DNA from: Pseudocercospora fijiensis CIRAD86
Lineage: Eukaryota > Ascomycota > Dothideomycetes > Mycosphaerellales > Mycosphaerellaceae
Length of the DNA stretch: 64,000 bases
NCBI RefSeq assembly: GCF_000340215.1
Contig: NW_006921538.1
Coordinates: 2,300,651 to 2,364,650, forward strand
Direction: 5' to 3'
The translations under genes were made by a program, and so were the position numbers. The notes beneath the pieces are model-generated. The model worked only from the letters and a program-made list of their open reading frames with translations, did no database searches and was not told the origin of the DNA. Each line of letters starts with the position of its first letter. Within the stretch, counting starts at the first letter, position 1. This document shows, piece after piece, positions 1-64,000 of this stretch.

Positions 1-204
1 GCGAAGGCCAATAGCTCTACCTATAACGAAGAGGTTAGCTACTTAATGATAATTGCAGCCTTATATGCCCTTTTAATATGCCGGTACTAGATCCGAGCCT
101 GCGGCGTTGTTAGCCTCGACCTTCGTTAACTACGATATAACTACGACGGCGACGAAAATCCTATAGTACTTCTACCGAGAATTATAACGAGATGCTATAA
201 AAGA
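1..204. other. RIP-mutated sequence, unassigned
   Basis: The stretch is poor in CA and TG, rich in TA, and has stops in all frames. I recognise no gene or element in it. Confidence 0.5.
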
Positions 205-885
205 TAAGAAACTATATAGCGGAACCTAAAGCAGTGCGGAACTCGTGCGAGTCGAGACTAATTAGGCTATCCGCCGCGAGTCGGTAGCAGTAACAGTAGT
301 AATAGGATATAGATCTAGTAGCCGAGAGGCTAGATAGGACAAGGAAACTAGATAGCGGAAAGTAAAGCAGTACGGAACTCGTGCGACTCTAGGCCGAGTA
401 GGCTATCCGCCGCGAGTCGGTAGTAGTAATAGTAGTAATAGGATATAAATCTAGTAGCCGGGAGGCTAGATAAGACAAGGAAACTAGATAGCGGGAAGTA
501 AAGCAGTACGGAACTTATACGACTCTAGGCCGAGTAGGGTATCCGCCGCGAGTCGGTAGTAGTAACAATAGCAATAGGATATAGATCTAATAGCCGGGAG
601 GCTAGATAAGACAAGGAAACTAGATAGCGGGAAGTAAAGCAGTACGGAACTTATGCGACTCTAGGCCGAGTAGGGCATCTATAGTAAGTCGGTAGCAGTA
701 ATAGTAGCAATAGGATATAGATCTAGTAGCCGGGAGGCTAGATCGGACAAGGAAACTAGATATCGGAAAGTTAAGCAGTGCGGAACTTATACGAATCGAG
801 GCTAAGTAGGCTATCTATAGCGAGTCGGTAGCAGTAGCAGTAGCAGTAGAATACTAGGATAGTAGCTAGGACAATAATTTTAACT
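205..885. repeat. 136-bp tandem repeat, five copies
   Basis: The landmark AAACTAGATAGCGG (variants AAACTATATAGCGG and AAACTAGATATCGG) recurs at 209, 345, 481, 617 and 753, exactly 136 bp apart. Every unit also has a GAGTCGGTAG block and a GTAGTAAT-like run. Copies differ mostly by C/T and G/A changes of the RIP type. No long open frame crosses the array, so it is a minisatellite-like repeat inside transposon debris. Confidence 0.9.
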
Positions 886-2809
886 AGTAGTAGCTAAACT
901 CTTCGGCACTACATTAATCTACATTAAGGCCTATCGCGATAAAATGCATAGGCATACGTATCTATAATCAAATTAGTCGCTATGTATACCGGAATGTTTT
1001 AAGTTACTTCTAGGTAATTCGACAATCCGCGAAAGCGTAGTTGCCGCTAGTATATAGGATATAGGTCAGTCTAGCGCTAACCGAGCGTCTAACACGAAGA
1101 CGGTAATACTGGAAAATAGCATCGTAATATAGTAGGATATAAGTTTGATATGTTAATAGTATTACCGAAAAGTGTAGGCTAACTCTAAGATGCCGAGTCG
1201 TAGTATTAATCCGCCCCTAAATTATTAATCGACCCCGAACTTAGCAACCCTATATATAAATAATATATATGTCTATACTAGACTAGCAGTGCTCGCACGC
1301 TATCCTGCGATAGCATACAATACTACCTTAAGCCGACCGTAGTAAACGTTTATCGTGCTACTTAGAGTTAGCGGTAGCTAAACATTCGAGTTATAGTAAA
1401 ACGTACTTCTCTAGATACTATCGATATACTGCTTATCTACGCCGCGGACTAAAGCAATAGCACGATCCTTACTAGCGTCCTAGTCTAATATACTGCCGTC
1501 CGGAAACATAATATAGTCGGCGAGCTTAGTATTAGCTAGAACTAGATCGCATAGGAGGTATGTAAACTAGTCTTCTAGGTACGAGCGATCGAGTAGCAAA
1601 TCCTTATTAGCGAACTAGCCTGTAAAATAGAAAGAGGCACTAGTAGTAGTATAATTGCTACCGACTAGAAAACAGTAGACGCGAGCATTGTTACCCTCCC
1701 CGGCCTACTAGTATAGAAAGCCGATCAACTCTAGGTTATAACCTACAATATCCTATTAAGTATAGGCGAGCGAGTAGGTAATACCCGGCTAAAGCACCTA
1801 TATCGATACGATTAGCTCTAGATCTCGCTACGTCGAAGATACAGTCTAGTATAAGGGCAATTCGACCCCGACCGGAAACACACCTAGCCGACCTTAATAC
1901 CTAGAACCCTAAAGCGGGTTAGAGCCGCGGGCTCTAGCTAATAGAATAGTGCTATTAGCTAGGGAGCGGATAACTAGCGCACTATCCCTAGAGCGACGCG
2001 AGACCCGATACTTAGCTGCGCTAGAGGTTAAGACATAGGATAATATTAATAAGTCGGCGTGTAGGTCTGTATAATAGCGTGTATGTGATAGCGTATATGT
2101 AATGGCGTGTGTATAAAAATCAAATAGAGTCGACAGGATAAGGCTTTATACTTCTATCTAATAGGCGTACCGACAGGGTGGTCGTAACTGCTACGAGTCT
2201 TAGAGGCCTTAGATTTAACATAAACCGCTTATTAGATGCCGCCTTAAACGACGTCGTTACTAAGTCGGCTAAGCAATACTTACTAGTAGTCACTCGAGCG
2301 CTATTCGTTCACTTTGCTTAGGAATACAACCTAGCTATAATATAACTAGAGCAAGCCTTAGTAGTACTGGGCGAATTTAACGTAATTAATAATACTACGG
2401 GGCAGTATCAAACCGGAGCAATGCTACTCCTATACGTATACAGAATTGAACATATACAACGCATTTTACGGTATAATATATAGGCCTTAGGGCGTTAGAA
2501 GTAACGTAGAAGTCTAGTCGAAGTATAGTACGGTCGTTTATATTTAGTATTAATTTTCCGATTAGTCCTAACTAGTAGCCGAGTCGGACGGCGAGTCGGT
2601 ATACAAATCAGTATTCAAATATTATCGCAAGAGGCGCTAGTAGAGTAACATTAAGTTAGTATAATCGAACGGGATAAATCTAAGATTTTGCCGAATCCGC
2701 GGGCTACGAATCGACATCGAGTCGGACCCCGACTTATACCTAACTTCGTAGTAGTAGAGCCTTAGTAACTTCGTATACGTCGATACACGGCAACCCTATA
2801 GTAGCTATA
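886..2809. other. RIP-mutated repetitive DNA, no identifiable gene
   Basis: All frames are closed by TAG and TAA. The composition has the RIP signature throughout. A short palindrome, TAGCTAATAG/CTATTAGCTA with a 7-nt loop, sits near 1,937-1,963. It may be the left, non-coding part of the Plavaka-like element that follows, but I see no terminal repeat that proves this. Confidence 0.4.
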
Positions 2810-5800
2810 GCACTAGCGCCTATTATCGAAAGCTAACTATATGCATAGTAATGTCTTACTATATCGAATGCGGGTTATACAACCGGCTGCTTAAAAGCTC
2901 CTACGGCTATAAGTAATACAGAAATAAGTGCGAGAAACGCGTCGTACTAAAAGAATTTGCCGAGCACGATTCTACTATAAACAATACCGCGAAGCGAGCC
3001 CGACTTAACTTATATACGATCTAAGGTAGTAACTAAAGCGCCGAACAAGCCGACGACAGATCGACACTAGAAGGCATATAGCAAGACGTAAATAAAGAAG
3101 GCACAATAGAAGCTATTCTAGCAACGACATTAACGCTAATAGTACTAGCGCTATAGGAAGACAAGGGAAGTGTAGATAGCATTAAATAGGATAGATATCT
3201 TAAATCACCGGAATTCGATATATAGGATAGCCTAGCGGACGAAGACGAAATAGAAAGCGTATAGGCAACTGCCGCCGGAACGATAATAACGCTAGGAAGC
3301 TAGAAGTCAATAAGATTACGGCTAATACTAAAAGGCTACCGTACCGCGGATAATATCGATGTATTTACCGAATACACTAGCCGTACCGCTAGCAAGCCTA
3401 TAGCTAGGTATAGCATAATTACAGTTTAGTATAGTAGAGTGAATACAAGCGCCTAATCTATAAGCAGCGTTGAAATACGAATACAAGATACTTCGGGCGA
3501 GTACGGAACATTTAAGTTACTGTTCGATATAAGCTTTGCGCAATTCTTAAAGAAAGAGAGAATATCCGGATATGCAATTGCGAGGCTTTTCGAAGACGAG
3601 AGGCTAGTACTACTATACGATCTACTAAGCTAGAAAAGTATAAAGGCTATAACGTCGAAACTGCGAGCCGGCGGTATACTACTATCGAGGGCATTAGGTT
3701 AAATAAAGGTTCGAAAGCTATGCCTTCCGACAAGTCGAACGGGTTGCGGTAGTACGGAGCTAGTACTACGATGCCGATCCGTTAAGAAAGCAGTAATGTT
3801 CTTAATAGGTTATAGTAGCTTTAGGAATAATCTAGTATATAAGCTATATCGAGCGTAGACGACTAACGACCTACTATAGCGAATCTACTCTAATATAGCG
3901 TTAGCAGACTAGTAGTAGGATACCTAGAGTAAGATAAACATAGACGGCGCAACGATCGTACCTCTAATCGTATTAACCGATAAAACGCAGATAACTAACT
4001 ACTAAGGTAACTTAATAGCATACCCTATATACCTTACTATCGGAAACCTATACGTACGAGCACGCAACGCGAATAATAGACCCGGTACGATCTTACTAGG
4101 ACTACTACCGGTCGTTAAGGATAGCGATAGTTTCACTAAAAACAGTGTATATTATATGTCGATAGTATATATATTTCGCTCTGCTATAAAAGCGGCCGAC
4201 GGCGAGGGCTAGGACATTATATACGTAGATAGCGCGACGCGTAGGTACTTTCTAATCTTAGTAGTAATATTAGTAGACTATAAAGAGCAAGTTGCAATTA
4301 CCGGAGTTAAGACAAACATATATTGCCTAAGTTGCCTAGTGCACCCGATAGAACGAGAGCACCTCGATATTATAGCAGAATAGCGGTTATATAAATCTAC
4401 GAAGCAGCGACATCTAAGGCAACGTAAAGGCGAATATATAGCGAAGGATCCGTAGAACGTCTACAATATCGATTGCTTTATATAGCGCTAGAAACACGTC
4501 GATATATACCGGTCTTTAGTAGTAGACATACTGCACTAGCTACTAAAAGGAGTGCTAATATACGCAATCTAATAGACTACGGACCTACTAGTAGACAAGA
4601 TAAGCTATATAAAAACGAGGAGATACCGACTAGTTACCGACTCGACCCCGAATAGGGGCCTATCTACTAAAACAAGAAAGCTAGGGAAAACAGTAGTATA
4701 AGGGATTATCGACACGATACTAGATAGACGGTTCGCGTATATGCCCGTATATACTAATCTTCGCAAGTTCTGCTACTACTTAGCAGTTACTTAGTAGATA
4801 GGCTAAGAGTAGCAAAGCGTCCTACGAGTCTTATTAGTTGTATTTATACTACTACTCGAAGAGGTCCGTTAACCGTAGGCGATAAGATTTCTGCGTATAC
4901 TAGTAGACTTTACCGTTCTAGCGATATATAGATGCTATAACGACAAAACAGTTAAGTATCTTAGGATAGCATTATACCGGATAAACGAATAGAAGAATGT
5001 GTTTCGCCTATATAGGGTAATAAAGGTATAGAAGAGGGCCTAGCGGGAGGCGAAGGCTGCTACGCGAAGAACGAACGACCTAAATAACGACGATGCAGTT
5101 ACAATAAACAAGGACGACGAAGCTAACGAGCTAATAATAACACAAATAGAAGGGCACTTTAACATACCGAAATTCTACGGTATAATATATGCCCTAAGCT
5201 GTATTGAGACGTTCGGCAATCTTCTAGACTTAAATACTAGCCATTTCGAGCACAAACACTATAAACTACTAAAGCTTGCATTTCGGCTAATAAACAAGAA
5301 GCCTAGCTAGGAAGAAAGTATACTAGATAGCGATGCTAACAGATTAAACATACAGGCCGAAGACGACAAAGAATATATAGCAATCCCTACAAATGCTCGC
5401 ACTATTAAGGAGTATACGCAATAGCTAATAATGCTAACTATAGCACGGCTAGTAGAGGATATCCTAGGATACTAGCCCGAGAAATAGAGGGACGGAAAGA
5501 AATCGGTTAAGTAGATTACGATAAGGGAGGCTATAGCTGTAATAGAAGAGAACTTAGGTCGCGACTTCTAATAAGCGATTGCGGTATTCGTACGGCAATA
5601 GGGTGCCTACGATAAGAATAGCGCATTAAGCACCGCAGCCGACCCTAACGATATCGTAACGGACTATACATACGTCCTAGATATAGAGATCTGCTTCTAC
5701 GGTAGAATCCGATACTAGAAGCCTACGGGTAAGGATATAGAACATCCTAACGCAGTAGCAGCCGACTTCGCGAGATGTATACTAAACTAGGAGGGGCTCT

Positions 5801-6420
5801 ACGGCAACAGACGTTATGATTTTATATAGGTATAGGAATATAACGTTAATTGTGTAGAAACACCTAATAAATTAGCGGTTCGATTCGGCGGTCGCCTACT
5901 AGCTTAACTAAAGTACGTAATCTCGATTAACATAGAAATAGGAATCAAATATAGGAAGGGGCTTAGGACGAAACGGAGGCCCGTTATAGGCGTTTTTATT
6001 AAGCTTTACGACTATATTAACGACAAGAGCGAGTACAAGGATGCGCATAGTCTAACGACAATCCGGCTACGGCGTCTTTTACCGTACTATAGTAGACTTA
6101 AAGGGCGACGGGTATATAGCCTACTACTAGTCTATTACACATTATACGCTATGCCCGTAGACGAAGGCGCCCCGTATAGGACTCGCTATATTAACAGTAC
6201 AGTTGATTTCGAGACGTATAATACAATTTACGACGAGGAATAAAAGGATAAGGAAATGCGAGCTATAAAGGCTTACGGGCGAGTAATAAAAAGGCAACGT
6301 GCCGTATAGAGTATATAGAAATCGTACCTCCGAAACACAGAGGACAATAATACTAAGGCGGCGAAGAATGATTTTACAGTTCATAGAGAACGTGTAAGAC
6401 AGGATATAGCGACATATAGT
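2810..6420 (+). pseudogene. Degenerate Plavaka-type (CACTA-like) transposase
   Basis: Reading through RIP stops gives, in order: a Cys/His cluster near 2,870-2,940; a block near 3,950-4,110 of the type 'P-L-I-x-x-x-D-K-T-Q-I-T-N ... YPIYLTIGNLYVRARN'; a block near 4,180-4,345 with YFLILVVILVDYKEQVAITG; a block near 4,494-4,560 of the form HVDIYRSL..DILH.LLKGV; and near 5,150-5,220 a block HFNIPKFYGI...IETFG. These are the successive conserved blocks of fungal Plavaka transposases, which belong to the CACTA/EnSpm cut-and-paste group. The longest uninterrupted frame is only about 60 codons, and TAG/TAA replace Gln and Trp codons. Both ends are approximate. The assignment rests on recalled family motifs, so a profile search against the Plavaka domain would settle it. 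Confidence 0.7.
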
Positions 6421-6620
6421 AACGACGGTTAATATAACAGTAATACACTTGAAACTATAGTACTACTAGTATATTCTAGTTTAGACCGAGTCGACTAATA
6501 CGACCGAGTCGACGAGTCGATAAGTATTGATATAGTACTATACGAATGGTATAAACACTACTAACGACTGCGACTGCGAGCGACCTAGAGCGATCCTATA
6601 TATATAAAAATTTACCGTAT

Positions 6621-6750
6621 CGATCCTATCGATCCTATCGATCCTAAGCGATCTAGGCACGAGTCGGGTCGCGACTCGGTCGCTTAGGATCGCTTAGGAT
6701 CGCTTAGGATCGCTTAGGATCGCTTAGGATCGATAGGATCGATAGGATCG
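6621..6750. repeat. Inverted repeat built of 10-bp units
   Basis: The left arm, 6,621-6,649, is made of CGATCCTAT and CGATCCTAAGC units. It is a perfect 29-bp reverse complement of 6,722-6,750. Between them lie an apex, CGAGTCG..CGACTCG (about 6,660-6,678), and four further direct copies of CGCTTAGGAT. Short subterminal repeats in both orientations are typical of CACTA-type transposon ends, which fits the Plavaka transposase upstream. That link is inference. Confidence 0.85.
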
Positions 6751-6779
6751 ACGCGATTAGAAAAAAAGTTTTCGTAACG

Positions 6780-8060
6780 AAGTGCCTACTAAAGTGCCTC
6801 CTACTAAAGAGCCTACTAGAGAGCCTATTAAAAAAGAACCTATAATTCTAGGTAATAATCTGGAATTGCCTGTTAACGACATTCTTAATAATATTGTTAA
6901 TCGACGATATAGCTAGCTAGCCTTTAGCCCTTAACTAGTAGGGAGACTTTAAGAAGCTACTTAAAACAGACTTACTGCCCTACGTTAAGAACAATAGCTA
7001 AAGGATAATCTCCTCGAGATTCGCCGCCTATAGGAAGCCCTAACAACTAGTACCGAGCCGATAATAGGGCCTTCCTTACTATTAGTCCTAATTCAAAAGA
7101 AGGATGCTAAGCTTAAGGACTATACCGTATTTAATAGCTCTAGCCGAAAGCAGTATAACGATTATATTCGTAACTATAAGCTTGACTAGCGCAATGCACT
7201 AAGAGCGCTACTAGACGACTATTCCTTAGTCGTACACGCTATACAGTATATTAATAGCGACCTAAAACGTATATAGGATAACTATTTTAATTCCCTTTAC
7301 GACTAGACCGCTATTTAATAGCAAGACTATAAGACCGTTATGCTAAACACCCTTAGAAACCCTATACTAAGGTAATAATATGCTTAGGACTAGTACCTTC
7401 GAGCTAAACAGAAGACTAATCAATCGGCTCGCTTATTTAAAGCCTATTTAAAGACCCTCGAAGATAACCTTCCGGCTAAAACCGACTCTATATAGATCTC
7501 CGAAATACGCCCTAAACTAAGGTAGGAGCTTGTCCTTAAATTAGACCGCCGCCGTGTGTTCGAACAGGCTAATCTTACGCGAATTCAATTTATAATCGAA
7601 GTAGAAACTATAGAGCGTATAGTATAGCTATAGTAACGGTTAGAATCTAAGATACGACTATCTACTAACCGTAGCCGCGGTAGAAACCAAGGAGGAAGTA
7701 CTCCCTAAACGAACACTGCTAATAATAGAAACAGTAACGACTACTAACGTAGAAGAGGTAGGGGCCGATACTACGGTAGAAACCCCTAGCGAGGAAGAGG
7801 GCAAGGAAGGGGCTCATTTCTATATACCCCTAATCGTTTATTAAATTCTAGCACTAATCCGAGCGGACCTAGCAGCGCCCTAACTAGATACAAGTGCTTT
7901 AATTATAATAGCACTACTCATTTACTAAGCTAATATAATAGGCCTCGAGACTAGGCCCGAGTCGATCGTACTACCGCCGAATACCGAAAGCGCCTCTTAG
8001 CCGCTAATGCTACCCCTATTAGCCCTTCTAACTATTCGAAAAAAGAATAAGCGCCGCACT
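6780..8060 (+). pseudogene. Gypsy-1 gag remnant with CCHC zinc knuckle
   Basis: A gag-like polypeptide can be followed through many RIP stops. The zinc knuckle near 7,890-7,935 reads C-F-N-Y-N-S-T-T-H-L-L-S-stop-Y, which is the CX2CX4HX4C pattern with two Cys turned to Tyr (TGC to TAC). A basic, Arg-rich stretch follows. Gag would form the nucleocapsid of the cytoplasmic particle. The gag frame and the pol frame downstream differ, consistent with a frameshift or separate translation. The N-terminus is not defined. Confidence 0.65.
8005..8021 (+). repeat. Truncated copy of the 25-nt palindrome
   Basis: TAATGCTACCCCTATTA lies between the gag zinc knuckle and the protease region of Gypsy-1. It has the outer parts of the recurrent 25-nt motif and lacks 8 nt from its centre and right arm. 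Confidence 0.5.
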
Positions 8061-11000
8061 AACTATTAGCCTTGTACGGCGTAAGACTATCGACATTGTG
8101 CTAGCTATTATACGTACCTGTCTCGTATCGGATACGTATAGAACTAACTACAAGACTAAGGTTACACTAGATCTAGGAAATTTAGTTAGTGCCCTTATTA
8201 GCTATCGCCTAGCTAAGCAATTAGACCTTCGACAACTGCCTAGGACTAACCTGCCAACCCTTGCTTAGTTTAATAACGCTCGGCACTTAACCTACGGAGC
8301 CTACTATATCTATATAGCCCTAAGAGACGACCTCGGTAATAAGCGCCTACTAAACTTTACTGCCTACGTAGTAGACATAGACAGCCTCCTATCTAACATT
8401 GTTATTAGCAACCCTGTTCTTAAGTACTATACTATAGTTATAGACTTAGGCAGTTAACAATAGCGATTTAGAATCGCTAGGAAAGAGGATATTAAACATA
8501 TCGATGTTAGCGAGTGCTCTAACGATATTAGGGTCCTGTTTATTAGCAACCTAATACTAGCCTCCGCCTTAGCTAATCTAACTGCCGATTTGCTCGGTAG
8601 TAATAACGATGAACCTATGCCCCCTAATAATCCTAATTAGCTTACTCGCACACTAGAGCCTATCCGAGAGACCTATATTAATGTGTTTGAACACTACCTA
8701 GCATCGATATTGCCTATGTTTAAAGAGACGGATTATAAGATTAATATTATAGAGGGCAAGGAGGTTCCTTTTAGTCCCCTCTACAACCTTAGTAAACGAG
8801 AGCTTACTATGTTACGTAAGTACCTAGAGGAAAACCTAGCTAATAGTCGCATTCGGTATAGTAACAGCCCTACTAGCGCCCCTATCCTATTCGTACTAAA
8901 GAAGGATAGTAGCCTACGCCTATGTGTCGACTATCGTAGGCTTAACGCTATTACTATTAAAGACCGCTGCCTACTCCCGCTTATTAATAAGACCCTTAAC
9001 CGCCTTTCTAGTACCTACTACTATACTATATTAGACATTAAGGACGCCTATTACCGCATCTGTATTCGCAAGGGCGATAAATAGAAGACAGCCTTCCGTA
9101 CTCGCTATAGCTATTTCGAGTACTTAGTTATACTATTTAGGCTAGCTAATGCCCCTATAACATTCTAGTCCTATATTAATCGGGCCCTTTCGGGCCTATT
9201 AGACTATCTCTGTATAGTTTACCTAGATAACATCCTAGTTTATACACATTTACCTAATATTGTAGAACACTAGGCTGTAGTACGTAAGGTCCTCGACCGC
9301 CTATAAGCCTATAGACTATATTGCAAACCTTCTAAATGCACCTTTGCTGCTAAAGAGGTATTATTCCTCGGCTTCCTCGTATTAACCGAGGGTGTTAAGG
9401 CTAATCCTAATCGGATTAAGACTATTACTAAGTAGCTAATACCTACTAGTATTAAGGAGCTTTAATCGTTCCTCGGCTTCGCTAATTTCTACCGCCGTTT
9501 TATTAAGGGCTATTCGAGGCATATAATACTATTAACTAAGCTTACTAAGACTAAGGCAAACCCTTCTAGAGAGTTCAGGTAGACTAACAAAACACAAGCC
9601 GCTTTTAACGGTCTAAAGAAGCGATTTACTAAAGTCCCCTTATTATACTATTTCGTACTAAGCAAGCAGATCCGAATTGAGACTAACGCTTTATAGTTCG
9701 CTATATCGGCTATTATGTCCTAGCAATCAGATAATAACTATTACTAGTACCCGATTGCCTTCTTCTCGCGGAAGATAATTAATGCTAAGCGTCGCTACGA
9801 GACCTACGAGCAAGAGCTCCTAGCTATTGTCGAGGCCTTTAAGTATTAGAGGCACTACCTCGATAGGGCTTAATATACAATATAGGTCTATATAGACTAT
9901 AACAACCTCCGTAGAATCACGAAGGTTACTAGGGTTATAGGTCGATAGGCTAGATAGGCCGTCTACCTCGCTAGGTTTAATTTTAATGTATTATATCGGC
10001 TAGGCGTAAGCAACCCTGCTAATAGCCTATCGAGGCGACCTAATTACGATAGCGAGACCTAACATATCAATTCTTTGTTTCTAACCCTGCAGTATAAGAT
10101 TGCTATAGCCCGTATTGTTAATAAGCAAGCGTAGGATAAGCGGCTTACCGGACTCCGCGACGGCTTAAAGCATATTAATACTCTTGCTATATTAATAGTG
10201 CGTGTTAAGGCAAGGGCTAAGGACACAGATAGGAGAAGTTATAATAACTCCCTAGTCGATATCGCTATATATAGTAATAGCGATTAAAGCACTAATATAG
10301 TTAATCCGGCTGCTAGTACTATTAGATATATATAATACGTACCTCGTTTAATAGCGAGGGTGCTATTAAATAACCTTGCAAATAGGGATAGTCAATCGTT
10401 TATAGATAAGCTATTACGTGCTTAGTAGTGGGACGCCTTTACTACTAAACGTATCGACAAGCTTGTAAGTAGGCGAAAGACTCGATCTAGCAAGAGTAAC
10501 AACAATTAGTCGATCGACGACAAGGGTTACTTAAAGTTTAAGGGTAGATACTATGTCCCCGCTAAACAATCGATTAGATAAGAGCTTCTTAAGCGATACT
10601 ATAATAGTAAGCTTGCCGGTTACTATAGTATAGAGAGGTCGCACGAGCTACTATCGCGTATATACTACTAGCTAAATAGTAAGCGGGATATAAAGGACTA
10701 CGTAAACACGTATGCCGTATACTAACGTATTAAGGCACTAAAGCATTAGCCTTTTAGCGAGTTGTCCTCTTTACCAATCCCTTACAAGCCATTTACAGAG
10801 CTTATAATAGACTTTATTATAGGCCTTCCGCCTGCTAAGCGTAGAGGTAGTAAGGACGTATATAATGCTATCCTTGTTATAGTAGATCGATTTACTAAAG
10901 GCGCTCGATACATCCCGGCGCGTAAGGATTAGACTGCTATTAATATAGTAGAGGCGCTATAGACTAACATCTTCTATACCTATTAGGGAACCCCTAAGGG

Positions 11001-11937
11001 GATAGTCTCCGATAGGGGCTCGATATTCATATCGTACTATTAGAGCGAAATATGCCTATAGCTAAGACTAAAGTATCGGCTATTAACAGCCTTCTATCTA
11101 TAGACTAACGGTTAAACAGAGAGACAGAATGCTACCCTATAGTAGTACCTACGTAGCTATATTAATAAGAACCCCGATAACTAGGTCAATCTCCTATAAC
11201 TAGCCGAATTCGTATATAATAACAGTGTCTACTTATCTACTAAGGTGTTACCTTATTTCGCTATAATAGGAAGCAACCCTACGCTACTATAAGACCCCCT
11301 ATCGCTCGAGGCCGAGCGCAAGGAAAGGGAAGCGGGTCAACCTAAGACACTAGCGGCTATTAAGAGGGTTTAAAAGATGCGAGAAATTTACGCTAAGATA
11401 GCTAATAAACTAGTAAAGGCCTAGGCCTATTAGAAGGCCTACTATAACAAACACCACCTTCTAATAACCTTTAAGCAAGGCGACCTAGTTATGCTTAGCA
11501 CGAAGAACCTCCGTATCCGCAAACACCCCTCGCCTAATAGCAAAACAAGGCCTAAACTCGCACTAAGGTATATTAGCCCTTTCTGTATCCGAGAACCTAG
11601 GGGCACCTAGGCCTATTAGTTATAGCTTCTACCTTATTATACTATCTATAACACCTTCTATATATCCCTCCTTAAGCCGTACTACCTACGCGAAGGGGAT
11701 GAAGCACCTACTAAATCCGAGGACATACTAGCTAATAGTAAAGAACTGTAGTCTATAGAACGTGTCCTAAAGCACTAGACTAGACAAGGCAAGAAGGAAT
11801 ACCTATTAAGGTAGTAAGGCTATTTACCTAAATAGGACTCGTAGGAAGCTAAAGCCTCTTTTAAAGATATAACTAAGTTGTTAGATAAGTATTAGACTAG
11901 TATAAAGAATAAGAAGAAGGCTAAGGGCCTATAATAT
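8060..11937 (+). pseudogene. Gypsy-1 pol remnant (PR-RT-RH-IN-chromodomain)
   Basis: RT is clear: open codons 8,683-9,084 with SPLYNLSKRELTMLRKYLEE and LRLCVDYRRLNAITIKDR, continuing after a TGG-to-TAG stop into KTAF.TRY..FEYLV. The catalytic YLDD has become YLDN near 9,218 (GAC to AAC). RNase H follows near 9,670-9,850. The integrase core lies near 10,780-11,250 and includes 'IIDFIIGLPPAKR'-like and DRFTKGARYIP blocks. The C-terminus has a chromodomain with RVLKH.TR.GKKEYL and GYLPK.DS.E near 11,760-11,870, typical of chromoviruses that target heterochromatin. It is inactive. Confidence 0.8.
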
Positions 11938-11947
11938 CGCCTAGGAA

Positions 11948-11972
11948 TAATGCTACCCCCGGGGTACTATTA
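11948..11972 (+). repeat. 25-nt palindrome at the end of Gypsy-1 pol
   Basis: The left arm TAATGCTACCCC is joined through C to GGGGTACTATTA. It lies a few codons after the chromodomain. Its ATG is in the pol frame. Confidence 0.85.
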
Positions 11973-12755
11973 GCTAACTAATTAGAGGCCAGCAAACTAG
12001 GACAATAAGACTATACTACTATAGTAAACGCGCACCGAGTGTTAACAAGCGCGCTATAACGCGTTAACTATCCGCTGCTCTTTTAGGAAACTGCCTCTCT
12101 ACTAACGCGCCCTATAAGGCCCTTCTCCTAGTATTTAGGTCCCCCTCTTGTTCCCTTATTCTATCGAGGCCTCGAGGCCTAGGCAATCGGCGAGGACGGC
12201 GCGGCCGGCGCGGCTATATTAGTAATAGTATTGCGGAGTGTATTACTATTAAGAAAGGACGGATACGGCTATATTAGTAACAGTGTTGCCGAGTTGTTAT
12301 TAGTTAAAGAAGGAAGTTAGAAGAAGGTAAAGTTAGCGCTAAGACGACTAGCGCCGCTATTATTAAACATTACCTGCTATTACTACTACACTTATAGAGA
12401 CAACCTTGCCTATACTACGAGCCTAAGGCACCTTTAATTAAAACTTTAATTAAAACTTTGAGGCCGAGTCAAAACTCTAACTAAGTTAAAAGATTGAGCG
12501 ACTAATAGACTAACTAAGGGCAAAAACTATAGAGCTAAGCTAGCCGGGGTCGATCTTGCGGACAATAGGTTACTCCTCGATCTTTCCGACCCTTTAAGCG
12601 AGGCGAACCTTAACTATTATACTTATAATAGCCTTTACCTATAGAAACTAGAAGAACTGAGTTTTTTAAAAAGATATAGTTAGTTAATACTTAAAGGCTA
12701 CTAAACCTAACTAATTTAGGCTAGTAAAACTACGATAGCAAATAATAACCCTCGG

Positions 12756-13019
12756 AAGCGGACAAACCCTCGGGAGCGGACATTGCTAGGTCTTTTAAGA
12801 GTAGACGCAAAGAACTCGGTACGATATCACTTAGAGCGGAGGCAGGGCTGCAATACCTCGTACGTCTACCTATTATAGTAGGGAAGACGCGCTTGTATTG
12901 TAATTAGTCGAAGGCCCTTAATTCTTATAGATATATATTACTTTATAGTTTATTATATATAGGGATAGCGCAGTTAGAAGTTAGACATTGTATTAGAAGG
13001 TGAGGTTTGATATAGTTAC
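12756..13019. other. RIP-mutated spacer, no gene
   Basis: This stretch between Gypsy-1 and repeat copy A has no recognisable coding sequence. Confidence 0.5.
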
Positions 13020-13345
13020 ATAATTAGGTAGTTAAGTGTTTAATTCAGCGCGGCTAAGCAGCTTGTTAGACTTGCTAAGTTAGTAGCAACGGAGGTCGAG
13101 GTTAGAATATAGAAAGGCTACAAGGGCGCGGCCTTTAGAAGGGAAGCGTATATTAGAGGCTATACGTAATTAGTATATAACTAGCTCGAGTGAAGCTAGG
13201 GTCTTAGTGCCTTAGGCAGGGCTTAGCGCTTAGCGTTAGGCTAACTAGCCTGCCTTCCTCCTTCTCCTCCTAGTTCTCTATCGAATACTACTCGTACCTA
13301 CTACTACCCTATCTACCTGCTAATATAACCCTTCTTATATATAGA
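13020..13345 (+). repeat. Dispersed repeat, copy A (about 326 bp)
   Basis: It matches 31,780-32,105 nearly end to end, including GGCTACAAGGGCGCGGCC, CTAGGGTCTTAGTGCC and a pyrimidine-rich run CTTCCTCCTTCTCCTCC. Differences are mostly RIP-type transitions. It lies directly upstream of the truncated Gypsy-2 pol. It could be an LTR or leader of a related element, but I found no TSD. Confidence 0.8.
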
Positions 13346-13365
13346 TCCTAAACAGCTCGAGCGTA

Positions 13366-15029
13366 TACTAGAGCCTATTCGAGAAACCTATATTAATATG
13401 TTTAAATACTACCTAGTATCGATATTACCTATATTTAAAGAGACGGACTATAAGATCGATATCGTAGAGGGCAAGGAGGTCCCTTTTAGTCCCCTCTACA
13501 ACCTTAGTAAACGAGAGCTTGCTATATTGCGTAAGTACCTAGATAAAAACCTAGCTAATAGCCGGATGCAGTATAGTAATAGCCCTACTAGCGCCCCTAT
13601 TCTATTCGTACTAAAGAAGGATAGTAGCCTACGCCTATATATTAATTACCGTAGACTTAATACTATTACTATTAAAGACCGCTATCTACTTCCGCTTATT
13701 AATAAAACCCTCGACCGCCTTTCTAGTACCTACTACTATACTATATTAGATATTAAACACGCCTATTACCGCATCTATATTCGCAAGGGCGACGAATAGA
13801 AGACGGCCTTCCGTACTCGCTATAGCTATTTCGAGTACTTAGTTATGCTATTCGGCTTAGCTAATGCCTCTACTATATTCTAGTCCTATATTAATCGGGC
13901 CCTATTAGGCCTATTAGACTACCTCTATATAGTTTACCTAGATAATATCCTAGTTTATACCTATTTACCTAATATTGCGGAGTACTAGGCTATAGTCCGT
14001 AAGGTACTCGATCGCCTAAGGGCCTATAGGCTATATTACAAGCCTTCTAAATGCACCTTCGCTACTAAGGAGGTAGCCTTCCTTAGCTTCCTCGTATTAA
14101 CTGAGGGTATTAAGGCTAATCCTAATCGGATCAGAACTATCACTAAATAGCCTATTCCTACGTTAATTAAGGAGCTATAGTCGTTCCTCAGATTCGCTAA
14201 TTTCTATCGTCGCTTTATTAAGGGCTATTTACGGCATATAATGCCCCTAACTAAGCTTACTAAAACTAAGGCCAATCTATCTAGAGAGTTTAAATAGACT
14301 AACAGAGTATAAGCCGCTTTTAACGGTCTAAAGTAACGCTTTACTAAAGTTCCCTTATTGCACTATTTTGTACTAAGCAAGTAGATCCGAATTGAGACTA
14401 ACGCTTTATAGTTCGCTATATTAGCTATTATATTATAATAGGCTAATAACACCTACTAGCACCTAATTGCCTTCTTCTTACAAAAGATAATCGATATAGA
14501 ACGTCGTTACAAGACCTACGAGTAAGAGCTCTTAGCAATCGTAGAAGCCTTTAAGTATTAGAGGCACTACCTCGATAGGGCTTAATATACGATATAGGTC
14601 TATATAGACTATAACAACCTCCGTAGCATTACTAAGGTTACTAGGGTTATAGGTCGACAGGCTAGATAGGCCGTCTACCTCGCTAGGTTCGATTTTAATA
14701 TATTATACCGGCTAGGCGTAAGTAACTCTACCGATAGCCTATCGAGGCGACCTAATTACAATAGCGAGACCTAACACATTAATTCTTTGTTTCTAACCCT
14801 ATAGTATAAGATTGCTATAGACCTTGCTGTAAAGCAAGCGTAGGATAAGCGGACTTCCGGACCCCGCGGCGGCAACAAATACTATAGCGGAGTTATCGTT
14901 CTTCTAGTATACGTTAAAAAGGACGTAGATCGCTCGAGCTATAACGACTCGATTAAAGATATTGCTATCTATAGCGATAGCACTATAAAAGAGGTTGCAG
15001 TTAATCCGGCTACTAGTACTATTAGATAT
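13366..15029 (+). mobile_element. Gypsy-2, left part (RT to RNase H)
   Basis: This part is homologous to Gypsy-1 8,655-10,327. The open stretch 13,398-13,799 encodes the RT N-terminus with SPLYNLSKRELAILRKYLDK and ends at the same TGG-to-TAG stop as Gypsy-1. The catalytic box is again YLDN. Gag and the start of pol are missing, because the homology begins abruptly after repeat copy A. The element is interrupted at 15,029 by Gypsy-4 and resumes at 27,314. Confidence 0.85.
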
Positions 15030-15308
15030 TAAAGGACGGAAACCAAAACTACTACTACTACTAGCAGTAATAGTATAGGCCACCGAGGGTAACATAACCT
15101 ATAGCAATATAGGCAGCTATGTTTAGCATAATAGGATAACAAGACGGTCACTTAGGCTAATAACTAGAGCCCTGCAACATAGGCATTGTAGAAGTGTGAC
15201 ATAAATAATGTACTATACGAGGTTAGTGATCTGTCTACTCTATAGAAGGAGGCCTCTTATATAGGCTTAAAACTGGCCTATAGGTATAGGGCCGGTTACT
15301 AGCTAATA
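15030..15308 (-). repeat. Gypsy-4 3' LTR
   Basis: This 279-bp copy begins TAAAGGACGG and ends AGCTAATA on the plus strand. It matches 27,035-27,313 with scattered RIP-type differences. Confidence 0.9.
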
Positions 15309-15323
15309 TCCCTCCCTTTCTTC
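15309..15323 (-). other. Gypsy-4 polypurine tract
   Basis: On the minus strand, GAAGAAAGGGAGGGA abuts the 3' LTR, which is where plus-strand DNA synthesis is primed in LTR elements. It fixes the orientation of the element and places ORF3 inside it. Confidence 0.8.
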
Positions 15324-15414
15324 GTATCTAACTAGACACGCTTTACATTGCGCGCTTAAAACAAACATATATGTATCCTTAGCGTTCTTAGCTAAGGCTA
15401 TTTTTAGAACTCCG

Positions 15415-15439
15415 CAATAACACCCCCGGGGTAACATTA
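15415..15439 (-). repeat. 25-nt palindrome at the ORF3 stop
   Basis: On the minus strand it begins TAATGTTACCCCGGGGG. Its TAA (15,439-15,437) is in the ORF3 frame. Confidence 0.85.
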
Positions 15440-18244
15440 ATCCTAGATACTATAATTATGCAAAAACAACTTCCTAAGTAATACTATATAGACCTACTAT
15501 TGCTTTAACGCGCCGTAATCCTTACTAGCAATAACCTTATCTGCTAGTCGGCTCTCGAAATCTCCTCCGCATACGTTAAAGCTGTTAGTACCGAAGTACT
15601 GTCCCTCGTAGAAAGCTTAATTAACGAGGAGGTTAGCAGCCTTTTCCGTCGTAGCATTCTCCTAATTATATAGATATTCCTTAAGTCCCTCGTTATTAAG
15701 CTAGAGGATCTGTTCAACTTCGTTCTAAACAACGTAACTTAACTAAGGAATCCTACTAACTAGAGCGTCGGAGATACAGCCGAGGCCTTCGACTAAGATC
15801 GCTGTAGGGAAAGCGAATAGTACGAAGGAGTTAGAGGCCGGGAGGGCGGTTAGATTGCGGTACGCTTTAGCAACCTAGGAGACTGTTAAGTTCTCGTAAC
15901 CCTTAACCTTAGTGCTATTAATAACGCGAGAGTAGCCTAGGTTAATTAATATACGGTTGCTCTCGGTCTTTAGATTACTATATAGCAGGTATAGCATCTA
16001 AATAGAGACCTCGCACTCCTTTAGAGGGTTAAGGATCTACTCCGCCTTACGCCCCTTACTATTAGGCTAACTATCGAATATATAGTCGAGGTCGTCGTCG
16101 GTAAGGTACTTATTAGTAAGCTTGCCAATCTTGCTTAGTAGGACTAGGCTACGAGCCTTAAGCTTCTTAACCTAGTTCGCAAAGACCTCGGGCTAATATA
16201 TGCCTTCGATAATAGTAGAGCAGCTAGTCTTATCCTTAGACATAAGGCAGACCTTAATACGTAGGTAGCTAGCACCCTCGCTAGCTGCGAGCTTAACTAT
16301 ATCTTGTCTAAGACGAGCAGACTCCTTAGAAGGACAGTTTTTATAAGTACCGCTAACCTTAAAGAACTTAGTAGGCTTAGGGATAGAGATAAGCTCGTAT
16401 ACGTAATTAGGTCGAAGGGCGACAGCTAAGAGCTATAGGGTAGGGTACTAGCGGACGATTTAGTTGCTTATACTATAAGTTTAAAGGGCATTGCGGCCTT
16501 CTTACTTAGACTTAGGCATCGTACGTATATACTAAAGGTACATTTTAAACTCCTCCTATATTAGGTCGATAAGGAAAGGAAGATATGCTCTACGAGGCTC
16601 TTATAACTAACTAAAGACTTAAGGGAAGATAGCATTGCTAGTCTAGCGAAAGCGGTCGAAGGAGGTACCTTAGCTAAGGATGCCGGTAACGAACTTGCTC
16701 TAGCGATCCGTCGGCGTAAGGGCGCGAGTAATAGTACTAGTAGGGTTGAACGCGTAGAGTCCCAGAGATGTCGGGGCGGCAATAGGGCGTCTAGGAAACC
16801 AGTTAGCATAGGCCTAATTAGCCTTAAGGGCAGCGAAGGCATCTTAATTAGCGACATTACGTCTAATCTTTAATAGGCGGCTAATAAGGACACTCGTCTT
16901 AGCACTAGTATAGAGACTACAGACCTTAGCAGCCTTCTTAACATAGTTAGCATATATAGTAAACCGCTCTTTACCTAGCTTACTAAGGTCGTCGAGCTAT
17001 TAATAGATAGACAGGGCGGTAGGAGCTTTGCCTATATCGGCTTTAGGAACTATATCGATCTTAGTAATAAGGTGCGCAATAGAGTCGCCCTTACAAGAAC
17101 TATAGATATTCTTAGTTAATAGGATCGGCGAGAGGCCTCTATCTCTACGCTCGCTAAAGGAGCCTTCGGAGGAGACATCTTCTAGTAGTATATCTAGTAT
17201 ATTAACATCCGAGTTACTATAGTTAGAACTATAGTTAGTACTATAGTCGGTACTAGAAGGAGTGCTGTACTTCTTGCTAGCCTTACGGAGGGCCTAGCGA
17301 GTATATAATGCCTTCTTACGCGCTGCTTCGGCCTTAGCGCGCTCGTCTTAAACTTCTTAAGGGACCTTGCGGTTACGGGTCGAGCGACGATCTTTAGCCT
17401 ACATTTCTATAGCGAGCGTAAGACTAGCAGCCGTATCGGCCTCGGTTTCTAGGCGAAGAGCCTTACGTTTAAGGACATTAACGATAGGAGCCTCTTAACC
17501 TTTAACAATAAAGCCTATACTATTAATACGACAGCCCTTCTCTTTTAGTAGATCCTTAGTTGTCTATACGTTAAGATCGACCTAGACAATCGCATCGTAG
17601 TGCTTCTTCTAGTAGGCTATCGTAAAGTCGTTAAGCGCAAAGGACAAGTTAAGTAACTGCTTGCCTACCTTCTTATTAGCGGTAGACATACAATAGATTA
17701 TTATACGGGAAAGATACTCGGCGCCTTAACGACGGACCTTATACTTATTAACGAACGAAGAGACCTACTTAGTACGCTCTTATCTACCGTAGGCGAAGTT
17801 AATAAGGCTCTTAGGAAGACTGCTTAGTCCTCCCTAATATTCGAAGGCCTAGTCGAGAGTCTTAAAGCGCAAACGAATCTAGGTGCCGGCCGTCTCGAGG
17901 CTATAAACGATAGGAAAGGCTTGTTTGATGTCTATATCGTTAAGAACCTCGCGCTTAAAGATACGCTTACCGATAGACTAACGCAAGTTGTTTATACTAT
18001 ACGTAACTAAGATAGCAGCCTTCTTAATATTCCTATTAATAACGCGTAGCAGGGTACGAGCGTTCTAGATCTTCTCTTAAGGGTCTTTAAGGGCGGTAAC
18101 GATCTAGAAGCAGTGCTCGAGGCTAGTTACAGTAGCTAAGGCGCTATCGGAGGGGGCTTCGATCGGGACTAGTACGCCTAGGTTTAGAGCTAGTAGGTTG
18201 CTACTACTACTAGCGCCTAGCGGATTTAGGGCGCCGGAAGACAT
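15437..18244 (-). pseudogene. Gypsy-4 ORF3: unrecognised 935-codon protein downstream of pol
   Basis: From ATG at 18,244 (MSSGALNPLGASSSSNLLAL) one frame runs 2,808 nt to a TAA at 15,437. It is broken only by TAG/TAA at positions where CAG, CAA or TGG would be expected; I found no indel. The N-terminal 100 residues are Ser/Leu-rich. A basic, Arg/Lys/Ala-rich segment (DRRSTRNRKVP, AAARKKALYTR) follows near residues 290-330, then a Ser/Tyr/Asn-rich linker and a long mixed C-terminal half. I see no signal peptide, membrane helix, zinc knuckle, protease or polymerase motif, so it does not look like an envelope protein. I do not recognise the family. It could be an accessory or capsid-like protein, or a gene captured by the element. 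Confidence 0.7.
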
Positions 18245-18334
18245 CTTAGTCGACCGGAGTAGAAAGGAGTTAGTAACGAGCTTGCAAAAACGTTCGTAGC
18301 TTGTTAATAATAATTAAAGGGTTTAGATAGAAGA

Positions 18335-18348
18335 GGGGGGGGGGGGGG
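18335..18348 (+). repeat. G14 homopolymer
   Basis: Fourteen consecutive G lie between ORF2 and ORF3 of Gypsy-4, about 90 bp upstream of the ORF3 start when read on the minus strand (C14). The length may be uncertain in assemblies. Confidence 0.8.
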
Positions 18349-18672
18349 TAGGCGGTAGTAAGTTAGTTAGTGTTCGAGTAGAAGAAAGAGCTTAGAAGGC
18401 TCGCCTTAAATAGGGTACGAAGGTAGCGTAGTCCGTATGTTCCGGTAAAGCAAACGGATAACGATTATATATAGACCCTAAAAAAGTAAAGCTGTATACG
18501 AGACTCCTTTATTAGTAGGGCAGGCTAAAGTTTAATAATCGATCTAGCTAATTGCTAGTAGCGACTACGTGCCTTTGTTAACCTCTAGCTTTAGTAGATT
18601 CCCGCGCACTCGAAATGTAACTAGTTAGTTCGAGTACCTAGTAGTAATCTATAGTAGTAAGGCTAGCGGGAC

Positions 18673-18697
18673 TAATAGCACCCTCGGGGTAGTATTA
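18673..18697 (-). repeat. 25-nt palindrome upstream of ORF3
   Basis: On the minus strand it begins TAATACTACCCCGAGGG and ends GTGCTATTA. It is a RIP-altered version, and TAATG has become TAATA. Confidence 0.8.
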
Positions 18698-19100
18698 GCT
18701 TTTCTCTAGAGATGCTCGGCAACTAGGAGCAAATCGCCTAGGCCTAGCGCAGCTTGTATTAGCCTATAGCACTGTCGTTATAGATGCAGCATTACCTTTT
18801 ACAGTAGCAGGTATATAAACGTAGCCCGTACGTTCTTCTTTCTTCTAGACACTAAGCTTAGCGGCCTAAGGTCCCTATCCTTAGAGGCTATAGGCCTAGG
18901 TTACTACGTCTATCTAAGAGCTAGGAAGGGAGAGGGATCCTCCCTTTCTTAGTGTTCTACGTGACTAGTGCTAATTATAGCAGGAACATCCTCTAGTAGA
19001 GTACCTTATTATCGTTGCTACTTAAGGGTAGTTGCTAGAGTCTAGGAACCTAGAGGGAAGTAGTCCTAGAAGGGTAGAGGGTTAGGTTCGGCTATTTTCC

Positions 19101-19125
19101 TAATGCTACCCCCGGGGTATTATTA
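19101..19125 (+). repeat. 25-nt palindrome downstream of ORF2
   Basis: The plus strand reads TAATGCTACCCC, then C, then GGGGTATTATTA. It is the only copy within Gypsy-4 whose better arm faces the opposite way. Confidence 0.8.
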
Positions 19126-19388
19126 GGATTCAGGAAAACACGCCTCGTATAGTTCTATCTAAGGAAATAAGAGCAAAGTAATAAAGTTATAGCAATATTA
19201 ATCGAAAGCAAAGGCAAAGCAAAGGACAACAATAAGATAAACTAAAAGCAACAAACGAGAGTATAAACATTAGTAGGAACGGATAGTAGGTAAGGACTAA
19301 AGGTATAGGGCGGCACTATATTAATAGCGCGGAGAACGATTAACAAGAGCAAGGAAGCAACGTAGTAGAGGCAGGAAAGGATATGCGA

Positions 19389-22300
19389 TTATTTAGTCTC
19401 GGGGTCGTCTAGCTATAATTCTAGGCAGTCTTTATCGCTAGACTAGTTAGGTTCCTCGGAGTTAGAGTTAGATAGCTAGAAGTCTAGTTTACTATTAGAA
19501 TCGGAATTAACATCGGAAACGCTCTATATATAGTTAATCCGTATATAACCCTCCCTTTATTCTTAAGTTATTCCTAATAGCTTACTAAGACGAATCTAGG
19601 GATAGGTATAGTTCTTAGGCAGAACAGGATCTATAATAGCGGTAGGATCCTCCTCCCGATAGGCATCTAAGGACGGCAGAGGGTCTATAGAGGCACTAAC
19701 TTCCTCCTCGGTCGGCGGAGGGCGGGTAGGTTCGCGTAACTTAACGATCTTCTTTAGATTAGCCCGAGGGTAAGAGTGCTTTAAGGCAGTACTATCTAGC
19801 TCCTAAAGAAGGTATACGGAACCCGAGTAAAGGACCTCCTTTACTCTATAAGGACCCTTCTACTTAAAGGCTAGCTTGTAGGAGTAACTATACTCTAGTT
19901 CGGACCGGTATAGAAGGACTATATCGCTAACCTTTAGAGGTTCCCAATTAACAGCATTATAGTTATTAAAATACTGCTTAGCCTCTTCCCGAAGCCGACG
20001 TTGTCGAGCAAGACCCTCTTAAGAAGTCGTAGTTATATCCTTAAGAGCCTTAGCCCGTAGGGCAAGAAGGTCTGCTCTAGTACGAATAGACCCCTAATCG
20101 TAAACGCTATACGTACGACAGGACAATTTAATAGGAAGAACGGCGTCCCTCCTAATTATAAGTTCCGCTAGTATAAGTCTAGTCGTATCGACAATAGTAG
20201 TTCGATCCGCCTAGAGAAGGGCTAGGACGCGGGTAGAAATAGGAACTAATCTATCGCTACTATTAGTTATCTTAGATAGGGCATTAATTAAAGACCGATA
20301 GCCGCGCTTAATAATAGCATTCGACTAGAGATAGTATAGGGAGATGCGAACGTTCTTCGCCCCGTACGAAACAAGTAGCGCTTAAACCTCCTTAGCTATA
20401 TTGTTCGTAGCGTTATCTAAGATAACCTCGTAAGGTGTTCCCTAGCGGTAAAACAGATCCTTAAATAGGAAGGTAGCTATATTACGGGCATTAATAGCAC
20501 CGCAACCTTTATAGAAATAATAGGCCTCCGGCTATCGAGAAAGACCCTCTCGAATAATATATAGGCTATTATTGCGGCTAAGATAGACCCTATTGCTATA
20601 CTACCGCTCCCTAACTAACTAGGTAGCAGGGATACGTAGCTCTCCTAGACGCCGGTAGCTGTTCCTAAAGTTGCACTTAGGATGGCTCTTATAGTAGCGG
20701 GAGACATTAGCCTATACGCCGTCCTACTAGTAGCGTCGACGAAGGACATCGAAGGTGCCCTCCGCCGCCCGGTAGCCGAGCTTATCGTAAACGGAGCGAA
20801 GGATTTCTTGTCGGGCTGCTAGATCGTTAATAATACGCTAGAGCGGTGCATTAATTATAGCCTATCGCTAAAGGATACGATCTTTAACAAGGAACCTCCG
20901 GGAATAGCGAATAATACGACGGTATTAACTCCTTAATAGACTAGGAGCTCTCTTCGTATAGGTAAGGAAGTAGGCGATATTATAGGAGTCGTCGGAGTAG
21001 ACCCTATTAAGGATATTATCCCTGCCTAGTTTGCCCGCCTTAGCATCGTCCTAGTCCTCGCCGTTAGTAGTAGGGTCCTCGTTAGGCTAGTTACTAGGTT
21101 AGTCGTCGGTAGTAGACCTAGTAATTACCGGCATAGCGTTAATATAGAAGGCAGTAAAGAAGGTGCGGTTAATAACCGCATCGACATCCTCTTCTTCTAT
21201 TATCTCGGCGATGTCTTCTTCTATAGCAGGCCTTCTAGAAAGGCTATCCGGTCTAGTATGCTTCTTACTAGGAATATAGAAGACGTCGAAATCAAACAAA
21301 TGGATCTAGGCAACCTACCGAGCTATCGTAGAGTTAGGCAGGTCGGAGGCTATACGGTTAAGTTAATAGACTAGCGTCTAAGCGTCGACTTCTAGGCGAA
21401 AGAATACTCTAAAAAGCTAGGGTCGGAACTTCTTAAGAGCCTTATAGACACTAAGGCACTCTCGCTTGCTAGTATCGTATCGGGCCTCGATAGGTTTCTA
21501 TAGACTAGACTCGTACCGGATAGGGTAACGTAAGGAGGGCTCCTTACGATTATACTATATTAGTATCTCGCCGTAGCCTTCCCCGCTCGAGTCGATAGTA
21601 ACAATTAGTAGACCTGCGTCTTCCGAGTAGTTAATAGAGGTAAGCGTAGGCGCGCTAACAAGCGCCTTAGTAATCTTATCCTTAGCGGCTTAGTAAACGG
21701 AGGTCCATTTAAACTCTATATCCTTCTTAAGCAAGGCGTATAGAGGCTTGTATACTAACGCAAAGTTTTCGACCTAGATGCGGAAGTAGGAGACTACTCT
21801 AAGCTAGATCCGGATATCTTTCTAATAGGTAGGGTCGGGCTAGGACACAATCTTTAGGACCCGTACATTGTTAGGATAGCGGCCGTTCTTATTAGTTATA
21901 AACCCGACAATGTTTATTCGTTTATATAGGAGCTAGAGCTTCTCCCTATATACCGTTAGGTTAGCTCGCTCTAGGTCGCAGAGGATACTATCGAGGTTCT
22001 AAATGTATTCGAGAAAGAACCTACGGATGCTAGGCTCTACTTCTTTATTATCGTACCTAGTTTTAGGGCCCTTAATGCCGATGTCGTTAAGGAAAGGCAT
22101 CGCTATATAGGAGATATAGGCCGCGAGGACTTAGTTTATAATGCGAACGAACTAGGCTACGGAGTTAGTTGCCCCTTATAGAAGGGTAGTTTGTCTGTAT
22201 AGCCTAAGAGGTGTCTCGAAACTAGTAAGGTCGCGGCTATTAGGATAGAGAGGGATCTAGTCGTAGCCCGAGAAAACATTAACTAGTAAGGCTATAACAT

Positions 22301-23129
22301 AGTTAGCAAAAGCTTCCGAGAACCTATTAGTCTCCGGAGGGAGGTTAGCATCTCTAATCGTAACTACGTTAAACTTTTGTATAGCGTTAATTAGACGGTA
22401 CTTCTTTAGTTCCCTAGGAGCTGTCTTCTTCTAAACTAGGAAGTATAGGTTGCGATACGAGGCATAGGAAGGCTCTAAGGTACTAGCCTTTACACGCTGC
22501 CGTATTATGTCCTTAACTATACCTCTTAGGCTTAGGTTTAGCTTAAACCCTAGGTAAGCCTAAGGCTTATACTCGATCGTTCGGATCCTCTATAGAGGGG
22601 CAACCTCCGGGTTAATCCTGCCTAGATACGTAAAGTTATATACTAATACGGCTTCGCGGTTATACAGAAGCTCGTATAGCAAATCTAGTTCAAGATCCGA
22701 AAGCTCGATGCTAGGTTTGATATTCGCTAGTCTCTCCGGCGTTAGCCTCGATCCCCTAGGAATAGCGGAGAACTTTTTAGTAATATACCTCTAGTCGTAT
22801 AGACTATCCCTAGGTGTTAATATCGCTTTGCGGTTAAGGCACTTTTGTCGCTAGTTAGGATTTCCGCTAGGATTGGACCTATCGGTTATATATACGCTGC
22901 CCTTTACGGGCTTAATCTTATTAGCTACCCTCTTATATAGGGTATATATACTAACCGCTCGTAATACCCGAGCCCTCTCTCTTTAACGTTAGGCCCGGAG
23001 ATTGGCGTAATAGAACAGCGCGTAAACTTTATTAGAAGTCTCCTTAAGTCGGTAGGTATATAGCTAGTAATCCTGATTTATAATTCCGGCGAAAACGTTA
23101 GATTCCTAATAACACCCCCGGGGTAGCAT
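19389..23129 (-). pseudogene. Gypsy-4 ORF2: RT-RNase H-integrase
   Basis: The ORF starts at ATG 23,129 inside the palindrome (MLPRGCY) and keeps one frame for 1,247 codons to TAA at 19,391-19,389. RT blocks include a PFLNDIGIKGPKTRYD segment, which is the FLDD catalytic box with the first Asp turned to Asn. The open stretch 21,099-21,299 carries the RNase H end (FDFDVFYIPSKKHTRPDSLS). Integrase follows, with an H2C2-like segment and ILDNATNNIAKEV. The FLDD-IG-KGP form of RT marks a distinct fungal Gypsy group. Premature stops are all of RIP type. Confidence 0.8.
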
Positions 23130-23131
23130 TA
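23107..23131 (-). promoter_or_regulatory. 25-nt palindrome with overlapping stop-start (TAATG)
   Basis: On the minus strand the ORF1 frame ends at TAA (23,131-23,129) and the ORF2 frame begins at ATG (23,129-23,127). They share one base. The arms TAATGCTACCCC and GGGGTGTTATTA could fold into a strong hairpin. TAATG junctions are known to support coupled termination-reinitiation in SART1; that it works this way here is inference. Confidence 0.6.
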
Positions 23132-26100
23132 GCTCGGCGCTCTAATTAGTTAGTTCGGATTCGGGCTTAGGTAGATCCGCTTCCGGCGGCGATGCCTACG
23201 ATAGCATTATTACCGAGATTCGTATACTAGGTTATCGTTGCCGTATTGTTATACTCGCTATCGCTTCGAGCATTCGCCTCCTTAGTATAGAGCCTAGAAA
23301 CTTACCTTAACGTACGGAGCGGCGTACCTCTAGATATAACCTATTTAAGCTATACTAACTTATAGCGTAGATTGCCGGTCTTATAACCGCGCTATACCGT
23401 TTCCCGAAGAGCGCTTAGAAGTAGCAAGGATATCCTCGTAGGACTTGTAGCTAGTGTTTCCGACATAACTAGTAAACACGACTCGGTTACCCTTCTAGTT
23501 AGCGATAGTTCCTTCCTAGGAGCTATCGTCGCAGTTGCGCTAGATACCCCGGGTTATACGAGACTATAGTCGACCTAGAATAATTAGCGTGTTCGGGTTA
23601 GCGGCAATCTAGAAGGTAAAGGAAAAGTATATGCCGAAAGCGTCTACTATAATATTGTAGTAGGCACCTACTAGCGCAACCTCCCTATTTACTCTCTATA
23701 TACTAAGGGAAATATCTCTATTTATTAGCAGTCGGAGCTGTTTAGCCTAGCGCTTACTTATAATAAGTGACTCTAAACCATTATTAAGTATTGCTAGCAA
23801 CTGCTAACTATAGCTTCCGATAGTAACTTAAATGTAGATAGCGGGAACGACGGCGAAGGAACGGGTAACTACGGAAAGGTCTACATTATTAGGGATAGAG
23901 TAAAGTTCCTTAGGTCGAGGAGGTCCTACTCGACCGATTTGTTAGCTAGTAAATCGGACAGCCTTAATAGAAACTAAAACCGAAGCAGAGTCGGCATTAT
24001 TATTATCCCCTCGGCCTATCTCCTTAATCCCCTCTTCGTTAGTATTATCGATAGTCTCCTAGCTCTCGTAGGTTACTAATTCGCCTTCTACTAACTCCTA
24101 GGCCCCTAAAAATTCAGGAAGGAACTATAGGGAAGAGACGTCGATATAGTCCTCTCGCCCCTATTTACGTTAGAGGGCTATAAGGTCTTTTATAAAGGTA
24201 GTATCGTTAGGAATCCGGCTCTAGAACAGGTTAGTAGGCAAACTGTATACTAGAAGCTCCCCTATAGACACGTTAGACTTAAGGTCTAGGAACTATAAAG
24301 CCTAGAAGAGAGTATTTGCCTTTGTATCGTAAGAGTTAGTAGGCCCGGCACTATACTTCTTTATATACCTATTAAAGCGAAAGCTCTTTAGGTCGGCTAA
24401 CTTTCGTTTGTAGGCCGGCGGGTTAGCTAGGCCTAGGGTACTACTAAGGTCGGTAGTAGCATCCTCTATATCGATATCTAGAGTTTCTAGTACCTCCGGA
24501 GTAGCTATACTAGCTCGGGTTGCACGGTCTTTAGCTATCTAGAGTGTCTTAGTCTTAGCGACTAATTCTCGCTGTTTCTTAGCCTTGTTAGCTACCTGCT
24601 TCTTAAGTATCCTAGTGGGGGCTGCCGCACTAGGGCGGGTAGGGTTCTACGGGCTCTTACCCTTGCCCTAGGACTAGGTTTAGGACGACTAAGTTTAGGA
24701 CCTTATAGTAGCGTAGACATCTACACTATTCTTAGTAACCGCGTAAATATTAGTAACTGCGTCCGGGTCCTAAGACACAAAGTTGACTTTAATAGGCTTA
24801 GTAGTACTATTACTGCTCCGCTCCTTAACCTGTTTTGCCCTAACCTTCTAAGTTTCTCGTTTAGCAATAGCGGCGAGGGTACTATTCCTAGTATCCTTAA
24901 ACTCGATCTTGCTACTATACTTCTTCTCTAGAAGACTCCTAAGTTGAGGCAGCTTCGGAGCTCTACGATCCTACTCGAAGTTAATCTTGTCGCTAGTATC
25001 GGTATAGTAGAACCGACTATTTACTTATATAACGAGCTTCCTCTTAAGAAGCTCTTTCTAGATAGGGCAGTCTAATTAAATATATTTAAAACCGCCGCAT
25101 ATCTAGCACTTGCTATCTAAGTTAGAATGGATCTTTCGTATAGCGTAGACGTTAACTAAAGGGGCCTCCGGGTAGTTAGGATCGGAAATCTAGTAGACCG
25201 GTAGCATATCCTTTAGTATGCTAGTATTAATAACCTCCCTAACTCGCTATAGTGCTTTCGTATTAAGGTTGAGCTAGGCTAGGGACTTAGCCAAGTCCGT
25301 AACGTCTCAAGAGTGCTTAGTAATAGTAGGAGTTACGGTCTTAGGACCGCTCTACGACTTAGGAAGGAACTTAGGTCCTCTGCTTCCCGAGGCGTCGCTC
25401 TTTACCTAGGCTAGGTTATTCCGGTCCTCGCCGTAAATAAACTTCTTTGCGTTAGCGGAGCTATTAATGTCGTCCTTAATAGCCTCTAGGACCTCTTTAT
25501 ACTTCCTAAAGGTCTCGGGATTAGCTTCGCTAAGCTTATAGCGACGGAAGATACGCTTAGCCGTAGACTACGGCAACCCTTTAAGGAGTAGCCTCGTTCT
25601 CTAAGAATTCTCGAGGTCCTGCTAGTTAATGCCGTCCGCTAACTTAATAAACTCGCGGACGTACTCCTTTAGGTCGTTATCTTCGGTACGCCTCTCTATA
25701 TAGAGGTTCTTAAGCTACGTACGACTACCTTTAATACGACGGCTATCGCGATTCCGATACTCCCTTATAAAGGCCTACTTAAAGACCTCCTAGTCGGCAT
25801 TAGACTTGTCGTCCTTTTCTAGGTAGCTAACTAGGGTTCTAAGGGTTCGGTAAAGCTTAGTAATAGTAGTCCTCGTAAGGGACCGGACCTTGTACTAGTC
25901 CGACTCCTCTTCGAGTCCGTACTCGGTTAAGTTATCCTTAAAGCGTTCTACGTACGCCGTAGCGTTCTACCCTTCGAACAAAGGGTTCCTACTACTTCCC
26001 GGCTCTAGCGGGCGACGCCTGTTCTAACGGAGAAGGTTAGTTTGCCCTTAAATTATCTTTATAACGATATTATAGAGAGCCTCGGGCGTAGAAGGCTCGA

Positions 26101-26235
26101 TAGCCCCTAGTTCGATAGCGCTTATAATAACTAGTCGTCGCCTGATTTCTTCGTTAATAGGGTCCGGTAGGTTATTAGATTCCGAAGATTCCGCTAATTC
26201 GTAATGCTCGCTTTCGCTAGAGCTTATTCGATTGT
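23129..26235 (-). pseudogene. Gypsy-4 ORF1: gag and aspartic protease
   Basis: Through RIP stops this frame gives a Retrotrans_gag-like region (AYVERFKDNLTEYGLEEES near 25,950), a zinc knuckle C-x-I-C-G-G-F-K-Y-I-x-L-D-C near 25,080 (CX2CX4HX4C with His turned to Tyr), a basic linker, and a protease-like C-terminus near 23,800 (LLAILNNGLESLIIS in place of the D-x-G active-site loop). It ends at the TAA of the palindrome at 23,131. The N-terminus is not defined because the start codon appears mutated; 26,235 is approximate. Confidence 0.7.
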
Positions 26236-26342
26236 TATAAAGTAGTTAAAATGAAATGCTATAGGAAAGTGTTTTTAGTATATGTTATAGGTTTGGTTCG
26301 ATATTGCTATACGAGAAAATAGTGTACTAGGCTGTTTTCTTC

Positions 26343-26367
26343 TAATATTACCCCTAGGGTAGCATTA
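26343..26367 (-). repeat. 25-nt palindrome upstream of gag
   Basis: On the minus strand it begins TAATGCTACCCTAGGGG and ends GTAATATTA. It lies in the 5' leader of Gypsy-4, about 110 nt before ORF1. Confidence 0.8.
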
Positions 26368-27034
26368 GAGTTTAGCCTCCTAGGGGTCGCCTAGATACCC
26401 CTAGGAGCTTTAATTTAGTAAATTTAGATAAAAGCCGCTCGGAGGAAGGAACTGCAATCTCTATTTACACCTGGATCCTAGAAACTAGCTACTTTACTAA
26501 CTATCGTTATCTCCTTTAGCTAGATAGGGGGCGGGGACCTTCTTTTCCTAGTAGAAGGCTAAGCACTATCCGAACGAGGTAGCGAATCCCGAAACAATCT
26601 ACCCGGTTAATAGGGGAACTGTCTAGGCATCCGACCTATAATCTAGAAATTGCTATCGTATAGATAGTCTTAGCAAACTAAGCAAGGCCGATAGGTAATT
26701 AGTCTATCTCCTCCTTAGGCGGGGCTCATCTCGAGCAAGCGGTACTAAATAGGTCTTCGACCCGGAGCCGAGTCCTTAGAAGCTAGCTATAGTTATAGAC
26801 TAGGCCCTAAGCTGTAACAGTCCTAAGGGTTTGTAGCTTTTCGGGGTTAAAGCGATGCCCTCGTTAAGAGGTTTCTCTGCTTGTCGTAACGGCCTCTTAA
26901 GATACTTCGGTATCGTCCGTATCGTAGGCTCTTATCGTGCCCTCGCTCCGGTTATAGCTATTCGTGCCTAGAGACTACCTTTAACATACCCGAACCTATT
27001 AGATATAAAGAGATAGCCCTACCTTTAGCTCTAA

Positions 27035-27313
27035 TAAAGGACGGAAACCAAAACTACTACTACTACTAGCAGTAATAGTATAGGCTACCGAGGGTAACAT
27101 AACCTATAGCAATATAGGCAGCTATATTTAGTATAATAGGATAACAAGACGGTTGCTTAGGCTAATAACTAGAGCCCTACAATATAGGCATTGTAGAAGT
27201 GTAACATAAACAATATACTATACGAGGTTAGTAATCTGTCTACTCTATAGAAGGAGGCCTCTTATATAGGCTCAAAACTGGCCTATAGGTATAGGGCCGG
27301 TTACTAGCTAATA
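27035..27313 (-). repeat. Gypsy-4 5' LTR
   Basis: This 279-bp copy is the partner of 15,030-15,308. The Gypsy-2 sequence resumes at 27,314 with ATATATATAATACG. Confidence 0.9.
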
Positions 27314-28314
27314 ATATATATAATACGTACCTCGTTTAATAGCGAGGGTGCTATTAAGTAACCTTGCAAATAGGAATAGTTAATCGTTTATAGATAAGCT
27401 ATTACGTGCTTAGTAGAGGGACGCCTTTGCTACTAAACGTATTAATAAGCTTATAAGTAGGCGAACGACTCGATCTAGCAAAAGTAACTAGTCGATCGAC
27501 GATAAGGGTTACCTAAAGTTTAAGGGCAGATACTATATCCCCGCTAAACAATCGATTAGATAAGAGCTTTTAAAGCAACACTATAATAGTAAGCTTGCTA
27601 GTTACTATAGTATAGAGAGGTCGTACGAGCTACTATCGCGTATATACTACTAGCTAAATAGTAAACGGTATATAAAAGAATACGTGCAGACCTACGCAGT
27701 ATACTAGCGTATTAAGGCACTAAAGCACCTACTATTTAGCGAGTTGTCTTTACTCCCTATTCTAAAGAAGCTATTTATAGAGCTTATAATAGATTTTATT
27801 ATAGGTCTTCCCCCTGCTAAGCGAAGAGGAAGCAGAGACGTCTTTAACGCTATACTAGTCGTTATAGACCGATTTACTAAGGGTGCTCGCTATATCCCCG
27901 CTCTGAAGGATTAGACGGCTATTAACCTAGCTAAGTCCCTATAGAATAACATCTTCTGTAGCTATTAGGGAACCCCTAAGGGGATAGTCTCCGATCGAGG
28001 CTCGACATTTATATTATATTATTAGAGTAAGATTTGCCTATAGCTAAGACTTTAGTATCGCCTGTCTATAGCATTCTACCTATAAACAGATAGTTAGACC
28101 GAGAGGCAGAATGCTACTCTATAGCAGTACCTACGTAGCTATATTAATAAGAACCCTAACGACTAGGTTAACCTCCTATAGCTTATAGAATTCGTATATA
28201 ATAATAGTATATACTTATTAACTAAGGTCTTACCCTATATAGCTATAATAGGCTAGAACGCCGCTATACTATAAGACCCCCTATCGCTCGAGGCCGAGCG
28301 TAAAGAAAGGGAAG

Positions 28315-28377
28315 CGGGTTAACCTAAGACACTAGCGGGTTAACCTAAGACACTAGCGGGTTAACCTAAGACACTAG
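28315..28377 (+). repeat. In-frame 21-bp triplication in Gypsy-2 pol
   Basis: CGGGTTAACCTAAGACACTA plus G occurs three times in a row at 28,315, 28,336 and 28,357. Gypsy-1 has one copy at about 11,336. The insertion adds 14 codons and keeps frame between integrase and chromodomain. Confidence 0.95.
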
Positions 28378-28977
28378 CGGCTATTAAGAGGGTTTAAAAG
28401 ATGCGAGAAATTCACGCTAAGATAGCTAACAAACCAGCAAAGGCCTAGGCCTATTAGAAGGCTTATTATAACAAACACTATACGCTAATAACCTTTAAAC
28501 AAGGCGATATAGTTATGCTTAGTACGAAGAACCTCTATATCCGCAAACACCTATCCCCTAATAGCAAAACAAGGCCTAAGCTCGTACGGAGATATATTAG
28601 CCTATTCCGCATGCGAGAAGTTAAAGGCTCCTCCGTATAGGCCTATTAGTTGTAGCTTCCCCCTTATTATACTATCTATAACACCTTCTACGTATCCCTT
28701 CTTAAACTATACTATTAGCGCGAAGGCGATAAAGCGCCTACTAAGTTAGAAGAAGTCTTAGCCGATAGTAAAGAGCTATAGTCTATAGAACGCATTCTAA
28801 AGCACCGGACTAGGTAAGGTAAGAAGGAATACCTATTAAGATAGCAAGGCTATTCGCCTAATTAGGACTTATAGGAAGCTAAAGGTTCCTTCGAGGATAT
28901 AACTAAGTTGTTAGATAACTATTAGACTAGTATAAAGAACAAGAAGAAGGCTAAGGGCCTGTAATATCGCCTAGGAA

Positions 28978-29002
28978 TAATGCTACCCCTAGGGTGCTAT
29001 TA
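28978..29002 (+). repeat. 25-nt palindrome at the end of Gypsy-2 pol
   Basis: TAATGCTACCCCTAGGG followed by TGCTATTA, at the same place as 11,948-11,972 in Gypsy-1. Confidence 0.85.
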
Positions 29003-29805
29003 GCTAACTAATTAGAGGCCGGCAAACTAGGACAATAAGACTATACTACTATAGTAAACGGGTACTAAGTGTTAATAAGCGCGCTATAACGCGTTAACTA
29101 TTTGCTACTCTTTTAGGAAACTACCTCTTTACTAGCGTACCCTATAAGACCCTTCTCTTAGCGCCCTCTCTTATTCTACCGAGATCTCGAGGCCTAGGCG
29201 GTCGGCGGGGATAGCGCGCGCGGATAGTAATAATAATAATAACGACGGCGCAGCCGGCGCGGCTATATTAGTAACAGTATTGCGAGGTGTGTTGCTAGTT
29301 AAGAAAGGAAACGAGGAAGGAATAAGGTAAAGTTAGCGCTAAGACGGCTAGCGCCGCGATTGCTAACATTACCTACTCGCCGCTATTATTAATATTACCT
29401 GCTATTGTCGCTACGCCTATAGACACAACCTTACCTATACCGCGAGCCGGAGCGCGCTATACCGGTTAAGTTAAAAGAATAGCTATATTAAAGGGCTAAT
29501 TAAAACTTTAAGGCTAAGTTAAAACACTAAGAGCCGCTTCAAAGATTAAGCGACTAATAGACTAACTAAGGGCAAAAACTATAGAGCTAAGCTAGCCGGG
29601 GTCGATCTTGCGGATAATAGATTACTCCTCGATCTTTCCGATTCTTTAAGCGAGGCGAACCTTAACTATTACACTTATAATAGCCTTTACCTATAGAAAC
29701 TAGACGAACTGTGTTTTTTAAAAAGATAAGATAAGATTAACAATTAAAGGCTACTAAACCTAACTAATTAGGGCTAGTGAAACTACGATAGTAAATAATA
29801 GTCCT

Positions 29806-30233
29806 TATAACAACTAGGAAGTGTTATAGACCGCGGGCGCGTTCTAAGAGTAGCAGCGCAGAGGTTATCTACGTTCGAAAATTTTCGGCTTAGCGTTGCT
29901 TAAAAAAAGCCGGCAGTAAGTACCTCCCTAACCTAGGCTACCCCGGATTTCCTAGGTACGGTGTATACTCTATATACGAACTTAAATTCCAACCCGGTAT
30001 CTAATTATTTGAATTAGTTTGCTGTTTAACGAGTGTCCTTGTACACTTTATTAAGGGCCTGAAATTTTCGGGAGCAGGGGTGTCCGGCTACTATATAGCG
30101 TTGTAATCCTCCGGCGGCAGACTATTTGATACTTTAGACCTCGCTATAATAATAGCACAGTTTAAGGTGTTAAATTAAATATTTTACGATCCCTTTTTTT
30201 TACTTTTTAGGAAAGGGGTTTTTTTTCGAAGTC
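29806..30233. other. Spacer with weaker RIP signature, no gene
   Basis: CA and TG dinucleotides are more frequent here than on either side. It contains T8 and A7 runs. I find no coding sequence. It may be single-copy or short-repeat DNA that escaped RIP. Confidence 0.4.
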
Positions 30234-30253
30234 TATATATATATATATATATA
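30234..30253. repeat. (TA)n microsatellite
   Basis: About ten TA dinucleotides occur in a row, at the start of a very AT-rich stretch. Confidence 0.9.
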
Positions 30254-30582
30254 AGATAGTATATATAGTAGAGAGTATATATAAACGTATATATAGAAAG
30301 TAAATATACTAGTTATAGGTATATATAATATATTTATAATGCTAGTATATAATATATTATAAGAGTATTAGGATAGATTAGGCTAATATTAGTAGAAACT
30401 ATACCGTTATTACCGGACAACTTAGTCCGTTATGTAACCTAGATATATTCGAAAATTAAAGAAATATATACGTTTACTTAAATTATAGAATTAGAGCCGC
30501 GCGAGTTAGTATAATAGTCTAGCAACCTGTTAAGTTACTTAGATAGGAACTCGATAATAGAATTTCCTCTTAGTAGTTATAG

Positions 30583-30770
30583 TCTATTCTAAACGCCGTC
30601 TAAGTACAAAACTATATATAGTAGATTAATATATAAAGTACTCCTCCTCCCCGAAAGTTAAAACCTAACTCCGATATAGTAGTACTACTACCTTCTATCC
30701 TAGACGCCGTCTAAGCATAAAACTATATATAGTAGATTAATATATAAAGTACTCCTCCTCCTCGAAACTA
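30583..30770 (+). repeat. Two direct copies of a 77-bp unit
   Basis: TCTATTCTAAACGCCGTCTA (about 30,583) and TCTATCCTAGACGCCGTCTA (about 30,695) each begin a nearly identical unit with TATATATAGTAGATTAATAT and ACTCCTCCTCC. The start-to-start distance is 112 bp. Confidence 0.8.
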
Positions 30771-31171
30771 ACTCGTAGACTTAGCGAAAATTATATATCT
30801 AGTATAAAAAAAAAGTCGATATACCTACTAGACGCCCTAGAGCCTTACTATCGCCCCCCCGATTAGGCTAATACTTAGTACCCTATAGGCTATTATATTA
30901 GGGCGCCTCTAGACTAGATAGCTATAGAATACGGAGTATCCTATATATATCTCGATAAATACTAATCCGATTTCAATAAAAATTATACCGTTAGAACCGC
31001 GCGGGTCGGTTCTATAGAACGTGAAATTTTTATATAAATCGACGACCTTCGAATTTAGTATTAGTAGGTATTAGCTAGTATTAGCTCTAACTTAATTCTT
31101 AACTATTAATAATTCCATTTCTCCCGGCTATACTACTTAATATAGTCCCCGCTATATAAAGGCATATATCT

Positions 31172-31240
31172 TAAAGGAGTTATAAGATCGATAGGGGTTA
31201 AGAGGTCGTAGGTTCGAGTCCTATACTAGCTATTTTTTTT
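31172..31240 (+). tRNA. tRNA-like sequence, probable pseudogene (copy A)
   Basis: The 3' half contains GAGGTCGTAGGTTCGAGTCC, in which GGTTCGAGTCC fits the B box/T-loop of a tRNA. It is followed by CTATACTAGCTA and then T8 (31,233-31,240), a Pol III-type terminator. The same 3' half occurs inverted at 37,911-37,998. The 5' half does not fold convincingly, probably because of RIP. The isotype cannot be assigned. Confidence 0.4.
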
Positions 31241-31246
31241 ATTTAT

Positions 31247-31631
31247 ACGTAATTAATAGGAAATGTACTTAAATCTTTAATTAAATATTACTACTACGCA
31301 ATTAATAGGAAATGTACTTAAATGTTTAATTAAATATTACTACTATTAAGCTAATACCTTTATACGCAATTAATAGGAAATGTACTTAAATCTTTAATTA
31401 AATATTACTACTATTAAGCTAAGACCTTTATACGCAATTAATAGGAAATGTACTTAAATCTTTAATTAAATATTACTACTATCAAGCTAATACCTTTATA
31501 CGCAATTAATAGGAAATGTACTTAAATCTTTAATTAAATATTACTACTATTAAGCTAATACCTTTATACGCAATTAATAGGAAATGTACTTGAATCTTTA
31601 ATTAAATATTACTACTATTAAGCTAATACCC
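31247..31631 (+). repeat. 68-bp tandem repeat, six copies
   Basis: Units start at 31,247 (truncated to 49 bp), 31,296, 31,364, 31,432, 31,500 and 31,568. Each begins ACGCAATTAATAGGAAATG. Copies are almost identical, so the array is young or homogenised compared with the decayed elements around it. Confidence 0.95.
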
Positions 31632-31779
31632 TAGCTAATAAGCTAAGAAATCCGGGGTAAGTTAAATTCCGCTTCAATCTTTGTCTCGATTAACGTTCTA
31701 CGCTAAAATCCGGGGTAAGTCAAATTTCCCTTTAATCTTTGATTGTATATTACTTCTGCGAAATTTCTTAGCTAATTAT
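31632..31779. repeat. Short direct duplication, otherwise empty
   Basis: AAATCCGGGGTAAGT, then an AAATT-TTTAATCTTTG-like segment, occurs twice about 60 bp apart (from about 31,649 and 31,708). There is no gene. Confidence 0.6.
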
Positions 31780-32105
31780 TTCGTAGGTAGTTAAGTGTTT
31801 AATTTAGCGTAGGCTAAGTAGCTTATTAGATTCGCTAAGTTAGTAGCGGAGGTCGAGATCGGAATATAGAAAGGCTACGAGGGCGCGGCCTTTAGAAGGG
31901 AAGCGTATATTAGGGCTAAAGGGGCTATATGTAATTAGCATATAACTAGGCTAAGTAAAGCTAGGGTCTTAGTGCCTTAGGCAGGGCTTAGCGCTTAGTG
32001 TTAGGCTAACTAGCCTGCCTTCCTCCCTCTCCTCCTAGATCCTTATCGAATACTACCTATACCTACTACTACCCTATCTACCTGCTAATATAACCCTTCT
32101 TACAA
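31780..32105 (+). repeat. Dispersed repeat, copy B (about 326 bp)
   Basis: Partner of 13,020-13,345. It is followed by about 105 bp of unassigned DNA and then the Gypsy-3 target site. Confidence 0.8.
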
Positions 32106-32214
32106 TCTCTAAGGCAGATAGAGGGAACCGCTCTTCTAAGAAGCCTCCTACTATAGTCCTCGCTATCTGCCTAAGTCTTTTTATTAGCGACTATACTATC
32201 GAAACACAACTACG

Positions 32215-32560
32215 TATTACGGATCTTATTAGTTAGAGTCCTTATATAATCTTAGAGCGACACTAAGACTAGTAGGCTAAGCTGTCGCTCTATCTTACTA
32301 GGAGCGATAGGAGCGGTCGAGAGCGACAGCGTCGCTTACGTCGCTTACGACTATAGACAAGATGTCTCCTTTGTATTTAGGAACGCCGGAATGCCCTTAT
32401 AGCTCGAGGCGTTCAACTTATGTTACCTACTTACTAATTAGAATTACCTTTATACCAATTATTCTATCTCTGCCTCCCGCTTATATTAGCCTCTCTAAAG
32501 AAGCCTCGGCTTATACGTAATAAGAAGTTACCTAACGATCTGTCGCGAGTAACCGTAACA
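32215..32560 (+). repeat. Gypsy-3 5' LTR
   Basis: 346 bp, preceded by the TSD CTACG. It differs from the 3' LTR at about ten sites, nearly all C/T or G/A. Confidence 0.95.
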
Positions 32561-32589
32561 CTTTAAACGTCCTTAGGATAAGTGCCTTA

Positions 32590-33660
32590 TTACAAGTCGG
32601 AAGGGGAACTCCCGCCCCTAGCGAGACAGGCAGTACTCGACGTACTACCTCTAGTACTAGCAATGCACTAGGAACCTATACCGGAAACGATTCTCTTAAG
32701 ATCGGAAAGCTAGACTTTTATTACGGCGACCGAGACAAGTTCGATACCTAGGTTAGCTAGATAGATATATATTTTATATTTAACTAGGTTTAAGACAACT
32801 TAAAGCCAGTCTTCGTAACGACGTTTATACGAGGTAGGGCTTAGTATTAGGTTAAACTATTTCTTAGGACCTATCTAGATAGCAACGGGACCGACAATTC
32901 GGATAGAATCTTCGCAAGCTACGAAAATCTTAAGCGTACGATAAAGAAGGTCTTTAGATCTTCTAACGAGGTTGCTACCGTAGTTAGGGTTATCTAATAC
33001 TTAACTTAGAAGGGGTTATATGCCGATTACGCCGCTAAATTTTAGGAATACGCCTAACTTACGGATTAGGACGACGAAGCTCTTATAACAATATATCGGC
33101 GAGGTCTTAAGGATAACGTTAAAGACGAGCTTATACGCGACGGTAGAAAAATAGATAATATAGGAACATTAGTTAAGGTTACGATCGATCTCGACGATAG
33201 GCTCTACGAACGAGCTTTAGAACGACGCTACGATTCTAAGACTTCTAGAAAAGCTAGTTATACTCCTAGATACGATAATAGACGAAACTATAGTACCTAC
33301 GATAAACAAAAGGGGAACAACTACTATAGTACGCAACTAATAGAGCTAGACGCTACCTAGAAGGGTCGAGCAATTAAAGGAAGAAAAGGCAAGAGTTCGC
33401 CTAAGAAAGCAGGAAGATTAACTTGCTATATATATAGCAAGGAAGGCTATATAGCACGGAACTGCCGTAGCAAGAACATAGTGCGACGCGAACAGTTCAA
33501 TATAATATAACGAAAGGACTCGGGTAGAGAAGGCTACCGAATAATAGTAGAGCTATACTCTATTAATAACGCGCCGAGAACCTACGTAGAGGTCGTAAAG
33601 AAAGAGCTACGACAAATCTATATAATAGCACGACGATAAGAACCCGTATATAGAACCCTT
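32590..33660 (+). pseudogene. Gypsy-3 gag remnant
   Basis: Reading through TAG/TAA gives KLDFYYGDRDKFDT near 32,710, YADYAAKF.EYA near 33,015 and ALITIYRRGLKDNVKDELI near 33,090, the usual order of a retrotransposon gag domain. A basic region follows, then the zinc knuckle C-Y-I-Y-S-K-E-G-Y-I-A-R-N-C near 33,430. This is CX2CX4HX4C with one Cys and the His both turned to Tyr by RIP. The protein would package the element RNA. The start is not defined. Confidence 0.7.
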
Positions 33661-34499
33661 TACTAGAGATTCTATTACGACGACTAATACCAAATTTATT
33701 ATTCTACTAAAGTAGAAGCAGGATTCTTCCCTTAGATTAGGCGACTCGTACGAGAAGATGCGAAATCTTAGTTAGAAGAAGAAACGATTAATAAATCTTG
33801 CTTAGATACCGACGATAAAGAAAACCGAGATCCGGAAGCTTTATTCCCTCCCGGGGAGGAGTTAGGAGCTATCCTAGAAGTACCGGAGTCCTCTTAGTAA
33901 GAGGAGGAATAGCAAGAAGATTTAGAAGGAAGTCTAGATACCGAGGAAGAAACTACGAATAAAGAAAGTAAAGACGAATTCGGGATTAACGACGATACGA
34001 TCCTTACGTTTATAATAGATACACCTATAGCAGCGCGAACAATCGCCTTATATCTAGTATACAAATACGAGGAAATGTTTCTAAAGGTTAACGGATAACA
34101 GAAGGTAGATCCTATCCAATTTAATTATTTCTAGATAAGCTTACGGGCAAAATTCTAGAATTACCCCCGGATACCTATAGACTATACGTACTATAACTTT
34201 ATTACGGAGCGAGTACCGATAGGAAGTATAATTACGCCCTACGGATACGTCCTACCCGACGAAAGGACGATTATTACTTAAGATATACGTTAGACGATCT
34301 AGCGATTAAATTAGCAATACCGAAAGGCTATAGTAGCGTAGGGACGGGATATATATAACGATACCCTCGAGGAAAAATTATATACCGAAGAAGCACGAAC
34401 GGTAGGACTACGGATCCGTAACTAGTTAGAACAACGTTAGGCTACTAATTAGTCGGGAAACGGACCAACTCTCTAGATTAGAGCGTTCTAAGAGAGTTC

Positions 34500-37400
34500 T
34501 TTAATACCGAAAGCGCTCAAGCATTAATAGTAGTCTTCTATATAAAAGTTATCGTTAACGGGCATCCGACGAGTGTATTAATAGATTCCGGAGCGAGCGG
34601 GAACTTTACCTCCGAATTATTCGTTAAAAGCCGAGGGATCGTAACCCGAAGTAGAAGAGAAGGAGCGTATAAACTTATAGTAGTAGATAGGTTACCGCTA
34701 CCTAGTATAGAACGAGAAACGATACCGTTACTACTAGCTATCTAATAGTATTACGAGGAGATTGTCTTAGATATTACTAATATAGCTAGTTATAATATTA
34801 TATTAGGTATACCTTAGTTAAGAAAGTATAACCTAGTCGTAGACTAGAGAAGAGGAGTACTTATATTTAAGGAATGCGACTATATAATCGGCATTTAACC
34901 TATATAGCGGCAGCGTTCGCAGGCAGATAAGATTAATAAACGCAGAGCGACTCGTAAGACGTTTACGTCGATAGGAATTACGGAGAACCGTATTCAACCC
35001 GGATCGATACTACCGTTAGGTTAGGAGGGTTATAATAATAATTACGGGAAGGATAGAAGTTATACGCTATCGAAGAATAAAACTAGAATCTCGGACCTAG
35101 ACATTCCTAAAGAGTATAGTAAGTAGAAGCGACTCTTTAAAAAGGAGAGAGGCAAGGTAGCCTTACCTAAATACTAACTATAGGATTATAAGATATACTT
35201 ATAGCCTAGGAAAGAGCCTCTATAGGGACCCTTATACGCAATGTCTAAGAAAGAGCTTAAAACCCTAGACAAGTAGCTAAAAGAGAAATTAGAGAAAGGC
35301 TAGATATAGAAGTCGATATCCTCGGTAGCCTTACTAGTAATGTTCGTTCCGAAAGGCGGATTAGACGAAGGACGGCTAGTAGTCGATTTTAGACGACTTA
35401 ACGATATTACAATTAAGAATCGGTACCTACTACCGAACATCGAAGAAATGCAAGACCGATTAACTAGATTAGACTAGTATACGAAGATTGACCTACGCGA
35501 TGCGTTTTACGCAATACGTATAGCAGCTAGATACGAATAGATAACAGCATTCCGAACAAGACACAGGCTTTACGAATTCTTAGTTATGCCTATAGGACTT
35601 ATAAATGCCCTAGCGTTATATTAAGACCTTGTAAACGAAGTCCTCCGAGACCTTCTAGATATATACGTTATCGCATATATAGACGATATCTTAGTCTATA
35701 CTAAGGGAGCTCTCGCGGACTATATACGAATAGTGTAGGACGTCTTTGAACGATTTACTTAAGTAGGATTTAAGACTACACCTAAGAAATGCGAATTCTA
35801 TAAGAAGGAAGTTAAGTTCCTAGGATTTATTATTAGCACTATAGGAATTAGGATCGATCTAGAAAAAACCAAGTTAATATAGGAATAGCTAACGCCTATA
35901 TGCGTTAAAGACGTACAATTATTCCTAGGATTAGCTAACTATAACAGAAAATTCATCGAGGGCTACTCTAAGATAGCGGCACCCCTTACGGAGCTTATAA
36001 AGAAAGACAAGAAATAGAACTAGAGCACGAAGGAAGACGAAGCGTTTAGGTAGCTAAAGAAGCAATGCGTTTCTACGCTAACGCTACGATTATTCGATAG
36101 GAATAAGGCGGTCTAGATAGAAACAGACGCGTCGGATAGGGCTATAGGAGCATGCCTTATATAGGAGTATAACGGGAAACGATATCCGGTAGCCTATTAC
36201 TCGAGAAAGATATTACCCGCGGAACAGAACTACGATATCTATAATAAGGAGCTACTTACAATAGTTGCATTACTATAATACTAGCGAGTATACGCGGAAG
36301 GAGTACTAAGTCTTACGATTCTTTCTAATTATAAGAATCTGACTTACTTTACTACGACTAAAGTACTAACCCGAAGACAGGCCCGCTAGTCGGAGCTACT
36401 AAGATAGTACAAGTTCGAAATCCGCTATACCCTAGGACGCGAGAACGGACGAGCCGACGCACTAAGCCGCCGTAGCGACTATATAGAGGGTTACGAACTA
36501 GTATAGCAGCAGATATTAAAAGCAAACTAAGACAGAAGCCTTAGTACTAATATAAAAGAATTCAACTATATTATACGAGTTCTTTAGGACATAGAAGAAC
36601 AGTTCCTAATCGAATATAGGAAACACTAAGTACCTAAGGAACGAGTTACGGAGTATATACGACAACACTATAACGGACTAGAAATTGGACACCCTAGAGT
36701 TTCAAAAACAATAGAACTAGTTAAGCGAAGCTTCGGATTCCTATATATACGATAACGAGTTCTAGAATATATTAAGAAATATCTACAATGTTATCGTAAT
36801 AAGGCTAATAGACACGCTAGATATAGATATATCCAATTTAGGACGCTACTAGATAAACTATAGGACGAAGTTATAATAGACTTTATTACGAAACTACCGA
36901 AGTCTAAGGATCCGGTTATAGGATATAGCTACGATATAATACTTATTATAGTCGATAGGCTTACGAAATATATATACTTTATTCCTACTAACGAAGCAAG
37001 TACGGTAGAGCAACTCGGATACCTCGTACTAGATAGACTTGTACGATACTACGGATTTCTAAAGACCTATATTACGGACAGAGACAAGCTCTTTACGTTA
37101 AACTACTAGAAGACGCTTATAGCGACACTTAGAATTAAGCACAAGCTATTAACGGCATACTATCTATAGACAGACGGCTAAACGGAAGTTAAGAATTAGG
37201 CCTTAGAGGTGTACTTACGGTACTACGTCAATTACGTACAAAATAATTAGGTATCGCTATTGCCTATAGTACAACTTGCACTAAACAACTAACAATCTAA
37301 GACTACGAAAGAGACACTATTCTTCGCTAATTTTAGGAATTATCTGTAGCTGTTCGGGGAATAGCATTTATAGCATCTATACGCGGATAAAGCGATAGCC

Positions 37401-37912
37401 GCTTTAGAAGACTTAAAGCAGGTATATAAAGAATTGCAAAGGGCAATTGCCGAGTCTTAAGAAAAGATTACGGGACTATATAATACTAAACGAAAAATAG
37501 TACCTTAGCTAAAAAAGGGGGATAAGGTCTACCTCCTAATAAAGAATCTAAAAACCCTAAGATCGACTAAGAAACTAGACTACGTTAAAGTCGGGCCATT
37601 TTTGATTAATAAGCCTAAAGGACTAGTTAATTACCGACTTAAACTACCGGACGATGCGAAAATCTACCTAGTATTCTATATCTCTATACTAGAACCTATA
37701 GACGCCGAAACACCGTACTAAGAAATATTTCACTTCTAACCTAAGGAAGAAAATAAGTTTAAAGTCGAGAAAATCCTAGACTAGCAAGGTTAGAAATACC
37801 TTATTAAATAGAAAGGATACCTACATTTAGAAAACACTTAGGAACTAAAAGAAAACCTATAGAACTGTTAGCAGATAATTAAAAAATATCAAAACCGGAC
37901 AAAAAAGAAATA
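34500..37912 (+). pseudogene. Gypsy-3 pol remnant (PR-RT-RH-IN-chromodomain)
   Basis: The protease has VLIDSGASGNF near 34,575, with the active-site DSG intact. RT follows from about 35,290: LVVDFRRLNDITIKNRYLLP, FRTRH.LYEFLVMPIGL and an intact YIDDILVYT near 35,680. RNase H has ETDASDRAIGACL near 36,120 and ALSRRSDY near 36,460. The integrase core includes DEVIIDFITKLPKS near 36,865, TDRDKLF near 37,080 and a TEVKN segment, so the three acidic catalytic positions can be seen. The C-terminal chromodomain (VEKILD..G.KYLIK.KGY) ends with KKYQNRTKKK just before the tRNA-like segment. Trp and Gln codons are widely replaced by stops. Confidence 0.82.
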
Positions 37913-37998
37913 ACTAGTATAGGAATTGAACCTACGACCTCTTAGACCCTATCGATTATAGCGCCTTAGAGTTCTTAACGACCTAGGGTAGTATAGCT
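37911..37998 (-). tRNA. tRNA-like sequence inside Gypsy-3, probable pseudogene (copy B)
   Basis: On the minus strand the last 25 nt form a T-arm-like GTAGG/TTCAATT/CCTAT followed by ACTAGTT and a discriminator A. The 5' end AGCTATA can pair with five of the seven acceptor bases. The total of 88 nt with a long variable region suggests a Leu/Ser-type origin. TTTCTTTTTT (37,910-37,901) could terminate Pol III. It starts directly after the pol stop and converges on pol. RIP prevents a safe anticodon call. Confidence 0.4.
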
Positions 37999-38149
37999 CG
38001 AGGAGCGGGGACTCTAATAGCGTACCTAGTAACTATGTCTTTTATAGCTAAGAATTATACTACTAGACTAACTAGCTAGAAGATAAAATAGATAGGAAAC
38101 ATTAAAAATATATACCTTTAGGACACTAGACTCTCGGCACTCCTACTAG

Positions 38150-38735
38150 GGATTTTAGAGACGGGCTAGGATGTCCTATCTAGACGACTCTAGTTATAAG
38201 GCGATATCTATAATCGGTTATCTAGGGGAAACGGCTCGTTAGTAGGTAACGAGAATAATATCGGCTCTATAGGCGAAGAGCCTAGCTCTCTTTCGAGCTC
38301 CTCCGCCTATTAAATAGAGGCTTCCTCTGCCTTAAGAGCTTGTATCTCCCGATCCTCCTTTATACGCAGCGACTTATATAAGCGACGGACCTTTACGCGG
38401 TACTCGAAAAGCTTCCGCGTAAGGAGGTCCTCCTCCTCTTCGGCCGCTTCGAGATCTTTAGCTATCTTTAGGCGCGCCTTCCGGATTTTTTTATACTCTA
38501 TACGAGTAACTTGTATATTATAGGACTAGCCGTATAGGGCGTACTTAGAGTAGCGACCGGAACGAAGATCGACTTTATAGGGTTTACCGGCCTATTCGCA
38601 ATAAAAGTAGCGGATCGGTATTTCGAGGCAGTCGGCGAGGATATTATTTGCGATATTTTCCTTACGCTAGCGAGAAGACAAATCCTTAGATAACTTTAGT
38701 ATAACAAAGAAGTTAGAATTAGAAAGTTCCGGAAT
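38150..38735 (-). pseudogene. Antisense ORF between Gypsy-3 pol and 3' LTR (Cys cluster plus coiled coil)
   Basis: On the minus strand one frame runs about 190 codons with only RIP-type stops. The N-terminal part has a block RYFYCE.AGKPYKVDLRSG, then RYSKYALYG.SY, in which several Tyr sit where Cys would form a zinc-binding cluster (TGC/TGT to TAC/TAT). The C-terminal part is a charged coiled coil: LKIAKDLEAAEEEEDLLTRK, then VKVRRLYKSLRIKEDREIQA. This Cys-cluster plus Glu-rich coiled-coil layout resembles small ORFs I associate with fungal Gypsy elements, but I cannot name a family or function. It lies between the tRNA-like segment and the 3' LTR, opposite to pol. Confidence 0.6.
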
Positions 38736-38752
38736 AAGGGACTATTCCGCTT

Positions 38753-38765
38753 AAGGAGGGGGATA
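38753..38765 (+). other. Gypsy-3 polypurine tract
   Basis: AAGGAGGGGGATA abuts the 3' LTR. Confidence 0.75.
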
Positions 38766-38766
38766 G

Positions 38767-39112
38767 TATTACGGATCTAATTAGTTAGAGTCCTTATATA
38801 ATCTTAGAGCGACGCTAAGACTAGTAGGCTAAGCTGTCGCTCTATCTTACTAGGAGCGATAGGAGCGGTCGAGAGCGACAGCGTCGCTTACGTCGCTTAC
38901 GACTACAGATAAGATGTCTCCTTTATATTTAGGAACGCCGGAATACCCTTATAGCTCGAGGCGTTTAACTTATATTACCTACTTACTAATTGGAATTACC
39001 TTTATACCAATTATTCTATCTCTACCTCCCGCTTATATTAGCCTCTCTAAAGAAGCCTCGGCTTGTACGTAATAAGAAGTTACCTAACGATCTGTCGCGA
39101 GTAACCGTAACA
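38767..39112 (+). repeat. Gypsy-3 3' LTR
   Basis: 346 bp, followed by the TSD CTACG at 39,113-39,117. Confidence 0.95.
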
Positions 39113-39117
39113 CTACG

Positions 39118-39700
39118 AAGTAAGGCTTAACTATAATTACCTCCTAGCTCTACTTAATTCTAAAATAGCCTTACTAGGCTAACGATATAATAACTAATAC
39201 TCGCTAAATCTCGCTACGATTTAGAGAGTAATAGAGTATAATCTTGTAACTTAATAGTCTTAAGATCTACGTTTCTATAAGATAATTCCGAGTCTAGGAG
39301 TAGTTGTATTTTTAAAGCTAGATCTTCCCGCTATTATTATAACATTAAGATAAAAGTAGAGTCGAGTAAGAGTATATTATAGCCGGTATGCTTAGCTCTT
39401 AAGATCGAGTCGGTAGTAGTTATAATTTCTAAGCTAGACCTCCCCGTAACTATTATAAAATCGAAATAAAAGTATCGAGTAAGGATAGCCTATAATTAGC
39501 TATAAAATCAGCCTCGTAATTAAACTACTATATAGGGCTAATAAAACGACAACTACTTACTACTAGGACGTGCTCTATTTTAGAGCGCTTTAGAACGTAG
39601 AACTAGGAGTCTTTACCTACAATAAAATCTACGCGGCTACGCCTACGTAAGATAAGCACGGTTAAGATTGCGAAGTCTTTACTTATATAAGACTTTCCTT
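39118..39700. other. RIP-mutated flank ending at the gene island
   Basis: No gene is visible. Two imperfect direct copies of an AAGCTAGA(T/C)CT...AAAAGTA segment lie about 120 bp apart near 39,315-39,475. The RIP signature stops within a few tens of bases near 39,700. Confidence 0.55.
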
Positions 39701-40158
39701 TCTGCTTCAGTGAGGGAGAATCAGAAGAGGATCTGATTTCGAACCCGCGACTTTCGAGAAGGATGGATCAAATTAGAGCGAAGACTATGTGATGTATGTG
39801 AGTGAGCACAAGCAGGTTAAGCTTCAGCTTATATACTTCTCTTCAACTCTACAGATTGAAGCATCTCGAGGCATCTCATCATCCGATCGTAAAATTTTGC
39901 AAAGTTGTGAGAGCGGAGGTGTTTAAAAAGATGTGATAGAGTGGCCGTTGTGCAACCACACTCCTCTTTGTAGCACTTGGTCAACCAACGAAGCTGCTTC
40001 TGGCATATTGTACTGTAGTAGCTCCAACTCCTCGCGTTCGCATCCTTCGAACAGTTCTACCTGCGCAATGTGGTTCCGCGTCTTCCTCTTTCCTCTTCGC
40101 GCAGCCACACTTATTAGTCCCGCTTCCGTCGTTTGGCTACCAGACACGACAGTTCCAG

Positions 40159-41289
40159 ATGCCATCTAGTTGTCAAAGAGGCTCTTACGCCAAGTTCATT
40201 TGCTTGAATTGTCGGAGGCGTACAATAAAATGCAGACTGCCAGAAAATGTGGGAGCGGGTATTGGCGAGCAGAACGACTCCCGGCACATTGTCTTGCCAA
40301 AGATGTGTTCTGAAGGGACTTGATTGTGTTGTAGACCACACGATCCTTGGACGACCGAGCAAACGACCGAGAATGTCAATGCACACCAACAGAAATGCAG
40401 GCAAGCACGAGGCGCCTTGGGATTCAGGTCGAGATCCAGACAACATATCTGACGATGGTTCTGGGGCCGTTGGTGAATACCTCCTGGTGAAGCCAAGGGC
40501 AAAAGATGATAGTCCTCCCATATCAGAAGGCCATTGTCGTCTGGCTCCTGCGGACGTGCCATGACAAGCGTGCCGTATCTCCTTTCAATGCTGCTACTGA
40601 GGGACAAGGACATCGCAATAGCGTTGCCGACAAGTCGAGATCGAGGCGTAAAGAACATCTCCAGTTTGCTGGATAGACAGCTGATTGATCGGCTCGACCA
40701 GTTGCTGGTCTGGCACAGGTTGCATTTTCCTGAGATCCCAAGACTTCCCAGCCTTCATGATAAATTACTGGCAAGCAATGAGATCGGCCCCGAGAACCTC
40801 TCGGAAATCCTTCTGCTCACGCTACTGTGCGCTCTTGCTCTTGATGTACGCGGACCCCATATGTCTGTCGAGGACGCTTTCTAGTGAAGCACGGTGAGAG
40901 CCGGACAGATGACCTAGAGCTTGTGCTGGCAAACTTCCTTGCTGCCGCCGACGGTCTGAAAATCCAGGGCGTACCTTACCTCCCACCTGCACGCCAAGTT
41001 GTGTGTGGAATCTTAGCCATTTGCAAAGATATCATGGAAGGTAATGCGGCTCGGATGCCTATGGGCCAGCACTGCTCGGGTCTTGAAAAGTGTGCATCGA
41101 CTGCTTGCCAAATGGCAAAAGTGGTGTGCACTGGGCAAAGCAGCTCCTTCTCTGGAAATGTTCGTGGCCAGCACCAGTGCCAGTGCTGAAGCGATGGTAG
41201 CTGACAGACTTGACGACTTCTTCCCAGAAGACTTCTGCTTCGACTGGGACTTGTGGCTGCAACGGAACGAAGAGTGGACGTTCGTATAA
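40159..41289 (+). pseudogene. Zn2Cys6 transcription factor, frameshifted
   Basis: From ATG at 40,159 (MPSSCQRGSYAKFICLNCRR) the first half of a fungal binuclear cluster, CLNCRRRTIKC, is encoded. The second half, CQRCVLKGLDC followed by a basic GRPSKRPR, is in another frame (about 40,290-40,370). Three further frame changes follow before a plausible C-terminus (DDFFPEDFCFDWDLWLQRNE, stop at 41,289). The segment TSVPYLLSMLLLRDKDIAIA near 40,570 and the Leu-rich parts after it fit the regulatory region of such factors. No intron with good splice sites explains the shifts, so I read it as a pseudogene decayed by indels, not RIP. It is the gene nearest the transposon block. An antisense 80-codon frame at 39,923-40,165 overlaps its start; I do not support that as a gene. 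Confidence 0.55.
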
Positions 41290-41554
41290 TCATCGCTGGT
41301 CTGCAAGGTAGACTTCAGAGCGTCGGGGCATGTCTCAAGCGTATTTTGGAAGGGGACGTGTATAAGTCCAGTCCTGAGGGACTTGGCGAGCGTCGCTCCG
41401 ATTCGTATATAATATATACTGATCATGAAGGTCATCTATGCTACTCGGCTCCTCGTGCTCATCTGGAGCTGTCATCTGGTGTGAGTCGCACCGTCGACAT
41501 CAGTCAATGTGGCAACCATAGCCCACCACCACCACCGACGCCGCTTGACGAATT

Positions 41555-44500
41555 CTATCTCGCCATACTCGCTTGCACGTTTCGTGGACTTCCTTGCACC
41601 TGTCCCATCGATCCCGGACTCTGCATGCCATTGCTGCTCATAGCGATGCCACTACCATTTGAGTTGATACGCTGCATTTGCGGTGTGTTTGACCGAGAGG
41701 ATGGTCGTTGCCCATTCATGTTTTGCATGCCCGCCATCTGCATATTCGCGTACTGCATCGAAGGCGACCCAGGCGTCATGTTCGGACTTGCGTGCGCCAC
41801 TCCAGGACTGCCGTTGAGCTGCGCGTGCACCGCGTTCGGGCTTTGCATCTGCATCTGTTGCATCATTTGCATTTGCTGCATTTTCATCCTTTGCGCGTAC
41901 TGCTGCGTCTGATTCGGACTTGCGTTCTGTCCTTGGGGCGACATGCTTGATGCACTCTGCTGCTGACTTCCATCGCCGTTCATATTGACTTGATTGTACG
42001 TGCCATTCATGCCATTAGACATCGGTCGATTGTTCTGGTATGCTGTATGTTTGTGAGCAAAAGCACATTAGCGATACGTGTTGATAGACTGACTATTTAT
42101 ACCGGCAGCAGCAACTGTCGCATTCTGCCTGGCCTGCTGGGAAGCGGCAGCAGAACGCTGTTGCAAGTGCTGACTGGCCAAGATTTTCAGTTGATCCTCC
42201 GACAAATTTGGATGTGAAGATCTGAGTTGGCTCGTGATCTGTAAGATTTGCGGGACGTGACCGGATGAAAGCTGCTGTGGACCGTTACTGCTTTGCGGCG
42301 TTGGAGGGGGTGGCATGCTGGGCGAGGCGATCATCTGTGTGTGCTGGCCGAGATTCTGGTTGTTGATCCCGTTCTGCTGCTGCTGCTGCTGCTGCTGCTG
42401 CAAGGCTTGCAGCAAAGCTTGATTGGTTTGCAGGTGCTGCTGAGTCGTCAAACCGCTTCCCGGGCTGGGCATGCTTCCGTTCGGCATCTGGTACTGGCCT
42501 GCGTATGGAGCGGCCATCATTTGTGGGTTGCTCTGCTGTTGTCTGGGTTGCATGCTTGGGTTGCGCATTTGTGCCGCTGCGGCTTGCATCTGTGCTTGCT
42601 GAGGCATATTGGCACCATTGACTGGCGGTGCCAAGAGTCCATGCCTGGTGGCGATTTGAGCTTGTTGTCGAATTTGCTGCTGAGCCGCGACTTTTCCAGC
42701 TTGATTGGGCATTTGCTGTCCGTTCGCTTGCATTTGTGCTTGTTGTGCGGGCATGTTGGCACCTGGAGGTCGTTGTTGTCCCGGTGCTGCGTTGGGACCA
42801 GGCTGACCACCTTGCTGTGCTTGAGCCTGAGCTGCCCGGGCCATCTGGATTTGCCGTTGCTGAGCCTCAATGATCTTGGCGCGATGCTGTCTTTGCGCTT
42901 CGGCAATTTGCAAGTCTCGTTCGTGGCGCTTCTTGCTAAACTCTTGAGGTGTCATCTTGACGCGTTGTGTCTGGGTGTTTTCGGTTTGTGACTTTCGTTG
43001 AGCTGCAGCGCGGGCGGTTTCAGCTGCTTTCCACTGTGCCTGCTCCTTCTTCTTCGCCAGCTTCCTGAAGCCCTCGACCATCCATAAGTATCTCGTCGAT
43101 CGTCGCTTCTCGACACGTGTAGGCATTGACCTGCGACGCATAGGTACATGCGAAGGTCCACCATTTTGCGCTGCTTGGGCTTGAATGGCTTGAACCTGGG
43201 CTTGATATCGGCGCTCGGATGCCTGGTGGGATTGCTCAAGCCGTTGATACCACGTCTTGAAGTATACCGTCTTCTTCATGTCGGCAGGCAATGACTCCAG
43301 CTCGACCCATCGTTCAAAGCATTCCCACGGCGTGCGACGTTCGGCAGAGCTCTTATATCGCGTCGGAAGTGCCATCTCATCCGCAATAAGAGACCAATTG
43401 AACGAGTAGTCTTTGGCCAGTCTGCGCAACTTTTGATCGTCTTCCCATATCCACTGAGATCCGTTTCTAAACTCGTAGAAGTGAGTTGTCGGCATGAGGA
43501 ACTCTGAAGGAGGTCTGAAAGCGTTGTTCGCATGCAGTCGATCGCGAATGTGCTTGTTGTCCGGATGGAACAGCGCGCATTCTTGGTCTTCTGGAGGCAG
43601 GTCTTCACATAATCGCTTGCTGCTGCGAGGGTGATGTGCCGCTACTTCAGCCTCATCTTCGTATTCGTATCGACTTCGCTTGCGGGAAGGACCACGCACG
43701 CGTGGCAGAATCTTGCCTTCAACAAACTTCGAAACTGGCGTCTCGGGCTGTACCCTGTGCTGGCGCGAAGGCTCGAGAAAGCCAGTCTTCGGAAGTGCAT
43801 CTACGGCTTTGGAAAGCTTACCACTCCGTTGCAGATCCTCCACGACACCAGTAAGCTCGGGCGGCACGACGAGAGTGATCGGTATTGGCGATTGTGAGCG
43901 AGGCGTTCGTGGACTGACATCATCCTCAGATGCTGAGTCACCGGCGTTCTCGAGGTCTGGTGTTCCATTACCAGCGTTCGCATCCTCGGCCTTTACCTTG
44001 ACTCGTAATTTTTGCTTCTCTGCGGCACTTGCGTGATAGTAATCTGCACATCTTTGCGCCAGCCATGCACACACGCTCTTCTTCATCTTTCGCTCAGCTC
44101 TGAAATCTTTGCGCATCCATTTCATTTCTTCCATCATGTGATCATGATGTGTGAAAGGCTGCTCAGGCTCCTTTGCCTTTTCCATCTGACGAAGCGACCA
44201 CTTGTTGGCGTTTTGTAGCTGATATATGCGTCGGAGCATTCGAAAGTCCAGCCGTTCATGCAGAGAAGTGAAGTGGTCTTCCGTCGAAAGTGCCTTGGAT
44301 CCATTTCTGATGAGGTCGGGAAGAGTTTTCGTTTTGGAGTTGGGCGACTCATGAGCTTGGATCCTGAAGAGCGGCTCGAGATAGTCGCGATCAGGATCTT
44401 CTGCTGCGCCTTTGAGGGATTCTAGTTGTGCCATAGCAGAGTCAACTTGACTTGGTTGTCGGAAGTGATTGAGAAGGCGCGGCTGATGTGAAGTCTGCGT

Positions 44501-46246
44501 GGCGAGCGGTGCTCTGACGCGAGTACTGGCAGCATCTTGCGGATGCCGTAGCGTCATGGGAGACACGGCTTCTGGCGAGAGAATGGCATCCTTCCGCGCT
44601 TGAGAGCCATTTTCAGTAGAGTGTGATCTGTCGCGGTCCTGTCCAAGTATTTCCGAGACCGATTTTTGTCGCATGGCACCAGACGAGACTCGAGTCGTCA
44701 TCCGTGGAGGCCGAGGCGCAGCTGGCGAAGACTGCTTCTCCGTGAGCGCGGCGGGTGCTGCCTGCTTCTTGTCAACTTCTGAAGGTAGTGCCCTCACAGT
44801 AGACGTGACAATGCTATTGTCGGTATCACTCTCAGGTTTAATTGGCGGTGCGGGCCTCGCATCGGGCAACTCTTCGTCGGGCTTTGTCTCAGCAGTGTCG
44901 ACGACATTACTCTCAGCCTCGATCTGTTCAACTGCTTGCTCAGCCTCGGTGGAATCTCTTGCGAGCTTCGAAGTAGGCTCAGGGCCGCCTACACTCTCCC
45001 GAGCTGCGCGCTCTTCTGCTTCTCGAGCTGCTGCCTCGCGTTCCTCCCATTTGAGCTGCTCGTCTGGCGTCGCGACATCCCCAAGCGCTTGCTTTCGTGC
45101 AATCTCTTTCTGGGCTTCCAATATGCGATCGTGCTCCTCCTTCTCGCGCTGCTGCTGCGGAGATGGCTGGAGGTCCTTGGGAGGCAGAACTTCAACTTGC
45201 GCAGTTTCCGAGTCGGGCGACGTGTCGGGACTATCCTGCGGAGGCTGTGGAGTCGCAGCTGAGTACGCCCCAACGGTAGACGAAGGGGAAGATGCGATAT
45301 CGGGTTGAGGCGCGACTAGACGTTGACCAGACTTGATCTCCGGTTCAGAGCTACGTCGCACTTCCTCCGCTTCTCGTTCGCGCAACCTCTCTTCTTGGAC
45401 TTCCTCCGACGGCAGGGGAACAACTTTAGCTGGAGTAGAGGGCTCTTGCTGGTCGACAAGTTGCTCGGCAGTCTCAGACAAGCGCGCTTCTTCCTCAGGC
45501 TGTGGAAGTGCTGCGTTGGCTGGCGACACGTCTTCTGGTTGAGCAGAGGCCTTGCGAGAAGCAGGAAGCGAAGCAGATGCATCAGGAATAACATTTGGTG
45601 GGCCAGATGCAGGGGTTTCCGAAGTAGAAACGGTGACAGGGTCAGCAGAAGTCGGATGGTCAGGCTTCGCGGTCACAATGCATGGTGTCGGCGTCGCAGA
45701 AGCACTTTCGACATCCGCCGCAGGTCGAGATGATTCTGCAGGTACACTATTGGGTTTCTCGGTAGATATGGACGCGCTATTGTCGTGTTGTTGTGTCGAT
45801 GTTGATGATGCGGGTCGAAAGGTCAAGGCCGCGGTCGCGTCACTTCTCACTCCGCCTTTTGACTTAGACCACGAGCCAACGGGAGATGAAGCGGAATTCT
45901 TACAAAAATACCACTTGTCCACGTATGTTGATCTCCTTCACCTTCTGCTTGCCACGCTAATCTTCGAAGCGGACGTGCATCCGACGCGACCGCGGCCTTG
46001 ACCGAGCGCGGTGACGTTGTAGAGGGCGCGCAGATTGCGACGATGTGCGTCGGCGAGGGAGAGCTGTTCGAAGCATCAGAACACACGCATTTCTCGCGAT
46101 AGCATCGTGAGAATTGGACAGTCGATGGAGGATAGGCGTAAGATGGCCGTGTGTGAATATGGAGAGTATTGCAGCAAAGGGCCACTCACCAACTCATGCC
46201 GCCTTTTCTCGGTCTCGATCAGGCGTCGGCTGTCGAGAAGGGACAT
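41555..46246 (-). CDS. EAF1: Chromatin modification-related protein EAF1/VID21 (carries an inverted segment)
   Basis: EAF1/VID21 is the scaffold of the NuA4 histone acetyltransferase complex in the nucleus. The main exon, 45,820-42,103, encodes an acidic Ser/Pro/Glu-rich region, an HSA domain (about residues 580-640 counted from 45,922, EPEQPFTHHDHMMEEMKWMR), a SANT/Myb domain (about 820-880, WIWEDDQKLRRLAKDYSFNW) and a Gln-rich tail with a Q10 run. A 60-nt intron (42,102-42,043) leads to a last exon, 42,042-41,555, rich in Met/Gln/Asn. Upstream, 46,246-46,190 (MSLLDSRRLIETEKRRHEL) and 46,063 onward (ADAHRRNLRALYNVTAL) match the conserved N-terminus, joined by a 126-nt GTGAGT intron. Between them 45,842-45,982 is inverted (separate entry), so the present strand lacks the conserved EAF1 segment there. 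An ATG at 45,922 would give an in-frame but antisense-derived start. Function of this allele is uncertain. Confidence 0.88.
45821..46003. other. Micro-inversion in EAF1 between 21-bp inverted repeats
   Basis: 45,821-45,841 (begins GGTCAAGGCCGCGG) and 45,983-46,003 are perfect 21-bp reverse complements. The 141 bp between them, read on the plus strand, opposite to EAF1, encode LLTPPFDLDHEPTGDEAEF then LQKYHLST. They also contain a 47-nt intron with GTATGT, CTAAT and a final AG. Splicing it gives ST-GR-ASDATAALTF, which continues in frame into the EAF1 main exon. Confidence 0.85.
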
Positions 46247-46638
46247 GAACTTGTCGCGAAGAAGGGCGCCGCATCTGCTATTCAATGAAGAACAACAGAC
46301 GACGGCGACGCGCTGCAAGCGTGCGTGTGCGAAGAATGTTGCGGCGGAGTTTTGCGAATCACGTCGGCCGTTGTGTAGCCCGTCGTCGCCCTCGTCGCTG
46401 CGTCGTGCGGTTGCGGATGTGCTGCAGTCTGCTGCGCTTGGCTTGGGGGTTCTGGAGAGATTCCAAGCGGCCGCCAATCACGCTGCCCGCTGCCCACTCG
46501 CCCCAGCAGGCCTCTCCGTTGGCTGCAAGCTCGCCAGTCACCCGTTCTGCCGCAACCTTCAGAACGCTCGAAAGCATCAAATTTTCACGTCGTTTGCACA
46601 GCACAGCGAGAAAGAAGAGCTGACCGTATATCGATGGT
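46247..46638. promoter_or_regulatory. Divergent intergenic region between EAF1 and the MAK11-like gene
   Basis: The two genes are transcribed away from each other, so these roughly 390 bp must hold both core promoters. I see no TATA box or binding site that I would name. Confidence 0.5.
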
Positions 46639-48145
46639 ATGGCGACTGCGAACGGAGTCAAGAGAAAGCGCATCGACGTGGCCGCCAGCGCCAAGCCCGT
46701 CAAAAAGCAGGCCGTCGAGCCCCCAAAGTCTTCCCAAGCCAACGGACACGGCAGCTCTGCTCCCATACACCTCCACATCGTCACAGGCAGCTATGAGAGG
46801 ACCCTACACGGCATTGCAGCAACCATCCCGCCTTCCGCCTTCCAGTATGTGGCAGTATGCTGCTTTCTCGGGCAATGACTAACGACCGCATAGTGGCACA
46901 AACGATGACGAGACCGTCGAGTTTCACGACACATTCCTGTTCGCCGCACATGCTTCAGCGATCCGCTGTCTGGCCATTTCTCCTGCCGGCAAGGAGGCAG
47001 ATAAGCGCTTCTTAGCAACTGGCTCCTCGGACGAGCGCATCAATGTCTACAGCTTGTCGACGGCGCCACCACCCAAACCCGCTTCCAAGCCGAATTGGCC
47101 TTCGCTGTCTGGTGCGGCCACTGCAGAGAATCCTCGGAACAAATCTCTCGGAAGCCTGCTACATCATGACCGTGCAATTACCAGGCTTCATTTCCTCGAC
47201 AAGAACCGACTCTTCAGCGCAGCCGAGGATGCTACGATCTGTATATCAAGGACTCGTGACTGGACTGTACTTACATCCCTCAAAGCACCCATCCCAAAGC
47301 CCCACGGACGCCCATCCGGAGATACTGCAGGCCCTGGCGAGATACCAGCCGGTGTCAACGACTTTGCCATTCATCCTTCACAAAAGCTGATGCTTACCGT
47401 CGGTCGTGGCGAGAAGTGCATACGACTGTGGAATCTGATGACAGGAAAGAAGGCGCAAGCACTAAACTTTGAGCGGGAACTACTGTCTCAAGTGGGCGAG
47501 AGCAAGTTCAGTAGCGGCGAAGGACGGCGTGTGACCTGGGATCAGGCTGGCGAGAACTACGTGGTCGCGTTCGAGAGAGGTGCGGCTGTCTTTGGCATTG
47601 ACTGCAAACCGAAAGCAGTAATCCAACCTGGCACGAAGATCCATCAGATGAGATTCATGCCACCCGAACGAGATGAAGATAGCATACTGGCAATCTCAAC
47701 CGAGGACGGTCGCATACTTCTTTATGATCTAACCCACATTGCTGAAGCCTCAGATGTCAAGAAACTACGACGATTGCAGCCTGATGCACAGATTGGAGGT
47801 CAAGCAGCTGGAGTGCAAGGCCGAATCAAGGACTTTGAGGTGGTTGAGCTGGCGGAAAATGGGTCTCCTTTGGGGCACAGGCTCGTTGTGACAGCGAGTA
47901 GCGATGGTGCAATTCGACTATGGAGTCTTCCTCATGGCTGGGCAGGGGATCTGCTGAAAGACCCAAAGCCTGCAACTCCCATACAAGTTGCAAAGTTGCT
48001 GGCAACCAAGGAGGCGGGAAATCGTATCACTTGTCTAGGCGCTTTCTTGCTCGATGGTCAGCACTCTGCCGTTGAGGAAGCGACGGATGATATGGCAGGC
48101 GCTGAGATCGATGGAAGCGAAGAATCCGAAGACGACAGCGAGTAG
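46639..48145 (+). CDS. MAK11: MAK11-like WD40 protein (60S ribosome biogenesis)
   Basis: Two exons, 46,639-46,844 and 46,894-48,145, are separated by a 49-nt intron with GTATGT donor, GACTAAC branch site and TAG acceptor. Together they give 485 residues in frame. The N-terminus is basic and Lys-rich (KRKRIDVAASAKPVKKQAVE), as for a nuclear/nucleolar protein. WD40 blades follow: LATGSSDERINVYSL, LFSAAEDATICISRTRDW, MLTVGRGEKCIRLWNLMTGK, ILAISTEDGRILLYDL and LVVTASSDGAIRLWSLP. The C-terminus is acidic. Yeast Mak11 and human PAK1IP1 have this layout and act in maturation of pre-60S particles. The start was chosen because it opens the frame of the basic N-terminus and lies just after the divergent promoter. 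Another WD40 subfamily is possible but less likely. Confidence 0.8.
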
Positions 48146-48511
48146 TCGTGAGTGAGGCTGAACACTTCATCATGCTGATCACGCTGTCATCGTAGGCTAT
48201 GAATGCATTTGAGGGCATTGTAGCATAGACGACACGATAATGTATATATACTAAAGACATGTCGATGATACTCGGACCGCGCACAAGTCCAAATCCTAGT
48301 CCCATCACATGCCAATTTCATTTAACTTTCGCCAAGCTTTCTCTCGTCATTGCCCCACCGATCCCCTCCAGCTCCGTCCCATTGACCTGCAGAAGCGTGA
48401 CAGCACAGCTTACCTTATTACCTCTCTCTACCAAAACACCACAACACAACATCCTCCCAACAAACATAGCAACCACCGCATTTCAAATCCCACGACACAT
48501 CAAACAGCATC

Positions 48512-49199
<688 letters not shown>

Positions 49200-49461
49200 G
49201 AATAAGAGTAGGAGTAGGGGTGTTGAGTAAATACAGGACAGGGTTGGAGAGGGAGGTAGGACGAGGGGGGTGAAGACATGGAAGGCCTGGAAAAGGACAT
49301 GGAAATAATAAAAAGATGTGGAATAAAAGATACCAAAAGTTTGATATCTAGTGGTCGCTCTCAGGAATAAGTTGTCTGCAATGAAGACGCTGACTTGAAC
49401 AGCAGCCAAGCGAGCGACTTGGGGGAGAAACAGCAATTCAGAACCGAGCACACAGCACTAG

Positions 49462-51008
49462 CTACTTCTTCTTCACAAGCAATTCCTGCTCAACACTAGC
49501 CTCCAGCGCACTCACAGCCTCGTCAATCGAACAATTTCCACCCCAGGTATACATCGCGAGCCCCAGAATCGGAAGCCGGCGAAGAGTCCGACCACTCAGA
49601 CCCTCGCACTTGTTAGCTAGATCCCAGACACGACGAGCAGGAGAGGAGGTTTGAGTGTAAAAGCGAATATGCATTTCTGCAAGAGTCGGGATTGGAGGTG
49701 GGAGGATGAAGGTGAACTAGAAAGAAGAAGAGTATGTATCAGTTTTCGATATTCGTGAATGAATGGTTCCGAAGTGATGGCGTAGTAGAGAAGGAAAGTA
49801 TGCGGTAGGCTTCACATACCGTCGCCAGCGCATCTGACTCTTCGGTATCTGAGCCATTTCCCGCATCTTCTTCGGTTGCAGACTTCGCAGGAGACGACTC
49901 AGCAGCGGCATGGACGAGACTGGCACGAATAAGCTCGTTGAGACATGAGCGGAAAATGTTGTAAATCGCTGCCGGCGAGGGAGATGGGATGAGCTGCTTG
50001 ATATCGACTCTATCAAGGAAAGCCGGGTCGATGGAGGCAAGCAAATTGGAGGTGCACAGGACGATGAGATTTGGCAGAGTTCGAAGTCGATCGAGTGCTG
50101 TGAGGAGTTGATTCGTAGCGCGAACACCATCGCCGCACTCGCCTGCCAAAGATGCCTTTTCCCGGGACGAGGCGATAGTTTCGACTTCGTCCATGACTAC
50201 GCATACCAGTGTTGTAGGTGATTGCGCCATGGAATGGATCTTTTCGAACATGGAGCCGATGAGTTTGCCGCTTTCGCCGAAATATTTGCTGAGCATGGCG
50301 TTGGTGTTGATTTCGACGAGCACGGCTTGTGGGAAGAATTCCGAGAGACGAATGCTGAGTTTCTGTGCTAGTGCGCGACAGAGCGTGCTCTTACCGCTGC
50401 CGGGTGGTCCGTGGAGGAGGCAAAGACGGTTCCAGTTGAATGTGCTGAGGTTCAGTCCAGGCTGTTTCATCACGCCAAGCATGCGTGTGAGATATCTCAG
50501 CAGTTGAGATGGCAGTGCGTCGTCGTAAATCAGCGAGTCCCAGTCATCCCTTAACGCGACATTTGGGAGTGATAAGACACGAGCCTGCGGAATGTCATCT
50601 GTGTCTCCATTTTGACTGATATGTCGACGCGGTCGAGCTTCTTCGTCACTCTTGAGAGCGTACGCTACAACCTGAAAGCTGTTAGCCATTCGCAGCGAGC
50701 AGGCCAGGAGTCTCGTGCTTTGCGTATACACTCACATCGAGCTCAACGTCTTCGAGCTTGTAGAAGCCGACGGGCACTGTTGGCCCGGTGTAATCCACCA
50801 CGTCTACGGCTTCGATGTATTTGGCAGTTTTGATGTAATCATAGTGCTGAATCCTGGTTCCCACTTGGACCGAAGCATAGTTGCCCCGAAAGCTTTCAGC
50901 AACCTCATTGCAGATCTGCTTCTGGAGGAGAGACACATTCGCAGATGCTTTGCAATTGAGCAGCACCTCGACGTGAAGCGTTGGTGTGAGCATCATCGGG
51001 CGGGCCAT
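49462..51008 (-). CDS. PCH2: Pch2/TRIP13-type AAA+ ATPase
   Basis: Three exons (51,008-50,736; 50,671-49,820; 49,716-49,462) are split by introns of 64 nt (GTGAGT...TTCAG) and 103 nt (GTATGT...TCTAG). They give 459 residues, close to TRIP13. Walker A is GPPGSGKS (about residues 179-186) and Walker B is VVMDEVE (about 250-255). INTNAMLSKYFGESGKL and VLCTSNLLASIDPAFLDRVD (sensor 1 and arginine-finger region) match Pch2 closely. The N-terminal exon carries the HORMA-recognition domain. Pch2 is a hexameric remodeller that opens HORMA-domain proteins (Hop1, Mad2) in meiotic checkpoint and spindle checkpoint control. The linker near residues 330-360 is acidic. The promoter lies in 51,009-51,319. 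Confidence 0.92.
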
Positions 51009-51319
51009 GCTTGGTGTCGCTGCTGTCTGGTGCGTGTCCGGCAGTATTCAGGATTATAAAAGTGAGCCAAGCTTGGAATGCAGAAATGCAGTCAGATGAG
51101 GTGCAGTTGAGAAGAAGAGTGGCGATGTCGAAATTGGGGTGGGTCGGCAGCCTGGGACGCGTTGTGCCTTCCTCAAGTCGTCCTTGCCCAGCTAAGTTTA
51201 TTGTCCTCTTTCCAACCTCTGTGAGTCTATGATTTCAAAGTCATCGTCCATCGTCCAAAATGCCGTCCGATGCGGAGCCCCAAGTACACCACTATTGTGT
51301 ATGCACTCAAGATAGATTC

Positions 51320-52297
51320 TCAAGGCCAATCAGGTATCCTCATCTCACTGTGTTCCGGGGGTTGCGCCCATTCATGCTTCTCGCATTGTCCAAAATACTC
51401 GCATGCGCACTGCTGCGGTGGAGGACAGTGGACTGCTTCACCCGTGAAGATATAGCCCCAGAGCTTTTCCAAGACTCTACCGCTCACATCGTCTGTCAGA
51501 AGAGTGTTGACCAGCCATTCTCGCATCCGGACATAGTCGTTCTTGGGTCTTCGTTTAATGGCTGCCCGGGTCACGGCAAACTGTGCACAGCATACGCTAC
51601 TGATAGTCTCTGGCAATTTCTCGCCCGGGAAAAGTTGCCTCCAGTTCCCAGCAATGGCAAACTCGGTTTCCTTCCGCCTGACCCCAGGACCCCAAAAGAC
51701 AGCATCATGGTGCTGTGGGCGTATCTCTTTGCTGCAAGACGGATACCAGTCACACCGCAGAGGAATGTAGCCGACATGTGCTAACGATGTTCGATTGAGA
51801 GTCCTGATAAGGTTGGTAATGGTGTCTGACTGATGCCAGGACGTGAAGTGGCCGTGAACGAACACTGCCATCCATGGAAGGTCGTCATAGCTGTCGATCA
51901 GCCAGGAGAGGTAAGGCATGGCCTCATGACCCTTGTTCAAAGGTATGCGCAGTCTTTCGTCGAGTTGATTCGGCTTGTCAACATCATATGGATACGTAGT
52001 CCAGCTGCGCCATGTCAGCATTGGATCAAGAATCGATCACGTTCGGCCTCACTCTGCTTGGAATTGTGTCTGCCTCATCCATGATAGATCAATGCCTGAG
52101 CTCCCTGCCGCCACTACAGCTCCATACGGTGCATCTGGAGGTGGCGGATCAGCTGCAATGTCATGGATATAGCCAGTCGCTGTGCCTGACCATTGACTCA
52201 GGAAACGCTTCGCTGGTGCCTGCAGATAGTACAACCCGGCCAAATTCAGCAGTGCCACGATGATGCACAGAGTCTTGCGACTACTGCCAGCGAGCAT
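51320..52297 (-). CDS. DUF3431 family protein with signal anchor
   Basis: Exons 52,297-52,053 and 52,004-51,320 are joined across a 48-nt intron (GTGAGG...GCGCAG) and give 309 residues. Residues 1-30 (MLAGSSRKTLCIIVALLNLA and on) form a single membrane anchor, so the protein is probably type II in the secretory pathway. The domain shows VVAAGSSGIDLSWMRQ, then D-W-T-T-Y-P-Y-D-V-D, NKGHEAMPYLSWLIDSYDDL and VFVHGH, followed by a Cys-rich tail with ten or so Cys. These are the hallmarks of fungal DUF3431 proteins, whose function is unknown and which are often compared to glycosyltransferase-like folds. An upstream in-frame ATG (52,438) would put a non-hydrophobic stretch before the anchor and overlap the next gene's leader, so I prefer 52,297. 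Confidence 0.85.
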
Positions 52298-52711
52298 TCC
52301 TGGCGAACTGGTGTTTTGATGATAACAAAGGAGAGAAGAAGGAGCTGCAACACTGTGCTTTCTAGCCCGTCCATCCTCCCACCAATCTACCACTATCCGC
52401 CCGCGAATCGAGCCGTGGCCGTGCAGTAGTTGACCCACATTGTCGCAGTGCCAGTGCGTTTCAAGGAAAAGAAAGGAGGTGCCGGCGGTGGTGGCGGTGG
52501 TGGCGTGGCGCTCCGCTCCGCTGGTAATGGAAGTCTACGGCGGAGCATAACCGCCAAAATTCTCAACCCACTCTGGCGACATCATCACGCAGGGCAGGGA
52601 TCGCTTCTGCAAACCAGCGTTCAGATCGTCCGGCGGTTTCGCAAACATCGCGTCTTCCCATCAACACCACGCGCATCGAACCATACCACTACTATTCCCT
52701 ATGCATTCACG

Positions 52712-55384
52712 ATGGACGACTTCGTGACGTTTGGGAAGGACGACGACGATGATGGACAGCCAGATTATGGAAAGCTGGTGGGCTCGTCCGATCCGCGCGA
52801 CACGACTATCCAGATTGCAATATCAGTAACGCTCGGAGTCACTGCATTTCTAGCTTTTTGCGTACTGCGACCGAGATGGGCGGGATTGTATGCTGCGAGG
52901 AAAAGACAAAAAGGCGAAGCGACAGCACTCCCTGAGCTGCCGAGCACTTTGTTCGGATGGATCTTACCACTATGGAGGATCACAGACCAGCAGGTTCTTG
53001 CGAGTGCTGGTTTGGATGCGTATGTCTTCCTGGCATTCTTCAAGATGGCAATGAAGTTCCTCTTGACGACACTCCTGTTCTCGCTAGTTGTGATCAAACC
53101 AGTCCATGATGCATATCCAGACGACGACGATGACGATGACGACGATGATGATAAGCACCACAAGAAAAATGGTACAGATACAGATATGGCTGGGAAGATT
53201 GTTCGAATCGGCCTGAAGAGGTCCGTCAAGATGGTGCAGAAGAGCTGGATGGAGGGTAACGGCACAAAACCATACGTGCCATTCTTCCCCGAGAACCTGG
53301 AAACAGACTACCTCTGGATGTACGTCGTGTTCGCGTATCTGTTCTCAGCGATCTTGATATACCTCATGATTTCCGAGACAAGGCGAATCATCGAGGTACG
53401 GCAGGAGTTTCTGGGTACACAGACAACGGTAACGGATCGGACGATACGCCTTTCCGGAATCCCGAAAGATCTGCAAGATGAAGACAAGATCAAGGAGTTC
53501 ATCGAGAGCCTGGATATTGGCAAAGTCGAACGGGTGGTGCTTTGTCGAAACTGGAAAGAGTTGGACAAGGCGACAAATCGCAGAATGGACATTTTGCGGA
53601 GGTTGGAAGAGGCGTATACCGTTCACATGGGACACCGGCGGATCGAGAGGAATAGAGAGACTTTGCCAATTGCTCAGCCTTCGCCCCCCGAGCCGAATGG
53701 AGTGGCCAGCAGTGAAGAGGCGTCGCAGGCTGATAACTTGCTTGGAGGTGACGGCGATCTCATTCGTCCGTATGCCAAGGCAAGACCCATGGCTACAATC
53801 AGGTATGGATGGTTGAAGCTGAAGAGTAAAAAAGTGGATGCGATTGACTATTACGAGGAGCTGCTACGACAAGCGAATGAGCAAATACGAGAGCTGCGTG
53901 CGAAAGAATTCCAGCCGACCCCGCTGGCCTTCGTCACCATGGACTCGGTCGCAGCTTGTCAAATGGCGATCCAAGCAGTCCTGGATCCCTCGCCACTACA
54001 GCTGATTGCCAACCAGAGCCCTGAACCTGCAGATGTGATATGGGAGAACACTTACCTGTCGAGGAGAAATCGAGTGATCCGCAATTGGACGATAACCACG
54101 ATCATTGTGTTTCTCACGGTCTTCTGGTCTGCGATACTAGTTCCAGTCGCCGCAGTACTGAACGTGGAAACGATTGGCAAAGTCTTTCCTGGTCTTGCGG
54201 ATGTGCTGGAGGATCATAAGAATATCCGCTCCTTGATCAGCACACAATTGCCGACCCTGATCTCTTCATTGCTGATCGTCCTCGTGCCCTACCTGTACTA
54301 CTGGCTTTCATGGTACCAAGGCCAGATCTCGCGTGGTGATATCGAACTGTCGGCGATTTCGAAAAATTTCTTCTTCGCCTTCTTCAACTTCTTCGTTGTG
54401 CTTACAATCCTCGGCACAGCATCCAAGTTCTACGCCATCTTCACCAAGTTTGGTGATGCCATTCGCGATATCCAGAAAGTTGCTTGGACTTTGGCTCTAT
54501 CTCTCAGCAAGCTCCTCGGATTCTACGTCAACTTCATCATCCTCCAAGGAGTCGGCTTGTTTCCATTCCGTCTTCTCGAAGTTGGCTCGGTTTCACTCTA
54601 TCCAATCATGCTGCTTGGTGCCAAAACGCCTCGCGATTATGCGGAACTTGTTCAGCCTCCGGTATTCTCGTATGGCTTCTACCTCCCGAATGCTCTTCTG
54701 ATCTTCATCATTTGCCTGGTCTACTCTGTTCTCCGAAACAGCTGGCAGGTTCTCCTTGCGGGCTTATTATACTTCAGCCTTGGGCATTTTTGCTACAAAT
54801 ACCAGCTGCTTTACGCAATGGATCACCGTCAGCAGACATCTGGCAGAAGCTGGGGCATGATCTGCGACCGCATCTTCATCGGCATGATCTTCTTCCAGAT
54901 CACGACTGCGGGTCAGCTCATTCTAAAGCAGGCGTTTGCCCGGTCAGTGATGATGGTTCCACTCACAGTCGCGACCATTTGGACAATGATTGTCTACGGC
55001 AAGACTTACAAGCCGCTAATGAAGTTCATCGCGCTTTCTGCTGTCAAGCGCGGCGAGACGTATCAAGACCACCAGACGCCTTGGGACGCCCAAAGCCTGA
55101 ACAGCACGAATCTAGCCCCAGAGACGAGCATCTGGGCAGGAACACGAGCAGGTGTTACTGCCGACGGCCTGATAGGAGACGAGCTCGCGAGAGCTACAGG
55201 CAGCCACAATGAACAAGGCACAGCGAGGGAGAGAAACCTACCGTTCATCAATCCCAGTCTGGTAGCTCCACTTCACGGTGTTTGGATAGCTGGACTCAAG
55301 CCAGACCATACTCCAGTTGGTTCTGGCAATGCGACTGGCCGACTGATCGATACTGATGAGGAGGAAGGCGAACAGAATGTGTAA
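52712..55384 (+). CDS. OSCA/TMEM63-type osmosensitive cation channel (CSC1/RSN1 family)
   Basis: A single exon of 890 residues. The frame is open from 52,430, but MDDFVTFGKDDDDDGQPDYG at 52,712 resembles the usual extracellular N-terminus, while the 94 codons before it are Gly/Arg-rich and low in complexity. The order is three N-terminal membrane helices (TM near residues 35-60, 100-125 and 200-225), a cytosolic RRM-like domain (RTIRLSGIPKDLQDEDKIKE), then the DUF221 channel core with about eight helices (IIVFLTVFWSAILVPVAAVL, LLIVLVPYLYYWLSWYQGQ, FFFAFFNFFVVLTILGTASK). These proteins are hyperosmolality-gated calcium-permeable channels in the plasma membrane or, in RSN1, a factor for sodium pump delivery. 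A run of 11 Asp (near residue 145) lies in the first loop. The leader diverges from the DUF3431 gene. Confidence 0.88.
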   Translation: MDDFVTFGKDDDDDGQPDYGKLVGSSDPRDTTIQIAISVTLGVTAFLAFCVLRPRWAGLYAARKRQKGEATALPELPSTLFGWILPLWRITDQQVLASAGLDAYVFLAFFKMAMKFLLTTLLFSLVVIKPVHDAYPDDDDDDDDDDDKHHKKNGTDTDMAGKIVRIGLKRSVKMVQKSWMEGNGTKPYVPFFPENLETDYLWMYVVFAYLFSAILIYLMISETRRIIEVRQEFLGTQTTVTDRTIRLSGIPKDLQDEDKIKEFIESLDIGKVERVVLCRNWKELDKATNRRMDILRRLEEAYTVHMGHRRIERNRETLPIAQPSPPEPNGVASSEEASQADNLLGGDGDLIRPYAKARPMATIRYGWLKLKSKKVDAIDYYEELLRQANEQIRELRAKEFQPTPLAFVTMDSVAACQMAIQAVLDPSPLQLIANQSPEPADVIWENTYLSRRNRVIRNWTITTIIVFLTVFWSAILVPVAAVLNVETIGKVFPGLADVLEDHKNIRSLISTQLPTLISSLLIVLVPYLYYWLSWYQGQISRGDIELSAISKNFFFAFFNFFVVLTILGTASKFYAIFTKFGDAIRDIQKVAWTLALSLSKLLGFYVNFIILQGVGLFPFRLLEVGSVSLYPIMLLGAKTPRDYAELVQPPVFSYGFYLPNALLIFIICLVYSVLRNSWQVLLAGLLYFSLGHFCYKYQLLYAMDHRQQTSGRSWGMICDRIFIGMIFFQITTAGQLILKQAFARSVMMVPLTVATIWTMIVYGKTYKPLMKFIALSAVKRGETYQDHQTPWDAQSLNSTNLAPETSIWAGTRAGVTADGLIGDELARATGSHNEQGTARERNLPFINPSLVAPLHGVWIAGLKPDHTPVGSGNATGRLIDTDEEEGEQNV

Positions 55385-55842
55385 GAGCGACGATGGAACG
55401 AGATTGATATTTTTACCTACACGATACCCCGACTGCGATCCTTTGCATAGCGTAAATGTGTCAATAATAGATGAGACATGACCTACTATTCATATTGTAC
55501 AGATATTACACTCCTTATCCGCCATCCATTGGCGTCGTCTCATTGTTGCTTTCGCATATATTGTGAAGCAGTCGCTGGTCAGCAACGGAACAATAGCTCC
55601 TGCACAAAATCACATCCTGCCTTCTCAGTCAATGGTCGCGGTGTCCACTTTGCGCATTCAAGTGAGGCCGACACTTCCTCGTCACTTCGGTGGCACATGC
55701 ATCACATACGGCTATTAGTACTTCAGGCCACGCAGTCGCTTTGTTTGCGACCACTCGTCCACCATCACGCTTACCCACCACCATACTGCATGACCACATA
55801 GTCACGCCACCAACACGTCGCACCACCATATCTACCATCAAG

Positions 55843-57111
55843 ATGGACGCCTTCCAAGAAGCCATCAATGGACAAGACGTCTTCGCGACCACATACCAGC
55901 AAGGCTTTTACATTCCTCCAGAGCGCTCCGACCACGCAGACATGCCTTGTCGCGGAGCCAGACCAACTCAGGTGGCGGCTGATCTTGCTGCCATGATTCC
56001 CAGTAGCAATGCGCCTCAATACAAGGTGGAGCAGTTCAGTGATCCAGCAACACCATCCCGGAACACACCAGAAGTAACGCCAGACCACGAAGACCACGGA
56101 TCAGGATCGTCAGCACTTTTTATCAAGCAGTCACCACACTCCTCGCCTCCAACGGCACAACACTCTTTTCGTGAAGAGAGACATCCAAGCCTTACACCAT
56201 CCGTCAACACAGGGTCGAAAGAAGATCCAATCGACATCGATGATAATCGCGAGTCTATGGCCCCGGCGCCGGTTGCGCCACCAAGAAGTCGCAAAGGTCG
56301 CTCACTCGGCGAGAATAGCACGAAGCATATCCGCGACCTGCGGGCTCAAGCTGAAGGTGGCAGCATCGAAGCAGCTCTCAAGCTTGGCTGGAGTGTCGAG
56401 CGCATGACCGTTCTCTTCAACCAGGACAAGTTGCGACGCGGCGTTCCGACGGCGATGGACACACCTATCGATGATGAGAATCTGCTCGCTCGAATCGAAC
56501 AGCGGAAGGAAAATGGCCGAGAAGCTTCCAAGCGACGTGCACACAAGTTGAAAGTCAGAGCGAACCAGGGTGATTTCGAGGCTGCGAAGAAGCTGAAATT
56601 GAGCAACAAGACGATGAGCACTATGTTCCCGAACCATACCGAGGAATTCCCGCTTCAGCAGAAGACCGAGCGTGCGGTTAGTCCGACTGAGCCTCTTCAC
56701 TTCCAGCAGCATTCTGAGCGGCGAGGGACCGTGACACTCGGAGCGTCCAATCACCCGACTCCACGACTGGCACCACGCTATCCAAGTCAGACTCATGCTC
56801 AGGCTCTCCCGGCCGCTCCCACCTTTCGCAGCGAACAGTCTTGGGGCAACTTGACGCCTTACGGTATGCAAGCGTCCGCCTTCCAGAAGACTGAGGTCCA
56901 CCTTCTCACTGCTCGCGATGAGTGGATGCGAATGGCCGCTATTGCCCACAGTCAGGCTCAAGCACTTGACCAACGTCTTCGGCAGCATCTCCGACTACGA
57001 GAGGATATCGGCATGGCGGTGTTCGACGCAATCGCGCCCAATAGGAAGCCACGAGAGCAGGAATTGAAGTGGATCCAGGAGAGCGGGCAGGAGGATGCCG
57101 TGGTTGAGTAA
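55843..57111 (+). CDS. Unrecognised 422-residue protein, probably nuclear
   Basis: The frame is open from 55,690. I prefer ATG 55,843 (MDAFQEAINGQDVFATTYQQ) because the 51 codons before it are Thr/Pro/His-rich leader-like sequence. The first half is disordered, Pro/Ser-rich, and holds an acidic hydrophobic patch DPIDIDD that resembles a SUMO-interacting motif. The middle, about residues 160-260, has two similar helical blocks: RDLRAQAEGGSIEAALKLGW and KLKVRANQGDFEAAKKLKLS, each with (R/K)xQAxxGxxEAAxKLxxS/W. This looks like a small internal repeat. The C-terminus, about 350-410, is a likely helix bundle (REQELKWIQESG end). I know no function. It appears to be a lineage-restricted fungal protein. 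Confidence 0.7.
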   Translation: MDAFQEAINGQDVFATTYQQGFYIPPERSDHADMPCRGARPTQVAADLAAMIPSSNAPQYKVEQFSDPATPSRNTPEVTPDHEDHGSGSSALFIKQSPHSSPPTAQHSFREERHPSLTPSVNTGSKEDPIDIDDNRESMAPAPVAPPRSRKGRSLGENSTKHIRDLRAQAEGGSIEAALKLGWSVERMTVLFNQDKLRRGVPTAMDTPIDDENLLARIEQRKENGREASKRRAHKLKVRANQGDFEAAKKLKLSNKTMSTMFPNHTEEFPLQQKTERAVSPTEPLHFQQHSERRGTVTLGASNHPTPRLAPRYPSQTHAQALPAAPTFRSEQSWGNLTPYGMQASAFQKTEVHLLTARDEWMRMAAIAHSQAQALDQRLRQHLRLREDIGMAVFDAIAPNRKPREQELKWIQESGQEDAVVE

Positions 57112-57559
57112 GAAATCGGTGCGATTTTGATTGATTTGATATGGATACCGAGCGATCTCTTATACGTGTATATGTGCACGGGCGTTAGTGGGATAGGATT
57201 TGCTTTTTACATTGTCAGAATATGGGATGGGGGAGGTTACTTACTATTTGAAAGTGTCTTTGCAGCGACCATCTTTCGATCGATGGCTTGCATAGTGATG
57301 CTGCGAAGTTACCACAGAGATACATAAAGAACCGAGACCTACTTCTCGATTGTGCGAGAATGATGTGTTAGCTTCCCCAACGCTCGACTCAACTCTGAAA
57401 CAAGCTAGCAACCACATGGACCCACTCAGGTGCCTCTTTCAACGCAGCAAACGCACGAGGAAAGCCTTCAAAACTCTCATCGACATCTGTACCCAAAGCC
57501 TATACTCCTATACAAACTCACCGATCAACCACAACCAAATCTACACTATATTTCAATCT
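57112..57559. other. Intergenic region
   Basis: Normal base composition with no convincing gene. A 78-codon frame at 57,350-57,586 has no features of a real protein. Confidence 0.6.
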
Positions 57560-58040
57560 CTAGCTCTTGAGTATACCGGTATCTAGCATGTCTGCATCCT
57601 TCGACCACCTCTTCACCTGTATCACTCTACACCAGAACCACCCAGCTCGACAAAGGCGAAAGTCCGGCAAGAGAGCTCGAGACTTTTCCCAGAACTTGCC
57701 ATCTTGAGTAAAGATGCCATCGCCGAGCAGCGGCGCAAACACAAGTCGACGTTCGCCGAGCCCGAAGTCTGTGTGCAACTCAGATCACTATGCTACCATA
57801 GGATCAGAGATAGGACTGACCGGTGAACTGCTTGCTAAGAACAGCCTCGGTGTTCACTGGATCCACGGTATCGATGCCACGAAACCCTAGCAGCTTTTGC
57901 TCGAAAGTGGGCCCTGTCTTTTCGACAATTTCGAGCATCAGTCGGAGCAATCGCTGCTCACTGGCTGCACGGAAAGCTTTGGTGATCAGCTCAAGCCCCA
58001 AAGGCCACCGGCCGTTGTCGAGTGTCGGTGGATTGGATCC
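57560..58040 (-). pseudogene. Cytochrome P450 fragment (CYP52-like), part 1
   Basis: On the minus strand it reads NPPTLDNGRWPLGLELITKA ... GFRGIDTVDPVNTEAVLSKQ-FT, then a 62-nt intron (GTCAGT...CACAG near 57,800-57,740) and [34 protein letters not shown]. This is the N-terminal third of a CYP52-type P450, membrane-bound heme enzymes that hydroxylate alkanes and fatty acids. After ALL the similarity is lost, and the heme-binding two thirds are absent. Upstream, the gene is cut at the Copia insertion site (58,040) and continues at 63,400. It was probably already a truncated pseudogene when Copia arrived. Confidence 0.75.
58036..58040. repeat. Copia target site duplication, left
   Basis: GATCC, matched by GATCC at 63,400-63,404. 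Confidence 0.9.
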
Positions 58041-58169
58041 ACTTGGAGTGTGTGTCCAGGTGTCAGGGTCCATCACGTGCCTGATGCCTGAGGCTGCAAC
58101 TGCTGCACTTTATCTTCGGACTTCCAGATAGATTAGTCCTTCTTCCTAATTACATCAGTTACATCAAGT
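58041..58169 (+). repeat. Copia 5' LTR
   Basis: 129 bp, ACTTGGAG ... ATCAAGT. It differs from the 3' LTR at three sites, all C/T or G/A. Confidence 0.92.
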
Positions 58170-58529
58170 AGTTATAAGCCCCCTACGTTTCTAACGCATT
58201 CTATACGTATTCTAATAGTTAATCCGACTGCTACGTAGATAGCGCTCGTTACTAAAAATTGCGCCGATACTATTATCGTCGCCGCTATCCTCGCCGCCCT
58301 TAAGTGTTCTAGCAGGTGCTAGTCCGACTCGAGTCGGTTACTATCCGTGTTAGCTGTCCGCTATACTAGTTCCTAATAATAGTGTCGGCTATCCGCTATA
58401 CTAATACAATAAAGGCGCGCCTATCGGCGGCCTCTTAAGACAAGTCTATAGTCTCTTTCTATATCGCCGTCGCTGTCCGTAATAGCTCCCCCTACAACTA
58501 CTAACGCTTATATAAGCAACATCCCTAAG

Positions 58530-59440
58530 CTAAAGAACAAGGAGAATTATCTAGTATAGGCCTACGCCGCTAAAGGCGCTCTTAAAGGTATGTCGGTATA
58601 GCGCTATATATAAGGCACCCGCTAGCGACCCCTTTCTAAGGCCTCTAGTAAGTCTTCTAAAGAGTTTAAAGACCGCTAAGATAAATAGGACTCTAAAGAT
58701 CAAACAGCGCGTACCTAGATCTTTGCTAATTATATTAGTAATATTTAACAATTACTGCTTAGTCTATCTACATCCTAGGAAGTATAGGACTTCCTTAAGA
58801 AGAAATATACTAGTAAAGGTAGGTCTACTAAATTCATGCTCTACTAGGAATATATTACCCTTCGGTATAATAGCAAGGACATTAAGAAGTTCTATAATAA
58901 GTACAAGAAGAAGCTTAGTGCCTTAAAGGATACTAAATTAGCTATTAGCTAATACTAGGCTGTCTATATGTTTATTATATAGATCTCTCTATTCTACGAG
59001 GCTTTCGTATAGATGCGCCGTAAGCAAATGCGCGCCTCGGAATACACTATTAATAACAGTACCCTTAACAACATTATTAGCGCGTTACTTAATAAGAATG
59101 TAGCTTAATTGAACTAGGCCTAATACAACGGCTTCTTTGGCCTTTAGCGCTAACTACAACAATAAGGTAGTAATAGCAATAACAACGGTCGAGGTAACTC
59201 GAACCGTAGCGGTCGTAGTAGCCGCGGAAACAACAATAGTCGTAGTCGTAGTGGAAACAACTAGAATAGTTAGAATCGTAAGAAGTGCTTATACTGCTAA
59301 GGCGCTTACCTATCCGATCGGTGCTATACTAAATACCCTTACCTAAAGGAAGAAGACCGTCTTCGTCGCGAGAAGCAGAAGGCTAAGAAGAAGCAATAAC
59401 AGGCGTTAACTGCTTAGTAGCAATAGCAACTACTATCTAG
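58530..59440 (+). pseudogene. Copia gag remnant
   Basis: The frame begins with LKNKENYLVQAYAAKGAL-like sequence (one stop read as Gln), followed by KFMLY.EYITLRYNSKD and IKKFYNKYKKKLSALKDTKL, typical of a Copia gag. A Gly/Asn/Ser/Arg-rich linker (about 59,160-59,270) leads to the zinc knuckle C-L-Y-C-x-G-A-Y-L-S-D-R-C near 59,285-59,325, with the His changed to Tyr. A Lys/Gln-rich tail follows. Numerous TAG/TAA stops make it non-functional. Confidence 0.75.
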
Positions 59441-59470
59441 TTAGAATAGTACTTAGGGCCTATATACGGC

Positions 59471-59495
59471 TAATGCTACCCCGGGGGTGTTATTA
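59471..59495 (+). repeat. 25-nt palindrome between Copia gag and protease
   Basis: TAATGCTACCCC, then GGGGGTGTTATTA. Here it is read in the polyprotein frame as NATPGVLL, a different frame from the Gypsy copies. Confidence 0.9.
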
Positions 59496-59499
59496 GACC

Positions 59500-62400
59500 T
59501 AAACCACAATTACGCCTTTACTATAAACACTATAGTTACTATTAGCGACTAGGTTTCTACGGCTCTTACTGCTAGCACTCGTACTACTAATTAGGTTGTC
59601 GACTTAGGTACTAGCATATATATAGTTAACGACCCTTTATTACTTATTAAATATAAAGGCTGTTACATTCCTGTCCGGTTTAGTAGCAACACGAAGCACG
59701 CTACGATAGTTGGTATAGCTTAGACTGAGGTTGTTAATAAGCGTAGTGTAAGCAACATAAAGTTGTCCGATACACTATATATGCTAGGTCTAGTAGCTAA
59801 CCTCCTGTCTACTAAGAAGCTTGCCGATAAGGGCTGTTTCTATCGGAATAACAAGCGCGTGCTGTTTACTATTATTAACGGCTCGGAAGTTACTATTGCT
59901 TAGACATACCGTAAGAATAGTCTTCCCTACCTCTATATACCAACCTCTAGTCTAGATAGTAAGGTAGTTGCCCTTATATTAAAGAAGGGGGTGCCTAAGA
60001 AGGGGGTGCCTACAGGCACTATAGATAAATAGCATCTGCGATATAGCTATATTTATTACCGCAAGCTACTAAGGATGGAATCTGAGGGTCAAATTGTTAT
60101 TACTAGTACTAAGAAGGACTTCCGCAACTGTATTGCCTATCGCATAGCTATGTTATACAAGGAATACAATCGGCTGCTACGCGTACGACTATCTACGATC
60201 TATTACATTGTCTATGTAGATGTAGTTACTATTACTAATCCTAGTCTATTATAGGAGCGCTATTTCACACTGTTTATATGCGCCAAGTTAGGCTATCGAC
60301 ACGAATATGCTAGCACGCTTAAGTTAGGGGCTATAGTAGCTATTAAGGACTATCGTATATATGTCCGTACATAGACTAGCTATTCGATCCCAATCTACCG
60401 CCTCGATAGAGGGGGTGAATACAGCGGAAATCAGCTATTAAGCTAGGCCCGTAATTAGGGCATTGTACTGCAGGTTACAGCTCCTTATTCTTCTACTTAG
60501 AATAGCCTTACTAAGGTCAGCAATTACATCGTATACACGACTGCGAGAAAGATAATGCTGCAGGCTAACCTTCCTAAGTTCCTATAGCTATATGCTATTG
60601 CCTCCGCTATACAGGTCCTTAATATTACGCTAACCGCTAACGGAGGAAGCCTATATACTATTGTCGCTAAGGAGCTTAATTAGTTACGAACACAGCCGCG
60701 TCTTTAGCACCTTCGAGCCTATAGCTATACTGCTATTGTCTACGACTATAGTATAGCTCGTAGCAAGAAGTTTGACGCTCGTAGAAAGCTTAGCAAACTA
60801 GTTAGTTATACGAAGGGCTTAGTAGACTCTAGCAAATACATAATCTACTTGTCTAACGAATACAAGGTTGTTGCCTCGAAGGATGTCCAGTTTATTAAGT
60901 TAGAAGACGACAAGTTGTCGCTTCTAGAGGATATAAACCTATACGCCAATCCTAATAATCTAGCTAAGAACGAGTTTGTTACACTCGAGTCGGTTATGCC
61001 GGCTTTGTTTAATTCTATAAGCAACGAGGCTCCGTCGCCTGCCGAGGCTACTAGTATAGTCTAGCGTCTTCTAGCTTAGCAAGAAGAACAGCCTGTACAA
61101 GGACCTATACAGGAAATAGCTAATAAGGTCGCTAATCCATTACTAATCGATAACGACCTTCTAGACGTTCAACCACTAGCTTTAAGTAATAAAGATAGCT
61201 TTTAGTTAGCCGAGGAAGAGCTAGTATATAATCTAAACGCTAAGAAGGGCGAGCTAGGCTAGTTGCCTGAGTTTAAGCGACCAGCTGAAGCTGTTAGTAA
61301 TCGTTCTACGCGCAAGATACGGAGCAACAAGTCGGCTCGTAACCTATTGCGTAGCTATCTAGCTAATTGTAGTATTAAGCGGTCGACTCGACGCATAATA
61401 GCTAATATACCGATAGCCTATATAAAGGGCTTTATAGCTTCCTACTACATTGCTAAACAGCCTAATAAGCCTAAGGACACTATTCCTATTCCAAAGAGCT
61501 ACAAGGAGGCGACTTAGTCGCTATACTAGCTATAATAGAAGGAGGCCTATAAGGCTAAATACAAGTTACTAATCGACAACTATATATAGGTATATATATC
61601 TCGGTTAGAGGTGCTAGAAGGCAGGAAGGTTGTTCGTAGTCGATAGGTCTTTACTATTAAGCGTGACGCTAATAGCAAGGTAAGCCGGTTTAAGGCTTAA
61701 TAGGTCGTCCGTAGCTTTATATAGGTTAAAGGATAGGACTATAATAAGACCTATACGGCTGTAGCTAAGCCGTCTACGCTACGAGCGCTGTTTGCACTAA
61801 TCGCTTATTACGACCTAGAGGCTAAGCAGTATAATATTCTAACGGCCTTCCTTAATACGCTTATCGGTAATAAGTATAAGATCTACGTCGAACAGCTATA
61901 CGGTTTTAAGGACCGTAGTAGAAAGGGCATAGTTTGCCTATTACTAAAGGCACTATATAGTCTGAAACAGTCGCTAATGCTATAGTACGAAGAGCTTCGA
62001 AAGTACCTAAAGAGCCTAGACTTTGTGCTAATAATAGCTAATATGTGTATGTTTAAACACGTTATTAGCGGCTCTATTGTTGTTATCTATATCGACGATA
62101 TAATTATTATCGCTTATACTCTGTTAGCACTAGAGGCAGTAGCTTAGTTGCTAAAGGACCGTTTTAATATGCGAGAACTAGGCGACCTATACTACTATCT
62201 CGGTATGCGGATCATCCGTAACCGCGGTTAGCGCACTATTCACGTCGTTTAAGATGCCTATTTGAATAGGCTTAGTAAGAAATATAGTATGCGTAGCCGT
62301 ATCGGTCTAGCTACTCTAATAGCGCCTCGCTATATTAAGACGTCTATTTAACGCGCACCTAAGGGCTATATAGCTAGTGCCGCCTTTAAGACTTAGTATT

Positions 62401-63110
62401 AAGAAGGTGTTAGTAAGGCACTGTAGCTAGCTATAATTGCGCGACCTAATGCTTGCTATACTATAGGCCTATTGTTACGATTTATCTCTAACCCTACTAA
62501 AGAGCATTATGCCGCACTCCTTTAGCTGATTAAGTACCTAGTTAGTACCCTTAGTCGTAGCATGCGCTTCTAAGGCACACAAAACGATAAGCTCAATTTT
62601 GCTAGATACTATAATGCCTTATAGGCTAACGATCTAGTTACCCGCCGCTCTATAGGCGGCTTCTACTTTACTATTGCAGGCGGACCTCTATTATATAAGT
62701 CCGGCCGCTAGACACTCGTCACACTGTTATTAACTGAAGCTAAGTATATTTAACTTACTATAGGGGCTAAGGAAGCAGTTGCCTTAGCTCGCTTATTAAA
62801 GGAAATTGGCTATAAGGGCTATATTCTTCTAGTTACGCTCTATAAGGACAATTAGTCCGCTATTGCTATTACTAAGTCGACTAGCATTGATAGCCGTACG
62901 AAGCATATAGATGCTCGTGTTTACTATATTCGAGAGAAGATTGCTAATAGTACTATTATCGTCTAATAGGTTAGTATATATAATTAGATAGCCGATAGCT
63001 TTACTAAGCCGCTTAACAAGATCAAGCACGGCCGCTTTGTTAAACAACTGAACCTAGTAGATTGCAAGGCCGCTATTAAGAGCGCTATAAAGCTAGCTGC
63101 TAAGTACTAA
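59500..63110 (+). pseudogene. Copia pol remnant (PR-IN-RT-RNase H)
   Basis: The protease has VVDLGTSIYIVNDPLLL near 59,600 (a changed D-S/T-G site). Integrase includes HLRYSYIYYRKLL (GAG-pre-integrase) near 60,030 and RLDRGGEYSGNQL near 60,400. Open stretches lie at 60,849-61,064 and 61,263-61,517 in the linker. RT has TAFLNTLIGNKYKIYVEQLY near 61,840, ALYSLKQS near 61,950 and an intact YIDDIIII near 62,090. RNase H has TEAKYI.LTIGAKEAVALAR near 62,735 and DARVYYIREKI near 62,910. The order is that of Copia, with integrase before RT. It is inactive because of RIP stops. Confidence 0.85.
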
Positions 63111-63260
63111 GAAGAAAGAGCCTTTGTTTGCTTTGTCTGTTTAACCTGAGAGTGGTCTAGTTTGTTCACCTATTTCTGCTTACCTAATACCCCTGTTTGC
63201 TTCGCCAACTAAATAGCTATTGTGTTTGGTTTGCTTCATTCTATGGCGATATGCACGTGC

Positions 63261-63270
63261 TGAGGGGGTG
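63261..63270 (+). other. Copia polypurine tract
   Basis: TGAGGGGGTG abuts the 3' LTR. Confidence 0.85.
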
Positions 63271-63399
63271 ACTTGGAGTGTGTGTCCAGGTGTCAGGGTC
63301 CATTACGTGCCTGATGCCTAAGGCTGCAACTGCTGCACTTCATCTTCGGACTTCCAGATAGATTAGTCCTTCTTCCTAATTACATCAGTTACATCAAGT
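63271..63399 (+). repeat. Copia 3' LTR
   Basis: 129 bp, followed by the TSD GATCC (63,400-63,404). Confidence 0.92.
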
Positions 63400-63577
63400 G
63401 ATCCTGGCAGCCCTTTTGCGCGGCGAACGCAGCATCGGCCTATCGAATGTCAGGAGCTATCAACTTGGGCATTATTTCCGTCTCGCTCTATTTACATATC
63501 TGCCTTGCTCGTGCGGCGTTGTATGCCCGGCTTCCGATATATAGAGCCACGAGCCCGATTAAGAGTGGAGTCAGCAT
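63400..63577 (-). pseudogene. Cytochrome P450 fragment, part 2 (N-terminus)
   Basis: On the minus strand ATG 63,577 begins MLTPLLIGLVALYIGSRAYN, a P450 membrane anchor. It is followed by AARARQ and a probable 56-nt intron (63,495-63,440, GTAAAT...ATAG), then ADAAFAAQKGCQ, which matches the usual A-x-KHGC segment before the P-x-LP linker. Joining this to 58,040 with one TSD copy removed restores the order of a CYP52-type N-terminus but needs a 1-nt shift if this frame is right. So the gene may have been broken before the insertion, or the intron call is wrong. Confidence 0.6.
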
Positions 63578-63866
63578 GCTGTATAACGTTGAGAAGCTGT
63601 AGGAAACTGGTAGGGAGCCTCAGCTATCGCTCGAGGTCAGTCAGGAAGTCAGTGTGAGAGGCAGTTGGGCGTCGATTGAAAATACCACTGGGTGTAGAAA
63701 TGCTGCAGTGGTACTGGTATCTGGCCCAGTTGTTGTCCCATGTTTAATCAAGCTGAGCTGCTGCTAGGTGTGAATATCACCTTTACCTCACCTCACTCTG
63801 CTTCCCCAGCTATATGCTGTACCGTACGAACGATCTCTCATTCAGATAATTTTAAATTTGAATGTC
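63578..63866. other. Intergenic region
   Basis: Not RIP-mutated. It separates the P450 remnant from the next gene and should hold the 5' flank of the P450 remnant and the 3' flank of the thioesterase gene. No gene is seen. Confidence 0.5.
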
Positions 63867-64000
63867 TCACAGCTTCTCCTTAACCATAATAAACAAACTC
63901 TCAGCCTCAGCATAAACCTTCCCCTCCCCATCCTCCATCGTCCCTTTAACCCAAGCCTTCCTCCCCTCAAACCTACCACACCAACACCTCACCAAAACAA
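63867..64000 (-). CDS. Probable hotdog-fold thioesterase, C-terminal end (partial)
   Basis: On the minus strand the frame enters at the window edge and reads RCWCGRFEGRKAWVKGTMED, then GEGKVYAEAESLFIMVKEKL and stop (63,869-63,867). The pattern V-x-GRK-x-W-V-x-G-x-x-x-DGEGxVYAEAExLF is the last beta-strands of PaaI/THEM4-like acyl-CoA thioesterases, where the final strands close the hotdog fold. The catalytic part lies outside the window, so substrate and compartment cannot be judged. Confidence 0.65.
   Translation of the reverse strand, partial: VLVRCWCGRFEGRKAWVKGTMEDGEGKVYAEAESLFIMVKEKL

What the first reader, a model, noticed from the sequence alone, without database searches (positions are those of the whole stretch)
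45821..46003. Micro-inversion inside EAF1/VID21 flanked by perfect 21-bp inverted repeats
EAF1 is encoded on the minus strand, but the 141 bp at 45,842-45,982 make sense only on the plus strand. There they encode the conserved EAF1 stretch TPPFDLDHEPTGDEAEFLQK plus a canonical 47-nt intron (GTATGT, CTAAT, AG). Spliced, it ends in S-T-G-R and runs in frame into the downstream EAF1 exon (ASDATAALTF) once the segment is turned round. The flanks are 21-bp perfect inverted repeats. The left junction is off by one frame relative to RRNLRALYNVT, so the event may also have converted or trimmed one arm. Either this strain has a disrupted NuA4 scaffold, or the locus can flip by recombination between the arms, or it is an assembly artefact.
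Basis: partly seen in the sequence, partly recalled or inferred. Interest (0 to 1): 0.8.

Follow-up and report, generated by a model that had tools for sequence, protein, structure and literature searches.

The report
Small inverted segment breaking fungal EAF1
In the reference genome of a banana leaf-spot fungus, a 141-letter piece of a gene for a chromatin protein is turned round and framed by a mirror-image 21-letter copy, most likely left by a recent DNA-copying slip that cuts off the gene's start; the kind of slip is known, this one is larger than the closest cases found and breaks the gene.

Summary
Perfect 21-bp inverted repeats (45821-45841 / 45983-46003) flank 141 bp that carry a conserved EAF1 stretch and a 47-nt intron on the strand opposite to the rest of EAF1. 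A profile of 19 orthologues, run over 2569 six-frame pieces of the window, gives as its two best hits the minus-strand piece (profile 19-39) and the plus-strand piece (46-76). The species is Pseudocercospora fijiensis. The longest chance repeat in 200 surrogates was 14 bp. The right arm reads like orthologous EAF1 (DATAALT); the left arm does not, and it sits where orthologues have a fixed spacing. The left arm is best read as an inverted copy of the right arm, made with the inversion in one template-switch event. Recombination between older repeats is less likely; the frame is off in either orientation, which also argues against a switch. As written, EAF1 stops after 60 codons; a product from the next in-frame Met would lack the N-terminus, which holds TINTIN in yeast. 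Arm copying with spacer inversion is known in yeast.

The parts
45821..45841 (-). Right (downstream) arm, 21 nt, inside the EAF1 exon; encodes DATAALT in EAF1 frame; read as the original copy
   Evidence: Perfect partner of 45983-46003. DATAALTFR scores 28-32 against the homologous stretch of 3 of 19 orthologues (P0006, P0007, P0014); the best score in each of the other 16 is 16 or less.
45842..45982 (+). Inverted 141-bp segment: 81 nt of EAF1 exon, a 47-nt intron and 13 nt of the next exon, all on the strand opposite to the rest of EAF1
   Evidence: Profile hit 46-76 on the plus strand; intron and exon parts.
45923..45969 (+). 47-nt intron carried round with the inverted segment (GTATGT ... 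GCTAAT ... AG)
   Evidence: letters; no RNA seen.
45983..46003 (-). Left (upstream) arm, 21 nt; reads GQGRGRV in EAF1 frame; read as a new inverted copy of 45821-45841 that replaced about 26 nt (inferred)
   Evidence: GQGRGRV scores at most 14 (self 37) against the 19 orthologue N-termini, and by eye not at the homologous site; 19 of 19 orthologues have an ungapped stretch here.
46190..46246 (-). EAF1 exon 1 (start codon 46246-46244), 57 nt (my reading; no RNA seen)
46064..46189 (-). EAF1 intron 1, 126 nt, GTGAGT...AG (my reading; no RNA seen)
46004..46063 (-). EAF1 exon 2 up to the left arm (LSLADAHRRNLRALYNVTAL)
   Evidence: profile 19-39 hit.
45938..45940 (-). Premature stop met when exon 2 is read on as written (after 60 codons)
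42068..45841 (-). Main EAF1 body, open from the right arm onward, with HSA and Myb/SANT domains; a C-terminal intron follows and the gene ends at 41555
   Evidence: C-terminal intron and ...NVQASMAR end read by eye; stop at 41555 also.
44699..44701 (-). First in-frame Met of the downstream EAF1 frame (MTTRVSSGAMRQ), residue 413 of that ORF

Best explanation
A recent, single template-switch mutation in EAF1 of P. fijiensis. Replication left its template just after RALYNVTAL, copied the opposite strand backwards from the end of DATAALT through the intron to SLLTPP (about 162 nt), then returned to the original template at the start of DATAALT. This leaves an inverted segment, a new perfect inverted copy of the right arm, and loss of about 26 bp that encoded the conserved spacer. 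Shown: the layout, the strand of each piece, which arm resembles orthologue proteins, the frame mismatch. Inferred: the one-step copying mechanism, the order of events, the loss of about 26 bp, the youth of the event, and the outcome that this allele gives either no Eaf1 or an N-truncated Eaf1 that keeps HSA and SANT but lacks the region that holds TINTIN in yeast.
For: Opposite-strand pieces of one orthologue profile are the two best hits among 2569 pieces. The right arm is orthologue-like and the left arm is not. Orthologue spacing is ungapped in 19 of 19 kept rows; laid on the window it means 8 codons plus 2 nt = 26 nt against a 21-nt arm, so an ancestral left arm needs a further indel. Arms 21 of 21 identical, inverted exon open and its intron signals intact, the rest of EAF1 open: a young event. 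The same combination, arm conversion to a perfect repeat plus spacer inversion, is described for REG2 in yeast (PMC8604942, abstract and passages), and template switching often leaves perfect inverted repeats (PMC7954356, passages).
Against: No DNA of a close relative or second strain was available, so the pre-event sequence is inferred from proteins of other genera. The spacer (141 bp) is far larger than the 2-5 substituted bases reported for the yeast spacer inversions and the 17-33 nt of human-chimpanzee microinversions. The right-arm match is strong in only 3 of 19 orthologues by the ungapped test. The profile hits are short and of modest E-value. No reads seen.
Confidence: 0.66

Rival explanations
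1. Inversion by recombination or break repair between two inverted repeats that were already there, with a separate small indel that shifted the frame.
For: Perfect flanking arms are what such models need; [quoted passage not shown]
Against: The left arm does not read like orthologous EAF1 and its length does not fit the orthologue spacing; a second mutation is needed.
Confidence: 0.13
2. Cloning or assembly artefact in the reference: the living strain has a normal EAF1.
For: EAF1 gives one match in the genome and its loss gives severe growth defects in Candida albicans (PMC6089883, passages), so a broken copy in a reference strain is odd. Reads were not available.
Against: CIRAD86 was assembled from Sanger reads of 3-kb, 8-kb and 40-kb clone libraries (PMC4981457, passages), which I take to be longer than the 183-bp structure; loss of about 26 bp together with a templated inverted copy is not a usual assembly error (recalled).
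Confidence: 0.16
3. A reversible orientation switch that turns Eaf1 on and off.
For: Perfect arms around an invertible segment.
Against: The segment is out of frame with exon 2 in the other orientation too (phase 0 against 2). A recombinase or its site was not sought.
Confidence: 0.02
4. EAF1 is normally expressed from the letters as written by a new intron that skips the stop and part of the inverted segment.
For: 32 GT-AG pairs of 40-399 nt would keep an open frame.
Against: None of the 32 has a full GTRNGT donor or a YTRAY branch-like sequence in the part of the intron looked at.
Confidence: 0.03

Closest known systems
Template switching with arm homogenisation and spacer inversion in Saccharomyces cerevisiae genes (REG2 case; Abraham and Hazkani-Covo 2021, PMC8604942; abstract and passages seen)
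   Same: Coding gene, one arm converted to a perfect inverted repeat together with spacer inversion.
   Different: In the table rows I saw, arms of 10-16 bp and spacers of 2-5 bp, with amino-acid replacements; here 21-bp arms, a 141-bp spacer with an intron, and an interrupted gene.
Human-chimpanzee microinversions (PMC8755829; passages seen)
   Same: Short inverted segment flanked by inverted repeats.
   Different: 17-33 nt, most of them exact inversions, none overlapping coding sequence.
Intrachromosomal inversions behind mesosynteny in Dothideomycetes (PMC3516569; passages seen)
   Same: Inversions in the same class of fungi, this species among those compared.
   Different: Gene-block scale, breakpoints linked to simple repeats, not a templated inverted copy inside a gene.
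EAF1/VID21, NuA4 scaffold
   Same: HSA and SANT domains, MAK11-like neighbour as in relatives.
   Different: N-terminal coding part interrupted in this assembly.

Membership tests
EAF1/VID21 orthologue | HSA domain followed by Myb/SANT domain | tested here: met
   PF07529 (9e-11) and PF13921 (3.9e-12) in P0001; yeast EAF1 chains found in the PDB search.
EAF1/VID21 orthologue | Colinear N-terminal region on one strand | tested here: not met
   Profile 19-39 on minus, 46-76 on plus strand.
EAF1/VID21 orthologue | Adjacent to MAK11-like WD40 gene as in relatives | tested here: met
   MAK11-like ORF 46883-48145. By eye, nine genomes have EAF1 and MAK11 under consecutive locus numbers; one (Oleoguttula mirabilis, LTR36_007880 and LTR36_002244) does not, and JGI-style names do not tell.
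Template-switch mutation (four-point model) | Segment is the reverse complement of nearby sequence and leaves a perfect inverted repeat | tested here: met
   Perfect repeat; inversion inferred from the orthologue profile.
Template-switch mutation (four-point model) | One arm ancestral, the other newly made | tested here: met
   Right arm orthologue-like, left arm not; at protein level only.
Template-switch mutation (four-point model) | Ancestral DNA known, switch points placed by alignment | not testable with these tools
   No DNA of sister species or of a second strain was to hand.
Inversion by recombination between pre-existing inverted repeats | Both arms present, in frame, before the event | tested here: not met
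   Left arm not orthologue-like, 21 nt against 26 nt, frame off; protein-level inference.
Phase-variable invertible switch | One orientation gives a working reading frame | tested here: not met
   As written a stop after 60 codons; phase mismatch in the opposite orientation.
Phase-variable invertible switch | Both orientations present in the population | not testable with these tools
   Only one assembly held; one match in it.

The most novel reading that the evidence does not exclude
The inverted allele is not an accident of one culture but fixed in P. fijiensis or in Pseudocercospora, which then runs NuA4 on an Eaf1 that starts at an internal Met and lacks the N-terminal TINTIN dock: a chromatin complex rebuilt by one template-switch mutation. 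A weak hint is that no row named as EAF1 of four Pseudocercospora species appears in the lists, although their MAK11 neighbours are.
Probability: 0.07. Interest if true: 0.6.

Novelty: new member of a known kind. Interest (0 to 1): 0.36.

Why it matters
If real, it is a template-switch event larger than those in the papers I looked into, caught young inside a core chromatin gene, with arms and inverted exon still unspoiled, in the epitype strain of a major crop pathogen. It would show that this process can invert a segment holding an intron and interrupt a gene, and the existing cross CIRAD86 x CIRAD139A (135 progeny mapped, PMC4981457, passages) would let it be followed. If it is an artefact, the reference EAF1 needs correction, and gene models built on it would be wrong at the start.

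Tried and rejected
Recombination between older arms as the main explanation: second best because of the left-arm reading and the frame. A reversible switch: rejected on frame. A rescue intron: 32 open GT-AG pairs (40-399 nt, acceptors no further than about 45701), none with good signals. A second EAF1 copy in the genome: one match for the DNA and one for the protein. A C-terminal break: the stop at 42068 lies in what reads as an ordinary intron, by eye. Searches gave no hits because of a wrong hmmsearch option; one search is the valid run. A PDB search with an orthologue profile gave best stretches in the HSA and SANT parts and none at the N-terminus. One paper search on microinversion, fungal and inverted repeat listed three papers, none about fungal microinversions by title; I make no claim that such an event is not in print.

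Rows dropped: 333 protein records were held, the MAK11 proteins among them; a motif pattern picked 23, of which I kept 19 and left out P0034, P0068, P0109 and P0307 (the last a spurious match); by eye the first three have the same spacing. Many other EAF1 records start downstream and say nothing about this stretch (by eye, whose output was cut).

Full report
What is there. The window holds an EAF1/VID21 gene on the minus strand: exon 1 at 46246-46190, an intron of 126 nt, exon 2 from 46063, a main ORF to 42068 with HSA and Myb/SANT domains, what reads as an ordinary C-terminal intron, and the usual C-terminal end at 41555. Exon and intron borders are my reading; no RNA was seen. Inside it, perfect 21-bp inverted repeats at 45821-45841 and 45983-46003 enclose 141 bp. 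That segment encodes LLTPPFDLDHEPTGDEAEFLQKYHLS, a 47-nt intron (45923-45969) and 13 more exon bases on the plus strand.

Species. The neighbouring WD40 (MAK11-like) ORF is 100% identical over 98% of its length to MYCFIDRAFT_117612 of Pseudocercospora fijiensis CIRAD86. The window's genome has 73.9 Mb in 30 contigs, against 74.14 Mb in 56 scaffolds in print (PMC4981473, passages); its contig C7 has 4,693,605 bases, against 4,695,110 for the contig of that protein. I take it as the CIRAD86 assembly or an edited form of it. EAF1 and MAK11 lie side by side in relatives too: by eye, consecutive locus numbers in nine genomes, against one (Oleoguttula mirabilis) where they are not consecutive.

Is it more than chance? 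In 200 first-order Markov surrogates of the 18-kb gene island, the longest perfect inverted repeat with a spacer of up to 1 kb was 14 nt in 11 surrogates and shorter in the other 189; the island itself has one of 21, then 13. Of 20 sampled 10-kb stretches of the contig, 4 hold a perfect repeat of 15 nt or more with spacer up to 1 kb; two of those are GTAGCGTAGCCGG-type tandem repeats in AT-rich DNA, the other two have 15-nt arms; none of the 7 stretches with G+C of 0.50 or more holds one.

Is the segment really inverted EAF1? A profile from 19 orthologue N-termini was run against all 2569 six-frame pieces of 15 or more residues in the window. The two best hits are the minus-strand piece 45941-46075 (profile 19-39) and the plus-strand piece 45543-45998 (profile 46-76), E 0.0013 and 0.0077; the third has E 1.1. 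The scores are modest because the pieces are short. The minus-strand sequence after the right arm matches profile 87-133 (10.8 bits), and the inverted segment read on the minus strand matches nothing (-1.7 bits). The 19 orthologue proteins run through both stretches in one chain.

Which arm is old? Read in EAF1 frame, the right arm gives DATAALT and continues FR; this scores 28, 32 and 32 at the homologous place in Septoria and two Cercospora proteins (P0006, P0007, P0014), while the best score in each of the other 16 is 16 or less; by eye P0005 (DATLLAIRP) and P0019 (DSTALTLRP) also resemble it. The left arm gives GQGRGRV, which scores at most 14 against a self score of 37, and by eye not at the homologous place. 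All 19 kept orthologues have an ungapped stretch from RALL... to ...SL. Laid on the window this means 8 codons plus 2 bases, 26 nt, where the 21-nt left arm now stands. The phase after the arm is 0, the phase of the segment's first base is 2. So the left arm most likely replaced conserved sequence and shifted the frame, and the opposite orientation alone would not give a normal frame either.

Mechanism. One template-switch event explains all of it: leaving the template after RALYNVTAL, copying the opposite strand from the end of DATAALT back to SLLTPP, and returning at the start of DATAALT. It gives an inverted segment, a new inverted copy of the right arm, loss of the spacer, and no need for the frame to be kept. 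In the four-point notation the order along the gene would be 1-3-4-2 (my assignment); a switch between strands is then needed, since the template lies ahead of point 1 (a passage of PMC7954356 says so, its beginning cut off in what I saw). The closest case I found is REG2 of yeast, where one arm was converted and a small spacer inverted together (PMC8604942, abstract and passages). [quoted passage not shown] its authors prefer a break-repair model for many of them, which could also serve here and is not separated from template switching by my evidence. The present event is larger, carries an intron, and interrupts a gene.

Effect. As written, translation from the EAF1 start meets a stop at 45940-45938 after 60 codons; 32 GT-AG introns would keep the frame open, none with a full GTRNGT donor or a YTRAY branch-like sequence; the first in-frame Met afterwards is at 44701. 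In yeast the first 250 residues of Eaf1 hold TINTIN, the HSA region holds piccolo and the SWR1-shared module, and Tra1 still associates with the truncated forms tested (PMC5861120, passages). If a product from 44701 is made, loss of TINTIN from NuA4 is the prediction; otherwise the strain lacks Eaf1, which gives severe growth defects in Candida albicans (PMC6089883, passages). The event looks young: arms identical, inverted exon and intron intact, the rest of the gene open.

What could not be settled. CIRAD86 was assembled from Sanger reads of three clone libraries and CIRAD139A resequenced with Illumina (PMC4981457, passages); none of these reads is held here. Sanger reads should span 183 bp (recalled), which speaks against an assembly slip, but a cloning error or thin coverage cannot be ruled out. 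No row named as EAF1 of P. fijiensis, P. musae, P. eumusae or P. fuligena appears among the 120 rows listed (of 1349 matches; target lengths about 709-2256 aa) or the 120 listed (of 152; about 330-1050 aa), although MAK11 of these four is listed; the best identity is 74%. This could be missing, fused or split gene models, unnamed rows, or a shared defect; I cannot tell which.

Verdict. A real feature of the sequence, most likely a known kind of mutation of large size, private or recent, in a core chromatin gene. Interest is moderate.

Noticed in passing
window 1-40000 and 58000-64000: Two AT-rich stretches (G+C about 0.31-0.45) with tandem arrays flank a gene island of about 18 kb (G+C 0.51-0.56); only one stop-to-stop ORF of 150 aa or more lies in the first 40 kb, as one would expect of mutated transposon-rich DNA in this species.
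   Followed up: partly
window 37911-38077 (-): Rfam tRNA match (35.5 bits) of 167 nt in AT-rich DNA; ARAGORN reports no tRNA in the window.
   Followed up: no
window 6618-6751: A 34-nt perfect inverted repeat with a 64-nt spacer beside short tandem units of 9-10 nt.
   Followed up: no
L004:9141-9809, L006:1759-2415 and 7851-8507: GTAGCGTAGCCGG tandem repeats recur as inverted pairs with the same 575-nt spacing in three places, perhaps the ends of one repeated element.
   Followed up: no
window 41555-48145: EAF1 and the MAK11-like gene lie head to head; nine relatives show consecutive locus numbers and one does not (by eye).
   Followed up: partly
protein searches: No row named as EAF1 of four Pseudocercospora species is listed although their MAK11 proteins are.
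   Followed up: partly
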